Position numbers and translations under genes: made by a program. Below are positions 1 to 64,000 of a DNA stretch of 64,000 bases, piece by piece; position 1 is the stretch's first letter, and each line of letters begins with the position of its first letter. The DNA comes from Petrachloros mirabilis ULC683 (GTDB lineage: Bacteria > Cyanobacteriota > Cyanobacteriia > Thermosynechococcales > Thermosynechococcaceae), in contig NZ_WVIC01000019.1 of NCBI RefSeq assembly GCF_009939295.1, positions 1 to 64,000 on the forward strand. Direction: 5' to 3'. Below the pieces are notes generated by a model. The model was not told where the DNA came from. It saw only the letters and a list, made by a program, of their open reading frames with translations, and searched no databases.

Positions 1-62
1 TTTAAAAAACCTGAAACTTATCGCCCTGACGGCAGGGGGGGAGGTGAACCTTTACACTCAGT

Positions 63-220
63 AAGCAAGTTGGAGAACTAGGTGGTGCCTGGGGTCGCTT
101 TGTGGAAGACTTGGTAGCACCAGCTTGTGAACGACTGTTTGTGGCGCGTGGCATTCCGGTCGATCAGGTCAGTCAGCGAGTCAAGCGACGCCGACAAGGC
201 GGCACCCTGGAAATTGATGT
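63..220 (+). pseudogene. Fragment of a DUF3782-type PD-(D/E)XK nuclease
   Basis: Reading from base 63 in frame gives about 50 residues beginning KQVGELGGAWGRF and ending near LEIDV. This matches the central GxLGxRWGxF...ELDL segment of the intact protein encoded at 505-1179, so it is a remnant of a paralogue. After about base 220 the frame runs into proline- and serine-rich text without family features, and there is no C-terminal EIK half. The 5' part lies before the window or is lost. It is non-functional as it stands; that it is a decayed duplicate is inference. Confidence 0.5.
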
Positions 221-241
221 GCCAGTTGCAAACCAGCGTCA

Positions 242-406
242 CTCTCACCCCCCAACCCCACTCTCGATGCCATCATCCACCTTGCCGCCTCACTCGATCG
301 CATCGCCACCCTCGCCGCCAACGCCCACTGGCTGTATCAGACCCAGTACCGAGGAGAACGCACAATTCGAGATTATGAAGCGTTGCTGCTCCGCCAAAGA
401 CAGTAG
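242..406 (+). pseudogene. Orphan C-terminal gene fragment
   Basis: A short frame (about 54 codons, stop at 404-406) encodes protein-like sequence with a helical stretch (LDAIIHLAASLDRIATL) followed by HWLYQTQYRGERTIRDYEALL. It has no start codon and lies in a different frame from the nuclease fragment just upstream, so it is probably the tail of another broken gene. I do not recognise the family. It could also be the frameshifted end of the upstream fragment. Confidence 0.25.
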
Positions 407-504
407 AGGAGACGTGGGTACTGGATGTAGAGCGTCGGAATGTGAATTCTGTACACAATGGCACCAAGAATAGAATTGATACAACCCGTCTTTGGGAGTC
501 TCCC

Positions 505-1179
505 ATGGCTAGCTCCGAGTTAAAGCAAATCCTTCAGGACATCCTTCCCGAACTGATTTCAAGCGATCCAGCCATCAGGGACTTTGTGCTGAGAACAGTA
601 TCTAATTACTATGCCAGCAAAGCCGAAACCGAAAGCCGGTTTGACCGAGTTTTGGCAGAACTGCAGCGCGACAGAGAAGAAAACACCCGTCAGTGGGCTG
701 AAAACACCCGCCAGTGGCACGAGCAACACCAGCATAATCAAGAGATTCTAGCAGAGTTGAAGCGCAATGATCGGCGGTACGACAGCACGATTGGAGCATT
801 GGGCTCTCGCTGGGGCCTCTATTCTGAGGCCAGTTTCCGCAATGCCCTCAAGGGCATTCTCGAGGAGTCTTTTGAAGTGCAAGTGCTGAATATTACCGAT
901 TTCGACGACGCTGGGGAAGTTTTTGGCCGGCCCGATCAGGTAGAGCTAGACCTCATTATTAAAAATGGAGTCGTGATCGTTTGTGAGATCAAGTCGTCCC
1001 TGAGTAAAGCAGATATGTATACCTTTGACCGCAAAGTAGCCTTTTATCAACAGCGCCACCAACGACCCGTTAGCCGTAAACTGGTGATTTCGCCAATGGT
1101 AGACGATCGCGCCTTGCCCGTGGCAGAGACCTTGGGCATCGAAGTGTATAGTTACGCCGATGCGGTGGAAAATCTTTAG
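505..1179 (+). CDS. DUF3782-type PD-(D/E)XK nuclease-like protein with coiled coil
   Basis: The 224-residue product begins MASSELKQ. Residues about 37-93 are charged and heptad-like (repeated NTRQW units), typical of a coiled coil. A GALGSRWG motif sits near residue 97. A restriction-endonuclease-like core follows, with ELDLII (Asp about 149) and CEIKSSL (Glu 161, Lys 163), the spaced D...ExK acidic/lysine set of PD-(D/E)XK enzymes. In-frame codons upstream (from 442) are not protein-like, so ATG 505 is preferred. Such proteins are common in cyanobacterial accessory DNA and their substrate is unknown. A broken relative lies just upstream. The family call is fairly firm; nuclease activity is inferred. 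Confidence 0.75.
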   Translation: MASSELKQILQDILPELISSDPAIRDFVLRTVSNYYASKAETESRFDRVLAELQRDREENTRQWAENTRQWHEQHQHNQEILAELKRNDRRYDSTIGALGSRWGLYSEASFRNALKGILEESFEVQVLNITDFDDAGEVFGRPDQVELDLIIKNGVVIVCEIKSSLSKADMYTFDRKVAFYQQRHQRPVSRKLVISPMVDDRALPVAETLGIEVYSYADAVENL

Positions 1180-1337
1180 CGCGCGGGAGAAGCAAAGCCG
1201 CCGTGCCCCCACCCCCGATCTCCGTCCCCAGCAACCATTCCCCCGAAACAACCCGCTATCTTCACCGCCACAGCCTCTGCTCTGGCTTCACTGGCAAGAC
1301 CGGTGCTAGCCTCGAGCAGTCATCAGCCAAACTCCGC

Positions 1338-1946
1338 TCATTTTCCGGCTCGTAGCATCGCTTCTGCCGTCAGATTTAAGCTGGGCAAGGCTGGGGACAT
1401 AATTCGCTGCTTCCCTTGAAAACGCTGTTCCTGATAGGCGCCATTCTGGAGCATCAATACCAAAACGATTTGCCGCTGCGGATCAACCAACCAATATTCA
1501 GGAATTCCCCGCTCCGCATACTCACGACGCTTTTCCACATAATCTCGATCATAGTTGGCGGTGCCGGGCTGCCCCGGTGAAACGATCTCAACCACCAGCA
1601 TTGGGTGAGGATCTTCCAGTTTGAGGATTGCCTCTGACCGGCTCTCAATGGCGCTAAAGGAAGCATCGGAATGCACAATTAAATCAGGGTCACGTGCCGT
1701 TGCCATCCCCCTGGGCACCGCAACCCACTGTTTAAAACCAATGCGATAGATCGGCAGTCCCAATTGGCATAATGTGACAAATAAAAACCCCCCAATCAGC
1801 GTGTTAATCGTACTTTCTGCCCCCATCGGCGCCAACACTCCATCCACCAATTCGGATCGAAGCTCTGTCCCATCGTCGTAACTCAGGAACTCCTCCAGGG
1901 TCATCCGTGGGTAGGTTGAATTAAGGGAATGTGAGGCGATGATCAT
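1338..1946 (-). CDS. Uma2 family endonuclease
   Basis: About 202 residues from ATG at 1946 (MIIASHSL). The N-terminal MTLEEFLSYDDGTELRSELVDG segment, the central RDPDLIV and the LVVEIVSPG strand followed by KRREYAERGIPEYWLVDP are the hallmarks of Uma2/DUF820 proteins, which have a PD-(D/E)XK fold (Asp of PDL, Glu of VEI). Uma2 genes are strongly expanded in cyanobacteria and their cellular role is not settled. An upstream in-frame extension to 2036 is not family-like. It is transcribed away from the small gene at 2059. Length is normal and the reading frame intact. Confidence 0.85.
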   Translation of the reverse strand: MIIASHSLNSTYPRMTLEEFLSYDDGTELRSELVDGVLAPMGAESTINTLIGGFLFVTLCQLGLPIYRIGFKQWVAVPRGMATARDPDLIVHSDASFSAIESRSEAILKLEDPHPMLVVEIVSPGQPGTANYDRDYVEKRREYAERGIPEYWLVDPQRQIVLVLMLQNGAYQEQRFQGKQRIMSPALPSLNLTAEAMLRAGK

Positions 1947-2058
1947 AGTGAAATTCAGGGCAATGACTACTGACCGAGGCCATGATTGCTGATTGAAGCT
2001 TGCTGACAATTTGCTATGACGCTTGGAGTCTAGCACAAACCTCTGGCCGGCAAAACCG

Positions 2059-2298
2059 ATGCCGCGTTTTTACCTAGACGAGTTCAACCCGCCAGAACCA
2101 GCGCCCCTGAGCCTGCAGCCGATCCAGTTAATTATTGCCCTGGCAGCGCAGTCGACTAGCTTAGCCAGTCGACTGGTCGAACAAACCCTGCAGCAAGTCA
2201 GCGATCAGTTCGAGCAAGCGAGCGCGGGGGCGCGGGAGTGGCTTCGCCGGCGACTAAGATATTCATCGTTGAAAAAGGGGCAGTGGGCTTCGCCGTGA
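2059..2298 (+). CDS. Small hypothetical protein
   Basis: A 79-codon frame from ATG 2059 (MPRFYLDEFNPPEPAPL) with an alpha-helical, Gln/Ala-rich middle (LVEQTLQQVSDQFEQA). I recognise no family. It lies in an accessory patch full of gene fragments and its last 20 residues look like random low-complexity sequence, so it may be a remnant of a larger gene. It diverges from the Uma2 gene at 1338-1946. Expression is not supported by an obvious ribosome-binding site. Confidence 0.3.
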   Translation: MPRFYLDEFNPPEPAPLSLQPIQLIIALAAQSTSLASRLVEQTLQQVSDQFEQASAGAREWLRRRLRYSSLKKGQWASP

Positions 2299-2408
2299 GC
2301 GGAGCCAAACGGTGAAGGGGTAACGCGCTAAAATTCGATTAGCTAGGAAAGGCCTACGGCGTCAACCTTCTTTCCCATTCACCCTCCTTCCTAAATCTGG
2401 TGACGAGC

Positions 2409-2840
2409 ATGGAAGAATTGTTGGAACTGAAGGATTTATTGTTGCGGGGCGATATCCCTGCCGCATTGGTCATGGTGGAAGAGCTTGAGGAAATGAGCCG
2501 AGATGACAAGATCAGTAACATTCGCAGTTACGCTAAGGTTCTGCTTCTTCATTTAATTAAGCAACAGGCTGAAAATCTTACGACGCGCTCGTGGGATATA
2601 TCCATTCGTAACTCGGCTCTGGAAATTCAAAGCAAAAATAACCGTCGCAAAGCCAGCGGCTATTATCTCAATCCGGAAGAGTTACGCATAGCGCTTGAAG
2701 AAGCCTATGAACCGGCGCTGAATGCAGCCTCTCTAGAAGTTGCTCAAGGGCTCTATGATCCAGAAATGTTAGAAAATCAGCTCGATCGCGATGCGATTCT
2801 TGATCGGGCGCTGGCTTACATCTGGCCTCAAGCTCAGTAA
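2409..2840 (+). CDS. DUF29 family protein
   Basis: 143 residues from ATG 2409 (MEELLELKDLLLRGD); a GTG three codons earlier is the alternative. The pattern of an N-terminal helix, KVLLLHLIKQQAE and TRSWDISIRNSALEI, then a C-terminal DRDAILDRAL matches the DUF29 family, helical proteins of unknown function that are abundant in cyanobacteria and often sit beside Uma2-type genes. Its stop codon overlaps the start region of the interrupted Uma2 gene at 2840, so the two may once have been co-transcribed. The family call is from pattern recognition only. Confidence 0.65.
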   Translation: MEELLELKDLLLRGDIPAALVMVEELEEMSRDDKISNIRSYAKVLLLHLIKQQAENLTTRSWDISIRNSALEIQSKNNRRKASGYYLNPEELRIALEEAYEPALNAASLEVAQGLYDPEMLENQLDRDAILDRALAYIWPQAQ

Positions 2841-3587
2841 TGCAAATGGCAATCTACAGCACTAACCCCAATCCCCCATTCTGCGGTATGACCAGCTTTG
2901 TGCTTGATCTAAGCCCGATTGTCACGCTTACTCGTGCAGAATTCCAAAAGCTCTGTGCTGCGAATCCGGATATGAAACTAGAGCGCAGCGCTAGCGGAGA
3001 ACTGATTGTGATGTCTCCCACTGGTGGTGAAACCGGAAATCGCAATTCCGAATTAACGGCTGAAGTCGTTGTTTGGAATAAACAGAGCCAATTGGGCAAG
3101 ACGTTTGACTCGTCCACAGGGTTTGCTTTGCCGCAAGGAGGCGATCGCTGTCCCGATGTTGCCTGGATTCCTCTGGTTAAGTGGGAAGCCCTGACCCCAG
3201 AGGAACGACGTAGCTTTCTGCCCCTCTGCCCTGATTTTGTGATTGAGTTGCTTTCCTCATCTGATATAGCGGTTTACAGATCAATGGAGTACATGGGGTG
3301 CAGGGGTCAGTGCCCCCTGCGTGGGGGTTTCACCCCCACACCCCGTACCTCACTCAGGTGAGAACCGCTATACCTGGAGCCAAGGTCAGAAAAAGATGGA
3401 AGAATATCGGAAAAATGGTTGTCAGTTGGGCTGGTTGCTTGATCCCAAGAATAAGCGTGCAGGTGTCTATCGACCAGGACAACGATCTCTTGAAAACAAG
3501 ACTACGGTAAAATGTCGCTCTGGAGTTCAGAGCAAGCTGGACAAAAGCGACAGCGTGAACGACTCGCAGCCAAACTCAAAACCCTAG
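2840..3587 (+). pseudogene. Uma2 family endonuclease interrupted by a MITE-like element
   Basis: The 5' part (2840-3266; likely start ATG 2840 or 2888) encodes a normal Uma2 N-terminal two thirds: a TRAEFQKLCAANPD helix, ELIVMSPTGGETGNRN, RCPDVAWI and FVIELLSSSD. The frame is then broken by a 106-bp insertion at 3267-3372. The rest of the domain resumes at 3373 in another frame (WSQGQKKMEEYRKNG, GWLLDPKNKRAGVYRPGQ). Joining 3266 to 3373 restores codons SSD-T-WSQ exactly. The 3' end is also decayed: a third frame at 3530-3595 carries a typical Uma2 tail (QKRQRERLAAKLKTLG), where one base too many hides the usual LGIDPN ending. As it stands only a truncated product is possible. Confidence 0.85.
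3265..3372 (+). mobile_element. MITE-like repeat, family A, copy 1 (108 bp)
   Basis: Bounded by perfect 10-bp terminal inverted repeats, TATAGCGGTT at 3265 and AACCGCTATA ending at 3372. The interior is GC-rich and holds nested hairpins (GGGGTCAGTGCCCC and GGGGGTTTCACCCCC). Removing 106 bp and leaving one TA restores the host Uma2 frame, so the TA at each end is the duplicated target, as in IS630/Tc1-mariner-type transposition. It has no coding capacity, so it is non-autonomous. Other copies are at 8550-8657 (inverted) and 12847-12900 (truncated). Confidence 0.85.
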
Positions 3588-3617
3588 GGTATTGATCCGA
3601 ACCTAATTTAAGCCCCA

Positions 3618-4593
3618 ATGACTTCTCTACCATTCTTGGGCATACTCCTGCTTACCACAGGCGTAAGCACCCTTAGTGTCTACAGCGTTAAACGCCAACT
3701 GGCACCCCAACTCCTCGATATCCCCAACGATCGCAGCTCTCATACCCAACCTACCCCTCGTGGCGGTGGACTGGGCTTTATTCTCTCCTTTGCCCTTTTC
3801 AGTGGTTTTCTATCGTTCACGCCGATCATCCCCAATGCCCTTGCCCCCCTTCAAACTTGGGTTGTCTTGCTTCCCTTAGCTGTTATTGGCTTTCTCGACG
3901 ATCGTGGTAGCATTTCTGCCAAAATTCGCTATCTGGTGCAACTCCTTTGTGCTGGCCTTGCTCTCTATTGCTTTGGTGCCTTTCCCCAACCCTGGTTGAC
4001 CCACTGGGGAGCTATCGGCAGTGGCATTGCCTTGCTCCTCACCTTGATTGGCTTCACCGCTCTGATTAACTTCACCAATTTCATGGATGGCCTCGATGGC
4101 CTTGTTGGTGGCGTCAGCGTTGTCCAGTTTGCCTTTCTTGCTCTCTACCTACAACAGCCAGTCTGGTGGCTGCTCGTCGCCGCTCTTTTGGGGTTTCTGA
4201 TTTGGAACTGGTCGCCTGCCAAAATTTTTATGGGAGATGTTGGCAGTACCGCTCTGGGTGGGGCGCTGGCTATTGCTCTCCTTAACGCTTCGAGCCCTTC
4301 CCAGGCTTGGAGTGCTCTGGCCATTACCCTGCCCCTCACCGCTGATGCTATCTACACCTTAATTCGTCGCTTGATTCGCCGTGAGAACATCTTTGCTGCC
4401 CATCGGTTCCATCTATACCAGCGTCTACAGCAGCATGGCTGGAGCCACGGCACCCGTCGCCCTCACCTATATCAGCTTGACAGGGTTCATTGCGATCGCA
4501 CTATTCCTCGATTCCCAAATCGGAGCCTGGCTGAGCCTATTCACGACATTGGCATGTATTCTCCTGGCAGAGGCATATTTAAGAAAAATCTAA
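3618..4593 (+). pseudogene. WecA/MraY-type sugar-phosphate transferase (glycosyltransferase family 4), frameshifted
   Basis: This polytopic membrane protein would transfer a sugar-1-phosphate to a polyprenyl phosphate, the first step in making a cell-surface polysaccharide. Motifs in order: PRGGGLGF, FLDDRG (catalytic-loop Asp pair), NFTNFMDGLDGL, KIFMGDVGSTALGG and AAHRFHLYQRL, separated by hydrophobic helices. From 3618 the family match runs to QHGWSH near 4448; it then jumps by one base to a frame giving APVALTYISLTGF plus a last transmembrane pair and ending at 4593. One surplus G near 4449-4450 explains the break. Read without correction the product is 341 residues with a meaningless, non-membrane tail. 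Either a real mutation or a sequencing error. Confidence 0.8.
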
Positions 4594-4955
4594 GAATTCA
4601 AAGATTCCCCATCACCCCCGTCAACCTGTCCCCAAGCGACTAACTAAGCCCTCGATCATAGCCGTGCTGGTGAAAACCTATCTGCGGGCAGCTTAAGCTC
4701 TAAACAAATCCATCACCCATCTGCCCCCTGTCTAGCTCAGATAGGGGGCAAATTTGTGCTGTCAAAAATTAGGTTCGCTCAATCCATTGCCAATCCCAAG
4801 CTAAAGCAGACGCTTCAGGTCATAAGAAACTCAACAGACTCAGCTGTGAGTGAGTCTATGCCATCAAGCCTTACAAAACTTCCAAACTCAGATCCCAGAG
4901 ATCGACTAAAGTGGAGGGTAGCAAAAATCCAGTCGTGACCAGGGATCAGTCTAGT
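4594..4955. other. Intergenic region before dxs
   Basis: 362 bp with no convincing gene. It contains one strong hairpin (4722-4750, listed separately). The rest is unstructured and includes a possible dxs leader with several in-frame stops. The small frames here lack family features and biased codon use. Confidence 0.6.
4722..4750 (+). terminator. Intrinsic terminator-like hairpin
   Basis: TGCCCCCTGTCT at 4722-4733 pairs over 12 positions (one G-U) with AGATAGGGGGCA at 4739-4750, leaving a 5-nt loop. It is followed by AAATTTGTG, a weak U-tract. It lies 128 bp after the end of the glycosyltransferase gene and 205 bp before dxs, a position expected for a terminator of the upstream gene. Confidence 0.55.
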
Positions 4956-6854
4956 ATGCACCTGAGTGAAATTGTCCATCCAAACCAGTTGCACGGCCTT
5001 TCCATTCATCAACTAAAGCAGATTGCGCGTCAAATTCGCGACAAGCACCTAGAAACTGTCGCCACGAGTGGCGGACATCTAGGGCCGGGCTTAGGTGTAG
5101 TGGAGCTAACCCTGGGGCTATACCAAACCCTCGATTTGGATCACGATAAGGTAATTTGGGATGTCGGTCACCAAGCCTATCCTCACAAGTTGATTACGGG
5201 TCGCTACGATCGCTTTCATACCCTGCGTCAGAAAGATGGCATTGCTGGATACCTCAATCGCCAAGAGAGTCACTTTGACCACTTTGGTGCGGGCCATGCC
5301 TCCACCAGCATTTCTGCCGCCCTGGGCATGGCTCTAGCCCGTGACCTTAGAGGCGAAACCTACAAAGTTGCCGCCATCATTGGCGATGGTGCCCTAACCG
5401 GGGGCATGGCTCTAGAGGCGATCAACCATGCGGGCCATCGCCCCCATACCAACTTGTTGGTGGTGCTCAACGATAACGACATGTCTATCTCACCCAATGT
5501 GGGGGCATTGTCCCGATACCTCAATAAAATCCGTCTCAGTCCCCCCATGCAGTTCCTCACCGACAACATCGAGGAACAGATAAAGCATTTGCCCTTTGTG
5601 GGTGAGTCTATTTCCCCAGAGCTAGGCCGCCTCAAAGGTGGTATGAAGCGGTTAGCCGTCTCTAAGGTTGGAGCCGTGTTTGAGGAACTGGGCTTTACCT
5701 ACATGGGTCCGGTAGATGGCCATAACCTCCAAGAACTGATCGATACCTTCCAAGAAGCGCACAAACATCAAGGACCGGTGTTGGTGCATGTGTCCACCAT
5801 CAAAGGCAAGGGCTACGAAATTGCCGAGCGCGATCAAGTTGGATACCATGCCCAGAATCCCTTCAATCTGTCTACGGGCAAGGCCCTCCCTTCTCAGACG
5901 CCGAAGCCGCCCAGCTACTCTAAGGTTTTTGCGGAAACCTTGATCAAAATTGCTGAGAATAACGCACATGTAGTTGGCATCACCGCCGCCATGGCCACGG
6001 GTACGGGGCTGGACAAGCTGCAAGCAAAACTGCCGAATCAATATATTGATGTGGGCATTGCAGAGCAGCACGCAGTCACCCTGGCCGCAGGCTTAGCCTG
6101 TGAAGGAGCTCATCCGGTGGTGGCGATTTATTCCACTTTTTTGCAGCGCGCCTACGACCAAATTGTTCATGATGTCTGCATCCAAAACCTGCCGGTCTTC
6201 TTCTGTCTCGATCGAGCTGGCATTGTGGGTGCTGATGGCCCGACTCACCAGGGCATGTATGACATTGCCTACCTGCGCTGTCTCCCCAATATGGTGCTGA
6301 TGGCTCCCAAAGATGAAGCCGAACTTCAGCGCATGTTGGTAACGGGTATTCAACATGATGGGCCGATTGCCATGCGCTATCCTCGGGGTAATGGCGTCGG
6401 TGCCGCCCTGATGGAAGAAGGCTGGGAACCCCTACCCATCGGCAAGGCTGAGGTTTTGCGCCAGGGTGATCATGTGTTAATGGTAGCCTACGGAGCCATG
6501 GTTTATCCTGCCCTGCAAGCAACAGAAATGCTCAGTGAATATGGAGTGCAGGCAACAGTGGTGAATGCTCGATTTGCTAAGCCCCTGGACACTGACTTGA
6601 TTGTGCCCCTGGCTCAAGAAATTGGACAGGTGGTTACCCTGGAAGAAGGCTGCATTACGGGTGGCTTTGGATCGGCTTTGATGGAAACACTCATGGAGCA
6701 TCAAGTTGTGGTGCCAGTGACCCGCATTGGGGTTCCGGATCAATTGGTTGAACATGCAAAGCCTGATCAATCGAAAGCGGCTCTGGGGCTAACCAGCGCT
6801 CAGATTGCGGAGCGGGTGCTGGAGGTGTGCCCCAAGGTCACCTCTTTGGTCTAA
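4956..6854 (+). CDS. dxs: 1-deoxy-D-xylulose-5-phosphate synthase
   Basis: Cytoplasmic thiamine-diphosphate enzyme that condenses pyruvate and glyceraldehyde-3-phosphate, the entry step of the MEP isoprenoid pathway (carotenoids, the phytol tail of chlorophyll, quinones). The 632-residue length is normal. The N-terminal half has [13 protein letters not shown] and the thiamine-diphosphate motif [15 protein letters not shown] with LNDNDMSIS (about residue 143 on). The transketolase-type middle has [11 protein letters not shown] and [15 protein letters not shown]; the C-terminal domain has [13 protein letters not shown]. Translation from ATG 4956 ([11 protein letters not shown]) gives the usual N-terminus; 15 upstream in-frame codons are not conserved in type. 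It stands alone and intact. Confidence 0.97.
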
Positions 6855-6968
6855 GGCTCGGGTGCCCCGCTTAGCTAGGTTGAGTTCGTTGCATCCACCC
6901 AGCCCTCTGCTGAACGGGACTGTTTTGGGGGATGTGTTATTTTTTGTCCTCTTGATCTTATAGGTTCT

Positions 6969-8036
6969 ATGACTTCCCCGACTGCAACCCCAATTTATCC
7001 CGTGGTTTGGAGTGTGGATCATGTGCAGTTGATTGATCAAACTCGCCTTCCTCTTGAGTTTTCGGTGGTAGAAATTCGCCGCAGTGATGATATGGCTCTG
7101 GCGATCAAAACCATGATTGTCCGGGGCGCACCGGCCATTGGGGTGGCAGCAGCCTATGGGATGTATTTGGGGGCGCAGGAAATTCAGACCGATGACCGGG
7201 ATACTTTCTGGGAGGCTCTTGAGCAGGTTGCTGAGCGGTTGCAGGCGACCCGTCCCACAGCAGTGAACTTGTTTTGGGCGATCTCACGGATGCTGAAGGT
7301 GGCACAGCAATCTGCAGGTACTGTTCCCGAGATCCGCGCTCAGTTGTTAGACACGGCTCAAAGGATTGCCGAGGAAGATTTGCAAACCTGCGAGGCGATT
7401 GGCCAGCATGGTCTCTCAGTGTTGCCGGAAGCCCCTGAAAAACTGCGGTTGCTGACTCACTGCAATGCGGGGGCGCTAGCCACGGCGGGGTACGGCACAG
7501 CGCTAGGGGTGGTGCGCTCAGCCTGGTCAGCAGGGCGCTTGGCACGGGTCTACGTAGATGAAACTCGTCCACGACTGCAAGGAGCCAAGCTGACTAGCTG
7601 GGAATGTGTTCATGAGGGCATTCCTGTGACGCTGATTACTGATAACATGGCGGCGCACTGTATGCAGCGGGGTCTGATTGATGTGGTGGTGGTCGGAGCA
7701 GATCGGATTGCAGCCAATGGAGATGCGGCCAATAAGATTGGCACCTACAGTGTGGCGCTCTGTGCCCAGGCTCACGGCATTCCTTTTTATGTGGCGGCAC
7801 CGCTATCGACGATTGATTTTTCCCTGGCTGATGGCAGTGGCATTCCCATTGAAGAACGTGATCCTGAAGAAATTTATCAGGTCGGGGAAACCCGCCTGTG
7901 TCCCCCTGGGGTGGAGTTCTACAACCCAGCCTTTGATGTCACGCCTGCGGCATTGATCGCTGGGATTGTTACCGAACATGGGGTGTTTGCGCCCCAGGAT
8001 CTAGACGCAAAGCTGCGATCGCATCAGATTGCCTAG
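6969..8036 (+). CDS. mtnA: S-methyl-5-thioribose-1-phosphate isomerase
   Basis: Cytoplasmic isomerase of the methionine salvage pathway, converting methylthioribose-1-phosphate to methylthioribulose-1-phosphate. The 355-residue protein has [13 protein letters not shown] near the N-terminus, [18 protein letters not shown] carrying the catalytic Cys, [14 protein letters not shown], and [18 protein letters not shown] with the catalytic Asp. This is the complete motif set that separates MtnA from related eIF2B subunits. No other salvage gene is adjacent. It starts 114 bp after dxs on the same strand and may have its own promoter. Confidence 0.95.
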
Positions 8037-8097
8037 GGTTTTGCCAGTCTTCAATTTATGAGTCTGGGACAGACCCCTAGGGCATTACCGCCAGCTT

Positions 8098-8493
8098 CTA
8101 GAGATGCACCACATCCCACAGCAGCAAGATGGCGACTAAGAGTAAGCTCGCCCCTGTGGCGGTCTGAAGTGCCTGGGGTGAGAGGCGACGTGACAGCCAA
8201 CGCCCCACTAAAACCCCAAGCAAACTGGTGGTGATCAAAGCCGTAGCAGCTCCAGCAAACACGACCCAAGGGGACTGAGATTCGGCTGACATGAGCAAAG
8301 TGGCAAGCTGGGTCTTGTCTCCCAACTCAGCCACAAAGACGCTCAGAAATGCGGCCATAAACTCTGGCAGCCAGCCCTGACGCACTGGCGGAAGTGTTGC
8401 CTCTTGAGGGGATGAGCAGATTTCTTGGGGTGCAGGAGCTTGAGAGGGCTGTTGAGGTTCAGGACTAGACTCAAGCACAGGCAAATGGGGCAT
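8098..8493 (-). CDS. Single-repeat UPF0016/GDT1-TMEM165 family cation transporter
   Basis: 131 residues. The first 43 or so are a Pro/Gln/Glu-rich soluble stretch. Then a hydrophobic helix carries the family signature AELGDKTQLATLL (E-x-G-D-K-T), followed by two more hydrophobic segments ending LLLWDVVHL. Most relatives, including the cyanobacterial manganese exporter Mnx, carry two such repeats of about 90 residues in one chain, or two neighbouring single-repeat genes. Here only one repeat is present and no second gene is adjacent. The protein would have to dimerise or pair with a partner encoded elsewhere. Substrate (Mn2+ or Ca2+) is inferred from the family. Confidence 0.85.
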   Translation of the reverse strand: MPHLPVLESSPEPQQPSQAPAPQEICSSPQEATLPPVRQGWLPEFMAAFLSVFVAELGDKTQLATLLMSAESQSPWVVFAGAATALITTSLLGVLVGRWLSRRLSPQALQTATGASLLLVAILLLWDVVHL

Positions 8494-8549
8494 GGGGCGT
8501 TCTAGCAGGGAAGAGGTCTAGCATTTGACCTTTCATTATTCTTTCACAT

Positions 8550-8657
8550 TATAGTGGTTCTCACCTGAGTGAGGTACGGGGTATGAGGGTGGAACCCCCA
8601 CGCAGGGGGCACTGCCCCCTGCACCCCATGTACTCCATTGATCTGTAAACCGCTGTA
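8550..8657 (-). mobile_element. MITE-like repeat, family A, copy 2 (108 bp)
   Basis: Reverse-complement copy of the element at 3265-3372, with exactly the same length. Ends are TATAGTGGTT (8550) and AACCGCTGTA (ending 8657), and the internal hairpins are conserved. It lies between the 3' end of the cysteine-cluster gene and the 5' end of the UPF0016 gene, so it may add a hairpin to either transcript without breaking a gene. Confidence 0.85.
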
Positions 8658-8680
8658 TCGCCCTTCGTGACAGGGAGGGG

Positions 8681-9046
8681 CTAACACTGGGACAGATCCA
8701 AGCCAATGTGGCGCTCAAACTGGAGGCTTTCTAGACTACGCTCTCCGTACACGCCCTCAATTTGCTGGCGGCAACAGTCAATGGCGAAGTCATTCAATTC
8801 TTCGGGTTCGATGCCGTAAAGCTGCTCAAAGGTTTCTGGGGTGACGCGGCAGAACCTAGGACGCTTGGCATAGATTTGGCATTCGCGGCTGAGGGCATCG
8901 TAGTGAATGCACCAACCATCGGCCCCCACCAGGCTCATATACAGCGCGAAGTCTTCGGGCGAGAGGTAATCTTCTAACTCGGGACGTTCTTGGGGATCGA
9001 GGTGGCAGCAAGCACCACATTGTTTGACACAAGACCAAGTTGCCAT
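8681..9046 (-). CDS. YkgJ family cysteine cluster protein
   Basis: 121 residues from ATG 9046 (MATWSCVKQCGACC). The cysteines C-x3-C-x2-CC near the N-terminus, a middle WCIHYD, and CQIYAKRPRFCR further on form the zinc- or iron-binding CxxxxCxxCC-type cluster of the YkgJ/UPF0153 family; a late DCCRQQ pair is also present. Function is unknown for most members. An in-frame extension reaches 9226, but that stretch belongs to the 145-bp direct repeat and is not part of the family, so the internal ATG is preferred. The 3' end is 23 bp from a MITE copy. Confidence 0.85.
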   Translation of the reverse strand: MATWSCVKQCGACCHLDPQERPELEDYLSPEDFALYMSLVGADGWCIHYDALSRECQIYAKRPRFCRVTPETFEQLYGIEPEELNDFAIDCCRQQIEGVYGERSLESLQFERHIGLDLSQC

Positions 9047-9094
9047 ATTGTTTAACCTGCCGTTTGCCCCTACCGGGCGAGTTTCGTTGAACCT

Positions 9095-9239
9095 ATGAAT
9101 GCTCCTCCACCGACTTCGCGGGGTAGCGGTGTCTGGATTAGAAGGGTTTATCCCTCCCGACAGGCGGCATTCTCGCCATGTTTCAGGAACTTTTGCCCAG
9201 AGACACTCCCAAGTCGTTTCTGCCATGGGGCTAATTCAA
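9095..9239. repeat. 145-bp direct repeat, copy 1
   Basis: Near-identical to 9474-9618, beginning ATGAA and ending CATGGGGCTAATTCAA. The central 50 bases (GGATTAGAAGGGTTTATCCC...) are almost unchanged, while the flanks carry scattered substitutions. On the minus strand both copies read as an open frame beginning MAETTWE with SGGINPSNP in the middle, but most differences between copies change the amino acid, so I do not think the frame is under selection. Confidence 0.8.
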
Positions 9240-9251
9240 TCGCAGCAACCA

Positions 9252-9428
9252 TCAAGGCTGTCTCTGGAGAAGGTTTTCCACGATTTGGGTGAGCCTCTCA
9301 ACACTGATAGCTTGTTTTTCTGCAACAGCAGCTTGCCGTTCCGTCGTGTTGGCTACTCGCTCAACCAATGCCTTGATTTTTGTCACCCCTTCGGTTAGAC
9401 GCCCCACCTGGTCAATTAGGGTATCCAT
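9252..9428 (-). CDS. Small coiled-coil protein
   Basis: 58 residues from ATG 9428 (MDTLIDQVGRLTEGV). The whole chain is heptad-like and charged (KIKALVERVANTTERQAAVAEKQA), predicting a single coiled coil. Short coiled-coil proteins of this form occur next to accessory genes in cyanobacteria, but I cannot name the family. It is flanked on both sides by copies of the 145-bp repeat. An in-frame extension upstream to 9605 is repeat-derived and probably not translated. Confidence 0.4.
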   Translation of the reverse strand: MDTLIDQVGRLTEGVTKIKALVERVANTTERQAAVAEKQAISVERLTQIVENLLQRQP

Positions 9429-9473
9429 TCTGTCACTACTGCTTGAGTGAACCACTGACCAACCTCCACTTGA

Positions 9474-9618
9474 ATGAACGCACCACCACTGACTTTGCGA
9501 GGTAGCGGTGGCTGGATTAGAAGGGTTTATCCCTCCCGACAGGCGGCATTTTCGCTGTGTTTCAAGAACTTCTGCCCAGAGACCCTCCCAAGTCGTTTCC
9601 GCCATGGGGCTAATTCAA
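9474..9618. repeat. 145-bp direct repeat, copy 2
   Basis: Second copy of the repeat at 9095-9239, same orientation, 379 bp downstream. It ends about 50 bp before the hairpin that precedes psb30. The pair brackets the small coiled-coil gene. Confidence 0.8.
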
Positions 9619-9665
9619 AGTCTAGCAAGGCAGGTTCGTTCTTAGGAAGTGGCAACAGCCTTGGG

Positions 9666-9694
9666 GCTGTGCCCCTCTGTTTTAGGGGCGCAGC
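9666..9694. other. Hairpin upstream of psb30
   Basis: GCTGTGCCCCT (9666-9676) pairs over 11 positions, with one G-U, with AGGGGCGCAGC (9684-9694) around a 7-nt loop, CTGTTTT. It ends 51 bp before the psb30 start and just ahead of TACAAT (9701-9706), a plausible -10 box. There is no U-tract on either side, so a terminator role is uncertain. Confidence 0.45.
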
Positions 9695-9745
9695 AACAGG
9701 TACAATAGAGAGCGCTGTCGTTGTTTGGCTTGTTTGGGAGGAAGG

Positions 9746-9928
9746 ATGGACACGTTAATCTTATTGGCGGGTATTTTCTCGGGCATTGGGGGCTTTTTCT
9801 CCGGTATTGGCAGCTTTTTTACCAGTATTAATTGGGAAGCCATTGTCCAACTCACTATGTTAGCTGCGATCGCAATTGCTGGGCCAGCCGTAGTATTTGT
9901 GCTGGCGGCTCGGGGGGGCGACCTCTAA
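9746..9928 (+). CDS. psb30: Photosystem II protein Psb30 (Ycf12)
   Basis: Small single-helix thylakoid subunit at the edge of the photosystem II core. The C-terminal 33 residues, [19 protein letters not shown] followed by a hydrophobic run and AARGGDL, match the strongly conserved Psb30 pattern (QLTxxAxxxIAGPxxxxLLAxRGGxL). The 60-residue product from ATG 9746 is longer than the usual 33-46, because [17 protein letters not shown] repeats a short Gly-Phe unit before the helix. GGAGGAAGG just upstream is a good ribosome-binding site. The stop overlaps the 3' end of the convergent recJ by four bases. The identification rests on motif memory. Confidence 0.85.
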
Positions 9929-12336
9929 GCTCGCTGCCCTAACCGACTCAGATGCTGGGCTGAGAGTTGATACCAGGTTTCCAGGCGCTGGAGTTCCTGG
10001 CTGAGGGGATAGGTGTCTGGGAAACCAGCACAGGCATAGCCCATTTCTCGTAGGGTTGCCACCAAGGTACAGGGGGCAACCCACCATTTTTGTCCCAAGT
10101 CCAACAGATTCAAGCGATGCGGGGCATAGCGAACCAAATGATACTTTAAATTCCGCCGCAGCGTCACCCCATCGGGCAGCGTAGGCCGTTCACCTCGGAC
10201 ATAAACCTGGCGGGGTTGCCCTAGGGCTAACAGCCAGTGCAGATGAGTCCAAGAGGGGGGTAGCGTCCACAGCATCAGGGTGTCACAGGGATGACTGGGG
10301 CGGTCATACTCAATGTTTACGGTCAAGGTGCTTTGGGGTAAATAAGGGCGCTGATGCCCATAGAGAAGCAGTTGTCCCTGGAGAGTGGGCAGTACGGTTT
10401 CGAGGTGCTCAAGGGGATGCCAGATGGGGTTAGCAAAGGATTGAGTGGGGTCTGGACAGTAGAGTTCTAGATCTCCTTGAGCCACCAGAAAGGCATCGAT
10501 GTCAGAGGGAGGTGTTGATAGCGTGGGGGCAGGCGAGGGTTCCGGAACAGAGGACACCCGAGCCCCCACCACTTCTAGTTCGAGGGTGGTGTTGCCCTGC
10601 CAGGTATTCTCTCGCAGGCGATAGGCAACATCAATTTGGGGCGGCACAGGGAAGTATTCTCCCCAGCGCCAAGCGGTGGCTTGGCAGCGGTGGGGTGTGC
10701 CATCGGCGTCGGTGTGCGCCAGGGACAGTTTGAGGTGGGCATTGTTTTTACCCATGGGTCGCTGATCTAGGACTTGTACCTGGGAAGTCCAAAATAGGGG
10801 TTCGGCGTTAGCGATGCCGCAGGGGTGCAGGCGATCAATTTCGTGATAAAACTCCCAGGTGATGTCGGCAAAGCTGAGCTGGGCATCTAGGGTAAGCAGG
10901 GGTTTGAGTTGTTCAGGTTTGAGGTGCTGATGGGCAAAGGTACGCAGGTGCGATCGCAGCGCCTCTAACTGGGTGGCCGCCAAAGAGAACCCCCCCGCTG
11001 CCCGGTGGCCACCAAACTTATCTAAGGTCGCCTGACAAAATTGCAAGGCTGCAAACACATCAAATTCCGGGGTGCCCCGAGCCGAGCCCCGAATATGGGT
11101 GTCATCTTCGTAGGTACCCATAAACACCGGCACCCCGTAGCGATCCACGAGGCGCGAAGCCACAATACCGATGACGCCGTGATGCCAGCCCGGTTGCACC
11201 AAGATCAAGACCCGTTGCTCCTGAGGAGATAGAGATAAATCTCCCTGCTCAGCGGCGGTTTGAATCAGAGCCAAGGCTTCTTGTTCAATCACCGTACAGA
11301 GATGCTGCCGCTCCCGGTTGGCCTGCTCGCACTGCATGGCTCGCTCCAGAGCTTGTCCGCGATCCTCCGTCGTCAAGAGTTCGATCACGGTTTGGGGGTT
11401 GCCAATTCGCCCCACGGCATTGATGCGGGGCCCTAGACGAAAGCCAATGGCCTCGGGCTTTAGCGGCTGCTGGGGGGTTGCCCCCTCTAGGGCACCAGAG
11501 ACCTGAATCAGGGCTTGGATTCCTGGAATCTGGGAGTTGGGCAGGCGCTTGAGGCCGCGCTTTAGCCAGCGGCGGTTGACGCCCACCAAGGGTGCGAGAT
11601 CGGCAATGGTGCCGAGGGTAAATAGCTCCAGCAGTGAGGGAATGACCGCCTGCCCCTGTCCCATCTGTTGAGCCAGAGACGCCGCCAGAACATAGGCTAC
11701 ACCCACTCCCGCAAGTCCGCCATAGGGGGAGGTGGGGGGCAACTGCTTGGGGTTGAGGATAGCGTTGGCGGGGGGCAGGTTAGGGGGCAAATCATGGTGG
11801 TCGGTGAGGATGACAGCTAACCCCAGACTGCGGGCATGGGCAATAGGCTCATAGGCAGCGATGCCATTATCAACGGTGAGAATCAGCCGCACCCCCTCAG
11901 CCGCAAAGTCCTCGACAATGCGCTCGTTGATGCCGTAGCCCTCCTGCATCCGACTGGGAATGGCGTAATCAACCTCAGCCCCCAGTGCCCGCAGCGATCG
12001 CAGCAGCAAGGCGGTACTGGTCATGCCGTCGGCATCGTAGTCGCCGCAGATGGCGATGGGGTGCCCCTGGGCAATGGCCTCCTGCAATAAATCCAGACTT
12101 GGAGGAAGGTCGGCAAACTCAGTGAGGGGGGACGGCAGGTGTTGGCATTCGGGGTCAAGGAATGCGATCGCCGCCTCCGGGGTCTCAATCCCATGGTTGA
12201 CCAGCACCCGCGCGAGGGGCATCGACAATCCCGTAGCTATTGCCAGAGTCGATACCTGGGCTGGATCGGGGATGCAAATCTGCCAACGGTGATCCGGCAG
12301 ATGGGTCTCTACAGAAGCGGGGTGAGGAGCAGGCAT
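9925..12336 (-). CDS. recJ: Single-stranded-DNA-specific exonuclease RecJ
   Basis: 5'-3' exonuclease on single-stranded DNA, used in recombination and mismatch or excision repair; cytoplasmic. The DHH phosphoesterase motifs are all visible: [11 protein letters not shown] (residues about 97-107), LTVDNGIAA (about 154-162), LTDHHDLP (about 178-185), and DHHA1-side motifs [16 protein letters not shown] and [11 protein letters not shown]. An OB-fold region follows (HLKLSLAH). The 803-residue length exceeds the roughly 580 of E. coli RecJ because of a C-terminal extension of about 200 residues, common in cyanobacterial forms. Convergent with psb30. Confidence 0.95.
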
Positions 12337-12476
12337 AGACCAAAAAAGACCATCGCCTCCCTATGGTAGTGGGTAATCACGGTGATTTCTGCTCGATCTA
12401 GACCCGAAATCCCCTTTGCCCATCTTTGCTTTAATGTCAAGATTAAGGGAAGTCGCCGCGTTGAGAGTAACTACGG

Positions 12477-12839
12477 ATGGATTTGTCTGAGCAATCTGGA
12501 CTAGGAGAGCGCCAATCAAACCCTGAAGCCCCATCGCCGACTGGGACTCACCCTGATATTGAAGCTGCGATCGCAGAAGCAGAAACCACCCTAAACACAG
12601 TGAAAAGTCGCTATCTGCACCTAGAGTCAGCCCAAGCTCAGAAGACACAACTGCAAGAGCAGCTCACGAAGCTTCGCCAAGAGATCGAACAACTCCAAAA
12701 CCACCTAGAACTAGTTGAAATTGAGCTAGAGAGCCGCCTGATCACCTGGAAAGATCGGCGCGAGTGGTTCTGGCAATTTTTGCGCTACGCTGGCATCGGC
12801 TTTGTTGCCGCCTTGATTTTGCACGCCATTAGAAATTGA
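12477..12839 (+). CDS. Coiled-coil protein with a C-terminal membrane anchor
   Basis: 120 residues. After a Pro/Ser-rich start, residues about 27-88 form a long coiled coil (AAIAEAETTLNTVKSRYLHLE, QLQEQLTKLRQEIEQLQNHLELVEIELE). Then comes an aromatic stretch (WKDRREWFWQFLRYAG) and one hydrophobic segment, IGFVAALILHAI, at the very end. This is a tail-anchored topology, with the coil probably in the cytoplasm. I do not recognise a named family. It diverges from recJ, whose start is 141 bp upstream. Confidence 0.65.
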   Translation: MDLSEQSGLGERQSNPEAPSPTGTHPDIEAAIAEAETTLNTVKSRYLHLESAQAQKTQLQEQLTKLRQEIEQLQNHLELVEIELESRLITWKDRREWFWQFLRYAGIGFVAALILHAIRN

Positions 12840-12846
12840 GTCTGCC

Positions 12847-12900
12847 TACAGCGGTTTACAGATCAATGGAGTCCAGGGGGTGCAGGGGGCAGTGCCCCCA
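12847..12900 (+). mobile_element. MITE-like repeat, family A, truncated copy 3
   Basis: Starts with TACAGCGGTT and follows the family A sequence (TTACAGATCAATGGAGT) through the first GGGGGCAGTGCCCCC hairpin, then stops matching at about 12900. The second half and the right inverted repeat are missing. It lies between the coiled-coil gene and the 3' end of the aminotransferase gene. Confidence 0.75.
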
Positions 12901-12924
12901 ATGAGCAGACCGGCTGGGTGGAAT

Positions 12925-13809
12925 CTAAGCACTCTGGGCTAGAGGGATATTCTCTGTAACTGCACGATCCATTTCTGCCAGCAACTCATCCCATAGCCAA
13001 CGGGTCATAGGGCCAGGGCAGTGGGGTAGGGGCATCTGATCAATCCGGTTAATGGGCATCAGCAGACGCACTGAAGAGCTCAGAAATGCTTCCTCAGCTT
13101 GAGTCAAATCAGACGGTAACAGGAGGGTTTCAGCATAGGGAATTTGGTGGCGCTGCAAGATTTGAACCAAAAAGTGACGGGTAATGCCTTGCAAAATCCC
13201 AACGCTAGGGGGAGGAGTTTGCACGCTCCCTTGGCGGACGATCCACAGGTTGCTGGTGGTGGCTTCGGTGACCTGACCTTGCCCATTGAGCAGAAGGGCA
13301 TCATCTGCACCTTGCTGCTGGGCTTCTAGAAGAGCCAGGATGTTATTGAGATAGTTGCCGGTTTTGGCTGCGGGGCTGAGGGCGCGGTGATCATTGCGCA
13401 GACGGTTGACAACTTGCAGATGAATTCCGATTTGAGAGAGTTGCGGCTGGGGGTCAATTTCTGAGATGACAATCAGCAGGCTGGGTTTGAGATCACGGCT
13501 GGGCTGTAGGCTGACTTTGGTTTCAGTTCCGCGACTGACCACAATGCGGACGTAAGATTCTAGCCAATGGGTCTGTTGCAGGGTTCGTTCTACCTCGGCC
13601 TGGATCTGGCTATCACTCCAGGGAACTCTCATATATATGGAATCGGCTGATTGACGCAGGCGATCTAGGTGTTCCTGAAGTCCGAACAAGCGTCCTTGAA
13701 AGGTGCGAACCACTTCGTAGACGCTGTCACCGTAGAGAAACCCTCGATCTAGAACTGAAATGTGCGCGGTAGGGCCAATGACACCATCTAGATTGGTCAG
13801 CAGACTCAT
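12925..13809 (-). CDS. Class IV PLP aminotransferase (branched-chain / aminodeoxychorismate lyase group)
   Basis: Fold-type IV pyridoxal-phosphate enzyme, 294 residues. It shows the N-terminal VLDRGFLYGDSVYEVVRTFQG, the segment AAKTGNYLNNILALLEAQQQGADDALLLNGQGQVTEATTSNLW, and a late FLSSSVRLLMPI. KTGNYLNN carries the Schiff-base lysine and VTEATTSN binds the cofactor phosphate. These motifs do not separate branched-chain transaminase (IlvE), D-amino-acid transaminase and 4-amino-4-deoxychorismate lyase (PabC). The divergent start and stand-alone position give no further help. Specificity is open. Confidence 0.85.
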   Translation of the reverse strand: MSLLTNLDGVIGPTAHISVLDRGFLYGDSVYEVVRTFQGRLFGLQEHLDRLRQSADSIYMRVPWSDSQIQAEVERTLQQTHWLESYVRIVVSRGTETKVSLQPSRDLKPSLLIVISEIDPQPQLSQIGIHLQVVNRLRNDHRALSPAAKTGNYLNNILALLEAQQQGADDALLLNGQGQVTEATTSNLWIVRQGSVQTPPPSVGILQGITRHFLVQILQRHQIPYAETLLLPSDLTQAEEAFLSSSVRLLMPINRIDQMPLPHCPGPMTRWLWDELLAEMDRAVTENIPLAQSA

Positions 13810-13902
13810 GAACCCGTTCTACCTCACAAAACCACTGCCCCATATTCCCCAATGTGTGACTGGAATGCAAGTGCTATTTTGGGGGGCAGGGCTGGCTGCT
13901 GA

Positions 13903-14544
13903 TTAGGTGTCGGTCGCTTGGGTCGTGATTAGCCGCTCGTCGGCTTCTAGTTCGCGGTTGAGATTTTCTTGCAGAGCGTCTAACACCACAATGGGGTCGG
14001 CGGCTTCCTGCATCATGCGGGCTTCGCTATCGTCACGGTTGCTGACGTCTGGCAAGTCATGCCGCAGTTCTTCAATGAGGGCAATAATTTTGGCGATTTT
14101 CTGCTCTGAAAGTAAATTGAGTTGCAGGGTGAGTTGGGCGCGCTGTTCGGCAAAGTTTTCCTGACGACTTTGGCGCACCAAAACGCCAGTTGAAATCAGC
14201 AGGGCAGCGGTGTCGAGTCCCTGTGCTGACCAGCTAAACTGTGGAAATGGAAACGGGAGCCATCCGACTTGACTGAGGAAGGTGCCCATCAGCCACAGAA
14301 TCAAGCTGCTGACTAGCAAGTAGAGAAATGTTGGGCGGGCAAAGAATCCAGCTACTTTTTCGAGGGCACGCTGATGGGCGGGCACATCTCGCCAGGTGCG
14401 GGTGTGCAGGGAAGTAATGGTTTCAATGCTTTTGGAGATGGGGTCGGGGAGCGGCGCGGTTAGAATTCGGTTGCACTCAGCACTCCACGCTGCGAAGTCT
14501 GACCGCTGCGGCTTTTGAGGCTCAGGGGAGGAGGAAGCAGCCAT
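13903..14544 (-). CDS. DUF1003-type membrane protein
   Basis: 213 residues. A soluble N-terminal 70 is followed by two hydrophobic segments (PTFLYLLVSSLILWLMGTFL and a region around LDTAALLISTGVLV), then RQSRQENFAEQRAQLTLQLNLLSEQKIAKIIALIEELR. The pair of helices followed by an ENxAEQRAxLxLQxNLLxEQK stretch is the signature of the DUF1003 family of small inner-membrane proteins of unknown role. The last 50 residues are acidic. It begins 28 bp after the nadE stop on the same strand, so it could be the distal gene of the NAD operon, although its function does not suggest this. Confidence 0.75.
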   Translation of the reverse strand: MAASSSPEPQKPQRSDFAAWSAECNRILTAPLPDPISKSIETITSLHTRTWRDVPAHQRALEKVAGFFARPTFLYLLVSSLILWLMGTFLSQVGWLPFPFPQFSWSAQGLDTAALLISTGVLVRQSRQENFAEQRAQLTLQLNLLSEQKIAKIIALIEELRHDLPDVSNRDDSEARMMQEAADPIVVLDALQENLNRELEADERLITTQATDT

Positions 14545-14572
14545 ATCACGATGCCTATGCCTGAAAGGGCGT

Positions 14573-16345
14573 CTAAAGGGGCGAGGGGTTTATTGCTGGC
14601 GATAACTTGCCCAATTCTCTGGAGATATCTTTGATTGTGTCATTGTAAGTGGGGCGGGCAGCAATTGGCATCCGCCAGCCGGTGCCAAAGGCGCGATCGG
14701 TGATCTTAAGGCCAGGGGGGGCTTGACGCCGCTTAAACTCTGCCCGAGTCACTAAACCAATTACTCGCTCGACAGTGGCAGAGTCATGACCTGCGGCCAC
14801 GATTTGGTGAGCTGACTGATGTTGATCAATGAGTCTGGCTAAAATGTCGTCGAGAATCTCGTAGGGGGGCAGCGAGTCTTGGTCGCGCTGGTCGGGACGC
14901 AGCTCGGCGCTGGGGGCTTTGGTGAGGACTGTGGTAGGAATCACCGGATCTGTGCTTAGGGGGGTCAATTGGTGGCGGTAGGGCTGACTTTCAGGGGTGT
15001 TGAGCCATTCACAGAGGGCATAAACTTGGGTTTTGGGGACATCTGCGATCGCAGCCAATCCACCGTTCATATCCCCATAGAGGGTGCAGTACCCCACGGC
15101 CATCTCAGACTTATTCCCCGTCGAAATGAGCAAGCGACCAAACTTATTGGCAATGGCCATGAGCAGATTACCCCGGATACGGGCCTGGAGATTTTCTGCG
15201 GTGACACCGGGTTCAGTCCCGGCAAATAGAGCGGCCAAGACTTGATCATAGCCCTGCATGAGGGGGGCAATGGGCAAGGTTTCGGTGTGAATCTGGAGGG
15301 TTTTGGCCAGGGCAAGGGCATCGTCAATCGAATGATCGGAGCTGTAGGGGGAGGGCATCAACACCCCCAAGACTTGATCGCAGCCCAGGGCAGCGGTTGC
15401 GATCGCAGCCACCAAAGACGAATCAATACCCCCGCTCAACCCGATCACCGCCTGAGTGAATCCACACTTGCGGGCATAGTCGCGCACACCGAGTACCAGA
15501 GCTTGCCAAATTTCAGCCTGGGGCGGGGCAGCTCGGGGAGTAATTAGCCCCGGAGCCAAGGGCTGAGTCTTGCCCTGGCGGATGTGGATCACTTGCAAAT
15601 CTTCTGCAAAGGTCTGACAGCGGCTCACCAAGGTGCCCGCCTGGTCAAAGGCAACACTGCCTCCATCAAACACCAAATCATCATTGCCCCCAACTTGGTT
15701 GACATAGAAAATAGGACAGCCATAGCGCTGGGCGCTGTTTTGGAGCATCGCCTCGCGCAGAGCCTGTTTACCCACACAAAACGGAGACGCTGACACATTC
15801 ACAACCCAGTCCACCGACTGCTCCACTAGCTCTGCCATCGGATTGATGGCGTAGGTGCGATGACCCCAAAAAGCCTCGTCATTCCAGAGATCTTCACAGA
15901 TGGTGACCCCAATCTTGATCCCATCGAGTTCCAGCAGATTGGGCATGAGGCCAGGGGCAAAGTAGCGATCTTCGTCAAATACGTCATAGGTGGGCAGCAA
16001 GCGCTTATGAAAGCGCTGCTGAACTTGCCCCTGGGCTAAATAGGCCACGCTATTGAACAAGGGCTTGCCTCCCCGTTGTCGAGACTCCAGATTGGGCGTC
16101 ACCGTGCCCACCAAGACTGCCATTTCCGGGGGCAAAGCTACCGCTAACTCATGAAGGGTGGCCTCTAACGCCTGCACAAAACCAGGATTGAGCAATAAAT
16201 CTCGGGGAGGATAGCCACACAGCGATAGCTCTGGCGTTAGCAACAGCCGTGCCCCCTGAGCCTGAGTAGCTGCCGCCAAGATTTTCTCGGCATTGGCCGC
16301 CAAGTCCCCAATTGTGGGATTGAGTTGTGCGATCGCAATTTCCAT
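14573..16345 (-). CDS. nadE: Glutamine-hydrolysing NAD+ synthetase
   Basis: Final step of NAD synthesis: amidates nicotinate adenine dinucleotide using glutamine nitrogen and ATP. The 590-residue protein is a two-domain form. Residues about 1-270 are a nitrilase-type glutaminase with Glu (TPELSLCGYPPRD), Lys (FHKRLLPTYDVFDE) and Cys (VTICEDLWND). Residues about 290-590 are the synthetase with the P-loop-like IGLSGGIDSSLVAAIA and STGNKSEMAVGYCTLYGD. It starts 20 bp after the nrtR stop and is the third gene of the nadD-nrtR-nadE operon. Confidence 0.96.
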   Translation of the reverse strand: MEIAIAQLNPTIGDLAANAEKILAAATQAQGARLLLTPELSLCGYPPRDLLLNPGFVQALEATLHELAVALPPEMAVLVGTVTPNLESRQRGGKPLFNSVAYLAQGQVQQRFHKRLLPTYDVFDEDRYFAPGLMPNLLELDGIKIGVTICEDLWNDEAFWGHRTYAINPMAELVEQSVDWVVNVSASPFCVGKQALREAMLQNSAQRYGCPIFYVNQVGGNDDLVFDGGSVAFDQAGTLVSRCQTFAEDLQVIHIRQGKTQPLAPGLITPRAAPPQAEIWQALVLGVRDYARKCGFTQAVIGLSGGIDSSLVAAIATAALGCDQVLGVLMPSPYSSDHSIDDALALAKTLQIHTETLPIAPLMQGYDQVLAALFAGTEPGVTAENLQARIRGNLLMAIANKFGRLLISTGNKSEMAVGYCTLYGDMNGGLAAIADVPKTQVYALCEWLNTPESQPYRHQLTPLSTDPVIPTTVLTKAPSAELRPDQRDQDSLPPYEILDDILARLIDQHQSAHQIVAAGHDSATVERVIGLVTRAEFKRRQAPPGLKITDRAFGTGWRMPIAARPTYNDTIKDISRELGKLSPAINPSPL

Positions 16346-16365
16346 CAGTGTTCGATCCCAGACAA

Positions 16366-17070
16366 CTAGACAAAAACGAGGGGCTTATTTTTGAGCGGCG
16401 CAAAGGCTTCAGCATCGAAGCGATAGAGACTAGCAGGACGTCCAGCCCCCCGAGACACCTTTTGGCCGGTATCGGCTAGAAACCCAAGTTTAAGCAACTT
16501 GGCTCGAAAATTAGAATAATCTGAAAATTGCTCCCCCAAGATGGTGCAGTAAAGCTGATACAAATCATTCAGAGTGAATTGAGCGGGCAAGACCTCAAAC
16601 GCAACGGGACTGTACTCCAGTTTGTTACATAACCGCCGATGCCCATAGGTAACAATTTGGGCATGGTCAAAGGCCAGGGGGGGGAGGTCTTCCACGCCAT
16701 GCCACGCAACTGGTTGATCCGTCATCGCCAGCAAGTGCACATCATCATAGCGAACCAAGGCAAAGTAGCTGACCGACAGGTAGCGAACACAGTCTCCGCC
16801 CGTCCCATTCCCTGGATCTGGCTCCGGTGCACCAAAGGTATAGAGCTGCTCTAAATATAAATTTTGCACCTGAAGCTTTTCGGCTAAGGTGCGATAGGCC
16901 GCTGCTTCTAGGGACTCTCCCTGGCGAACCAGGGTGCCCGGCAGAGCCCAGTACCCCAGAAAGGGAGGCTCTTGACGCAGAACTAACAGCACAAACAGAC
17001 GATTGGTCGTTGTGTCCACCGAAAAAATAACGTTATCTACCCCCACCTTAAAGTGGGCCAGAGAAGTCAT
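16366..17070 (-). CDS. nrtR: NrtR-type Nudix-related transcriptional regulator
   Basis: Predicted regulator of NAD metabolism. Residues about 8-140 are a Nudix fold with WALPGTLVRQGESLEAAAYRTLAEKL at the Nudix box, but the catalytic RE and EE pairs are replaced (R-T and A-E), as expected of NrtR proteins that bind rather than cleave ADP-ribose-type ligands. Residues about 150-234 contain the winged helix (FTLNDLYQLYCTILGEQFSDYSNFRAKLLKLGFL) and RGAGRPASLYRF, the usual ending. ATG 17070 overlaps the nadD stop as ATGA, which fixes the start. Position between nadD and nadE supports the role. Confidence 0.88.
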   Translation of the reverse strand: MTSLAHFKVGVDNVIFSVDTTTNRLFVLLVLRQEPPFLGYWALPGTLVRQGESLEAAAYRTLAEKLQVQNLYLEQLYTFGAPEPDPGNGTGGDCVRYLSVSYFALVRYDDVHLLAMTDQPVAWHGVEDLPPLAFDHAQIVTYGHRRLCNKLEYSPVAFEVLPAQFTLNDLYQLYCTILGEQFSDYSNFRAKLLKLGFLADTGQKVSRGAGRPASLYRFDAEAFAPLKNKPLVFV

Positions 17071-17744
17071 GCTGGCGGCATCAGAGGGGTGGAATTGCAG
17101 TCTGCCCATGGATATAAGCCTTGTTGTTTAATGTAGGCGGCAATGGTTGGGGGAATCTGATCTAGATCGCCCGCAGCACGATAGGCACTCGAAGACACCG
17201 CAGGCCCTGAAAAATCCGCGATCGCAACTTGGGCACCCTGCTGCTGCAACCCTGTTAACGCCCCCGCTTCGATCTGAGATCCCGGTCGTGGCACCACCAA
17301 TAGCTGAACCTGACAGAGCAACTCCTCCACTCGATACCAGTGCAGCAAGCTGGCCAAAATATCAGAGCCTACCACCAGGGTAAAACTGGCATGGGGCCAA
17401 TGCTGCTGAGCGCGTTCCACAGTTCGCAGCGTTTTTGAATCACTGAGGTGTGGGTAGAGTGACACGTTCGGATATTGAGTTTGCAGCTCAGTCACCAACC
17501 GCTTCAGCATGGCTTGACGATGGCAAAGGGGTGTCTGGCCTTGCTTAAAAGGATTGTCAGACGCCCAAACCACCACCTGATCAAACCGTTGTGCCAGTGC
17601 CGCTAAGATACGCTGATGCCCTACCGTAGGCGGATCAGCGCTGGTGCCAAACAGGGCAATCTGAGTGGAATGCTCCTGGGACTCGATCGGCGTGGCAGGT
17701 CTCTGCCAGTCATGGGAGGGTGACTTTACCATGGGAATGGCCAA
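17067..17744 (-). CDS. nadD: Nicotinate-nucleotide adenylyltransferase
   Basis: Adenylates nicotinate mononucleotide to NaAD, the step before NadE. The 225-residue protein has a short polar leader of about 28 residues, then IALFGTSADPPTVGHQRIL (nucleotidyltransferase GxxxxPxxxGH), a central FTLVVGSDILASLLHWYR, LLVVPRPGS, and late AVSSSAYR (the ISSTxxR motif). The first codon of the operon is probably ATG 17744; ATG 17732 is an alternative. A 21-bp palindrome 44 bp upstream (17788-17808) is a likely operator. Its stop overlaps the nrtR start. Confidence 0.93.
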   Translation of the reverse strand: MAIPMVKSPSHDWQRPATPIESQEHSTQIALFGTSADPPTVGHQRILAALAQRFDQVVVWASDNPFKQGQTPLCHRQAMLKRLVTELQTQYPNVSLYPHLSDSKTLRTVERAQQHWPHASFTLVVGSDILASLLHWYRVEELLCQVQLLVVPRPGSQIEAGALTGLQQQGAQVAIADFSGPAVSSSAYRAAGDLDQIPPTIAAYIKQQGLYPWADCNSTPLMPPA

Positions 17745-17787
17745 AGTTAAGTGGGGTTGTCAGTAACCCGCTGGGGTCTCTTCGTGA

Positions 17788-17808
17788 TTATAGTAAGCTT
17801 TACCATAA
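17788..17808. promoter_or_regulatory. Candidate NrtR operator palindrome
   Basis: Arms TTATAGTAA (17788-17796) and TTACCATAA (17800-17808) with a 3-nt spacer GCT. Eight of nine positions pair; the exception is A17792 against C17804. It lies between the divergent starts of nadD (17744) and the small gene at 17821. A 20-bp-class palindrome is what a dimeric winged-helix regulator such as NrtR binds. Assignment to NrtR is by position, not by match to a known consensus. Confidence 0.6.
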
Positions 17809-17820
17809 AAGGTTGAACCC

Positions 17821-18051
17821 GTGGATCTTCTCTTAGTCGCTGCGGCAGTCATAATCTCTTGGCTTGTTTTTACCTGGTTTGTGCGGGTTGCCAAAACCAC
17901 TGCCAAGACCGCATTCCTAATCGCAGCACTGGTGTTGCTGCTTCAAATTACAGTGGGGATTGGGCCAGAGCAAATTTTTCAAAAAATTTTAGAATTTCCA
18001 GATTTTATTAAATCACTCTTTCAGAATGGTTCAAATCCCCCTAATTTGTAA
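17821..18051 (+). CDS. Small conserved membrane protein
   Basis: 76 residues from GTG 17821 (VDLLLVAAAVIISWLVFTWFVRVAK). Two hydrophobic segments (about 2-22 and 30-48) are separated by a basic KTTAKTA turn, and the tail QIFQKILEFPDFIKSLF is amphipathic. I recall small proteins of this kind in many cyanobacteria but no function. It starts 13 bp after the palindrome attributed to NrtR, so its transcription could be affected by the same regulator. Confidence 0.65.
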   Translation: MDLLLVAAAVIISWLVFTWFVRVAKTTAKTAFLIAALVLLLQITVGIGPEQIFQKILEFPDFIKSLFQNGSNPPNL

Positions 18052-18262
18052 TTTTCTTGCCCAAGGATGGGGGCAGGGAGCCATCAGCCTCCTGTGCGAA
18101 TCCTTTAGAGGCGGTTTGAAACGTTTCTTACGCCTTGCACCCGTCCCCTAAATCCCCCATTCTGGGGGACTTAAGAGTGTCAAAGCCCCTCGGGGGTTGG
18201 AGGCAAATGTAGAGCATGGGAAGACCTTAAAGACAGCCTCCTAGGGAAGCAGCGGCAGACAA

Positions 18263-21010
18263 TCACGCGCTCAGCACCATTGGAAATTGCCAGGGTTGGC
18301 CGCGCTGTGCCCAGTTGGTTTGCAGCATGGGGGTCATGGTAGGCTCTGGCAAAGGACGGCTAAATAAGTAGCCCTGAACAATGTCACACTGGAGCGATCG
18401 CAGTAGTTCTAACTGCTGCGGGTTATCAACTCCTTCGGCCACCACATGCAGATCAAGTCCTAGCCCCAAAGAGATCACCGCATTGACAATCTTGGCATCG
18501 GCAGAATTGGGCTTTAGCTCTCGAATGAAAGACTGATCAATCTTGAGGGTGTCGAGGGGCAATTGCTTCAGGTAATTGAGCGAAGAATAGCCCGTCCCAA
18601 AGTCATCCATGGCAATTTTGACGCCCATGGCCTGCAATTGGGTCAAGACTGAGCGGGTAAAGTCCATATTTTTGACGGCGGTGGTCTCGGTGATCTCAAG
18701 TTCCAGGCTACTGGGGGGCAGTTGGGTTTCACGGAGCACATCGGCAATAATTTCAACAATCTGGGGCTGAAAGAACTGGCGGGCGGAAAGATTGACGGCA
18801 ACGGTCAGGGGGGTCAGTCCGGCCTGATGCCAGGCCACGGTTTGATAGCAAGCTCTTCTGAGAACCCATTCTCCAACTTCAATGATCAAACCCGTTTCTT
18901 CAGCCAAGGGAATAAACGTCGCTGGAGAGACTAATCCCATCTCTGGATGCTCCCAGCGCACGAGTGCCTCTAGCCCAATAATGGCTCCGGTGGTGATATT
19001 CACCTTGGGTTGATAGTAGAGCAGTAGCTCATCCCGGGCGATGGCATGGCGAAGATTATTTTCTAGGACAAAGAGTTCGGGTGCCTTGGAGTTCATGGTG
19101 GGGTTGTAGAGCTGGCAGGTTCCCCGACCTTGTTCTTTGGAGCGGTACAAGGCCACATCAGCATTTTGTAAGAGGAGTTCTGCCACATCCCCATCATCCG
19201 GCGCGAGGCTAATGCCGATGCTGGCTGAGATATATAGCTCGTGGGTGGCCACTAGAAAGGGCTCTTTGAGGGCTTCAAGAATGCGGTGGCCGATGGTGAG
19301 GGCATCTTCGACGGATTCTATCTGGGGCAACAAGACTGTAAATTCGTCCCCGCCCCAGCGGGCCAGGGTGTCACCGTCTCTGAGGCAGGTTTTTAGTCGT
19401 TGGGTGACGGCTTTGAGCAGGGTGTCACCGGTGGAGTGACCCAGGGTATCGTTGATGGTTTTAAACCGATCGAGATCCATAAACATGACGGCCAGATGAT
19501 GACCCTGGCGTTGGGCAGCAGCCAGGGCTATTTGGAGACGGTCGTTAAAGAGAATCCGATTCGGCAGGTCGGTAAGGGCATCATGAAACGCCTGGTGGTG
19601 AATAATTTCTTCGGTTTGCTGGCGTTGCAGGGCAGCGGCAATACTGGCAGCCATGGCAAAGACAATGGACTCTTCCTGGATAGACCATTCATACTCGGTG
19701 GTGCAGTTGTCTAGCTCAATAAACCCCCAAAAATCATGGTTGATAATTATCGGAACGGCCAAAACTGACAAAATGCCGCTCCGCGCTAGGTAAGCTTGCT
19801 CTGCTTCCGGAAGATGCCGCCGAATGCCTTGAATGGCGCGCTCATCGGTAAGGTCGTGATACCAGCGTTTGAGATAATCACCACTAAAAAGTTGATTTTG
19901 GCGATGGGATTGATGCCGCAGCGGTTCAATCGACTCTCGCACCCACTCAAACCGCAGAGAGGTTGCGATCGCACCCCCCTCAGGGTGAGGATGATTTTGA
20001 GAAATACAAATGCGATCGATTCGAGCGGCTTCACCCAAAGTCGCCAGAGCCTTATCGATAGCATCATCGTAGGCCGCATTAGCGAGCAAATGCGTCGTGG
20101 CTTCAGCCACCCCCTGCAAGAGGCGATCGCGCATCCGCAGTTCCGTTTCAGCATACTTGCGCTCCGTAATATCAAACACACAGCAGCGCACCAGTTCACT
20201 CTCATGAATGTAGTGAATGGACTGTTCAAAAACCTTTGCCCCCACCTGAACCTCCCGAGTCAAAATGTTTCGTTCTGACTCTTTAATCAAGGTCATCAAG
20301 CCCTTGAGAGTAGGATGCCGCATTCCCATGATGGACAGATCTGGAAAAGAGCTGGCCGCCGCTGGATTTAAATAGGTCAGCTCCCCATTTAAGTTCACCT
20401 CAAACATCGGGCTAGGAATAATTTCTGGAAATGAAGCCAATCGCACCAAAGAAGCTTCATCCAGGAAGCTAGACGGATCCGACCCCTGCTCCAGGGTCAA
20501 CGAACCCGTATGGGTGCCACCCGTGTGGTCGTGACCAAAGTCTTCCAGAAGGGCTTCTAGATTGAGGGTCTGGCAATAGGCTTGAAATTCAGCCGTAGTC
20601 AGCGCAGGCGTTTTCAAATACTTTGCTTTAACCTGGTTGCTAAACAGAATTTGGTCGCCATGGCGCAGCCGCTGCGAGCTACACTTCTTGCCGTTGACCT
20701 TAATGCCATTGGTTGAGCGCTGTCCCCGTAAATCCCCATCAATCATTAAGAAACTATATTGACTGGGGTCAGAACTCGTCACCCGCAGCAGTAAACCATG
20801 CTGCCGAGAAACCGCCTTCGACGGAATCACAATCGAGTTGGTGGGGGCACGCCCCATAGAATGAGAAGAAGCCTCCAAAGGAATCAGCCTGCATCCATCT
20901 GCATCTTCTGGATCTTTTAAGATCAGCAAGTGACGAGCCTGCTGTGTCTCGCCATGGGGTACCTGCGCCTCGTGATCCATCGTCTCCAGCATTAAATCCA
21001 CGCGTTCCAT
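18263..21010 (-). CDS. FHA-PAS-GAF-GGDEF-EAL cyclic-di-GMP protein
   Basis: 915 residues with no transmembrane segment. About 45-135 is a forkhead-associated phosphothreonine-binding domain (SMGRAPTNSIVIPSKAVSRQHG, RSTNGIKVNG). About 195-300 is PAS-like (PSPMFEVNLNGELTYLNPAA, ending FDITERKYAE). Then comes a GAF domain (VLAVPIIINHDFWGFIELDN). The GGDEF domain has an intact RWGGDEF site and an RDGD five residues earlier, the RxxD inhibitory site, so diguanylate cyclase activity with feedback is likely. The EAL domain has LEALVRWEHPE, NLSARQF, DDFGTGYSSL and VAEGV, all intact, so phosphodiesterase activity is also possible. The input is probably a phosphorylated protein partner. Confidence 0.93.
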   Translation of the reverse strand: MERVDLMLETMDHEAQVPHGETQQARHLLILKDPEDADGCRLIPLEASSHSMGRAPTNSIVIPSKAVSRQHGLLLRVTSSDPSQYSFLMIDGDLRGQRSTNGIKVNGKKCSSQRLRHGDQILFSNQVKAKYLKTPALTTAEFQAYCQTLNLEALLEDFGHDHTGGTHTGSLTLEQGSDPSSFLDEASLVRLASFPEIIPSPMFEVNLNGELTYLNPAAASSFPDLSIMGMRHPTLKGLMTLIKESERNILTREVQVGAKVFEQSIHYIHESELVRCCVFDITERKYAETELRMRDRLLQGVAEATTHLLANAAYDDAIDKALATLGEAARIDRICISQNHPHPEGGAIATSLRFEWVRESIEPLRHQSHRQNQLFSGDYLKRWYHDLTDERAIQGIRRHLPEAEQAYLARSGILSVLAVPIIINHDFWGFIELDNCTTEYEWSIQEESIVFAMAASIAAALQRQQTEEIIHHQAFHDALTDLPNRILFNDRLQIALAAAQRQGHHLAVMFMDLDRFKTINDTLGHSTGDTLLKAVTQRLKTCLRDGDTLARWGGDEFTVLLPQIESVEDALTIGHRILEALKEPFLVATHELYISASIGISLAPDDGDVAELLLQNADVALYRSKEQGRGTCQLYNPTMNSKAPELFVLENNLRHAIARDELLLYYQPKVNITTGAIIGLEALVRWEHPEMGLVSPATFIPLAEETGLIIEVGEWVLRRACYQTVAWHQAGLTPLTVAVNLSARQFFQPQIVEIIADVLRETQLPPSSLELEITETTAVKNMDFTRSVLTQLQAMGVKIAMDDFGTGYSSLNYLKQLPLDTLKIDQSFIRELKPNSADAKIVNAVISLGLGLDLHVVAEGVDNPQQLELLRSLQCDIVQGYLFSRPLPEPTMTPMLQTNWAQRGQPWQFPMVLSA

Positions 21011-21525
21011 TCAAAATAGAGACTGGAGAAAGTTTGAACGACAGAGATTGGCTCCCGCTGCTCTGCCATCGCACTTTGACAAGCCCCTCTCCAGCCCCCT
21101 ACCCTGTACACGCAAGTCTTGAAAAGATTCAAAATCTTTGCGCTCGCCCCCCTAGCCCCCCAAGCTTGGGGGGAATATAGTCCCAGTTTTTGTTGATCTC
21201 CCCCCAGAATTACGCCCTGCGGGCACGCTGCGCGAGGGGGGGTGGGGGGGCTAAAGCAGGGTGGAATGGGTTTATCTAGGGATGTGTGTACACCGTAGCT
21301 CCAGCCCCAGATCCCTTGAGCTGTTGAGTGGGCCATTTCTCCACCTCGTGGACAGCCTCCCCCCATCTGTGAGGGAAGCTGAGTCGTTGGTAGTTGGGAA
21401 AGGATTAAATCCATGAATATCGAAGCTGAGTTGCGATCAAGGGGAAGTCAGTTCAAGTCTATGGTTATCCTCTAGAATGCCCAATATTCTGACAAGGCTC
21501 TCATGGGTCAATCGGGTTAATGCCA
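21011..21525. other. Intergenic region with repeat family B
   Basis: 515 bp between the divergent c-di-GMP gene and the cyclo-ligase gene. Its middle, 21099-21298, is a MITE-like element (listed separately). The flanks show no gene or strong structure; the promoters of both neighbours should lie here. Confidence 0.6.
21099..21298. mobile_element. MITE-like repeat, family B, copy 1 (about 200 bp)
   Basis: Closely matches 38067-38262. The ends, CTACCCTGTACACGCAAG and (reversed) CTACGGTGTACACACATC, form imperfect terminal inverted repeats around a GTGTACAC core. Inside is a perfect hairpin, CCCCCCAAGCTTGGGGGG, followed by the shared AGTCCCAGTTTTTGTTGATC block and the sequence ACGCCCTGCGGGCACGCTGC. 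No open frame; non-autonomous. Confidence 0.8.
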
Positions 21526-22152
21526 ATGCATGATCTATCCTTTTCTGTAGACGCCACAGCCACCAAAGCCCAACAGAGAAAACAGTTTTTGCGACAGCGA
21601 CAGCAACTTTCCACAGCCGCATGGCAGCAAAAAAGCAAACAACTTTGCTGCCATTTGCGCCAAATGCCAGTCTTTCAATCTGCTCATACTGTCTTGTCTT
21701 TTGTGAGCATTCGGCACGAGCCTGACTTAACATCGCTCTATGCTCAAGGAGGTGCCCATCGGCAGTGGGGCTTACCTCGCTGTGTGGACAAAACCCTGGT
21801 TTGGCATCATTGGCAGCCGGGGGCATTTCATACCTTACAGACCGGAGCCTACGGCATTGCCGAGCCGCACCCAGACTCACCCCAAATTCCAGTCAATGAG
21901 GTGGATTTGATTTTGGTTCCAGCCCTGGCCTGTAGCGCTCAGGGTCAGCGCTTGGGGTACGGGGGGGGATTTTACGATCGGTTATTGAGTCACCCAGACT
22001 GGCACACCAAAGTCACAATTGGCATTGTCTTTGAGGTAGCCTATGTACCCACACTGCCCACGGACGCCTGGGATTGCTTACTTCAAGGGGTGTGTACAGA
22101 AGCGGGTGGGATGCTTTTTTCAGATACGAGTTGCAGACACAAATCTGACTAA
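21526..22152 (+). CDS. 5-formyltetrahydrofolate cyclo-ligase
   Basis: Cytoplasmic ATP-dependent enzyme that recycles 5-formyl-THF to 5,10-methenyl-THF, keeping the folate pool active. About 208 residues from ATG 21526 (MHDLSFSVDAT); ATG 21520 is equally possible. Motifs: KAQQRKQFLRQRQQLS at the N-terminus, AYGIAEPHPD, DLILVPALACSAQGQRLGYGGGFYDRLL (nucleotide-binding GxGGGxYDR), and the C-terminal domain around IGIVFEVAYVPTLPTDAWD. Length is standard. Its stop overlaps the 3' end of the convergent caspase-like gene by four bases. Confidence 0.93.
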   Translation: MHDLSFSVDATATKAQQRKQFLRQRQQLSTAAWQQKSKQLCCHLRQMPVFQSAHTVLSFVSIRHEPDLTSLYAQGGAHRQWGLPRCVDKTLVWHHWQPGAFHTLQTGAYGIAEPHPDSPQIPVNEVDLILVPALACSAQGQRLGYGGGFYDRLLSHPDWHTKVTIGIVFEVAYVPTLPTDAWDCLLQGVCTEAGGMLFSDTSCRHKSD

Positions 22153-24614
22153 ATGACTCGATGCACAAAGGCTAAGGTGGCCCATTGCTGCACATCGAGC
22201 AGCCAACCCTGATCGCTGACAAGGTTAGGTGCCCGACTTCCTGCCACGCTTGCTTCATGGAGATCGGCCAAAACGCTTTGAGCTACCAGCCAGGGGTCTT
22301 GGAGGGTGAAGGCCGCGGCCGAGCGACTGGACTGTCGAGCATGGGTTGTCAGGGTTGATAAGGTTTGCTGCCAGGGGTGGCGAGCCAATAGAAAGTAGGT
22401 TGTGGCCAGTCCGGGGGGGCCATGAACGAGCCGCTCCGTTGTGGCCTTGGGCAGGGTGAGGGTCTCTTGAGGAGGGATAACCGCATATTTGGGGAAAGTC
22501 GGTTCGGAGGCTTCCGGTTGCAGAAGGGGGGCATAACACCAAAGTTGGTCGGGGCTGGGATCAATCCCCAAGACCAGCAGATAGAGGGGAAAGGGACTGT
22601 AGTTTTGAATTCGATACTGAATATGGGTGCCTTGGGCAAGGGTGACAATTTTGCCGAGGGTTTCCGCTTTGGGGGTGGGATGGGCTGCGGGGCAAGGCCA
22701 AGGGACCCGAGTCGTGAACTGATGAATCAGCGGCTGAGTTTCTTCGGCTTTAATCTGATCTAGGGTGACACTGACCCCAACCCGAGCTGTCACATCGTTG
22801 ACGGTTAGGCTCAGAGCCTTGGCTGCCAGCAGCACCTCAATTTGAGGGCTGAGGCGGCGCACAGCGGTTTTGATTGCTTCTTTGGGTTCTCCTAGGGTAT
22901 TGGCATAAAGTTCACCGCCATGGTGAAAGAGCCCATAGCGACCGGAGCTCTCTGGATCTGCCTCAGAGCCGGTGGGGGTAGAAACTCGGGAGAGCAAAAC
23001 ATCGGCATAGGCTTGTTCTGCGGGCACTGTGGCCAAATCAAGGGCACTGGAAAAAGCACTGGTGGCATCTACGCGCTCCATGCGATCTAGGGGGGTGCCC
23101 AGGGCAACCTGCAAGGTGAGCGATCGCGGCAGTTCGCGCAGGGCTTCCTGAAGGAAAGGGGAAGGGATCTCGACTGCGGGCTGGGTCAGTTTGCCTGTGA
23201 CCCTGAGTTCCAGAGGTTTTTTGAAGACGATAAAGGGCGTTGTGGTTTCTAGGGGAAAATCATCTGGACAGGTGGAGCCCTCGGTTTCGGGTGGAGAGGA
23301 TGAGGATAGGGGCAGATTCCCAGGGGGTGTGGCGGTGTCTGAAATCCGTTGCCATGCAGTGGGTCTTGTTGCAGCCAGTTTGGGTATTGGTTCCTGCTCG
23401 GCTGGAGGGGATGCAGCAGTGGAGGGTAGGGCTGTGTCTGAGGGCGGCGGCGGTGGAGTTGAGATGGATGGCATGGCGGCAATGCTGGTGACTGGGCCAC
23501 TGGCAACTAGGCTATCAAACCCCAGGGTGAGGGCATGTTGCAGGAGGTGGGGAGAGAGCCCCCCCAACCAGCACTGAACCATGGGATTGGGGGCATCGTG
23601 GGTCAAGATCACCCCATCGGCGGAGCGGCTCAGGGGCTGGCCGTATCCTAGGAGTGGGGTCTCGTAGCTTTTCTGCCCCTGGAGTTCGGGCTGGTGAGCG
23701 GAGCCGACCTGCTGCTCTACGGCGGTGGCAATGCGGTTAAAGGTAACCATGGTTGGGGTCGGGGGCGTAGTATTCCAGAGCCGTTGGGTGAGCCAGTAGG
23801 TGAGCAGTCCTGCTGGGGTGTGGTGCCAGTGGGCTTCGATGGCATGGGTGGCACGCAGCAAAATGCCGGGAAGTTGGCCAGCGCGTTGTTGCACTGAAAC
23901 CTGCTCTGCAGAAAGTGCGTTCTGCTGGAGGAGCTCGGCTTGGAAGGCCAGCTCGGCTTCATTGAGCAATAGACCTGCGGGGAGGGGCTGCGATCGCACC
24001 TGCACGCCGCCGCCCAGGGCACCCACCGAGGGATCAAAGCCCACATCTAAAATGGTCGTCACCCGATCTGTGGGCAGCGATCGCAGCAGTAAAAACAACG
24101 TATCTTCTAGGAGACCATTGATCCGGTCGTCTGAGCCATTTGGCTGCAAGAAGGCATCGGCAGGAAGCAGCAGATCTTGTGCCCGGTGCAACAGGACACT
24201 ACTTTCAGCAGTGGTGCGAGCCGAGATATGCCCTCCATAGCCACTAAAATGAATGACTACCACATCCTCAGGGCTGACTTGCTCAATCAAATGGGAGACA
24301 AAGGCCGCCTCGATGGCTGTGCGAGTAGCAGCTTGATTCGTCAGAGTCAGAATATGCTGGGGTTGAAATCCAAACCGGTGGATTAACAGCATTTTCTGTA
24401 GCTCTAGATCCGTCAAGCAGCCCTGGAGGGCAGGCCATTGGACAGGGTGCTCGTATTCATTGATGCCAATCAGCAGCGCCCATTTACGGGGGGCAGGGGC
24501 TGCCAGAACCTTTTGATAGCGCTGACTCCAAACATTGAGCAGGCTCTCGCTTAGACCCAGAGCCGCCAGCCCCCAACCCATGTGCTCTAAAAAGGTACGC
24601 CGCGACAGTGGCAT
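22149..24614 (-). CDS. Tat-exported caspase-fold (orthocaspase-like) protein, catalytic dyad lost
   Basis: 821 residues. The N-terminus MPLSRRTFLEHMGWGLAALGL is a classical twin-arginine signal, so the folded protein should go to the periplasm or lumen. Residues about 43-200 are a caspase-type p20 domain (RKWALLIGINEYEH, LQGCLTDLELQKMLL, DVVVIHFSGYGGH). The active-site His of the FSGHG motif is Tyr 126, and the DSCHSG motif reads DVGFDP with Gly 192 in place of the Cys. It should therefore not be a protease. A Pro/Ser/Thr-rich linker (about 375-440) follows. The C-terminal part (RIQNYSPFPLYLLVLGID, LWCYAPLL) resembles DUF4384, often fused to such domains. A scaffold or binding role is my inference. 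Confidence 0.85.
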   Translation of the reverse strand: MPLSRRTFLEHMGWGLAALGLSESLLNVWSQRYQKVLAAPAPRKWALLIGINEYEHPVQWPALQGCLTDLELQKMLLIHRFGFQPQHILTLTNQAATRTAIEAAFVSHLIEQVSPEDVVVIHFSGYGGHISARTTAESSVLLHRAQDLLLPADAFLQPNGSDDRINGLLEDTLFLLLRSLPTDRVTTILDVGFDPSVGALGGGVQVRSQPLPAGLLLNEAELAFQAELLQQNALSAEQVSVQQRAGQLPGILLRATHAIEAHWHHTPAGLLTYWLTQRLWNTTPPTPTMVTFNRIATAVEQQVGSAHQPELQGQKSYETPLLGYGQPLSRSADGVILTHDAPNPMVQCWLGGLSPHLLQHALTLGFDSLVASGPVTSIAAMPSISTPPPPPSDTALPSTAASPPAEQEPIPKLAATRPTAWQRISDTATPPGNLPLSSSSPPETEGSTCPDDFPLETTTPFIVFKKPLELRVTGKLTQPAVEIPSPFLQEALRELPRSLTLQVALGTPLDRMERVDATSAFSSALDLATVPAEQAYADVLLSRVSTPTGSEADPESSGRYGLFHHGGELYANTLGEPKEAIKTAVRRLSPQIEVLLAAKALSLTVNDVTARVGVSVTLDQIKAEETQPLIHQFTTRVPWPCPAAHPTPKAETLGKIVTLAQGTHIQYRIQNYSPFPLYLLVLGIDPSPDQLWCYAPLLQPEASEPTFPKYAVIPPQETLTLPKATTERLVHGPPGLATTYFLLARHPWQQTLSTLTTHARQSSRSAAAFTLQDPWLVAQSVLADLHEASVAGSRAPNLVSDQGWLLDVQQWATLAFVHRVI

Positions 24615-24678
24615 GTGCCCATTTCCTATTGAAGCCTCAGCCTTATCCTAGTGGACGGGTTGACCCAATGGGGCAGCC

Positions 24679-25863
24679 CTAGACCTCGACGGGCACCTGC
24701 ATGGCTTTGGCCAGGGTTGCTGCAACTTCTGGTCGAGAAAATTCAGGGGGGGGCAATTCTCCCCGACGCAGCATCTCCCGCACCTTAGTGCCCGAGAGGT
24801 GAATTCTTTCTGCGGGGGTACTGGGGCTGGTCTTGGTGGTGGCCATAGACTGGGTGCGGGTGCAATAGAAAGCATGTTCAAATTTCATCGGCGTAATCCC
24901 CAGGGCATGGGCATCCACCTCCTCAAAAATGTGCTGGGCATCGTAGGTGCCGTAATAGTCGCCCACCCCGGCATGATCACGACCCACAATGAAGTGGGTG
25001 CAGCCATAGTTTTTGCGCACCAGAGCATGAAAAATGGCTTCCCGAGGCCCCGCATAGCGCATGGCTGCCGGGTTGATCGCCAAAATTACCCGATCCTGGG
25101 GAAAATAATGCTCCATCATAATTTCGTAGCAGCGCATCCGCACATCTGCGGGGATGTCGTCACTTTTGGTCGCCCCCACCAAAGGATGCAGAAACAGCCC
25201 ATCCACGGTTTCTAGGGCGCACTTTTGGATATATTCATGGGCACGGTGGATGGGATTTCGGGTTTGGAAACCCACAATGGTTTGCCAACCGCGATCGCGG
25301 AACAGAGCCCGAGATTGAAGGGGATCGATCTGATAGCTGGGAAATAGAGGATGAGCTTGGCGCTCCAATAGCCAGATGGGGCCAGCCAAATTCACCTCGC
25401 CCTGGTCATAAACCACCTTAACGCCGGGATGCTGGATGTCTTCGGTACGATAGACTTGGCGAGCTTCGTGCCCTTTGTCATAGCTATATTTTTGGGTCAG
25501 CTCCAGCACCCCTACAAAGTCGCCGCTAGGATCATCGAGACGCACCAGCATCCCTTCTTTGAGCGGCTCGGCCACAGCCGCTTCAACGGACAGGGTGACT
25601 GGGATCGACCAAGGTAAACCGTTGGCCAAGTGCATGTGCTGCACCACCTGGTCATAGTCAGCCTGCTCCATAAAGCCTGTGAGGGGACTAAACCCACCAA
25701 TGGCGATCAGCTCAAGATCAGATGTGGCTCTAGAATCGAGCTGAATCCGGGGCAGATGATCAGCCTGGGAAACAAAGTCTTGCCGTTGGGCAGTGCTGGC
25801 CATTCTCTGAACCAACTCACCACCATGGGGTGTGATGGCATCCTGTCGTTGACTCAAAATCAA
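24679..25863 (-). CDS. sat: Sulfate adenylyltransferase (ATP sulfurylase)
   Basis: Activates sulfate with ATP to form APS, the first step of assimilatory sulfate reduction; cytoplasmic. 394 residues of the single-chain Sat type, with [18 protein letters not shown], the catalytic [14 protein letters not shown] (TxRNPxHxxH), [19 protein letters not shown], and [17 protein letters not shown]. The C-terminus is short with no APS-kinase domain. A methionine further in ([10 protein letters not shown]) is unlikely as a start. It is divergent from the phosphohexomutase gene, with 109 bp between. Confidence 0.97.
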
Positions 25864-25972
25864 GGTCTCCTACGCTGAATCTATACCACCCAAATCATAA
25901 ACGAAACCCTAGGTTTTATCGGCATGATATAAATACATCCGCTGTCATTCTTGCACTCACCGAGGTTGCCCT

Positions 25973-27439
25973 ATGCCCGCTTCTGTCACCCTCACCGCCC
26001 CCCTCGATCCGCCTATTCAGTTTGGCACCGATGGCTGGAGAGGGATTATTGCCGATGATTTTACCCTGGCTCGACTACGGCGCGTGGTGCCAGTTGCGGC
26101 TCAGGTCTTGGCTCAAACCTATGGCGGTGAGGCCACTCGCAATTTAATTGTGGTAGGCTACGACCGTCGATTTCTATCGGAACAGTTTGCGGCTGCCACC
26201 GCCGAGGCAGTGGCTCAGGCTGGTTTCGACGTTCTGCTGGCAGACACCTTTGCCCCAACCCCAGCCCTGAGTTGGGCGGTGAAGCAGTACCAGGCTTTAG
26301 GCGCTTTGGTGATCACGGCAAGCCACAATCCTGGCATCTACTCAGGACTGAAGGTTAAAGGTGCCTTTGGTGGGTCGGTTCCCCCCAGCATTACCCAGAA
26401 AATCCAGACCGAGTTGCTGCTAGAGGCAGCCCCCCCCAACCCCTCAGTTGGGAGCATTCAAGCTTTTAATCCCTGGCCCGACTATTGTCGAGAGCTGCAA
26501 ACCAAGGTTGATCTCAGCACCATTCAACAGGCGATTGCCCAGGGACAACTGGCCGTCTTTGTGGATGTGATGCATGGGGCGACGGCAGGGGGCATGGCGC
26601 AAGTGCTCAACCAACCTGTTCAAGAATTGAACTGCGATCGCGACCCCCTCTTTGGCGGCGGTGCCCCCGAACCCCTCCCTAAATACCTAGCACCTCTCTT
26701 GCAGACCTTGAAAACACCCCCCAAGCAACCGGGACAACTCCGGGTTGGATTTGTCTTTGACGGAGACGGCGATCGCATTGCCGCCGTGGATGGGCAGGGG
26801 CAGTTCCTCAGCTCCCAAATTCTGATTCCCATTTTGATTGACCACTTTGCCACCCGACGCGGCGCACGGGGCGAAGTCATCAAAACCGTGAGCGGCTCTG
26901 ACTTGATTCCCCGGATTGCCGCCCTCCATCAACTAAATGTCTTTGAGACACCCATCGGCTACAAATATATCGCCGAGCGTATGCTCGAACACAACCCCAT
27001 CTTGCTGGGAGGCGAAGAATCCGGTGGCATCGGCTACGGCAACCACATCCCCGAGCGAGACGGCCTGCTGTCAGCCCTGTACTTACTGGAGGCCATCGCC
27101 CAATCCGGGCAAGACCTCAGCCAACTCTATCAGCAGTTACAAGCTCAAACCGGGTATCAGTGCGTGTATGACCGCATTGACCTCCCCCTAGCCAGTACCG
27201 ATGTCCAAGCCCGACTCATCCACCAACTCCAAACCACACCCTTCACTCAAATTCTTGATCAGAGCGTTCTTGAGTGCTCCACTCAAGACGGCTTTAAGTT
27301 TCGTCTAGCCGATCAAAGCTGGCTGTTGATCCGGTTTAGTGGCACTGAACCCGTGCTGCGACTTTACTGTGAAGCACATTCCCCAGAACAAGTCGTACAA
27401 CTCCTCGGCTGGGCCAAAGCTTGGGCCATTGCTGCTTGA
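25973..27439 (+). CDS. Phosphoglucomutase/phosphomannomutase family protein
   Basis: Phosphohexomutase of 488 residues that interconverts hexose 1- and 6-phosphates, feeding glycogen and cell-wall sugars. Motifs in order: FGTDGWRGIIADDFT, the phosphoserine loop ALVITASHNPGIYSG, the metal site FVFDGDGDRIAAVDG, the sugar-binding GGEESGGIGYG, and the phosphate site RFSGTEPVLRLYCE. All residues needed for catalysis are present. Which substrate it prefers (glucose, mannose or glucosamine) cannot be told from motifs. A possible promoter (TTTTATCGGCATGATATAAAT) lies just upstream at about 25915. Confidence 0.93.
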   Translation: MPASVTLTAPLDPPIQFGTDGWRGIIADDFTLARLRRVVPVAAQVLAQTYGGEATRNLIVVGYDRRFLSEQFAAATAEAVAQAGFDVLLADTFAPTPALSWAVKQYQALGALVITASHNPGIYSGLKVKGAFGGSVPPSITQKIQTELLLEAAPPNPSVGSIQAFNPWPDYCRELQTKVDLSTIQQAIAQGQLAVFVDVMHGATAGGMAQVLNQPVQELNCDRDPLFGGGAPEPLPKYLAPLLQTLKTPPKQPGQLRVGFVFDGDGDRIAAVDGQGQFLSSQILIPILIDHFATRRGARGEVIKTVSGSDLIPRIAALHQLNVFETPIGYKYIAERMLEHNPILLGGEESGGIGYGNHIPERDGLLSALYLLEAIAQSGQDLSQLYQQLQAQTGYQCVYDRIDLPLASTDVQARLIHQLQTTPFTQILDQSVLECSTQDGFKFRLADQSWLLIRFSGTEPVLRLYCEAHSPEQVVQLLGWAKAWAIAA

Positions 27440-27793
27440 CCCTCTCCGCATTGGATACCTCGTACCCAGGGCAGAAGAATGTTACCCAAAAACTTGCAGG
27501 CAGAAGGGCAATTCAAGGCAGCCTCCCAAGCAAACCACCATGTGCCCCTAAAGCGGGTGCTAAAATTTTTGCAAATGAAGTCTATGAATCAGACCTAAAG
27601 CCCTACATCCTGGTAATGATTGATTAGTAACGCCTCCCATCAATCTGACCCACAGCGTTCGTGTAGTGGTTGTTCCCTGAAACTTGAGTAAGGTTCAGGT
27701 GAACAGGGTTCCATGGCTTAGCCTTAGTATGGCGGCAGTCTTACCGAAGTCTCAGTCGCAAAGTCTGACGTTGTTTCCTGCTGATTGTTGTCT
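27440..27793. other. Intergenic region with a strong hairpin
   Basis: 354 bp after the phosphohexomutase. It carries no recognisable gene, but does hold a 15-bp hairpin at 27670-27706 (listed separately), within a stretch that looks more like structured RNA than spacer. Confidence 0.5.
27670..27706 (+). ncRNA. Strong hairpin, candidate structured RNA or leader
   Basis: TGTTCCCTGAA (27671-27681) and CTT (27683-27685) pair with AAG (27690-27692), TTCAGG (27694-27699) and GAACA (27701-27705), leaving a GAGT tetraloop, one A-G mismatch and one bulged T. That is about 14 pairs. It lies 230 nt after the upstream stop and 88 nt before the next start, and has no U-tract, so it is not a simple terminator. 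A cyanobacterial 6S-like or other small RNA is possible but unproven. Confidence 0.35.
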
Positions 27794-28003
27794 ATGTCAT
27801 CGCCATCCGCAAATTCTGCGCCCCAATCTAAACGTCCCCTTGATCTGGAAATGGGACTAGCCAGCTTACCACTCCTAGTCGGCCTGGCCATTCAGCAGCG
27901 TAGCCATCAATGGCTACAGTCCTTAGGACAGTGGAGCGAAGAGATTTTTCGAGGCGAGCAACTCCCACCCCTTCCCTTTCCCCCACCTGAGGCGTCAGAG
28001 TAA
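27794..28003 (+). CDS. Small conserved cyanobacterial protein
   Basis: 69 residues from ATG 27794 (MSSPSANSAPQ). The middle, DLEMGLASLPLLVGLAIQQRSHQWLQSLGQWSEEIFRGEQLPPLPFPP, has the short hydrophobic-amphipathic layout and EEIFRG ending I associate with small conserved cyanobacterial proteins upstream of various genes. No function known to me. It ends 96 bp before ppc on the same strand, so the two may share a transcript. Confidence 0.6.
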   Translation: MSSPSANSAPQSKRPLDLEMGLASLPLLVGLAIQQRSHQWLQSLGQWSEEIFRGEQLPPLPFPPPEASE

Positions 28004-28099
28004 CAACCACCCAATCTCGCCCGTTATCCCGAGGTCAAAGACTCAACATGGATGGAATGATCGGAATGTATAAGCCTATTTCAGGGGGTCAATAGTCGG

Positions 28100-31000
28100 A
28101 TGCATTCTTCCGTTGATAATGCCCTCTTGGCTCAAACCCTACGTCCCAGAACAGACCTCCTGTTGCAGCATCGCCTCAATGTCATTGAGGACTTGCTGGA
28201 ATCAGTGCTACTCGAAGAGTGTGGCCAGGAACTAGTTGACCTCTTGCAACAGCTTCGCTCCATGTATTCCCCTGAAGCCCAAGAGCCTACGGCATTATCA
28301 CCGGAAGCCCTGGCGATCATTGAAGATCTCAGCTTTGAAGCAGCCATTCGGGCTGCCCGTGCCTTTGCACTCTACTTTCAGTTAATCAATATTGTTGAGC
28401 AACACTACGAACAAGAAGACAGTATTGCCAAAATTCATAGCCCTGCCACTGAGTCTAAATATACGCTACCAGCCCCCCCCAGCCGTTCTGGACAAGACTT
28501 GGGAGCCAGTCGTCCCCCTAGCTTCAATGGTCATTCTGACCCGCGCAGTGGGTCTGCTGAACAGCTCGAAAACAGTCTCTATGAACTGGCTCCCACCGAG
28601 CGAAACCTCGGCACCTTTGGCTGGTTATTTCCGAAGCTACATCGTCTCAATGTTCCACCTCGCCACATTCAAAACCTAATTTACAGCCTGGATGTCAAAC
28701 TGGTTTTTACCGCACATCCCACCGAAATTGTCCGTCAGACGATCCGGCACAAGCAGCGCCGCATCGCCAAAATTCTGAGTCGGCTAGATGAGGTTGAAGC
28801 CGGATTAGCGAAACATACTCGCTCCAGTTGGGAGGTCGAGTCTTTACATTCAGACTTGACCGAAGAAATCCGCTTTTGGTGGCGTACTGACGAACTGCAT
28901 CAGTTTAAGCCCACGGTGCTAGATGAAGTGGAGTATAGCCTGCACTACTTCAAAGAGGTGCTGTTTGATGTCTTACCCCAGTTGTATCGGCGACTTACCC
29001 AAACGCTGACTTACACCTTTCCGCACATGCAGCCGCCCCATTACAACTTTTGTAAATTTGGGTCTTGGGTGGGGGCTGACCGGGATGGCAACCCCTCAGT
29101 CACGCCCAACATCACCTGGGAAACGGCCTGCTACCAGCGCAATTTAGTGTTGGAAAAATATCTCGATTCAGTAAACAAGCTCACCCAGCTCCTTAGCCTC
29201 TCGATGCACTGGTGTGACGTTCTGCCGGATTTGCTCGAATCTCTTGAGCAAGATCAGCTGAACATGCCAGAGATCTATGACGAGCTCTCGATTCGGTTTC
29301 GGCAAGAACCTTACCGCATGAAGCTGGCTTATATTCTCAAGCGCTTAGAAAATACCCAGGCACGCAACCAAAAACTGGCTCAAATCAAAGATATTCCCCA
29401 ACCGGGGCCAGAGCAAGTTGGCGAACGGTGCAATTTTTACCGTTCCGCCGCTGAATTTTTGGCGGAGTTGCGGCTGATTCAGCGCAACTTGCAAGGCACC
29501 GGACTTGGCAGTCGAGATCTTGACAATCTCATTTGTCAGGCAGAAATCTTTGGGTTCAATCTCACCCAGTTGGATATTCGTCAAGAAAGCTCGGTACATT
29601 CCGATGCCCTCAACGAAATTGCCACCTATCTAGAAATTTTGCCCAAGCCCTACGACGAGCTTTCGGAACACGAACGATCCCTGTGGTTGGCCACTGAACT
29701 GCAAACCCGACGCCCCTTGATTCCGTCAGAGTTGCCTTTCTCCGAAAAAACCCAAGAGACCATTCAAACCTTTCGGATGCTGCGGCGGTTACAGGAAGAG
29801 TTTGGGATCGAGATTTGCCAGACCTATGTGATCAGCATGAGTCATCATGCCAGCGATTTGTTAGAGGTCTTGTTGCTGGCCAAAGAAGCTGGACTCTACG
29901 ACCCAGCCACAGGCAAAGGCACCCTTCAAGTCGTACCTCTGTTTGAAACGGTGGAAGATTTGAAGCGGGCTCCCGCTGTCATGACTCAGTTGTTTGATCT
30001 GCCTACCTATCTCACCTATTTAGAGCAAGGGCAGGGTGGGGATACGACTCAGCCTGTGGTTCCCCTCCAGGAGGTTATGCTGGGCTACTCAGACAGCAAT
30101 AAAGACTCGGGCTTCTTGAGCAGCAATTGGGAAATCTATAAGGCTCAGCAAGCCCTCAAGAAAACGGCAGAACCCTATGGACTCTCGCTGCGGATTTTCC
30201 ATGGTCGGGGCGGCTCCGTGGGGCGGGGGGGAGGTCCGGCCTACGAAGCGATCTTGGCTCAACCTAGCCAAACCATCAGTGGCCGGATCAAAATTACGGA
30301 GCAGGGGGAGGTGGTGGCCTCTAAATATTCCTTGCCGGAACTGGCGCTCTACAACTTGGAAACCATTACCACTGCCGTAATTCAGGCCAGTTTGCTGCAC
30401 TCTACCATGGATGATATTGAGCCCTGGCACGACATTATGGAGGAATTGGCGACGCGATCGCGCCAGCGCTACCGGGCACTCATCTATGAGCAAGAAGACT
30501 TCATCGACTTCTTCCACCATGTCACCCCCATTCAAGAAATCAGCCAACTGCAAATTAGCTCCCGCCCCACCCGGCGAGGGGGGTCTAAAAAGACCCTAGA
30601 CGGGCTGCGAGCCATTCCCTGGGTGTTTAGCTGGACTCAAAGCCGCTTTTTACTGCCTGCCTGGTATGGGGTCGGCACTGCCCTGCAAAATTATCTTGAG
30701 GACAAGAGCGCCGATCATCTCTCTCTGCTGCGCTATTTTTACTTCAAGTGGCCTTTCTTCAAAATGGTAATTGCCAAGGTGGAGATGACCCTGGCCAAGG
30801 TAGACTTGCAAATTGCCCACCACTACGTGCAGCAGCTTAGCCACCCCGAAGATCGAGAACGATTCGAGCGCCTGTTTGAGCAAATTTCCCAGGAATACTA
30901 CCTCACCCGAGATCTGATTTTGATGATTACGGGTCACAAGCGCCTGTTAGATGGCGATCCAGCCCTGCAACGCTCGGTGCAACTGCGCAACGGCACCATT

Positions 31001-31180
31001 GTCCCCCTGGGATTCTTGCAGGTTTCCCTGCTCAAGCGCCTGCGCCAGCATCAGAGCCAAACAGCCTCAGGTCGCATTTTGCCCCCCGGCTATGGCAAGG
31101 GCTACGGCAAGAGCGAATTGCTGCGGGGTGCCCTGCTCACCATCAATGGCATCGCTGCGGGGATGCGAAACACGGGCTAA
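28100..31180 (+). CDS. ppc: Phosphoenolpyruvate carboxylase
   Basis: Adds bicarbonate to PEP to form oxaloacetate, replenishing the TCA branch for amino acid synthesis; a cytoplasmic tetramer. The 1026-residue length is typical of cyanobacterial enzymes. Motifs: [20 protein letters not shown] (catalytic His), [45 protein letters not shown] (catalytic loop), [10 protein letters not shown], and the C-terminal MRNTG, which is the conserved inhibitor-site end. An internal insertion around residues 110-160 is Pro/Ser-rich. The start ATG 28100? Codon 1 at 28100-28102 gives [10 protein letters not shown] and is preferred over later ones. The 3' end overlaps the convergent DUF1499 gene by four bases. 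Confidence 0.97.
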
Positions 31181-31707
31181 GCCCCCACACCCAACTCCTG
31201 CATGGCCAAACGAATTTGCTCCAATCGGCGGCGATTGACTCCCAGATCCGACTGACCCAGGCGCGAAGCAGAGCGCATTTCAATCACAGGAGTTTGAGGT
31301 GGCAGGTAAAACTCCACATCATCCACAAACCCCAATAGCCGACTGCGGCACTCAGCGTAGAGATAATCTTCGGTCTGCTCAATGATTTGGGTGCGGGGTT
31401 GATTTTGAATCAAAGCTGTCAAAGTGTCTCGCGCCTGATCACGACTGGTGCCATAAGCAAGGGGGGTAATGGCGTGGGCTGGGTCTGCGGCCTGACTTGC
31501 CACGCAGTTGGGGGTATCTGGGCAGGGAGCAAGTTGCCCAGCAGAAACGCCCAGGGTATCAGGGCGGGTTCCAGCAAAAACGCCCTGGAGTCCTGGAATA
31601 GCTGCGGGGGACATAGGTGTGACTAGGGCAAAAGCAGGCATTATCCCCACCCAGCTCCAGAGCGCAACTAGACCAATCAAGACGCCGGCAAAAAGCTGAC
31701 CAGGCAT
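31177..31707 (-). CDS. DUF1499 family protein, probably membrane-anchored or exported
   Basis: 176 residues from ATG 31707 ([21 protein letters not shown]), which gives an N-terminal hydrophobic segment; an in-frame extension to 31803 looks non-coding. The DUF1499 core starts at [15 protein letters not shown] and includes [23 protein letters not shown] and [23 protein letters not shown]. Function is unknown. The core is near complete (paired Cys in CPDTPNC). Convergent with ppc. Confidence 0.88.
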
Positions 31708-32145
31708 GAGACCTCCGAGAACAGGCGAATCTTCACCACCGTAACGCAATCTGCGGAACGGTAGGGAACCTGGATGGGCTTTACAGCCATTTTTGGTCGG
31801 CAAGAGCCAGATGAAACTGTCTCACTTTGTGCTGCATCCCGAAAATTCAATTTCTTCACAAAAAATAAAACTTTAAGTTTCAAGCAGCACCGCGCTCTTA
31901 AGTGCGGCAATGCTTGACGACACCAGCACTTTACCTGCTTTTGCAGTGTGCTTGATTCCGGGCTAAAGCTCGAATTTAGGTCTTAAGGGTGAAGACAGAA
32001 TCAGTTCGGTTGCGTAAGAGTGACAAGGTAGCAGTTTATACTGTTAGCACTTAGATAGACCTGCCCAAAAGATTGAATTCAGTTCAATTTTGGTTGCAGG
32101 GGGTTGAGGTGGCATTGTAGATCCCTCAATCATTGTTCTGCCTTT
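31708..32145. other. Intergenic region, divergent promoters
   Basis: 438 bp between the divergent DUF1499 gene and the ABC importer operon. It has no gene. A TATACT at 32037-32042 is a plausible -10 box for the importer, but I see no convincing -35 at the right distance. Confidence 0.5.
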
Positions 32146-33450
32146 ATGACTAATCCTATGCACAGGAATTGGCTCCGCTGGCTCGCTTCCAAAAAGGTGA
32201 AATCACTCCTCATGGCGGTGATTTTGTTTGTCAGCAGTCTCTCCCTAGTGATGATGGCTGTGGCCCAACAACAGCCCATTCGTCTGACCATGATGCTGCA
32301 AGCCTCGGAGCTTATGCCCTTGCAGGAGCTGGTGAGAGACTTTGAGGCTGAGAACCCAGATATTCGCATTGAACTCATTGAAGGTCCGGACAACACCAAC
32401 CTGCGAGAGGATCTCTACACCACTGCGTTTCTGTTGGGAGACTCTGCCTATGACCTGGTCTACATGGACATTGCTTGGGTGCCAAAATTTGCCGCAGCTG
32501 GTTGGCTCCTCGACATCTCAAGTCGGCTGCAAGTTCAAGAGCGTGAAGATTTTTTGTCCGGGGATATCGAAGGGGGATCCTATGAAGGCAAGCTTTATCG
32601 GATGCCGTTTCGCTCCGATGGGGGGATGCTCTACTATCGCCAGGATCTGCTAGAGGAAGCGGGGTATGCGCCCCCGGACACCACCGAGGAACTGCTGGAG
32701 ATTTCTCAAGATCTTCAGGCTCAAGGCAAAGCTCAGTGGGGTTATGTCTGGCAAGGACAGCAGTATGAAGGGCTGTCTGCCATGTTTGTTGAGATCTTGC
32801 ATGGCTTTGGCGGCCTATGGGTGGATCCAGATACTTTGGAAGTGGGTTTGGATCAGCCGCAAGCCATTGCCGCAGTTAATTTCCTTAAGCAAACCATTGC
32901 TGAGCGGGTTTCACCTAGCGGGGTTACCTCTTACCAAGAAGAGGAGGCGCGACGAGTTTTTCAAAGTGGGCAAGTGGTGTTCATGCGCAACTGGCCCTAT
33001 GTGTGGCGACTGGCCAGCGAGGAAGGTTCGCCGATTCGAGATCGCTTTGGCATTAAGCCCATGGTACATGCGCCCGGATACAGCAGCGGAGCCTGTCAAG
33101 GGGGCTGGGGCATTGGCATTGCCAAGACCACCCGCCACCCCGATGCCGCTTACAAGGCTGCCGCATACTTTGCCAGCCCAGAGGCTCAGAAAAAATTCAT
33201 CCTAGAGTCAGGCTTTGTCCCGAGTCGGCGATCTTTGTTTACCGATCCGGAACTGGTGGCGGCCTATGAGTATCTGCCGGATTTACTGGAGGTGATCGAT
33301 AACTCGGTGCTGCGACCCCCCATTGCCCAGTACGCTCAAGCCTCTGATGTTTTACAGCGCTATTTAAGCGCCGCGTTGACTAATCAACGCACCCCAGAGC
33401 GAGCCATGGAGGCAGCAGCACGGGAAACCCGCCAACTCTTGCAACGGTAG
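32146..33450 (+). CDS. ABC importer substrate-binding protein (CUT1 family)
   Basis: Periplasmic binding protein of a sugar or compatible-solute importer. Starting at ATG 32146 the product has a basic N-terminus (NWLRWLASKKVKS), a long hydrophobic signal (LLMAVILFVSSLSLVMMAVA), then AQQQPIRLTMML as mature start. A family 1 solute-binding fold follows: DLVYMDIAWVPKFAAAGWLLD, MPFRSDGGMLYYRQDLLEEAG, QSGQVVFMRNWPYVW, and GGWGIGIAKTTRHPDAA. No lipobox Cys. It is the first gene of a four-gene operon with two permeases and the ATPase. The ligand cannot be told; trehalose-, sucrose- or glucosylglycerol-type importers look like this. Confidence 0.88.
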   Translation: MTNPMHRNWLRWLASKKVKSLLMAVILFVSSLSLVMMAVAQQQPIRLTMMLQASELMPLQELVRDFEAENPDIRIELIEGPDNTNLREDLYTTAFLLGDSAYDLVYMDIAWVPKFAAAGWLLDISSRLQVQEREDFLSGDIEGGSYEGKLYRMPFRSDGGMLYYRQDLLEEAGYAPPDTTEELLEISQDLQAQGKAQWGYVWQGQQYEGLSAMFVEILHGFGGLWVDPDTLEVGLDQPQAIAAVNFLKQTIAERVSPSGVTSYQEEEARRVFQSGQVVFMRNWPYVWRLASEEGSPIRDRFGIKPMVHAPGYSSGACQGGWGIGIAKTTRHPDAAYKAAAYFASPEAQKKFILESGFVPSRRSLFTDPELVAAYEYLPDLLEVIDNSVLRPPIAQYAQASDVLQRYLSAALTNQRTPERAMEAAARETRQLLQR

Positions 33451-33468
33451 ATATATAGGTTACGTTTG

Positions 33469-34380
33469 ATGAGCAACGCTTTAAGAACGATTCGAGGCCG
33501 GGAGCATCTCACGGGATGGTTGCTACTGCTGCCTGCCTTGATGTTGCTGGCACTGGTCTTTGCCTATCCCATTTTGCGGGCTTTCTGGCTGAGTTTGTTT
33601 ATTGAAAACCTGGGAACCAATCTTGAGCCGGTGTTTACGGGCTTGGGGAACTATGTGCGCATGGTCGGCGATGGCCGCTTCTGGCAAAGCCTGTGGATCA
33701 CCACAATATTCACGGTGATCGCGGTGACAATCGAGCTGGTGCTGGGCATGGCCATTGCTTTAGTTCTTAATGAGTCGTTTCGGGGGCGGGGGTTGGCGCG
33801 CACCATTGCGATTTTGCCCTGGGCCTTGCCGACGGCACTGATTGCGTTGAGTTGGCAGTGGATTTTTAACGGTGAGTTTGGGGTGTGGAATGATATTTTG
33901 CTGCGCTTGGGTATTCTCCAAGAACCAATAAATTGGCTGGGTGAGCCAGGTCTAGCGCTGGCCTCTACCATTGCGGCTGACATTTGGAAAACCACTTCCT
34001 TTGTGGCGATTTTGCTGTTGGCAGGCTTGCAGTCTATTTCGGAGGACTTATATGAGGCTCACGCCATTGATGGGGCGACGCCCTGGCAAAGCTTCCGCCA
34101 AATCACCCTGCCGATGGTGATGCCTCAGATTTTGATTGCGGTGCTATTTCGCTTTGCCCAGTCCTTTGGCATTTTTGACCTAGTTCAGGTGATGACTGGG
34201 GGTGGCCCGGCGGGCTCTACGGAGGTGGTGTCGGTCTATATTTATGCCACGGTGATGCGCTACCTCGACTTTGGCTATGGGGCAGCACTAGTGGTGATTA
34301 CGTTTTTAATTCTGGTGGCAGTGGTTGCGATCGCAGCCTTTTTGCTCTCCAAAGCTCAAAATCGTACCGAGGGGGTTTAA
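33469..34380 (+). CDS. ABC importer permease 1 (CUT1, MalF-type)
   Basis: 303 residues from ATG 33469 (MSNALRTIRGREHLTG); a TTG just before it is also in frame. Six hydrophobic segments, with the EAA loop for contacting the ATPase at EAHAIDGATPWQSFRQITLPMVMP. It lies 18 bp after the binding-protein gene and 3 bp before permease 2, so it is certainly co-transcribed. It forms the membrane channel with permease 2. Confidence 0.92.
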   Translation: MSNALRTIRGREHLTGWLLLLPALMLLALVFAYPILRAFWLSLFIENLGTNLEPVFTGLGNYVRMVGDGRFWQSLWITTIFTVIAVTIELVLGMAIALVLNESFRGRGLARTIAILPWALPTALIALSWQWIFNGEFGVWNDILLRLGILQEPINWLGEPGLALASTIAADIWKTTSFVAILLLAGLQSISEDLYEAHAIDGATPWQSFRQITLPMVMPQILIAVLFRFAQSFGIFDLVQVMTGGGPAGSTEVVSVYIYATVMRYLDFGYGAALVVITFLILVAVVAIAAFLLSKAQNRTEGV

Positions 34381-34383
34381 GGG

Positions 34384-35262
34384 ATGGCTCCATCTACACC
34401 TGTTGTGACAAAGCCCAGCCCGACCCAGGAAGGAGTGAACTGGAAACCGGTGCTCCTAGGGATCACGGTTTTCCTGGTGGCAATCTTCAGTCTGGCCCCA
34501 ATTCTCTGGCAACTGCTGACCTCGATTAAGACCAATGCCGATATTTCTCGCATTCCCAATGTCTACTTTCCCCGGGAGTTCACCCTAGAGCACTATATCC
34601 AGTTGTTTGATCGGCGTCCCTTTTTGCGCTACGTCCTCAACAGTGCCTTTGTAGCCATTGTGTCCACCCTGTTGTGCCTGGGACTGGGTTCGCCAGCCGC
34701 CTATGCCCTGGCGCGGCTGCGGCTCAAAGGCGAGCAGTTGATTTTGGGACTGGTCTTAATCGTCACCCTATTTCCCTACATTTTGCTATTCTTGGGCCTG
34801 CTAGAAATTGTGCAGATCCTGGGTCTTGGCAATAACTACCTGGCTCTGATTATTCCCTACACTGCCATTAACCTACCCTTGACCATTTTGGTGATGCGCT
34901 CCTTCTTTCAGCAATTGCCACGGGATCTAGAAGACGCTGCCAAAGTTGACGGCTACAACACCGTGCAAATGCTGTGGCAAATTGTCCTGCCCACCACGAT
35001 TCCAGCCCTAGTCACCACGGGAATTCTGGCATTCATTTTTGCCTGGAATGAATTTATTTTTGCCCTCACCTTCATGACCCGCGAGACCATGAAGACCATC
35101 CCCGTAGCCGCAGCCCAAATTGGCGGAGCCACCCTCTTTGAAATCCCCTATGGTCCCATTGCGGCGGCCACAGTCTTGGGAACCCTCCCCCTGGTGCTAT
35201 TGGTGCTGTTTTTCCAGCGCAAGATTGTGCAGGGGCTGACTGCTGGTGCGGTGAAAGGCTAA
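34384..35262 (+). CDS. ABC importer permease 2 (CUT1, MalG-type)
   Basis: 292 residues with a first hydrophobic segment VLLGITVFLVAIFSLAPILW and five more. The EAA motif is EDAAKVDGYNTVQMLWQIVLPTTIP. The C-terminal FFQRKIVQGLTAGAVKG is the classical MalG-type ending (QRxIVxGLTxGAVKG). It begins 3 bp after permease 1. The pair forms the channel of the importer. Confidence 0.93.
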   Translation: MAPSTPVVTKPSPTQEGVNWKPVLLGITVFLVAIFSLAPILWQLLTSIKTNADISRIPNVYFPREFTLEHYIQLFDRRPFLRYVLNSAFVAIVSTLLCLGLGSPAAYALARLRLKGEQLILGLVLIVTLFPYILLFLGLLEIVQILGLGNNYLALIIPYTAINLPLTILVMRSFFQQLPRDLEDAAKVDGYNTVQMLWQIVLPTTIPALVTTGILAFIFAWNEFIFALTFMTRETMKTIPVAAAQIGGATLFEIPYGPIAAATVLGTLPLVLLVLFFQRKIVQGLTAGAVKG

Positions 35263-35308
35263 GGCTCACTGCTTCATTGATTACAAAAAACTCTGTGCAC
35301 AAAAGATT

Positions 35309-36403
35309 ATGGCCAAACTTGAAGTCACCCACCTCAACAAAACCTACAGTCCCAAAATTGTTCCGGTCAAAGACCTGAGCCTAGCCGTTGAAGATGGCGA
35401 GTTTTTGACCCTGCTCGGACCATCTGGCTGCGGTAAATCGACCACCCTGCGGTTAATTGCTGGCCTAGAGCAGCCCACGCGCGGAGAAGTGCTGATCGGG
35501 AGCAAAAACGTCACCCATCGCAGTGCGGGCGATCGCAACATTGCCATGGTGTTTCAGAGCTATGCCCTCTACCCCCACATGACCGTCTTTGAGAATATTG
35601 CCTCAGGTCTGAAGCTGCGTAAAACCCCCGTCGGAGAAATTCAACAACGGGTGGCAGAAGCTTCCCGAGTTTTAGATCTCGATGGTCTTATGCAGCGCAA
35701 GCCCAGCAAGCTTTCAGGGGGACAGCGACAGCGGGTAGCCCTAGGACGCGCCCTAGTGCGCAAACCAGATGTGTTCTTGCTCGATGAACCCCTCAGCAAC
35801 CTAGATGCTCTATTGCGAGAACAGGTGCGAGCCGAACTGAAGCAGTTGTTCCAGTCCCAAAATACCCCTGTGGTCTATGTCACCCACGACCAAACCGAAG
35901 CCATGACCCTCTCGACCAAGGTGGCGGTGCTATATAAAGGTGACTTGCAGCAATTGGATTCTCCCCAGCGCATCTACTCCCATCCTGCCAATCAGTTTGT
36001 AGCTGGGTTTATTGGCAGCCCCCAAATGAATTTGCTCACCCTGCCCTGCGAAAACAGCCACGCCCTGCTCGGCGAGGCACGGGTGCCACTGCCTCAGGTA
36101 ACAGAACCTCAGCCAGCGGGTCAAATTGTCCTGGGCATTCGCCCTGAGCACCTACAAGTGGGTAAACAACCGGATTGTACAGCCGTGCGGGGTCAGGTCT
36201 TTTTGATTGAAAACTTGGGCATGAGTGACTTGGTGAGCATGCATGTCCAAAATTCTGAGTTGACCCTGCGGGCTCTGATTGCCAACACCACCTTAAAAGC
36301 AGGGGATGAATTGGTCTTGTCCCTACCCCCTCAACAGTTGCATTGGTTTGATATTGAGACCCGATCTAGAATACCGGTTCAACCGGAAACGGTAGCGCAT
36401 TGA
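35309..36403 (+). CDS. ABC importer ATPase (CUT1, MalK/UgpC-type)
   Basis: 364 residues with Walker A GPSGCGKSTT, signature LSGGQRQRVALGRAL, Walker B VFLLDEPLSNLD and switch His VYVTHDQTEAM. Residues about 235-364 are a TOBE regulatory domain (LGIRPEHLQVG), which many CUT1 importers use for control or for sharing one ATPase among systems. It starts 46 bp after permease 2, completing a self-contained importer. Cytoplasmic face of the inner membrane. Confidence 0.94.
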   Translation: MAKLEVTHLNKTYSPKIVPVKDLSLAVEDGEFLTLLGPSGCGKSTTLRLIAGLEQPTRGEVLIGSKNVTHRSAGDRNIAMVFQSYALYPHMTVFENIASGLKLRKTPVGEIQQRVAEASRVLDLDGLMQRKPSKLSGGQRQRVALGRALVRKPDVFLLDEPLSNLDALLREQVRAELKQLFQSQNTPVVYVTHDQTEAMTLSTKVAVLYKGDLQQLDSPQRIYSHPANQFVAGFIGSPQMNLLTLPCENSHALLGEARVPLPQVTEPQPAGQIVLGIRPEHLQVGKQPDCTAVRGQVFLIENLGMSDLVSMHVQNSELTLRALIANTTLKAGDELVLSLPPQQLHWFDIETRSRIPVQPETVAH

Positions 36404-36426
36404 TAGGCAGCCTCTAGACACTCGCG

Positions 36427-36879
36427 CTAGTTCGGCAATAGCGAGCGTTGGCAACTAGGGCAAATGGCATGAATCAATAACTGGCAATCGAGGAGATGGA
36501 ATCCTTGTTGCTGAGAGGTCTTAGTGCCAATTTTTAGCACAGGGTCACTCTTAAACTCAACGGTTTTATTGCACTTTACACAAATGAGATGATGGTGATG
36601 ATGAGGATAGGGCTGATTCAGCTCGTAATGCTTGTGCCCTTCAGCGAACTCTAATTCTCGCAAGATTCCCATGCGAGCCATCAGTTTTACCGTTCGGTAA
36701 ATGGTAGATAGGCTGATGGGGGTTCCGAGTTCATGCAATCGATTGTAAAGATCTTCCGCGCTCAAGTGGTTGCCCTTGGGAAGCTTTTGGAAAACATTCA
36801 GAATGGTTTCTCGTTGCGGCGTTAACCGCCAGCCTCGTTCGTGCAGCTCAGCCTTGAGGGAATTTGCTGTGTAAGTCAT
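36427..36879 (-). CDS. furA: Fur family transcriptional regulator (FurA-type)
   Basis: 150 residues. The N-terminal winged helix has LHERGWRLTPQRETILNVFQ and ISLSTIYRTVKLMARMGILREL. The dimerisation part has HKHYELNQPYPHHHHHLICVKC, ICPSC and CQRSLL; the two CxxC pairs (CVKC, CPSC) are as in cyanobacterial FurA, which senses iron and haem and represses iron acquisition genes. The alternatives FurB (Zur) and FurC (PerR) lack this exact layout as I recall it. It is convergent with the ABC ATPase. An AT-rich stretch upstream (36900-36930, TTATTGAGAATGG) could hold an autoregulatory Fur box, though I see no clean match. Confidence 0.85.
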   Translation of the reverse strand: MTYTANSLKAELHERGWRLTPQRETILNVFQKLPKGNHLSAEDLYNRLHELGTPISLSTIYRTVKLMARMGILRELEFAEGHKHYELNQPYPHHHHHLICVKCNKTVEFKSDPVLKIGTKTSQQQGFHLLDCQLLIHAICPSCQRSLLPN

Positions 36880-37221
36880 GTTCTTCTCAAGAAAGCAGGC
36901 TTATTGAGAATGGTACACTATTACCTGATGATTTGCAAGAAGCCTTGCTTATTGACAGTGATTGTCTATTGGAAGGTTCTGAGTTTTGATCTTGACTTCA
37001 GACTCTCTGGCAGCAGCCGTCTAGCGCTGTGGCAGAACGTCCTGGAACCTTTTGTGGATACTCGCGGTCAAGCGAGGTATAAGAACTACACAACATCGAC
37101 GATGGCAAACATTAATTTTTATGAGTTTCTACCCAAAAAGAGCAGCTCACAAAAATTTTATGTCTGACGCCGAAGTCACCACAAGCAGATTCTAGCGTTA
37201 ATTCCACTCAAGTGAGGTTTT
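36880..37221. other. Intergenic region, divergent promoters of furA and the exported-protein gene
   Basis: 342 bp with no convincing gene; the open frame through 36841-37167 is antisense to furA and has no family features. It probably contains the promoters of both neighbours. No strong hairpin seen. Confidence 0.55.
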
Positions 37222-37860
37222 ATGAAGACATCTATGGTTAAAGGCAGTGTAGCTGCATTTCTGGCTCTGGGGCTGAGTACCACAGCAGTGGCTCCTTTGA
37301 TGGTCATGACCCAACCCGCCATGGCTCAGCTTTTCGGCCAAAGTTCAGAGGTGAGAATTCCTGCGGGCACCCTGATTACGACAACATTACAAGATGCCGA
37401 ACGGATTGTGCTCAGCCCCAATGAAACGCTGGCCGTCACCTTGGTCACCAACAATGAAGTGCGCTCGTCTAGAGGCACCATTTTGATTCCCCGAGGAAGT
37501 TTGATTGAAGGGGAACTTCGCCCCACTGGTGGCGGCACCCAATTTGTGGCGCGCACTCTGGAGTTACGCAATGGTCGGCGCTACACCCTTGAAGCTACTT
37601 CAGATGTCGTCACCCGTCGAGAAGAAGTCAGCCGTGGCCGCAATACAGACCCTATCTGGCAAGGGGCTCTCATTGGGGGGGCTGCTTCTGCGGTTCTCTC
37701 AGAAATTTTTGGCAGTGTTGGCATCTTCAAGGTTCTAGGTGGAGCTGGTGCTGGGGCACTGGCTGGTTACCTGCTTGGGGGAAATCGCAGGGCTGAGGTG
37801 ATTGTGGTTGAACCGGAATTTGATCTCGATTTGCGCCTGGAGCGAGATCTGGTTTTGTAG
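37222..37860 (+). CDS. Exported protein with VirB10/TrbI-like segment and glycine zipper
   Basis: 212 residues. A signal peptide (MKTSMVKGSVAAFLALGLST through VMTQPAMA) ends with AMA-QLFG, a good signal peptidase site. The mature part has IPAGTLITTTL and GTILIPRGSLIEGELRPTGGGTQFVARTLEL, which resemble the beta-barrel repeats of VirB10/TrbI. A glycine-rich hydrophobic stretch (GALIGGAASAVLSEIFGS and GGAGAGALAGYLLGG) follows, typical of glycine-zipper outer-membrane or periplasmic proteins. The acidic tail is short. It stands alone, so a secretion-system role is not supported. Function unknown. Confidence 0.7.
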   Translation: MKTSMVKGSVAAFLALGLSTTAVAPLMVMTQPAMAQLFGQSSEVRIPAGTLITTTLQDAERIVLSPNETLAVTLVTNNEVRSSRGTILIPRGSLIEGELRPTGGGTQFVARTLELRNGRRYTLEATSDVVTRREEVSRGRNTDPIWQGALIGGAASAVLSEIFGSVGIFKVLGGAGAGALAGYLLGGNRRAEVIVVEPEFDLDLRLERDLVL

Positions 37861-38514
37861 CAAATTCCCTGAAGCTGTCCCTGGCGTTTTGATCATCCAG
37901 GACAAATCAATACCGTTATAGTCCGGCTGGTTCTCGACATCGCATCGATGGGGTGAGCTGCCGGATTGTGGTTTGAGGACACTACGTTTTGCTGTTCGGG
38001 CTTGTTCTGCAATTATTTTGGCAAAGAGAGCCGAAATTTGGATACAGGGCAGCTCTGAGGACGAGGCTACCGTGTACACACAAGTCTTGCCAAGATTCAA
38101 AATCCTTGCACTCGCCCCCCTAGCCCCCCAATTCTGGGGGGAAATAGTCCCAGTTTTTGTTGATCTCCCCCCAGAATTACGCCCTGCGGGCACGCTGCAT
38201 GAGGGGGGCGGGGGCTAATGCACAGCGAAATGGGTTTATCCAGAGATGTGTGTACACCGTAGGAGGACAAGAGGAGCCAAGGGGTGGGCAAGGCTGATCA
38301 ATGGACAAATTATTTGGGATCGTTTCTATGGCTGAGACTCGCTTAAAGGGTTAGAAAAGAACTTGACGACATTGAGGGTGACGACTAAATTTAGAGGAAA
38401 TCCCCATAGATGTCTTGGCTATGGCACTAGATGTAGCCTATAGTGTCTATCTATCCTGGCCAAACGCTTGGTGAGTGTGCTTAGTCAATCGTTACCCGAG
38501 GGTGTTGCAAAATT
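37861..38514. other. Intergenic region with repeat family B
   Basis: 654 bp before nrdJ. 38067-38262 is a MITE-like element (listed separately). 38263-38514 is the nrdJ leader; I looked for a cobalamin riboswitch B12 box there and did not find one. Confidence 0.55.
38067..38262. mobile_element. MITE-like repeat, family B, copy 2 (about 196 bp)
   Basis: Near-identical to 21099-21298 and in the same orientation. The terminal inverted repeats are CTACCGTGTACACACAAG and (reversed) CTACGGTGTACACACATC, better conserved than in copy 1. The interior keeps AGTCCCAGTTTTTGTTGATC and ACGCCCTGCGGGCACGCTGC. It has no open frame. Confidence 0.8.
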
Positions 38515-40467
38515 ATGGTTGTTTCTCAGTCTCCTGCGCCCATACAACTCAGTGAATCGCAAAAGGCGGTTCTCCAAAAGTATTTCACCAATGGTGAAAG
38601 CACCTGGGAGCAGGTGATTGAGCGGGTGGCAAGATTTGTCGCCAGTGCGGAACCCACCCCAGAGGCGCAACAGTACTGGTACGAGCGCTTTACTTCGATT
38701 TTGGTGACGATGAAGTTTGTACCGGGAGGATCGATTCTGGCCAATAGTGCCCACGGGACGCACGGGTTGCTGAATTGCTTTGTACTCTCTACTGAGGATG
38801 ACATTTACGGCATTACTAAGTTGGTGTCAGATGCGGTGCTGACCACTAAGTTTCGGGGTGGGGTCGGTATCAATATTGGCTCTGAAGGGCAAAAGGGCTA
38901 TATCCGCCCTAAGGGCTCTCCGTTCCGGGATGGTCGGGCACTGGGGCCTTGTTCGGTACTGGATATGGTGTCGGAAAACTCAAAGAAAATTACAACTGGG
39001 AATAAGGCACGTCGGGGAGCGTTTTTGTTCTCGATGGACTGGCGACACCCTGATATTTTTGAGTTTGTGCAGGCTAAAACCCAGTCCACCATTGATGCCA
39101 ATTTGGTCAAGTCCATTATTGAGGAGATGGCGCGGTTAGCCCAGTCTACGGCACCGTTGGCAGAGCGACAGCAGCAACTACGAGAGCTGAATGAAAAGCT
39201 GGCAACCGCTTGGGTGGAGACGCATCTGAGTCCTGAGGGGAGGCGCGATCGCAGGTGGCACAACGCCAATATTTCCGTCCAGCTCGACGATGAGTTTTTT
39301 GCCAAACTCGACCAAGGCGATGCCTTTGCCCACGAACTCTGGGACAAAATTGCCCAGTACGCCCACGACACCGCTGATCCAGGGTTGCTCCTAATCGATA
39401 ATGCCAAACGTCGCAGCCCCATCCGTGATTTTGTCACTTGTACCAACCCTTGCGGTGAAATTTTCCTGCCACCCAACTCGGCCTGTAACCTGGGGTCTCT
39501 GGTGCTGACCAAGTTTATTCACCGCGATAACTCGGGTGCCGTACACATCGACTGGGATGACCTGGCCGAAACCGTGAAGATCGCCACGCGATTTCTCGAC
39601 AACGTTCTCAATGTATCCGAGTTTGCCACCCCGGATCAAAAGCACAACGTACGCCATGTCTATCGGCAGTTGGGCTTAGGCATCATGGGCTGGGCCGACT
39701 ACCTGAAGATGGCTCGGATTCCCTATGACTCTGCGCAGCATCTCGAAGAAATTGATCGCTGGGGGCAGTGGATTGCTCACCACGCCTACCGCACCTCAGA
39801 AGCCCTGGCAGCAGAAAAAGGGGCTTGTGGCATTTGGCCTGACATCGAAAGCGTCCGCACGGGCAACCCTTTTGAACTGTGGATGGACAGCGAAGGCAAT
39901 CACTACAATGGAGCCGAGGCCAAGCTCTCCAATCGCCAAGATCTTACCCAAATTCCCCGGCGCAACTCTACGGTACTGTCGATCGCTCCCACCGGCAGCA
40001 TTGCCCAACTGGCAGCCTGTTCTTGGGCTTTTGAACCCGATTTTGGCCTGACAGTCTGGAAGCAAGTGTTTGTAGATGCGTCTCGCAATGAGCAAAACTG
40101 GGTACAACTGCTCAACCCCTACCTGGAAGACCTGAATCTCTCCGAAGCCGATGCTGAAATTGTCAAGCGCACCGGTTCCCTGAAAGGCACCACCTTGGCG
40201 ACAGAAGATCCTGAGTTAGCTCGCAGCTTTAAGATTGCCCGTGAGGTTCCTCCCGGCTGGCATATCCTGGTGCAGTCTAAGTGGCAAGACTGGATTGACT
40301 CATCTATTTCCAAAACCATTAACTTGCCGACCCATGCCACTGTGGCTGAGATCAAGCAAATCTATCGTCTGGCGCAAAAAGCCGGGCTTAAGGGGGTCAC
40401 CATCTATCGCTCAGGCACCCTGGAATCTGAACCCATTAAAGTTGGGGATGCTGAAAGAGACACTTAG
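38515..40467 (+). CDS. nrdJ: Adenosylcobalamin-dependent ribonucleotide reductase (class II)
   Basis: Makes deoxyribonucleotides from ribonucleotides without a separate radical subunit, using coenzyme B12; cytoplasmic. 650 residues. Motifs: GGSILANSAHGTHGLLNCFVL (substrate-side Cys), FRGGVGINIG, TNPCGEIFLPPNSACNLGS (thiyl-radical Cys in NPCGE) and LSIAPTGSIAQLAACSWAFEP. The last 80 residues contain no cysteine, though many class II enzymes end in a redox-active Cys pair. No second reductase subunit is nearby, as expected. CbiT at 47668 is another B12 gene in the window. Confidence 0.93.
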   Translation: MVVSQSPAPIQLSESQKAVLQKYFTNGESTWEQVIERVARFVASAEPTPEAQQYWYERFTSILVTMKFVPGGSILANSAHGTHGLLNCFVLSTEDDIYGITKLVSDAVLTTKFRGGVGINIGSEGQKGYIRPKGSPFRDGRALGPCSVLDMVSENSKKITTGNKARRGAFLFSMDWRHPDIFEFVQAKTQSTIDANLVKSIIEEMARLAQSTAPLAERQQQLRELNEKLATAWVETHLSPEGRRDRRWHNANISVQLDDEFFAKLDQGDAFAHELWDKIAQYAHDTADPGLLLIDNAKRRSPIRDFVTCTNPCGEIFLPPNSACNLGSLVLTKFIHRDNSGAVHIDWDDLAETVKIATRFLDNVLNVSEFATPDQKHNVRHVYRQLGLGIMGWADYLKMARIPYDSAQHLEEIDRWGQWIAHHAYRTSEALAAEKGACGIWPDIESVRTGNPFELWMDSEGNHYNGAEAKLSNRQDLTQIPRRNSTVLSIAPTGSIAQLAACSWAFEPDFGLTVWKQVFVDASRNEQNWVQLLNPYLEDLNLSEADAEIVKRTGSLKGTTLATEDPELARSFKIAREVPPGWHILVQSKWQDWIDSSISKTINLPTHATVAEIKQIYRLAQKAGLKGVTIYRSGTLESEPIKVGDAERDT

Positions 40468-40480
40468 TTCCAAATCGGTT

Positions 40481-40494
40481 TAGTAGTCTGTCAA
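40481..40494. repeat. Short family C end-like motif
   Basis: TAGTAGTCTGTCAA lies just after nrdJ and differs at one base from TAGTGGTCTGTCAA at 47483-47496, the end of the diverged family C copy. Alone it is a weak sign of an element remnant. Confidence 0.3.
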
Positions 40495-40499
40495 GCCCG

Positions 40500-41684
40500 C
40501 TATACCGCCGCTGGAATTTTGGATTCAGTCAGTCGGGTGAGCACCTGTTCTAGCACCATTGCTGTCCAGTCTAGGTCTGCTTCAGTGGTTTCGCGCCCTA
40601 GGGTAATCCGCAGGCCAGCACTCGCCGCTGTTTCAGACAAGCCCATGGCCAGTAGCACTGGGCTGGGAGTCAATTTGCCACTGTGGCAGGCTGACCCAGA
40701 GCTGATGGCAATTCCCGCCAGATTCATTTGGCGTACCACGGCTTTGCCGCTCAAAGGGGGCTGCGATGATCTCCGACCGGTCTGGGGCCATCGCACCCAA
40801 AAGCTGAGATGATGGGGCAAGCGTTGCTGAGGATCCCCCGTGGGCACCAGCAGAAGATTATCGGCCAGTCGCCCATAAAGTCGATCGCGCAGCGCTGTCA
40901 ACCGCACCGACTCTGCGGCCAAGTTCTGAGCGGCTAGGTGGGCAGCATGACCCATGGCTGCGATCGCAGGCAACCCTGGCGTCCCTGAGCGCAAATTGCC
41001 TTCTTGACCCCCTCCAGCCAACAACGGCACCAAATCAAGCCCAGGCCGCACGTAGAGCGCCCCCGCACCCTGGGAGCCATAGAACTTGTGACTAGAAAGC
41101 GAGAGTAAATCAACGCCTAAAGCCTGAACATCCAGTCGTATGCGCCCCGCCGCCTGAACCGCATCGGTATGAAAATAAGCCCCATGGCGGTGGGCAATCT
41201 CCGCCAGAGCGGGAATAGGTTGAAGCGTTCCCACCTCACTTTGACCATAGATAACCGACACCAGCACTGTATTAGACCGCAAAGCCCTCTGTAGAGCCAA
41301 GGGTTGCACCCGTCCCTGGGGATCCACTGGCAAACAGGTTACCTGCCAACCTCCCTGAGCCAACTGCTGAGCAGCATTGCTAATCGAAGAATGCTCCACA
41401 CCAGAAATAATCAAATGCTGAGGCTGCTCAAATCGAGAAGCCACCCCGTGTAAGGCCAAATTATTAGACTCCGTACCCCCCGAGGTGAACACAATAGACT
41501 CCAGTGGAGCCTGAATCAGATCCGCCACCTGCATTCGAGCCTGCTCAAGAACCCAGGCTGCGCGCTCCCCCCAGACATGGAGGCTAGATGGATTTCCCCA
41601 GTGCTCAGACAACACCAATTGCACCGTAGAGATCACCTCAGGATGGCAGGGGGTTGTAGCGCTATAGTCTAAGTAAATTTGCAT
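40500..41684 (-). CDS. Cysteine desulfurase (NifS/IscS class)
   Basis: PLP enzyme that removes sulfur from cysteine for iron-sulfur clusters and thiolation. 394 residues from ATG 41684 (MQIYLDYSATTPCHPEV); in-frame sequence further upstream is not family-like. Motifs: GGTESNNLALHG, FHTDAVQAAGRI, SLSSHKFYGSQGAGAL (PLP Lys) and SSGSACHSGKLTPSPVL (active-site Cys). The loop around the Cys is of the shorter NifS/IscS type. It is convergent with nrdJ with about 30 bp between and divergent from the DUF1825 gene. Exact subgroup is uncertain. Confidence 0.92.
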   Translation of the reverse strand: MQIYLDYSATTPCHPEVISTVQLVLSEHWGNPSSLHVWGERAAWVLEQARMQVADLIQAPLESIVFTSGGTESNNLALHGVASRFEQPQHLIISGVEHSSISNAAQQLAQGGWQVTCLPVDPQGRVQPLALQRALRSNTVLVSVIYGQSEVGTLQPIPALAEIAHRHGAYFHTDAVQAAGRIRLDVQALGVDLLSLSSHKFYGSQGAGALYVRPGLDLVPLLAGGGQEGNLRSGTPGLPAIAAMGHAAHLAAQNLAAESVRLTALRDRLYGRLADNLLLVPTGDPQQRLPHHLSFWVRWPQTGRRSSQPPLSGKAVVRQMNLAGIAISSGSACHSGKLTPSPVLLAMGLSETAASAGLRITLGRETTEADLDWTAMVLEQVLTRLTESKIPAAV

Positions 41685-41829
41685 GGCACTAGATGTGATA
41701 CGGTTATCCCTAATTCTCGTTGCCATGTATGGCTTTGGGGAAACGTTACGATAAAAATGATTGCCTAGCTGGGGATGTTTACCCAACCTACTCCTAGTTT
41801 TACCGTTTTACACCGCGCCACTGACTACC

Positions 41830-42153
41830 ATGGGATTTTTTGATTCAGAGATTGTGCAACAAGAAGCCAAGCAGCTCTTTGAGGATTACCAATCTCTCTC
41901 ACAGCTTGGCAGCGACTACGGCAAGTTTGACCGTGAGGGCAAAGTCATCTTCATCGAGCGAATGGAGCAGATGATGGATCGCTATCGCATCTTTATGAAG
42001 CGATTTGAGTTATCAGACGACTTCATGGCTCGAATGACTGTAGAGCAGCTCAACACCCAAATGGGGCAGTTTGGGACTACCCCCAAGCAAATGTTTGACC
42101 AAATGCACATGACCCTAGAACGGATGAAGCGAGAAGTTGAGCAGACTCTTTAG
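41830..42153 (+). CDS. DUF1825 family protein
   Basis: 107 residues from ATG 41830 (MGFFDSEIVQQEAKQLFEDYQ), which matches the usual N-terminus of this cyanobacterium-specific family; an in-frame extension upstream to 41761 is not conserved in type. The rest is helical: GKVIFIERMEQMMDRYRIFMKRFELSDDFMARMTVEQL. No function is known. The stop codon at 42151-42153 coincides with the edge of a tandem repeat (42142-42353), so the 3' end of its message is repeat-derived. Confidence 0.85.
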   Translation: MGFFDSEIVQQEAKQLFEDYQSLSQLGSDYGKFDREGKVIFIERMEQMMDRYRIFMKRFELSDDFMARMTVEQLNTQMGQFGTTPKQMFDQMHMTLERMKREVEQTL

Positions 42154-42353
42154 TGTTCCGTCAGGAAAATTTTGAGGAGTCGCAGAGCCTCAAAATTTAA
42201 CCCCCATCAACTTCTGGATACTCAGCTATCCTTCAAGACAAAGTTGACAGACTCTTTAGTGTTCCGTCAGGAAAATTTTGAGGAGTCGCAGAGCCTCAAA
42301 ATTTAACCCCCATCAACTTCTGGATACTCAGCTATCCTTCAAGACAAAGTTGA
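42142..42353. repeat. Two perfect tandem copies of a 106-bp hairpin repeat, family C
   Basis: 42142-42247 and 42248-42353 are identical. Each unit begins CAGACTCTTTAG, contains the hairpin AAATTTTGAGG/CCTCAAAATTT (11 bp, 10-nt loop; 42167-42198 and 42273-42304) and ends AAAGTTGA. The first eight bases of a third unit follow at 42354. It starts inside the last codons of the DUF1825 gene and ends 41 bp before tRNA-Asp. Placed between converging genes, the hairpins could terminate both. Confidence 0.9.
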
Positions 42354-42393
42354 CAGACTCCTTAGGGGTTGCAAAAACGAGGAAATCGATAAA

Positions 42394-42467
42394 CGGGACT
42401 GACGGGGCTCGAACCCGCAACTTCCGCCGTGACAGGGCGGTGCTCTAACCAATTGAACTACAGTCCC
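42394..42467 (-). tRNA. trnD: tRNA-Asp (GTC)
   Basis: The minus strand folds as a 74-nt cloverleaf: acceptor GGGACTG pairs with CAGTCCC, discriminator G; D-arm TAGTTCAATTGGTTAGA; anticodon loop CTGTCAC with GTC; T-arm GCGGGTTCGAGCCCCG. CCA is not encoded. The GTC anticodon and the G73 discriminator identify aspartate. It faces the tandem repeat at its 3' side. Confidence 0.97.
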
Positions 42468-42574
42468 ATCTGTAGAGCGATCTTCATTTTGCAGATTGAC
42501 GATACTTTTGTCAAATATCCAACAAAAATTGGCAGGCCAACCCAGCTTGACGGCTCCGCCCCCGGAAAACCTCT

Positions 42575-42904
42575 CTAGTGCGCTCGCTGGGCTAAGAGTT
42601 GCTCCTCTAAAACCGCGATGCGATTATAAGCCGCTGTTAACTGAGCTGTGAGCCGCTGAATTTGAATTTCAGGGGACAAGACTCGCTCACTGCGATCGCC
42701 TAAATCGGGCTGCTCACTATCCACCAGCACATCCTTATGACCCCTGCCGGTCACCATACTGCGATCAAACAAAGGGGTCGCCGATGGGGGAGTAGGGGGC
42801 GAACTGAACCCCTCACCCATCTTTTCGTTGAGTTGTGCCACCAAAACCTGGAGATCATCGACTTTGGCACTGACTATACACAATTGCTTTTGAATAGAGT
42901 CCAC
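42575..42904 (-). CDS. Small protein with two coiled coils
   Basis: 109 residues from GTG 42904. The N-terminal helix ([27 protein letters not shown]) and the C-terminal helix ([30 protein letters not shown]) are both heptad-like, separated by a Pro/Ser-rich linker. I recognise no named family; small two-coil proteins like this are frequent in cyanobacteria. It is upstream of tRNA-Asp on the same strand. Confidence 0.6.
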
Positions 42905-43481
42905 AAGCTACCTTAAAAATTTACTTGATCACTATGTTAGTGATTCAGCCTCGAAAACGGAAATTAAATCTATAAATCTATTCAAAAATTTTTGTTAAGG
43001 TTTTCTCACTTTAAGTCACGCTGGTCGGGGCGACTTAGAGAAGCAGGTCGCGGATCCGAAATCATCCTTTGTCAATTCGCCAAGTTCCTTTGCTGAAAAA
43101 GACTTCGCCTCTGAGGGTGTCGCACATGCAGATCCCAAAATGGCTGTGAGCAGTCGCAATCTTTGTCTAATTCTTTAATCTTGTTTAAATTGGTTTGCAG
43201 TCCTTTGCCAATCCCGATCTTTGCTGCCCTTCTCGAAGCAATATTAATTGAAAAACTGCTGTTATTCTAAGCTTAAAAAATTAGATCCAAAAAAAATTCT
43301 TTTAGGTTGGCGAATCGTGGTTGGCATCGTCAATCTCTATCCTGAATTGACTTGGATGCATGGGAGTTGATCCCTGGCATCAAAGTTACTTGAGTCTGAG
43401 CTCACCTGTGGCGATCTAAATGAGCTGTGGCAGCTCTCTCACCCCTCAAGTCCTCTGAGCAACTATTAATCTTTCTGGCCT
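42905..43481. other. Intergenic region of 577 bp
   Basis: No gene or convincing RNA structure found. AT-rich runs (42990, 43275-43305) and several short inverted repeats are present. A small RNA cannot be excluded. Confidence 0.45.
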
Positions 43482-44705
43482 TTAGCCAAAAAGCTCCCAC
43501 ACGGTTCCCAGAACTGCATTGGAGAAGAGTAATCCCTCTGGATCGCTGAGCCGAATTCGAGGGTCAGCACGTTTGGGCGGATCAATCCAAACATATCCCT
43601 GTTGCTGCCAGGGGACGAGTCCAGCCAGCAGTCGCGTCACCACGGGGGCTCCAAACTGCGCCTGCAAAAATCGAATGGGAATGCCTTCGGTTAAGCGCAG
43701 ACCCAGCATCAAGGTTTCTAGTAGGACATCGGAGGGGGTGTCTGGGCAGATCTGCGGCCATGTGCCCGTTGCCTGGATGGCTGCCACCCATTGCAAGTAG
43801 CCTATTCGAGTTCGAGGGCGAGTGAGGCGCTGCCGTTCTCGGTAGCTGGTGGCACCCATGCCAAAGGCGTAGTAGGGCTGATTGTGCCAGTAGACGCGGT
43901 TATGGCGACACTGATACCCCGGTTGAGCATAATTAGAAATCTCATAGTGTTCGTATTGGGCGGCCCGGAGTCGCGCTGAGACCCACCGATACATCTGTGC
44001 AGCTTGATCATCGGTCGGGAGCGGGGCATTGCCCGGTTGGTAAGACTTGCCAAAGGCGGTGGTCGGCTCCAGCACTAAATCATAGGCGGAGAGATGGGGG
44101 GGCTTCAGGGCAATGGCTGCTTCCACGGAGGCTTGCCACTGGGACAGGGTTTGGTGGGGCAGTCCTGAAATCAGATCCAGACTCCAATTCAAGATGCCAG
44201 CTTGGCACACCCAGGCCACGGCCTCGTGAATATCTTGGACTCGATGGGTGCGACCGCAGGCTTGGAGGAGTGAATTTTGAAAGGCTTGTACCCCCAAGCT
44301 GACCCGATTGACGCCCAAATCGGCATAGGCTTGTACTTGCGCGGCGTCAAAGGTTCCAGGATCCATCTCCATAGAGATTTCGACTTGGGAATCTAGCCCA
44401 AACTGCTGGGTTAGGGCTGCCAAAATTTGGCCGATCTGGGGTGGAGACACCAGGGAAGGGGTGCCGCCGCCAAAGAAAATAGTCTGCAAGGGAGCACCAG
44501 CGGTAGCGGTGGCAGCTATTTCTTGGCAGAGCGTCGCAATATAGTCAGCAATGGTTCTAGAGGGTTCTCCTCGCTGCCGATCCCCGATCACGGCAATGGG
44601 AAAATCGCAGTAAAAACACCGCCGCCGACAAAAGGGCAGGTGGATATAGGCTGAGCGGGGAATGGTATGGGTCTGCGGTACAATCTGACTGCTTACGCTG
44701 ATCAT
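43482..44705 (-). CDS. hemW: Radical SAM haem chaperone HemW-like protein
   Basis: 407 residues. The radical-SAM cluster is C-x3-C-x2-C in FCRRRCFYCDF. Then FFGGGTPSLV, EMDPGTF, GVNRVSLGVQAF, SLDLISGLPHQTLSQW, and NRVYWHNQPYYAFGMGATSY follow, in the order seen in HemW (formerly annotated as a second coproporphyrinogen dehydrogenase). HemW carries haem to target proteins rather than making it. The tail is family-like. Divergent from the ABC permease gene, with only 20 bp between starts, so their promoters overlap coding DNA. Confidence 0.92.
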   Translation of the reverse strand: MISVSSQIVPQTHTIPRSAYIHLPFCRRRCFYCDFPIAVIGDRQRGEPSRTIADYIATLCQEIAATATAGAPLQTIFFGGGTPSLVSPPQIGQILAALTQQFGLDSQVEISMEMDPGTFDAAQVQAYADLGVNRVSLGVQAFQNSLLQACGRTHRVQDIHEAVAWVCQAGILNWSLDLISGLPHQTLSQWQASVEAAIALKPPHLSAYDLVLEPTTAFGKSYQPGNAPLPTDDQAAQMYRWVSARLRAAQYEHYEISNYAQPGYQCRHNRVYWHNQPYYAFGMGATSYRERQRLTRPRTRIGYLQWVAAIQATGTWPQICPDTPSDVLLETLMLGLRLTEGIPIRFLQAQFGAPVVTRLLAGLVPWQQQGYVWIDPPKRADPRIRLSDPEGLLFSNAVLGTVWELFG

Positions 44706-44725
44706 AGGGGCAGGGAAGGGGTTTC

Positions 44726-46030
44726 ATGGTTGGGTATTTGGTTTCTCTGGCCATTTTTACGGCTACCTATGCTCTATTTAGTTTGGGGCTAAATTTGCAG
44801 TGGGGGTATACGGGACTGATCAATTTTGGTCATATTGCTTTTATGACGGTGGGGGCTTATACCACGGTGTTGTTGAGCCTGAATGGGGTGCCGTTGGTGC
44901 TGGCGGTGCTGGCTGGGGCGATTCTAGCTGGAATTTTGGGGCTTCTGATTGGGATTTCGACGCTCCGACTGCGGGAAGACTACCTGGCTATTGTCACCAT
45001 TGGGGTTTCAGAGGTGGTACGGCTGATTGCCCTCAATGAAGAGGAGTTGACCCAGGGAACTCGGGGAGTTTACGGCTTTCCATTGCCCTTGGCGAGTCTC
45101 AATCCTAATTTGCCCTTGCGTTTGGGGATGATTGTGATTTTGACGATGATCTGTGGGGTGGGGGTCTGGCAGATTTGGCGGTGGTTGGGACACGTTCCCC
45201 AAGGTGCAGATCGCTCGGTGCCCCTGCGGCGGGCTGCCCTGGGGCGACAGCGGTTGGCTCTGGGAGGCTACCTCTTGTGTTTGGGGGGCTCTGTGACAGC
45301 CCTGTGGTGGGGTTTTGCGATGAATACAGGATTTTTGGGGTTGGCTGGGGCAAGTGCGATCGCAGCCCTGGGTTGTGTCTACAGTCGATTTTCCCATCCC
45401 CTGAAAACGGCAAGCCATCAATCTTGGCTGACCCATAGCACGATCATCGCGGTAAATTTGGTGCTGGGGCTGGTGTTAATGGTTTACTGGGCAGGGGTCA
45501 TGGGTCTTTACGACTATACCTACAAAGCCGGGCTGATGTGGCTGTTGGTGGTGATCTTGGGGTTCACCTTTTGGCAATTGCAGCGCTGGGTGCATTCTCC
45601 TTGGGGGCGGGTGCTCAAGTCCATTCGTGAAGATGAGGAAGTGGCCAAGGCGCTGGGCAAAAACGTCTTTCGGTACAAACTCCAGTCTTTGATGTTAGGG
45701 GGGGCGATCGCAGGCATTGCCGGAGCCTTCTATGCTTGGCAGCTCACTTTTATTAACCCGGACGGCTTCATTCCCCTGATTACCTTTCAAGCCTGGATTA
45801 TTGTGGTGCTGGGAGGGGCTGGCAACAATGTGGGCACCCTGTTAGGAGCGATGATTTTTTGGGTGTACGATGCGGCAACCCGGTTTCTGCTGCCCAGTTT
45901 GGTGACTTTAGATGATGCTAGACTCGGGGCATTCCGCATTATGGTCATTGGCCTGCTCTTGATTGTTTTGATGATGTGGCGTCCCCAGGGCATTTTAGGC
46001 AATAAAGACGAACTGACCCTGGGACGTTAG
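44726..46030 (+). CDS. livM: Branched-chain/neutral amino acid ABC permease (LivM-type)
   Basis: 434 residues, long for LivM, with about ten hydrophobic segments. The family pattern is clear: LGLNLQWGYTGLINFGHIAFMTVGAYT, LRLREDYLAIVTIGVSEVVRL, and SIREDEEVAKALGKNVFRYKLQSLMLGG (EAA-like loop), then GAGNNVGTLLGAMIFW. A poorly conserved insert around 150-260 explains the extra length. It is followed, 55 bp on, by its LivG-type ATPase. In cyanobacteria this resembles the N-I neutral amino acid importer (Nat), whose other subunits are not in the window. Confidence 0.85.
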   Translation: MVGYLVSLAIFTATYALFSLGLNLQWGYTGLINFGHIAFMTVGAYTTVLLSLNGVPLVLAVLAGAILAGILGLLIGISTLRLREDYLAIVTIGVSEVVRLIALNEEELTQGTRGVYGFPLPLASLNPNLPLRLGMIVILTMICGVGVWQIWRWLGHVPQGADRSVPLRRAALGRQRLALGGYLLCLGGSVTALWWGFAMNTGFLGLAGASAIAALGCVYSRFSHPLKTASHQSWLTHSTIIAVNLVLGLVLMVYWAGVMGLYDYTYKAGLMWLLVVILGFTFWQLQRWVHSPWGRVLKSIREDEEVAKALGKNVFRYKLQSLMLGGAIAGIAGAFYAWQLTFINPDGFIPLITFQAWIIVVLGGAGNNVGTLLGAMIFWVYDAATRFLLPSLVTLDDARLGAFRIMVIGLLLIVLMMWRPQGILGNKDELTLGR

Positions 46031-46085
46031 ATCTGACGTTCTGTCCAGGGATGCAACCCTGGCTTCATCTGCTATTTAGCTCTAG

Positions 46086-46889
46086 ATGTCTAACCCTGAT
46101 TCTGCGGTGTCTTCAGTTGATTCCACCCTAGCTCCTGCGCTGCTGAGTGCTCATGGCTTACATAAAGCCTTTGGGGGCATCCATGCCGTTGAAAATGTCG
46201 AAATTCAGGTGCCCCAGGGTCGCATTGTCGGTCTGATTGGCCCCAATGGTGCGGGGAAGACGACCCTGTTTAATTTGCTCTGTCATTTTTTGCCTGCGGA
46301 CCAAGGCCGCATTGTGTTTGATGGTCAGTCCATTGAGTCTCTGTCGGCTCATACCATTGCTCGCCAGGGGATGATTCGTACCTTTCAGGTGGCACGGGTC
46401 TTGTCCAAGCTCACAGTGCTAGATAATATGCTGCTGGCGGCTCCCCACCAAACGGGGGAAAAACTGGGGAATGTGTGGCTGCGATCGCGCCAAATCCGTC
46501 GTGAAGAACGGCAGCTCCGGGACAAAGCCCAAACCATCCTGGAGTGCGTGGGCTTATCCCATATGACTCACACCTGTGCCGGTGCCCTTTCCGGGGGGCA
46601 GCGCAAGCTCCTAGAGATGGCGCGAGCACTGATGGCTGACCCCAAACTGATTTTGTTGGATGAGCCAGCAGCCGGGGTCAACCCCACCTTGATTAACCAG
46701 ATTTGCGATCACATCATCCAGTGGAATCGCCAGGGTATTACGTTTCTGATTATTGAGCACAATATGGATGTGATCATGTCCCTGTGCGATCGCGTCTGGG
46801 TACTGGCAGAGGGGCGCAATCTTGCTGTGGGCACCCCCACCGAGATTCAGAGCAACCCCCAAGTCCTAGAAGCCTACCTCGGGCACTAA
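46086..46889 (+). CDS. livG: Branched-chain/neutral amino acid ABC ATPase (LivG-type)
   Basis: 267 residues with Walker A GPNGAGKTTLFNLL, signature LSGGQRKLLEMARAL, Walker B LILLDEPAAGVNP and switch HNMD. VARVLSKLTVLDNMLLAAPHQ and the C-terminal EIQSNPQVLEAYLG are typical of LivG. It is the second gene of the pair with the permease; no LivF or binding protein is adjacent, so the full system must be scattered. Its 3' end overlaps the convergent gene by 24 bp. Confidence 0.9.
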   Translation: MSNPDSAVSSVDSTLAPALLSAHGLHKAFGGIHAVENVEIQVPQGRIVGLIGPNGAGKTTLFNLLCHFLPADQGRIVFDGQSIESLSAHTIARQGMIRTFQVARVLSKLTVLDNMLLAAPHQTGEKLGNVWLRSRQIRREERQLRDKAQTILECVGLSHMTHTCAGALSGGQRKLLEMARALMADPKLILLDEPAAGVNPTLINQICDHIIQWNRQGITFLIIEHNMDVIMSLCDRVWVLAEGRNLAVGTPTEIQSNPQVLEAYLGH

Positions 46890-47471
46890 ATCTTGAGCTG
46901 TACAAGTTTGAGGCGGCGGTTGCATTTGCTCAACCTTAGCCTGACTGTAGGGATAAAACCCCTCTAAATCCAAGGTCGCCTGGCCAAATCGAATCACCTC
47001 AAGATTGGGCGTTTGGGCAGACACCACCCGAGGGGCTTGGCTCTGACTCAGGCGTAGATGCCCCTCATCATCCCAAATAAACGAAGCCTGAGACGACTCA
47101 ATCCATGGTTCACCGGGCCAGGAAATGGCCAGCGCTTCGCCCTGAACCGTATTTTGATGGGCTACCCCGCTAATACAGTCAATAAAATGCCCAGAGTGCG
47201 GGTAGCCATAGTACCCCACGACCTGATTTCCCATTTTGCGAAACCAAAAACAAATTCCCGCTCCCGCCTGCCACCCTTCCGGCTCAGGTTCACTGCACAT
47301 TTGATGGAGGCCATTGGGAAGTGCTGCAATAGGAGAGGGCACTTGAGCCCAAACTGCAAGCGAAGGCAGCACCCCCAACCCGGTCAACAACAGTAAAGGG
47401 CTAAACAACGCCACCACAACTCCTGGCATATCCTGATAATGCCACTGATTCAATCTAGATCGACGCTTCAT
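46866..47471 (-). CDS. Conserved exported hypothetical protein
   Basis: 201 residues. A basic start (KRRSRLNQWHY) and a long hydrophobic segment (VVVALFSPLLLLTGLGVLPSLAVWA) indicate a signal peptide ending near VWAQVPSP. The mature domain has CSEPEPEGWQAGAGICFWFRKMGNQVVGYYGYPHSGHFIDCISG, with paired cysteines likely to form disulfides. I do not know the family. Ends convergently inside livG. Confidence 0.7.
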   Translation of the reverse strand: MKRRSRLNQWHYQDMPGVVVALFSPLLLLTGLGVLPSLAVWAQVPSPIAALPNGLHQMCSEPEPEGWQAGAGICFWFRKMGNQVVGYYGYPHSGHFIDCISGVAHQNTVQGEALAISWPGEPWIESSQASFIWDDEGHLRLSQSQAPRVVSAQTPNLEVIRFGQATLDLEGFYPYSQAKVEQMQPPPQTCTAQDLVPEVGF

Positions 47472-47482
47472 CCCACTGCTCC

Positions 47483-47560
47483 TAGTGGTCTGTCAAATTT
47501 AATTGCTTAGGGTTGACTTTTGAGGGTCTCCGACACCTCAAAAGTTTTCTTACGAAACAT
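47483..47560. repeat. Diverged family C repeat in reverse orientation
   Basis: Starts with TAGTGGTCTGTCAA and has the hairpin ACTTTTGAGG/CCTCAAAAGT (47516-47525 with 47536-47545, 10-nt loop) followed by TTTTC. The hairpin core TTTTGAGG-10-CCTCAAAA and seven of ten loop bases match the 106-bp tandem units when reversed. It lies downstream of cbiT and may act as its terminator. Confidence 0.55.
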
Positions 47561-47667
47561 CAGTTGTCAGCGGCCATCTAATTTTGATCTTAGAGAGTAA
47601 TTCTTGATTTGAGGGCAGAAATATCCCAAATAACATAAAAAGAAATCTTGTCTCTACTGTCAGAAGA

Positions 47668-48270
47668 TCAGTCTGATTTTTCGCCACTGAGAATAAAAAT
47701 GGGATCGACAGCCGTAAACAATTGGTGGGTGCCTCGGGTTTCCAGGCGATTGATGACGGACTGCACCACCTCAACATTGCGGGCCTGAAGTTCTGCAAAA
47801 GTTTCCGAAATGGCATAGAGATTTTCCAGGCTGGCTGCTGTGGCCACAACTCTTCCCTGAGGGCATAGCAGTGACCAAGCCGTGCGCAGAATCTCCCGAA
47901 TTGGGCGTCCCCCCTCAATGCAGACCCGTTGTGGTTTAGCAGGCAAGTCTTGGAGGCACTCAGGGGCATTCCCTTGGATGATTTCAACATTGCCAACGGC
48001 AAAGCGATCGCAGTTCGCCTGAATTAGATTAATCACATCCTCATCCCGCTCCACGGCAATAATTTGCCCCTTAGGGCAGAGTAACCCCACCTCAACCGGA
48101 ATCGTGCCTGTGCCTGCACCAATGTCCCAGAGAACCGTATCCGCTTGCAGACGCAGTTGGGAGATCAGCAAAATTCGCGTTTCTCGGTTGGTCATGGGAA
48201 TTCCCGGCAGGCGCTCAAAAAGCAGATCGGGAATGCCAGGACTGAGATAGGGCCAAGGTGAAGATGCCAT
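47668..48270 (-). CDS. cbiT: Precorrin-6Y C15-methyltransferase (decarboxylating), CbiT subunit
   Basis: Cobalamin biosynthesis: methylates C15 and decarboxylates the acetate side chain of the corrin precursor. The 200-residue length fits the separate CbiT form. It begins with PYLSPGIPDLLFERLPGIPMTNRETR, the typical substrate-side opening, then the SAM-binding LWDIGAGTGTIPVEVGLL and IIAVERDEDVINLI. Its tail (NRLETRGTHQLFTAVDPIFILSG) is family-like. It starts 18 bp after a small conserved gene and may be co-transcribed with it. Confidence 0.9.
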   Translation of the reverse strand: MASSPWPYLSPGIPDLLFERLPGIPMTNRETRILLISQLRLQADTVLWDIGAGTGTIPVEVGLLCPKGQIIAVERDEDVINLIQANCDRFAVGNVEIIQGNAPECLQDLPAKPQRVCIEGGRPIREILRTAWSLLCPQGRVVATAASLENLYAISETFAELQARNVEVVQSVINRLETRGTHQLFTAVDPIFILSGEKSD

Positions 48271-48288
48271 TGTGTCAATTCCAGCGCC

Positions 48289-48525
48289 CTAAGAAATCGT
48301 AATTTTAAGGGTCATATTACTAAACCCCCAAACCTGGAAAAATTGCCGAAACAAAGCCTGACTAGCCTCAGCCATATCCCCATCTTCGCCAATGAGGCCG
48401 CCTTGAATGAGCCGACCCCCATCAGTTTGTAGATCTAATCTCAGTTCGTCTCCTTCGCCCCGATGCAAGATTAGGCGACCTCTGGCAATAATTTGCCCAG
48501 CTTGGCTAATAACAGCGCAGCGCAT
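48289..48525 (-). CDS. Small conserved cyanobacterial protein
   Basis: 78 residues from ATG 48525 (MRCAVISQAGQIIARGRL). The sequence is predicted mostly beta, with a conserved-looking GEGDELRLDLQTDGGRLIQGGLIGEDGDMAEAS. I recognise no named domain. It lies 18 bp upstream of cbiT on the same strand, probably in one transcript, but no B12 role is known. Confidence 0.6.
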   Translation of the reverse strand: MRCAVISQAGQIIARGRLILHRGEGDELRLDLQTDGGRLIQGGLIGEDGDMAEASQALFRQFFQVWGFSNMTLKITIS

Positions 48526-48614
48526 CGACGACGTTTCCTAGCTCACAACATTGATCCCTATGATGCCAGGTTCTGAGGATGTCAGTGTGGGTAAACCTTG
48601 GTCAACCTTGGCTC

Positions 48615-49241
48615 CTAGCGTTGGCTAAACTCCTGTCGCCAAGTTTCACCCGTGGAGCCCGTTGCCAGCCACCATAGGGCGCGCAGGCCATCAGCAACGG
48701 CCTTCTCCAAGGGTTCTGCAGGCTCTTCAGAGGGAATTGCGATCGCATGGAGCTGAATCCCCCGACTGCCCATCACCACCTGCCCCACCAGCCTAGCCCG
48801 ACGCATGTGATAGTCCGAGGTAATCAAGTAAAGACTTTCAATGCCCTCAGCCTTAAGATCATCCACGAGGGTCGTAAAGTTAGTGAGCGTATCCACAGCC
48901 TGGTAGTCCAAATGAAAGCGTTTACTGGAAATTCCAGCCTCAGCAAACACCCACTCGGCATACTCAGGGTTACTGCCACTGGACACCCAAATAGGCAACT
49001 GGGGGTATTCTTGAGCAAACGCAGCAGCAAATTTCTCACGTTGGGGTTCTCCGCCCAACACCAGCACCCCCTGAGGGGGCATTGCTGGATGATGCAACCA
49101 CAGTGCCAGCCCCATCAGGCCGGCCAAGCACAGCAGCCATACTCCTCGACGGCGTCGCTGTCGGGCGAGCCTACGTCGCCTTACCACTCTTCGGTTCACA
49201 GTGCGTCCCAATTGTTTTGACACTTGCTGGTTACTCGGCAA
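48615..49241 (-). CDS. YdcF family (DUF218) protein
   Basis: 208 residues. An Arg-rich start (RRVVRRRRLARQRRRRG) precedes one hydrophobic anchor, VWLLCLAGLMGLALWL, so it is a single-pass membrane protein. The DUF218 fold follows: GVLVLGGEPQREKFAAAFAQ, WVSSGSNPEYAEWV, DTLTNFTTLVDDL, and YLITSDYHMRRARLVGQ. DUF218/YdcF proteins are thought to act at the cell envelope; the substrate is unknown. It stands 89 bp from the next gene on the same strand. Confidence 0.88.
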   Translation of the reverse strand: MPSNQQVSKQLGRTVNRRVVRRRRLARQRRRRGVWLLCLAGLMGLALWLHHPAMPPQGVLVLGGEPQREKFAAAFAQEYPQLPIWVSSGSNPEYAEWVFAEAGISSKRFHLDYQAVDTLTNFTTLVDDLKAEGIESLYLITSDYHMRRARLVGQVVMGSRGIQLHAIAIPSEEPAEPLEKAVADGLRALWWLATGSTGETWRQEFSQR

Positions 49242-49323
49242 ACCTTTTTTAGCATAGTCAAAGTAGATTTACCGCCTTGCCTAGCAATCTTTTCCAATTG
49301 TTCATCTCCAACCCACCTAACCC

Positions 49324-50166
49324 ATGCGCCCAACCCACTCGGCTCCTGTAAAATTGGCACTCAAACGCTCAGGTCAGGGCTTTCCCCTCCTCTGCTTGCA
49401 CGGCCACCCAGGATCAGGAGACTGTTTATCGGGGTTAACCGCATCCCTGTCTCAGCAGTTTCAAACCCTGACGCCTGATCTACGAGGCTATGGCGGCAGC
49501 CAAGTCAAAAAGCCATTTACTATGGCTGACCACCTCCAAGACTTAGAGGCTCTGCTCGATCACCACCACATCCAGACCTACGGACTGGTGGGGTGGTCTC
49601 TAGGCGGAATTTTGGCACTGGAGCTGGCCCTGCGCCATCCCCAGCGTGTCCGCAGTCTGGTGCTATTAGCGACAGCAGCCCATCCTCGCAGCAACCTGCC
49701 CCAACCCACAGGACGAGACTACTTCAACACCGCCCTAGCAGCGCTAATCAACCAGGCAAACCCAGGGTGGGATTGGAATATCAACAGGCTGGGGCGGCAC
49801 TCCCTGTTCCGAGATCTGCTCTATCAGCACACCCCCACCGCCTATGGATTCTTGGCCAAATATGCCATCCCCGCTTACTGGAAAACTTCTCGCCATGCCC
49901 ATCAGGCTTTCAATCAAGCCCTGCACCAAGGCTATAATCGCGTCGAGGCGCTGTCTCAGATCTCCTGTCCCGCCTTGGTGTTGGCCGGTAGCCATGATCG
50001 CCATATTCTTCCTGAAGCCAGCCATGAAACTGCCAGGGCGCTTCCCCAGGGCGACTGGATTTGCTACCCAGAAGCAGCACATCTGTTTCCCTGGGAAATT
50101 CCAGACCAGGTTAATGCCGATATTCAACGGTGGCTGACCACTCATTTGGGCTTGTTCAGTTCCTAG
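49324..50166 (+). CDS. Alpha/beta hydrolase
   Basis: 280 residues with the canonical triad: nucleophile in VGWSLGGIL (Ser), GSHDRHI (Asp) and EAAHLFPWE (His). CLHGHPGSGDCLSGL carries the oxyanion-hole segment. No signal peptide, so cytoplasmic. The order and lid size fit epoxide-hydrolase/proline-iminopeptidase-like members, but substrate cannot be assigned. Divergent from the YdcF gene. Confidence 0.88.
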   Translation: MRPTHSAPVKLALKRSGQGFPLLCLHGHPGSGDCLSGLTASLSQQFQTLTPDLRGYGGSQVKKPFTMADHLQDLEALLDHHHIQTYGLVGWSLGGILALELALRHPQRVRSLVLLATAAHPRSNLPQPTGRDYFNTALAALINQANPGWDWNINRLGRHSLFRDLLYQHTPTAYGFLAKYAIPAYWKTSRHAHQAFNQALHQGYNRVEALSQISCPALVLAGSHDRHILPEASHETARALPQGDWICYPEAAHLFPWEIPDQVNADIQRWLTTHLGLFSS

Positions 50167-50181
50167 TGGACCTGAAGCGGA

Positions 50182-50460
50182 TCAAAACTCTTCTAGGGTT
50201 AGCTGTGTCGGCTTACAGCGCTTTATTTCAGCTTTAATGCCTTGAGCCTGCTCAACTTCCAAGTCTTCTACATATCCCGGCAATGCCTGCTGAGCAGCTT
50301 GGGCACTTAAAAATGGCCCAAAGTAATAGGTGCATTTGGGCTGTTGGGTCGTGACCTGTACCCACCAAGCCAATCCCAACTGATTTACAAATTCGGCAGC
50401 CCGGTTAGACAAGCCCCCCGTTGCTGACTGGTTTCTCAAAGCCACACTGCTATCCTCCAC
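50182..50460 (-). CDS. DUF1816 protein
   Basis: 92 residues from GTG 50460. The core LAWWVQVTTQQPKCTYYFGPFLSAQAAQQALPGYVEDLEVEQAQGI is the DUF1816 domain, a short cyanobacterial family. Function unknown. It is the last of a same-strand cluster with mrnC and rlmB, a grouping I associate with cyanobacteria. It ends 16 bp after the convergent hydrolase gene. Confidence 0.88.
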   Translation of the reverse strand: MEDSSVALRNQSATGGLSNRAAEFVNQLGLAWWVQVTTQQPKCTYYFGPFLSAQAAQQALPGYVEDLEVEQAQGIKAEIKRCKPTQLTLEEF

Positions 50461-50577
50461 CCTGCTGATAGGTTGTCTATACTTGTTGCCAAGACTGGCA
50501 TTTGGAACTAAGCCAGAACCCTGGCCAAATCAGAGCAACCGGGTTGCTCTTTAACATAATGCGATATTTATCTGACC

Positions 50578-51510
50578 TTAGACATCCTCTGCTGGGGTTG
50601 GCTCAGGCAACGTCAGCAGAGAATCTGACCACCGCTGTCGCCACACTTCGTAGAGAGCCATACCCACTGCAACTGAGGCATTCAAACTAGCAACTTTACC
50701 GCGTAGAGGAATAGACACCAGCTGATCACATCGGCGCTGGGTGAGCAAGCTTAGACCTTCTCCTTCTGCACCCACCACCAGCACTGTAGGCTGTGTAAAT
50801 TGAACGGTGTTGAGGGTTTGGCTGCCAGTGGCCGCTAAGCCATAAATCCAGAAGCCTTCAGTCTTGAGAGTTTCTAGGGTTTGGTTGAGATTGACCACTC
50901 GGGCCACGGGCAGGAACTCCAGCGCGCCAGCCGCGACCTTGGCCACGGTGGCAGTAATACCGACAGCCCGACGCTGGGGAATGATCAGCCCCTGGACACC
51001 CATCCCTTCAGCGGTACGGAGAATCGCTCCCAGGTTATGGGGGTCAGTAATGCCATCTGCTGCCAAAAAGATTGGTTGACCAACCTTTTGCCGGGCTTGA
51101 CTCAACAGGTCGTCAAGCTCTAGGTACTCATAGGCTGCGACTTGGGCGACAACCCCTTGGTGGTTGGCATGTTGGGTGAGCTGGTTGAGGCGGATGGGTT
51201 CGACTTCATCGATGACGGCTCCCCGAGTCTTGGCTTCATTGAGTAAGGTATGGAAGCGGGGATCATACCGCAGGCGCGATAAAATCCAGATTCGATTTAG
51301 ACTTCGCTGACTTTCTAACGCGGCCAGGACGGGATGGCGACCATAGATCAGCTCAGGATCATCGGTCGGCTCTGCTGGCTCTGCCATAGGGACTGTGGCT
51401 GGGGCAGAGGGGGTCTGTCGTCGCAATCGAGGTGGAGACGCTTTGCTCGGATGGCGATTGGGTTTGTGGCGACTGGGTTTGCCAATACGCTTTTTGGGAA
51501 ACTTGTTCAT
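50578..51510 (-). CDS. rlmB: 23S rRNA 2'-O-ribose methyltransferase, RlmB/TrmH family
   Basis: SPOUT-class RNA 2'-O-methyltransferase that probably modifies 23S rRNA at a guanosine (the RlmB site). 310 residues. A basic, Pro-rich leader (about 50 residues) precedes the substrate domain, [12 protein letters not shown], and the SPOUT core, with [64 protein letters not shown]. The knot motifs are complete. It lies between mrnC and the DUF1816 gene, consistent with rRNA maturation. Confidence 0.92.
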
Positions 51511-51605
51511 GGGGGTTTTAGATCTGAGTGCGGTCTAGTCAGCGTACCTCAGAAAGGCGGCAGAGGCTGGATGGTTGAAATCTGGGGTGGTGAGTGCTGA
51601 TGACG

Positions 51606-52088
51606 CTAAGGTTGACTGGGCAAACTCACATCCACAGCCTTCTGTTGTTGTGCAGCCGGGGGGACAGGCTGACAACTGAGTTGGGAGATAATCTGAGATA
51701 AAAGGTCTTTGAGTCGTTCGGGATCGGTGAGGTATAAGTAACCCACCACTGTTTCTAGCCCAGTTGCCTGTTGATAAATATTGAGGTCAATGCGCTTTGG
51801 CCCTCGACCAGCAGCATTACGTCCTTTCCGGAAAATCTGTTGCTCGGTGTCTGTGAGTGTATCGTGTAGAACTTGAGCCAAATAAGCTTGGGTTTCGGCT
51901 TTGACGTAGGCTACAACTTGTTGATGGTAATTGGCAGCACGACTGGGAGGAAATAGACACTGGGTGCGAATGAAAAGTTCATAAACAGCATCGCCAAGAT
52001 AGGCAAGAGCACTGGGAGACAGCCGACTCACCTCGACAGGTAAGAGTGGCAAGGAGCAACCAGGAGACAAGGGCAAGGGCAGGGTCAC
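51606..52088 (-). CDS. mrnC: Mini-ribonuclease III
   Basis: RNase III-type domain without a dsRNA-binding domain, which matures the ends of 23S rRNA. 160 residues: [21 protein letters not shown] (RNase III signature with the acidic catalytic pair), [19 protein letters not shown], and [35 protein letters not shown]. The motif set and small size separate it from full RNase III. It is upstream of rlmB in the same direction with 95 bp between, a functionally coherent pair. Confidence 0.92.
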
Positions 52089-52100
52089 TGCGTTGTGGGG

Positions 52101-52445
52101 TTAACCTTTGGAGAGGTTTGCGATCGCAGTTTCAACATCGGTTTGCAGCGCCAAAAAACCTTCCAGTCGCACCAGCTTCACCGTCTGAGTGACACGGGGA
52201 TTGGTGACGATTTGGAACGTGCCGTTGGCAGTCTGAGCTTGTTTGGCCAACTGCACCAAAACGCCGAGGCCAGAGCTATCAATAAAATCAATCTTAGACA
52301 AGTCCAAGATCACATTAATAGGACCGTCCTCAATATACTTGTTGAGAACCTTACGAAACACTGGCTCTGAAAATGCGTCTAATAAGCCTGTGAGCCGAAA
52401 AAGTTGGTAGTTGTCCCTGACATCACGGGTGCCCCGTAGGCTCAC
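52101..52445 (-). CDS. STAS-domain anti-sigma factor antagonist-like protein
   Basis: 114 residues as read from GTG 52445. DNYQLFRLTGLLDAFSEP, VILDLSKIDFIDSSGLGVLVQLAKQ (phosphorylatable Ser in DSSG) and VTNPRVTQTVKLVRLEGFLAL form a complete SpoIIAA-type STAS domain. Such proteins answer to kinases and phosphatases in partner-switching stress signalling. The GTG has no ribosome-binding site; a perfect AGGAGG lies 29 nt upstream of it (52475-52480), and five bases after that comes ATT 52469, which would give a leader ending LNLTVSLRGT. No ATG, GTG or TTG exists between the in-frame stop (52479-52481) and 52445. Confidence 0.85.
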   Translation of the reverse strand: MSLRGTRDVRDNYQLFRLTGLLDAFSEPVFRKVLNKYIEDGPINVILDLSKIDFIDSSGLGVLVQLAKQAQTANGTFQIVTNPRVTQTVKLVRLEGFLALQTDVETAIANLSKG

Positions 52446-52474
52446 CGTCAGGTTTAATTGCTCAGGAATAGTGG

Positions 52475-52480
52475 CCTCCT
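52475..52480 (-). promoter_or_regulatory. Ribosome-binding site pointing to an AUU start
   Basis: On the minus strand AGGAGG is followed by CCACT and then ATT. The 5-nt spacer is ideal for initiation at the ATT (52467-52469) and 29 nt is too long for the GTG at 52445. This decides the start of the STAS gene if AUU is used; AUU starts are rare but known in bacteria. Confidence 0.45.
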
Positions 52481-52588
52481 AGTGCCTGTACAACACCGAT
52501 AGAACTGAGTCGAGCGTCTAGTATAGGGTCTTTCTAGAACCCTTGTCCACTGTCCAACGACTCAGGGTGAACAGGGATGAGACCCTAG

Positions 52589-53743
52589 CTAGGGCTTGGG
52601 CTGACAAGCGCCTCGCATGGCCGTCACAAACTGATCAAATAAATAGTCGGCATCATGGGGGCCGGGACTAGCCTCTGGATGATACTGAACCGAGAAAATG
52701 GGCAGGGTGCGATGGCATATTCCAGCAATGGTTTGATCGTTTAGATTCAGGTGGGTAATGTCTACATCGGTTGCGGCCACTGAGTCAGCCTCTAGGGCAA
52801 ATCCGTGATTTTGGCTAGTGATCTCGACCTGGCGATGGAGTCCAGCCGGTTGGTTTAAGCCCCGATGGCCAAATTTGAGCTTAAAGGTTTGAGCACCCAG
52901 GGAAAGTCCTAGAAGCTGATGTCCTAGGCAAATACCAAACATGGGGCTGGCCTGGTTGAGGAGGGCTTTGACGGTGGCAATGCCTTCGGTGACGGCGGCG
53001 GGGTCTCCAGGGCCATTGGAGAGAAAAATGCCATCGGGTTGGTACTGCAAGATATCTTCAGCGGAGGTGTGAGCTGGAACCACAATCACCCGACAGCCAT
53101 AGCTGGCCAAACGGCGCAGAATGTTGCGCTTAATGCCAAAGTCAATCGCCACGACAGTCAGTGGTGAGGCATCTGAGTTTTGGGGACGGGGGTTAAAGTC
53201 CCAGGCAGCGGCAGTGGGTTCTACCCACTCATAGATTTCGGGGGTGGTCACCCGTTGGGTGAGGTTGAGGCCAGTCATGCTAGGGGCTTGATGCACTTTA
53301 TTCAGCAGCTCATCTAGGTCTAGAATTTCTGTGGAAATAGCCCCATTCATGGCTCCGCTGGAGCGGATCTTGCGGGTGAGGGCGCGGGTGTCAATGTCAT
53401 AGATGCCAGGAATGCCATGGGCTTTGAGGTAGTCGCTCAGGGTTTGAGTAGATCGCCAGTTGCTCGGGGTAAAGCACACATTGCGTGCGATCGCACCTTG
53501 CACCTGAGGCCGAGCCGATTCTTCATCCTCTGGATTTACCCCAGTATTGCCCAGCTCTGGGTAGGTAAAAGCCACCAGTTGGCCACAGTAGCTGGGATCG
53601 GTCAGCACCTCTTGGTACCCAGTCATGCCGGTATTGAACACCACTTCTCCGATGCGAGTTCCTGGTGCCCCAAATGACCACCCACAATAGGCTGTCCCAT
53701 CGGCCAGCACCAATAGGGCTGGCTGCCGCTCAGAACCGGACAT
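52589..53743 (-). CDS. carA: Carbamoyl-phosphate synthase, small (glutaminase) subunit
   Basis: Supplies ammonia from glutamine to CarB for carbamoyl phosphate, feeding arginine and pyrimidines; cytoplasmic. 384 residues. The CPSase small-chain domain begins [20 protein letters not shown] with [17 protein letters not shown]. The class I glutamine amidotransferase part has [17 protein letters not shown] (Cys nucleophile), [11 protein letters not shown] and [12 protein letters not shown] (His and Glu). All catalytic residues are present. carB is not in the window, as often in cyanobacteria. Confidence 0.97.
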
Positions 53744-53857
53744 GATTTCCTAACCTTTTTCACGCTGTTCCCAATCATAGTCGAGTCCTGGGAGCTTTGT
53801 GGCGGTGGGTCATCATCTTTTTTCGGTACACTCAAAGGTGCTGTGCTAGAAGTTCCC

Positions 53858-55060
53858 ATGTCTAACGCCCAAGCAGTGAGTACCGCTGTTGCCAAGCTTT
53901 ACGATACCTATCCTTTTCCACCGGATCCGCTCTCGGATCAGCCCCCGCCAGGGTACAACTGGCGCTGGCACTGGCAGGCGGCCTACCAATTTTGCACGGG
54001 TCAAAAACCCAGTCGATCCGATATTCGCATCTTAGATGCGGGCTGTGGGTCGGGGGTGGGCACGGAATACCTCTTGCACCTGAACCCTGAAGCTGAGGTG
54101 GTGGGCATTGACCTCAGTGCAGGTACCCTGGCCGTGGCCCAGGAGCGGTGTCAGCGCTCAGGGGTAGCCCATCGGGTCACGTTCCAGCAGCTTAGTTTAT
54201 TCGATGTCGATCAACTCCCCGGTGAATTTAATTTGATCAATTGTGTGGGGGTGTTGCACCACACAATTGATCCGGTGCGGGGAATTCAGGCGTTGGCTCA
54301 GAAGGTGGCACCAGGTGGTCTGTTGCACATTTTTGTGTACGGCGAACTGGGGCGCTGGGAAATCAAGCTGATGCAAGAAGCCATTGCCCTGCTCCAAGGA
54401 GAGCGCCAGGGCGATTATCAAGATGGGGTGCAGGTGGGTCGAGCGGTGTTTGCGGCTCTGCCGGAGAGTAATCCACTGGTGCAGCGCGAAAAAACCCGGT
54501 GGTCACTGGAGAACCACCGGGATGAGTGCTTTGCGGATATGTATGTGCATCCTCAGGAAATTGACTACAACATGGAGACGCTGTTTGACTTAATTGAGGC
54601 GTCAGGGCTAGACTTTCTCGGGTTTTCTAATCCCCAGGTGTGGTCGCTGGAGCGATTGCTGGCTAAGGCTCCCGATTTGATGGCGCGGGCTCAGCCTCTG
54701 AGCGACCGACAGCGCTATCGCCTCATTGAATTGCTAGATCCCGGCATGATTTCCCACTACGAGTTTTTTCTGGCCAAGCCTCCACTGCCATTCATCGATT
54801 GGTCTGAAGATTCAACCCTGTTGGCGGCGATTCCAGAGCGTCATCCTTGTATGGACGGCTGGCCAAGTGCGACGGTGTTTAACTACAACTACGAGGTGGT
54901 GAAGCTCAGTGAGCCAGAGCAGGCATTTTTGCAGGGCTGTGGAGAGAACCCCGAAGCTGGGGTAACGGTGGCGATGCTTTGTCAGCGCTCTGGGCTACTG
55001 TTAGCAGAGGTGCGATCGCTCCTCAAGCAACAACTGCTGTTGCTGTCTCCTCAGGCTTAA
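53858..55060 (+). CDS. Class I SAM-dependent methyltransferase with C-terminal extension
   Basis: 400 residues from ATG 53858 (MSNAQAVSTAVAKLYDTYPFPPDP); an in-frame GTG at 53843 adds five residues. The SAM-binding core is ILDAGCGSGVGTEYLLHLNPEAEVVGIDLS, VGVLHHTIDP and APGGLLHIFVYG. The C-terminal 190 residues (MYVHPQEIDYNMETLFDLIEASGLDFLGFSNP onward) resemble proteins of this size common in cyanobacteria. Substrate unknown. It is divergent from carA and its stop overlaps the next gene convergently by four bases. Confidence 0.85.
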   Translation: MSNAQAVSTAVAKLYDTYPFPPDPLSDQPPPGYNWRWHWQAAYQFCTGQKPSRSDIRILDAGCGSGVGTEYLLHLNPEAEVVGIDLSAGTLAVAQERCQRSGVAHRVTFQQLSLFDVDQLPGEFNLINCVGVLHHTIDPVRGIQALAQKVAPGGLLHIFVYGELGRWEIKLMQEAIALLQGERQGDYQDGVQVGRAVFAALPESNPLVQREKTRWSLENHRDECFADMYVHPQEIDYNMETLFDLIEASGLDFLGFSNPQVWSLERLLAKAPDLMARAQPLSDRQRYRLIELLDPGMISHYEFFLAKPPLPFIDWSEDSTLLAAIPERHPCMDGWPSATVFNYNYEVVKLSEPEQAFLQGCGENPEAGVTVAMLCQRSGLLLAEVRSLLKQQLLLLSPQA

Positions 55061-55437
55061 GACTGCCGCAAAAAAGCTTGCAAGCGCAGTAGCGTGAAGG
55101 TCTGCCCTAAATTTAGCGGCAGTAGCGTAATGCCTTCTAATCGAGATTGCACCCAGCCATGCCCCCACGACCACTCGTGAAATCCATCAATTCCCTGGCT
55201 AAGGGTCAGGCGAATACCATTGGGAACCAACTGCTCAACCTGGTGCTGCACGGCGACAGGGCCAGTCCAGCTCGTGAACTGTAATCCCGGTGTTAGGTGC
55301 TGAGGTAGACCTTGAGACAGTCGTTGAGGCCAAAGCCATTGACGTAGCTGATCTGTTTGGGTCAGCGCCGCTGCCAATTGCTGGGCTGAGGCATTGGTTT
55401 CAAGGCGCAGTTGACTGTGTTGATAGGTGCCAAACAT
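55057..55437 (-). CDS. SRPBCC-like hypothetical protein
   Basis: 126 residues. The order of a first strand (HSQLRLETNASAQQLAAALTQTDQLRQWLWPQ), a central GLQFTSWTGPVAVQHQVEQLVPNGIRLTLSQGIDGFHEWSWGHGWVQ and a C-terminal helix suggests a START/SRPBCC ligand-binding fold, but the match is to the fold pattern and not to a known family. No signal peptide. Convergent with the methyltransferase gene. Confidence 0.6.
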   Translation of the reverse strand: MFGTYQHSQLRLETNASAQQLAAALTQTDQLRQWLWPQRLSQGLPQHLTPGLQFTSWTGPVAVQHQVEQLVPNGIRLTLSQGIDGFHEWSWGHGWVQSRLEGITLLPLNLGQTFTLLRLQAFLRQS

Positions 55438-55548
55438 AGATCGTCCAGGATAGGGCAGTTTGAATCTGGCCTGAGTTCACTGATAGGGCTAGCAGCAACA
55501 TACTGCCATGCGATCTATTGTAGGGGTGAAGAGAGTGGAACACTGACA

Positions 55549-56073
55549 CTAAGCGACGGCTAGACGCGCATCCATGGTGGCATCAGTGGGAGTCTTGTCC
55601 GCATTTTTGACTTCGCTGAGTTGCTGTTGCCACGCGATCGCAACCGTCCCTGGCAACACACCGACAAGCTTAGCGAGCACATCATTGGGAATGCTTTGGA
55701 CTTCCGTTACCCCAAAACGCTCACAGAGAAGCTGAACAATGGCCACTGCCCGACGCAGGGGTGAGTCATCCTGGCAAAGTTGCTGCATAGCATCAATATC
55801 ATCCATGCGCTGCTGAAAAGCAACCTGTCGCTCTGGGGTAGATTCTGGAACTGTAAACTCAACTGCACCTAGGGTGTAGAGAGTCACGCATTGGGTATCA
55901 AACATACCGCCCACCGCTGACCCCGCATTCACAAATTCTGCATGATAAGGCTTTTGTAAGATTAGACCCCCCGGCTCATGCTGGCTAAGGGCAAGAAGCT
56001 GGCCACTCTTGAGCAACTCAATGGGTTGGTTCTTACGACCTATCGTCTCAGAATTAGCAGTATTTGAGTTCAT
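55549..56073 (-). CDS. Conserved hypothetical protein with HTH-like C-terminus
   Basis: 174 residues. Residues about 15-75 look like a beta-rich domain (GQLLALSQHEPGGLILQKPYHAEFV). The middle is helical (RQVAFQQRMDDIDAMQQL, SPLRRAVAIVQLLCERFG). The tail VQSIPNDVLAKLVGVLPGTVAIAWQQQLSE has the LAxLVGVxxxTV spacing of a Crp-type helix-turn-helix. I do not recognise the family, and the regulator idea is inference from that pattern. Confidence 0.55.
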   Translation of the reverse strand: MNSNTANSETIGRKNQPIELLKSGQLLALSQHEPGGLILQKPYHAEFVNAGSAVGGMFDTQCVTLYTLGAVEFTVPESTPERQVAFQQRMDDIDAMQQLCQDDSPLRRAVAIVQLLCERFGVTEVQSIPNDVLAKLVGVLPGTVAIAWQQQLSEVKNADKTPTDATMDARLAVA

Positions 56074-56425
56074 AGTCTTATGTCTTACCAGTTAAATGAT
56101 AGCTAGGCAACTCCAGCAAAATTTTAAGTGGAGCCTGCCAGTGGAGTGAGATTAGGCCATCAAGTACCCAGTGAGTGCACTTAATGTGTACTATCCCGTC
56201 TCCAGCGGAAAAAGTCCAATCAGCTCACATAAAGATCTTCATTAAAATCTAATTGAGCTCTAATACTTTAATTATCTACCGCCCACCTTGAAATCGCTTC
56301 CGTGAGAATACGGGACATTGAAAAGACTAGCCCGAGGGTGTTATAGTCTCTTCCTGGCTTACGCTTCAGGGTATGCACATGCCCCTGCCACCCCCTCCGT
56401 AATTTCTGGGAGAGCATCCGTAAAA
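56074..56425. other. Intergenic region of 352 bp
   Basis: Holds no supported gene. The short open frames that cross into the CYTH gene are antisense shadows. AT-rich sequence at 56230-56280 may contain the promoter of the upstream gene on the minus strand. Confidence 0.45.
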
Positions 56426-56926
56426 TCACCTTGTCAGATGATTTGCCAGACGATCTTCTGCTGTCCAGGTTTGATAGGGATGTTGAGCAAGGTAGGAATT
56501 ATAATACCGCCGATCTTGCGAAACTTCCATGCCCACCCAGTCTGGTAACGACACACTTTGATCAGGGTCACTCAGCTCTACCTCAGCCAGCAGTAAGCCC
56601 TGATTGCGCCCCTGAAATTCGTCCACTTCCCAAATCAAGCCCCCCCAAGGCACTCGATACCGAGTTTTCTCAACGATCCAACCGGGGCAGAGGGTTGACA
56701 AAATTTCCTGAGCTTCCCCAATGGGAATACCATACTCATACTCAGACCGAGAAATACCCTGACTTTTGCCCTTAAGAGTCAGCCAAGCACAGCCCCCAGC
56801 AATGCGCACTCGAACGGTGCAGTGAGACGAAAGCCCCAGATAGCCTTGCAGATATGAAGTGCCCTGATGATCTGATCGCCAGCCCTGACCCGTGACCAGA
56901 AACTTACGCTCAATTTCAATTGACAT
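56426..56926 (-). CDS. CYTH domain protein
   Basis: 166 residues forming one complete CYTH triphosphate-tunnel domain. It has the defining MSIEIERKFLV start (ExExK), YLQGYLGLSSHCTVRVRIAGGCAWLTLKGKS, SRSEYEYGIP, VEKTRYRVPWGGLIWEVDEFQG and LLLAEVELSDPDQ. Such proteins hydrolyse tripolyphosphate or nucleotide triphosphates with metal ions; a CyaB-type cyclase role is less likely for short bacterial forms. It lies 24 bp upstream of the response regulator on the same strand. Confidence 0.92.
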   Translation of the reverse strand: MSIEIERKFLVTGQGWRSDHQGTSYLQGYLGLSSHCTVRVRIAGGCAWLTLKGKSQGISRSEYEYGIPIGEAQEILSTLCPGWIVEKTRYRVPWGGLIWEVDEFQGRNQGLLLAEVELSDPDQSVSLPDWVGMEVSQDRRYYNSYLAQHPYQTWTAEDRLANHLTR

Positions 56927-56950
56927 GGGACTTGATCACCTGATGCGAGT

Positions 56951-57322
56951 TCAGGATGGGTTTTTTAACAGCTTGCGAACCGTAGCAATCATTTCATCCG
57001 GATTAAACGGCTTCGTAATGTAGGCATCTCCACCCTGTCTCATGCCCCAATGACGATCAAAGGCTTCACCCTTAGTCGTACACATAATGACTGGCATATT
57101 GAATTCTTGCTTGACCCAGCGACAAAGCTCATAGCCATTCATATTGGGCATCACAATATCTGTGATCAATAAAGATGGGGGGCTATCAGCTTTTTCTTTG
57201 AGAAGCTGCTTTGCGGCTAGACCATCTTCGGCCTCAAGCACCTCTAACCCGTAATCTCGGAGAAGATCACAGAGCACTGCGCGCATTGTGGGACTGTCGT
57301 CAACCACCATCACCGTTGTCAT
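56951..57322 (-). CDS. CheY-like single-domain response regulator (PilH/PixH-type)
   Basis: 123 residues forming just a receiver domain: VMVVDDSPTMRAVLCDLLRDYG (acidic pair), LLITDIVMPNMNGYELCRWVKQ (phospho-Asp in ITD), MCTTKGEAFDRHWGMRQGGDAYITKPFN (Thr and Lys). The GQGGDAYITKPF-type ending and lone domain match the PilH/TaxP regulators that control type IV pili and phototaxis in cyanobacteria. No histidine kinase or chemotaxis genes are adjacent, so its partner is unknown. Confidence 0.9.
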   Translation of the reverse strand: MTTVMVVDDSPTMRAVLCDLLRDYGLEVLEAEDGLAAKQLLKEKADSPPSLLITDIVMPNMNGYELCRWVKQEFNMPVIMCTTKGEAFDRHWGMRQGGDAYITKPFNPDEMIATVRKLLKNPS

Positions 57323-57559
57323 ATTACTCCACCTATTTTGCGGCCAGCATCTCTAAGGAGTATTCCCCATTAGACAGCATAAGCGCCCTGAAAAGCATAC
57401 GTGTTTATACGGTAGTTTAGTTGCTTTTGGCCATGCTTTAATACACAAACTTGTTTTCTATCTAACCCTGTTAGCCAAGTCAAGCTATATTTCAGGGCTA
57501 ATTCTTGATCAACAAGGGTGCCCTATCGCCGAGGAAGCACTGTAACACTCAGATGAACG

Positions 57560-58780
57560 CTACACGGTAAAACGAATAAACTTTTTCTTTCCCACCTGGA
57601 GAACCTGACCACTCAGCGCTTCAGGAGACTCGATCTTCCAGTCCACTTGGTTAATTTTTATACCATTGAGTTTGACGGCTCCCCCTTGAATTTGGCGACG
57701 GGCATCACTGCTGCTGGTGCAGAGCCCACTGGCACTCACCAGGTAAAAGAGCTTGGCCGGAAACTGCACCTCTGCCAAAGAGAATTCTGGAATCAGCTCG
57801 GTGTCACTCAGGGTGCCCTGGGTGACCATGGCCGCCACCGATTGCTGGGTAGATTGGGCGACCTCAGCCCCATGGTACTGACTCACAAGCTCCAGGGCGA
57901 GCTGCTTTTGGCCATCACGAGGATTCTCTGGCAGATCCTTCAGCGGTAGATTGGTCAACAATTCAAAATATTGGGCAAGGAGGGGATCCGGGGTCTTTTC
58001 TAGCTTGGAGTACATGGTCACCGGATCTTCGGCCAGCCCCACGTAGTTGTTAAGAGACTTGGACATTTTTTGCACCCCATCGGTGCCCACCAGAATCGGC
58101 ATCAGTAGGCCAAACTGTGGCGGCTGCCCAAAGTGACGCTGTAGATCGCGCCCCACAGCAATATTGAATTTTTGGTCGGTGCCCCCTAGCTCTACATCGG
58201 CCTGCACCGCCACTGAGTCATAGCCCTGCATCATCGGGTAGAGAAATTCATGGAGGTAGACGGGGCTACCTTGCTGATAGCGCTCGGCAAAGCCTTCCTT
58301 GGCCAACATCTGGCCTACAGTCATGGTGGTCATGAGTTCCAGGGTTTTGGCCAAATCCAGGCGCGATAGCCACTCGGAGTTGTAGCGAATTTCTAAGCGA
58401 CCGGGGGCATCAAAGTCGAGGATGGGGCGAATTTGATCCAGATAGGTGCGGACATTTGCAGCGACATCTGCTTCGGTGAGTTGACGCCGGACTTCAGATT
58501 TACCGGTGGGATCACCAATGCGGGCGGTAAAGTCTCCGATAATCAAAACAGCAATATGCCCTTGGTCTTGAAAGGCTCGCAGCTTGCGAATGGGAATGCT
58601 ATGGCCAAGATGGACTTCGCTGCCGGTGGGATCAATGCCAAATTTAATCCGGAGGGGGCGATCGGTGTGTTGCAGCCGGTAGGCAAGATTCTCGTTAGGG
58701 TTTTGGCTGTCGGGCACATGGGGAAAGAGATCACTTACACCCCGCTCAAGCAGGGTGGCCACCGGATTGGTCATAGTCAT
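57560..58780 (-). CDS. tyrS: Tyrosyl-tRNA synthetase
   Basis: Charges tRNA-Tyr with tyrosine. About 406 residues. Class I motifs: [21 protein letters not shown] (HIGH-like HLGH), [14 protein letters not shown] (KMSKS), [14 protein letters not shown]. The tail [34 protein letters not shown] is the S4 RNA-binding domain. ATG 58780 is chosen; ATG 58774 and an upstream GTG (58786) are in frame and no site is favoured by a ribosome-binding site. Complete and normal length for the family. Confidence 0.96.
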
Positions 58781-58875
58781 CAACACATGGGAGTAGAGGC
58801 ACCCATTTAGTGTATCGTTGCCGGGTACTCGGAACCTAAAATAGAGGCACCCAGCAGCTAGCCCAGACCCAATCT

Positions 58876-59439
58876 ATGATTGCTACTCCAAACTATATTA
58901 GTCCGGAAGAATATCTGGACATTGAACAACGGAGTCAAATTCGCCATGAATACCGTCGGGGTCTGGTTTACGCTATGGCTGGCGGGACTGACAATCATGA
59001 TCGCATTACGTTTAATTTGCTGAAGCGCATTGACAACCACTTTGGCGATCCCTCAGACTGTCGGTTTTACTCTGGGAATGTCAAGGTTAGCTATTTCCAT
59101 GAATTTTATTATTATCCGGATGCTTTTATTACCTGTGATCCACGCGACCGTGAGGATCGCTATGTTAAGCGCTTCCCGAAGTTGATTGCTGAAGTTCTTT
59201 CATCTAGTACAGAAGCCTTTGATCTGGGTGACAAATTTGCCGATTATCAGCGGATTGAGTCTTTAGAGGAATACGTCCTCATTTCGCAAACCCAGCAACA
59301 GGTTGAATGTCGAAGACGCATCACTCCTCACACCTGGGAGTCTGTCATTAATGAAGCTGGGAGTTGGATCAATTTGAACAGTATTGGCCTAGACTTCCCG
59401 ATCGCAGATCTCTATCGGGGCTTGGATGCCTTGCCTTAG
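58876..59439 (+). CDS. Uma2 family endonuclease
   Basis: 187 residues: YISPEEYLDIEQRSQIRHEYRRGLVYAMAGGTDNHDRI (typical Uma2 opening), FYYYPDAFITCDP (Asp), KLIAEVLSSSTEAFDLGDKFADYQRIESLEEYVLIS (Glu in AEVLS). Complete and intact, unlike the copy at 2840-3587. It is divergent from tyrS and its end overlaps the next gene by four bases. Confidence 0.92.
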   Translation: MIATPNYISPEEYLDIEQRSQIRHEYRRGLVYAMAGGTDNHDRITFNLLKRIDNHFGDPSDCRFYSGNVKVSYFHEFYYYPDAFITCDPRDREDRYVKRFPKLIAEVLSSSTEAFDLGDKFADYQRIESLEEYVLISQTQQQVECRRRITPHTWESVINEAGSWINLNSIGLDFPIADLYRGLDALP

Positions 59440-60299
59440 GCATCGGGTGGAGCGATCGCAACTTCCAGCAACTCCAGCGGCACATTTGGGTTAGCTCCAA
59501 TGCCGGCCCATTGCATATACAAGCGATCGGCGGCGACTGTGAGGATCTGAGCGTCCGTTTGCCCCAGTGGATTGGAGGTCTCTAATCGCAACAGATCCAG
59601 CGGGGGAATCCCTCGGGCAGTATTGCTGAACCCTGAGAGAGCTGCCACTAAAATGGGTAAGATCCTAGGCGCAGGAATGTGGCGGGCACGCTGAAGGCTG
59701 AGGTGAAAATGGGTGGCGGTGCTGAGCCAGGTGTAGCAGGCTAGCGCCAGCAGGGTTAAGGGTGAAACCGCAATGGCTTCTGGGGAAGGTGTTGGGGTAC
59801 TTGGCAAATCAGTGCCTTGGGGACAAGGTTGGGGACAGGGTTGGGGACTGAGGGCTGCGATCGCACCCATCAATGCCACCCGTTGCTCCAGAAGCGTTTG
59901 CACAGTCTCTAGAATGGGGAGGGAGCCAAACCCAGCAGCCTCAAGTTGCGCCCAGCTTCGGGGCAACACCGTCAGGAACGACTGCATTGGATCGGCCAAG
60001 ATCGTCACCAAAATTGCGCCTAGCCCCTGAGCCGTCTGGTGCCATTCCAGATCCGTTTGGGGTGAAAAGCCCCGCCGAATGTAATCTTGCCACTGCCAGG
60101 GGGAATCACTACCCAGCAAGAATGTGGGCAAGAGAGCCATCAAGGCTTGCTCAGGCGGTTTCTCCGAGGGCTGAGACTGCCCCCAAGTCAACAGCGATTG
60201 CATAAAAGACTGACTGGGGTGGGGAGCATACCCTAAGGTGAGCCGTTCACCCACACCGACCCCTAAAAACAACCCCCGAAAGTGCCCTAAGCTATCCAC
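59436..60299 (-). CDS. ADP-ribosylglycohydrolase-like protein, degenerate
   Basis: 287 residues from GTG 60299. It opens GHFRGLFLGVGVGERLTLG, resembling the RFxGxLLGxAxGExL start of ADP-ribosylglycohydrolases, and is helical throughout as in that fold. However, I find none of the Asp-rich metal-binding motifs, so the resemblance is weak and catalysis is doubtful. A Pro/Cys-rich segment (QPCPQPCPQ) sits in the middle. It starts 5 bp after nagA and is probably co-transcribed. Confidence 0.5.
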   Translation of the reverse strand: MDSLGHFRGLFLGVGVGERLTLGYAPHPSQSFMQSLLTWGQSQPSEKPPEQALMALLPTFLLGSDSPWQWQDYIRRGFSPQTDLEWHQTAQGLGAILVTILADPMQSFLTVLPRSWAQLEAAGFGSLPILETVQTLLEQRVALMGAIAALSPQPCPQPCPQGTDLPSTPTPSPEAIAVSPLTLLALACYTWLSTATHFHLSLQRARHIPAPRILPILVAALSGFSNTARGIPPLDLLRLETSNPLGQTDAQILTVAADRLYMQWAGIGANPNVPLELLEVAIAPPDA

Positions 60300-60303
60300 T
60301 GGC

Positions 60304-61467
60304 TCAACAATCCTCTGGCCAGGAAAACAACCGTTCCCAGCTTAGAGTGTTCTTAGCGTCAAGATGCCAGCGCAGCAAGCCGGATAAGGACTGTCCAGGG
60401 CCAAGTCCAGGCAGATTTAGCGCTTGGCGGGGGGCTTCCGTGGCTAAGTGAATGGCTTCTGGCACTGAACAGATGCCCCAATGCACCAGGTTTTGCACCC
60501 CCTGCAATAGGGGTAGCGTCGTCCCAGCTAGGGTACCGTCCGCCAGACGAGCGGTGCCGTTTGCAATCGTGATGGTGCGGGCATCCCAAGGGTAGGTGCC
60601 ATCGGGCAATCCCAGGGGAGCTAGGGCATCGCTGACCAGAAACAGCCCGGATCTCTGAGCCATCCGCACTAAGAGTTGCAGCATTCTGGGGTGGATGTGC
60701 TCACCGTCTGCAATCACACCACACCGAATGCCCGGGGTGAGTAGTGCTGCCCCCAACAGCCCTGGCTGGCGGTGGTGGAGGCTGGGCATGGCGTTAAAGG
60801 CATGGGTGACTAGGGTTGCGCCTTGCTCAAAGGCAGTCTGCGCCTCTTCTGCCGTGGCCAGAGAATGTCCCAAGCTGATGAAGATGTTGCGATCGCGCAG
60901 AGCGGCCAAGGCCATCCCCGTTGGATCCAGCTCCGGGGCGAGGGTGATCAACTTGACCTGGGCACTGTACACACCCAACACCCGCTCCACTTCTGTCACG
61001 GTTAGCGGCAAGAGAAACTCAGCCGGATGCGCCCCCTGCTTGGCGGGGTTGAGAAATGGCCCCTCTAGGTGTGCCCCAAGAATCTGGGCGGTGCCTGGTT
61101 CGGGCTGAAACTGCGATAGGTGGGCTAGAGCGCTGTGAATGTTGTCCACAGATGTGGTCACCAGGGTTGGCAAGTAGGCGTCTACCCCCTGCTCCCACAA
61201 AAAGCGGCAAATTTTAGACAAGGTAGAACCGGGCATCGCCCCCAAGTCGGTAAAGGCAATGCCCAGCGCCCCATTGATTTGCAGATCAACACCGCCAAGG
61301 GACAGCCAATCCCCCCCTAGATCTAGGCAAGGAAAGTTTTCTGCTACCTGGATCTGGGGCTGAATCGTCGCAATCTGACCTGATTGGATGAGAACCTGCT
61401 GTAGACCCGAATAACCTGCAATTTGGGCGTTTTTCAGGCAAAGGGACAATGACTGTGTTTTTGCCAC
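60304..61467 (-). CDS. nagA: N-acetylglucosamine-6-phosphate deacetylase
   Basis: Removes acetate from GlcNAc-6-phosphate, recycling cell-wall sugar. 387 residues from GTG 61467. Amidohydrolase-fold signals: GVDLQINGALG, LGAHLEGPFLNPAKQGAHPAEF (metal Glu), ISLGHSLATAEEA (His), VTHAFNAMPSLHHRQPGLLG, VSDALAPLGLPDG (Asp). Three nearby genes read in the same direction (membrane protein, nagA, ADP-ribosylglycohydrolase-like), suggesting one operon. No nagB is in the window. Confidence 0.95.
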   Translation of the reverse strand: MAKTQSLSLCLKNAQIAGYSGLQQVLIQSGQIATIQPQIQVAENFPCLDLGGDWLSLGGVDLQINGALGIAFTDLGAMPGSTLSKICRFLWEQGVDAYLPTLVTTSVDNIHSALAHLSQFQPEPGTAQILGAHLEGPFLNPAKQGAHPAEFLLPLTVTEVERVLGVYSAQVKLITLAPELDPTGMALAALRDRNIFISLGHSLATAEEAQTAFEQGATLVTHAFNAMPSLHHRQPGLLGAALLTPGIRCGVIADGEHIHPRMLQLLVRMAQRSGLFLVSDALAPLGLPDGTYPWDARTITIANGTARLADGTLAGTTLPLLQGVQNLVHWGICSVPEAIHLATEAPRQALNLPGLGPGQSLSGLLRWHLDAKNTLSWERLFSWPEDC

Positions 61468-61470
61468 GTC

Positions 61471-61782
61471 CTAGCTGGGTTGGACGGCTCCCGGTTGACC
61501 GGGATTGCTGTTGGGGGGAACTGGCTGCGATCGCGGTGCTGTTTCTTCCATGGGCTTCAGCTCAATGTTGTTGAGCAGCGTAGTCACAAAGGCAAACAGC
61601 AAGAAGGGCAGGGACAAAACTAAAATCAGCCCCCCGGTCAAAAAGGCATAGACCGGGTTTTCGTACATGGCGATCGCCGATGCCAGACTAATAAAAATCA
61701 CAATTAGCCAAACCATGACCTGTCCATAAATATCGCCAAAGGTGAGGGTGCAAGAAAAGCGATATTTTTGTAATGGATTCAT
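61471..61782 (-). CDS. Small membrane protein
   Basis: 103 residues from ATG 61782 ([16 protein letters not shown]). Two hydrophobic segments ([18 protein letters not shown] and [24 protein letters not shown]) are followed by a Pro/Ser/Gln-rich tail. An in-frame extension to 61803 adds seven residues. I do not recognise a family. It is the first gene of the nagA operon, with 3 bp between. Confidence 0.7.
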
Positions 61783-62005
61783 CAGGGTTTCCTCAAGCAG
61801 CATCAGGGGAACATGGGCATTTGCTGAAATTGTGCAGTGCTACAGCAAAGCCGCAATCATTTGCGACTTAAATTTTAGACAAAATTTACAAGGCTTTAAT
61901 GGATTTAAACAAAACGATAGACTCCTGACGCTGAAATCGATCAAACCCAGGGTTCTAAGCCTAGGTAAGATAAACTTTTGTAACGTTAAGGGCTGGAAGG
62001 CAACT

Positions 62006-62536
62006 ATGACCCAAGCACAAGTGGCCATTATTATGGGCAGTGATTCAGACTTGCCCACCATGGAGGGTGCGATCGCCATCTGCGAAACCTTTGGTGTTCC
62101 TCACCACGTGGAAATCATCTCTGCCCATCGCACCCCCAACCGCATGGTCGAATTTGCCCAGCAGGCTCACCATCAAGGTCTGAAAGTAATTATTGCAGGG
62201 GCGGGGGGAGCGGCTCATCTCCCTGGCATGGTCGCGGCCCTCACCCCTCTGCCCGTCATTGGAGTGCCCGTTCCCAGCCGCTGCTTGCAAGGGGTTGATT
62301 CGCTCTACTCCATTGTGCAGATGCCCGCCGGGATTCCCGTGGCCACCGTCGCCATTGGCAACGCCACCAACGCGGGCCTTCTGGCGATCCAAATCTTGGC
62401 TACCCACGATCCTGAACTGCTACAAAAAGTCCAGACCTATCGCCAGGACTTGAGCCAAAGGGTGCAAACCAAGCAAGATCGCTTGGCGAATCTAGGCTAT
62501 CAGCAGTATCTTCAAGAGCAACAAGCCAAGGCATGA
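62006..62536 (+). CDS. purE: 5-(carboxyamino)imidazole ribonucleotide mutase
   Basis: Purine pathway step after PurK, moving the carboxyl group to C4 of the imidazole. 176 residues from ATG 62006 ([22 protein letters not shown]). [25 protein letters not shown] and [16 protein letters not shown] are the complete class I PurE motif set. The sequence upstream to 61742 is an open frame but unrelated to PurE. Its stop overlaps the alr start by four bases (ATGA), so translation is probably coupled. Confidence 0.96.
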
Positions 62537-63708
62537 GCGCCAGCCTCGTGCCCTCTTCTGCGGAGTCATTGCCTGTGGTCTGTGGATCCCCATTCCCGAG
62601 CTGCGATCGCGCCTGGATCACCATTGATCCAGCGGCGCTGATTCATAACTTCAAGCAACTTGAGACTGTGTTGGCACCCCCCACTCAAATCCTGGCAGTG
62701 GTGAAAGCAGATGCCTATGGCCATGGTGCCGTGACGGTAGCTCGGACGGTGGTTGCCCAGGGGGCGGCAGCCCTGGGAGTGGCGACCCTGGCTGAGGGCA
62801 TCGCCCTGCGTCAGGCCAACCTCACTGTTCCCATCGTGATTCTAGGAGCCATCCACAATCCGGAGCAGATCCAGGCTTTGAGCCAGTGGCAACTCCAGCC
62901 CACCCTCTGTAGTCCCGAGCAGGCTCGATGTTTTTCCCAGCATCTCACAGCACCGCTGCCCGTTCACCTCAAAATTGATACGGGCATGTCGCGCCTAGGG
63001 CCGCTCTGGCTCCAGGGTTCAGAGTTTATCAAGCTGGTTCACAGTCTGCCCAATCTGGATATTGCCAGTGTCTACTCGCATCTGGCTACGGCGGATGACC
63101 CTGACCCCAGCTTCATGGTGATCCAGCAGCAGCGCTTTGAGCAGGTGATTCAACACGCGCACTTAGCAGGAATTTCCATTCCCAGACTGCACCTAGCCAA
63201 CTCAGCAGGAGCCCTCAGCGGCCAGCCATTCCACTACGACTGGGTTCGCATTGGCCTGGCGCTGTACGGTCTATACCCTAGCCCTCAGTTTCACTCAATC
63301 CTGAATCTCCAGCCGGTCATGCAGGTAAAGGCACGGGTAACACAGCTTAAAGCCGTGCCAGCCGGAACGGGCGTTAGCTATGGCCACACCTATGTCACCC
63401 CACATCCCATGACCCTGGCAGTGGTGGCCATTGGCTATGCCGATGGCGTGCCCCGCCGCCTCTCTAATCAAATCTCAGTTCTGATTCGGGGGCAACGAGT
63501 GCCCCAGGTGGGGATCATCACCATGGATCAGCTCATGGTGGATGTTAGCGATCTAGCTCAGGTGAAGGTGGGGGATGAGGTGACGCTCCTGGGTCAAGAT
63601 AGAGATCAGTCCATTTCTGCTGATGACTGGGCGGCGCAACTGGGAACCATTTCCTATGAAATTGTCTGTAACTTCAAGCCTCGCTTGCCGCGCATTGTTC
63701 TAGGTTAA
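62533..63708 (+). CDS. alr: Alanine racemase
   Basis: PLP enzyme that makes D-alanine for peptidoglycan; cytoplasmic. 391 residues. [18 protein letters not shown] has the PLP lysine; [20 protein letters not shown] and [14 protein letters not shown] (catalytic Tyr) are present, with [11 protein letters not shown] and [14 protein letters not shown] near the end. A polar leader of about 28 residues precedes the barrel. It is coupled to purE by an ATGA overlap. Confidence 0.96.
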
Positions 63709-63734
63709 AGGGAGATGCCGTCGATCAATGTCCT

Positions 63735-64000
63735 ATGGATTGGAGTTTAGCCTTACCCACGTTTTTGATCACCCTCCGAGAAGGGGTTGAAGCAGCCCTA
63801 GTCGTAGGCATTGTGCTGGCCTGTCTACAGCAATCTCAGCACGCTCACTTGAAACCCTGGGTATACCTTGGGATGGGTGCGGGGGTATTGATGAGTTTGG
63901 CCTTGGGGGGACTGCTCCAAGGCAGTCTTTGGGGGTTGCAAAGCTCTAAAGCGCCCTATGCTTCATTCTTGAAGCAACTGTTTGAGGCAGGCGTTGGCAG
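63735..64000 (+). CDS. FTR1 family iron permease-like protein, 5' part
   Basis: The window ends after 88 codons. MDWSLALPTFLITLREGVEAALVVGIVLACL carries the REGxE motif of FTR1/EfeU-type iron permeases, followed by a second helix (WVYLGMGAGVLMSLALGGLL). A polytopic inner-membrane protein is expected. It starts 26 bp after alr. The partial sequence cannot show the second REGxE or any linked oxidase or lipoprotein genes. Confidence 0.88.
   Translation, partial: MDWSLALPTFLITLREGVEAALVVGIVLACLQQSQHAHLKPWVYLGMGAGVLMSLALGGLLQGSLWGLQSSKAPYASFLKQLFEAGVG

Follow-up and report, generated by a model that had tools for sequence, protein, structure and literature searches.

A non-autonomous transposon of the IS630 type (Tc1/mariner superfamily), a miniature element (MITE) of 104 bp, has almost certainly inserted at a TA dinucleotide within a nuclease-like Uma2 gene of Petrachloros mirabilis ULC683, breaking its reading frame. 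The window (the whole 64-kb stretch of DNA analysed, to which the positions refer unless a locus is named) contains both halves of the gene on either side of the element, and the features on which the argument depends are the following.

2888 to 3264, + strand: Uma2 gene, 5' part, with ATG 2888 as likely start although the longest ORF begins at 2840 (Pfam PF05685, homologues)
3265 to 3266, no strand: left TA target copy (outer TA in all 70 aligned copies; related empty sites have one TA)
3265 to 3274, + strand: left terminal inverted repeat including the TA, TATAGCGGTT, by motif search of the window
3267 to 3370, + strand: IS630-type MITE, 104 bp (58 perfect-end copies, 138 right ends, 70 copies aligned)
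3300 to 3320, no strand: internal hairpin 1, with G or C at its centre elsewhere in the family (sequence, fold, loop counts)
3321 to 3339, no strand: internal hairpin 2, loop TTC here, mostly TCC or GGA elsewhere in the family (loop counts)
3359 to 3361, + strand: TGA inside the element, terminating the interrupted Uma2 frame (ORF 2840-3361)
3363 to 3372, - strand: right terminal inverted repeat including the TA, TATAGCGGTT, by motif search of the window
3371 to 3372, no strand: right TA target copy (outer TA in 69 of 70 aligned copies)
3373 to 3506, + strand: 3' part of the Uma2 gene, back in frame on removal of 106 bp (PF05685, 32.5 bits; joined, 137.9)
3512 to 3595, + strand: third-frame tail MSLWSSEQAGQKRQRERLAAKLKTLGY (shuffle tests against tails of another Uma2 subfamily; no Pfam Uma2 match)

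The interrupted gene and its rejoined frame

Taken separately, the left part of the gene matches the Uma2 profile PF05685 with 94.2 bits over profile positions 2-107, and the right part with 32.5 bits over positions 112-150. When 106 bp are removed and one TA is kept, a single match is obtained with 137.9 bits over positions 2-149 of 172, well above the curated cut-off of 27 bits. The sequence-only reading of this DNA had proposed that precisely this deletion would restore the frame across SSD-T-WSQ and that the gain of 106 bp (106 mod 3 = 1) was what had shifted it; both statements hold, and coordinates, length and frame were all correct. In fact, the bases at the borders would allow 104, 106 or 108 bp to be taken out, the element measuring 104 bp between the TAs and 106 bp counting one of them, and the frame is restored by 106 only. 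As it stands, the interrupted ORF 2840-3361 ends with 31 residues and a TGA stop contributed by the element. Position 2840, given in that reading as the beginning of the gene, does open the longest ORF, although comparison with homologues makes ATG 2888 the likely true start.

An alignment of the joined frame with intact Uma2 homologues had been put forward as the way to check the reconstruction, with gaps as the refuting outcome, and no gap appears at the junction. The joined protein reads IELLSSSD-T-WSQGQKKMEEY at this point, the homologues being IELLSPSD-S-WKHGLAKMEEY in Pseudanabaena biceps (69% identity to the joined protein) and IELLSPSD-S-WKQGEVKMQEY in Pseudanabaena sp. lw0831 (67% identity). 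The junction was gap-free in the alignments with uninterrupted Pseudanabaena-type homologues as well as with seven paralogues of the same genome, and at the DNA level the joined sequence aligned across it without gaps with loci L124, L125 and L028.

The 3' end of the gene

The similarity of the rejoined frame to Uma2 proteins fades near residue 185 and profile positions 150-172 are absent, which means that the gene carries a second defect. A second, independent decay of the 3' end, with an Uma2 tail in a third frame, had been claimed from the sequence. The missing C-terminus and the third-frame tail are indeed there, but the tail (3512-3595) is not similar to the C-terminus of the orthologues and instead resembles coiled tails found in another Uma2 subfamily. 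Its score against L070, L102 and the second Uma2-like gene of L124, the best three tails, was reached by only 1-2 of 2000 shuffles, while a Pfam search of the tail returned no Uma2 match and DNA comparison with relatives gave no match past about 3456. In P. biceps the orthologue is immediately followed by a gene that carries a tail of this type, the remaining neighbours being unlike those of the window. Likeness to a different subfamily and this tandem arrangement fit a deletion between two neighbouring Uma2 genes, and, judged from sequence comparison, such a fusing deletion would account for the 3' end at least as well as the decay of one gene.

This second defect bears on the order of events. 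It is possible, if somewhat doubtful, that the Uma2 gene was already dead, so that the MITE landed in a pseudogene and was not the inactivator; the lack of profile positions 150-172 and a tail lying in another frame speak for it. Against it, the insertion aside, the frame stays open between 2840 and 3587, and profile positions 2-149 are covered with no further stop or shift. The MITE may have inactivated a functional gene or landed in a dead one.

The adjoining glycosyltransferase family 4 gene (window 3618-4643 and 4381-4593) also looks frame-shifted near its 3' end, where a hydrophobic stretch running to LLAEAYLRKI goes on in another frame.

Borders and structure of the element

The element is an IS630-type MITE: it is short and non-coding, has no transposase gene and is bounded by terminal inverted repeats. 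The 10-base ends of 3265-3372 are perfect inverted repeats, TA included, the first bases being TATAGCGGTTTACAG and the last GAGAACCGCTATA; when TATAGCGGTT and its reverse complement were searched for, the two ends of the element were their sole occurrences in the window (0.01 expected). Strong internal hairpins are present, folding of the entire element as single-stranded DNA giving z = -7.0, and an Rfam scan of window 2400-4400 yielded no match above chance. Only two bases, 3307 and 3330, differ from the family consensus, so that on this scale the insertion looks recent.

Duplication of the TA target

An empty site was reconstructed for each copy by joining its two flanks around one TA, and the products were compared with all the sequence collected. 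For copy L102, the joined flanks matched L058 with 99% and L105 with 97% identity over 117 bases with no gaps, and for copy L089 they matched L118 with 85% and L010 with 83% over 109 bases, also with no gaps. Direct reading gives CCTGATACCTA-TA-ATGG in L058, where L102 has CCTGATACCTA, the element with two TAs, and ATGG. Uninterrupted sister copies of a duplicated sequence thus have exactly one TA at the sites of both insertions, from which it follows that insertion of a family member adds 106 bp and duplicates the TA. These empty sites are other copies within the same genome, which is the only member of its genus among those searched. Duplication of TA on insertion, a property of IS630 and Tc1/mariner elements, is therefore seen in the TA borders of 69-70 of the 70 aligned copies as well as in the gap-free single-TA sites, and the Uma2 insertion is one instance of a rule observed directly in other copies. 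Together with the gap-free junction in the gene, these data bear out the earlier statement that the element transposed into a coding gene at a TA.

A dispersed repeat ending in TGACAAAAGAGGGATA adjoins MITE copies and the truncated IS630 copy (L010, L058, L065, L079, L089, L118), and in L089 it is the target of the MITE.

The family in the genome

The genome is a draft of 79 contigs and 4.12 Mb, in which MITE copies were examined as stretches around matches. Two perfect ends are found in 58 copies, and the right end TATAGCGGTTYTCACCTGAGTGAG occurs, at up to 2 mismatches, in about 138 places. When 70 distinct copies were aligned, 63 proved to be exactly 108 bp long counting both TAs; the outer TA was found at the left border of all 70 and at the right border of 69, with unrelated sequence beyond. 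The family thus shows the dispersal in high number, the near identity and the constant borders expected of a MITE. In copies starting with TACAGCGG the outer TA is constant while the inner base varies, and the inner T is therefore distinct from the outer TA.

The copies are mostly intergenic, and a recognisable gene is clearly interrupted by only one of the 70 sampled, that in Uma2, a proportion to be expected if insertions into genes are mostly selected against. Two other candidates were rejected as gene insertions: the joined frame of L094 is long, but its junction lies near the frame start, apparently upstream of a phospholipase-D-like gene, and the joined frame of L131 resembles no recognisable gene. 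At L078 (contig 38, 11064-11283) two copies stand side by side in the same orientation, sharing a terminal TA junction. A further repeat family appears in the window at 42153-42316, where a TTGATGGGGGTTAAATTTTGAGG...CTGACGGAACAC-like sequence occurs twice; it is also found at several other loci of the genome.

The hairpin loops of the copies look as if they invert as units. Among the scored copies, the loop of hairpin 2 was TCC in 33 and GGA in 22, the three bases switching together, and the centre of hairpin 1 was G in 49 and C in 9. It is conceivable, though rather unlikely, that the loops of both hairpins flip as whole units during the spread of the family. If this were true, the copies would preserve traces of replication or repair passing through a hairpin or a switch of strands, in addition to simple cut-and-paste. 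A literature search on hairpin loop inversion in MITEs found nothing relevant.

A 39-base right-end pattern, with as many as 3 mismatches allowed, was searched for in 291 genomes of the class and was found in this one only (0 of the 290 others). The presence of the element at the same position in homologous genes of unrelated species had been named as the outcome that would speak against the insertion, and the absence of the right end from those 290 genomes is the reverse of it. In a MITE search of 58 genomes, the source included, the matches elsewhere were just partial ones within G-rich hairpins and a similar right end in one other genome, G037. The latter, which belongs to another cyanobacterial family, has a MITE (L050, L055, L060, L064) whose right end, TATAGCAGTTTTCACCTGAGTGAAGTACAG, is similar but whose body differs.

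Relation to IS630 transposons

The terminal sequence TATAGCGGTTTTCA is common to the MITE and to full-length IS630-family transposons of other cyanobacteria. One such autonomous element is L163, an IS630 of 1,022 bp with TATAGCGGTTTTCAGATGAGAACA at both ends, these agreeing with each other in 22 of 22 bases and ending in TATAGCGGTTTTCA; the full-length DDE_3 elements L154, L167, L169 and L170 end in close variants of TATAGCGGTTTTCA. All five resemble the MITE in that they end in TATAGCGGTT or TACAGCRGTT and are flanked by a TA, and differ from it in their length of about 1.02-1.04 kb, in their DDE_3 transposase and inside the first ~14 bases. Duplication of TA and the end sequences together point to the IS630 family (Tc1/mariner superfamily). 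In this context, ISY100 of Synechocystis PCC 6803, also an IS630 member of Tc1/mariner type, inserts at TA and duplicates it, and 30 bp of each end suffice for its movement; unlike the MITE, to which it is likened by description, it is autonomous, with its own transposase gene and 24-bp repeats (PMC2170065).

A DDE_3 search of the source genome found two IS630 copies only, L009 and L010. The first is a complete copy whose HTH and DDE_3 parts are divided between two ORFs; its ends are TAAAGCGGTTTTCATAATTA and TATGGCAGTTTTCATAATTA, of which only the core is common with the MITE. The second is truncated at its 5' end. With only the core of the ends matched by the genome's own copies, the source transposase may be that of L009, one since lost, or one collapsed in the draft assembly. 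The HTH and DDE_3 frames of L009 (1387-2353, - strand) meet near an A-rich stretch, CACAAAAAACG, and possibly their junction is a site of programmed frameshifting.

It is very improbable that the family is a REP/REPIN-like or other structural palindrome, spread by means other than IS630 and with TA borders that belong to the repeat instead of being a duplicated target. Some features would suit such a repeat, namely the strong internal hairpins (z = -7.0), the location of copies mostly outside genes, the loops that flip as units and a genome without an IS630 copy having identical ends. Nevertheless, related empty sites retain exactly one TA, the ends match IS630 terminal repeats of other cyanobacteria, and they consist of TATAGCGGTT with TA duplication, not of the GTAG or CGTC tags described for REP super-families (PMC3733652). 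That the interruption is an artefact of assembly or sequencing has a negligible probability: such repeats commonly cause misassembly, but this one is just 108 bp long and inside an 81-kb contig, the window copy has two private bases (3307 and 3330), and the flanks on both sides make up one Uma2 gene.

Proposed mechanism and significance

Most probably an IS630-type transposase, presumably acting in trans and by cut-and-paste, moved a MITE copy from elsewhere into the TA of the Uma2 site. The insertion duplicated the TA and added 106 bp, which shifted the frame, and the stop codon brought by the element truncates the Uma2 protein midway through its conserved domain, probably with loss of its function.

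Comparable elements have been described in other cyanobacteria. The MITEs of Anabaena sp. 90, likened here by description, are also short, non-coding, inverted-repeat elements with more than 100 copies, mostly intergenic, and 15 of 147 break ORFs; they show no similarity to the inverted repeats of that genome's IS elements, whereas the ends found here match IS630 of other cyanobacteria (PMC3542288). Further gene-breaking cases in cyanobacteria have been reviewed (PMC10969869), and Nezha (Zhou et al. 2008, cited in PMC10969869) is likewise a small non-autonomous cyanobacterial element, likened by description only. The Uma2 case is an ordinary instance of a well-known type of mutation, and the general picture is unchanged, MITE-made pseudogenes of cyanobacteria having already been published. 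What it provides is a clean example of a passenger transposon breaking a gene, backed by empty sites in the same genome, and a link between the IS630 transposons of cyanobacteria and a high-copy MITE family that, of 291 genomes of the class, was found in this one alone.
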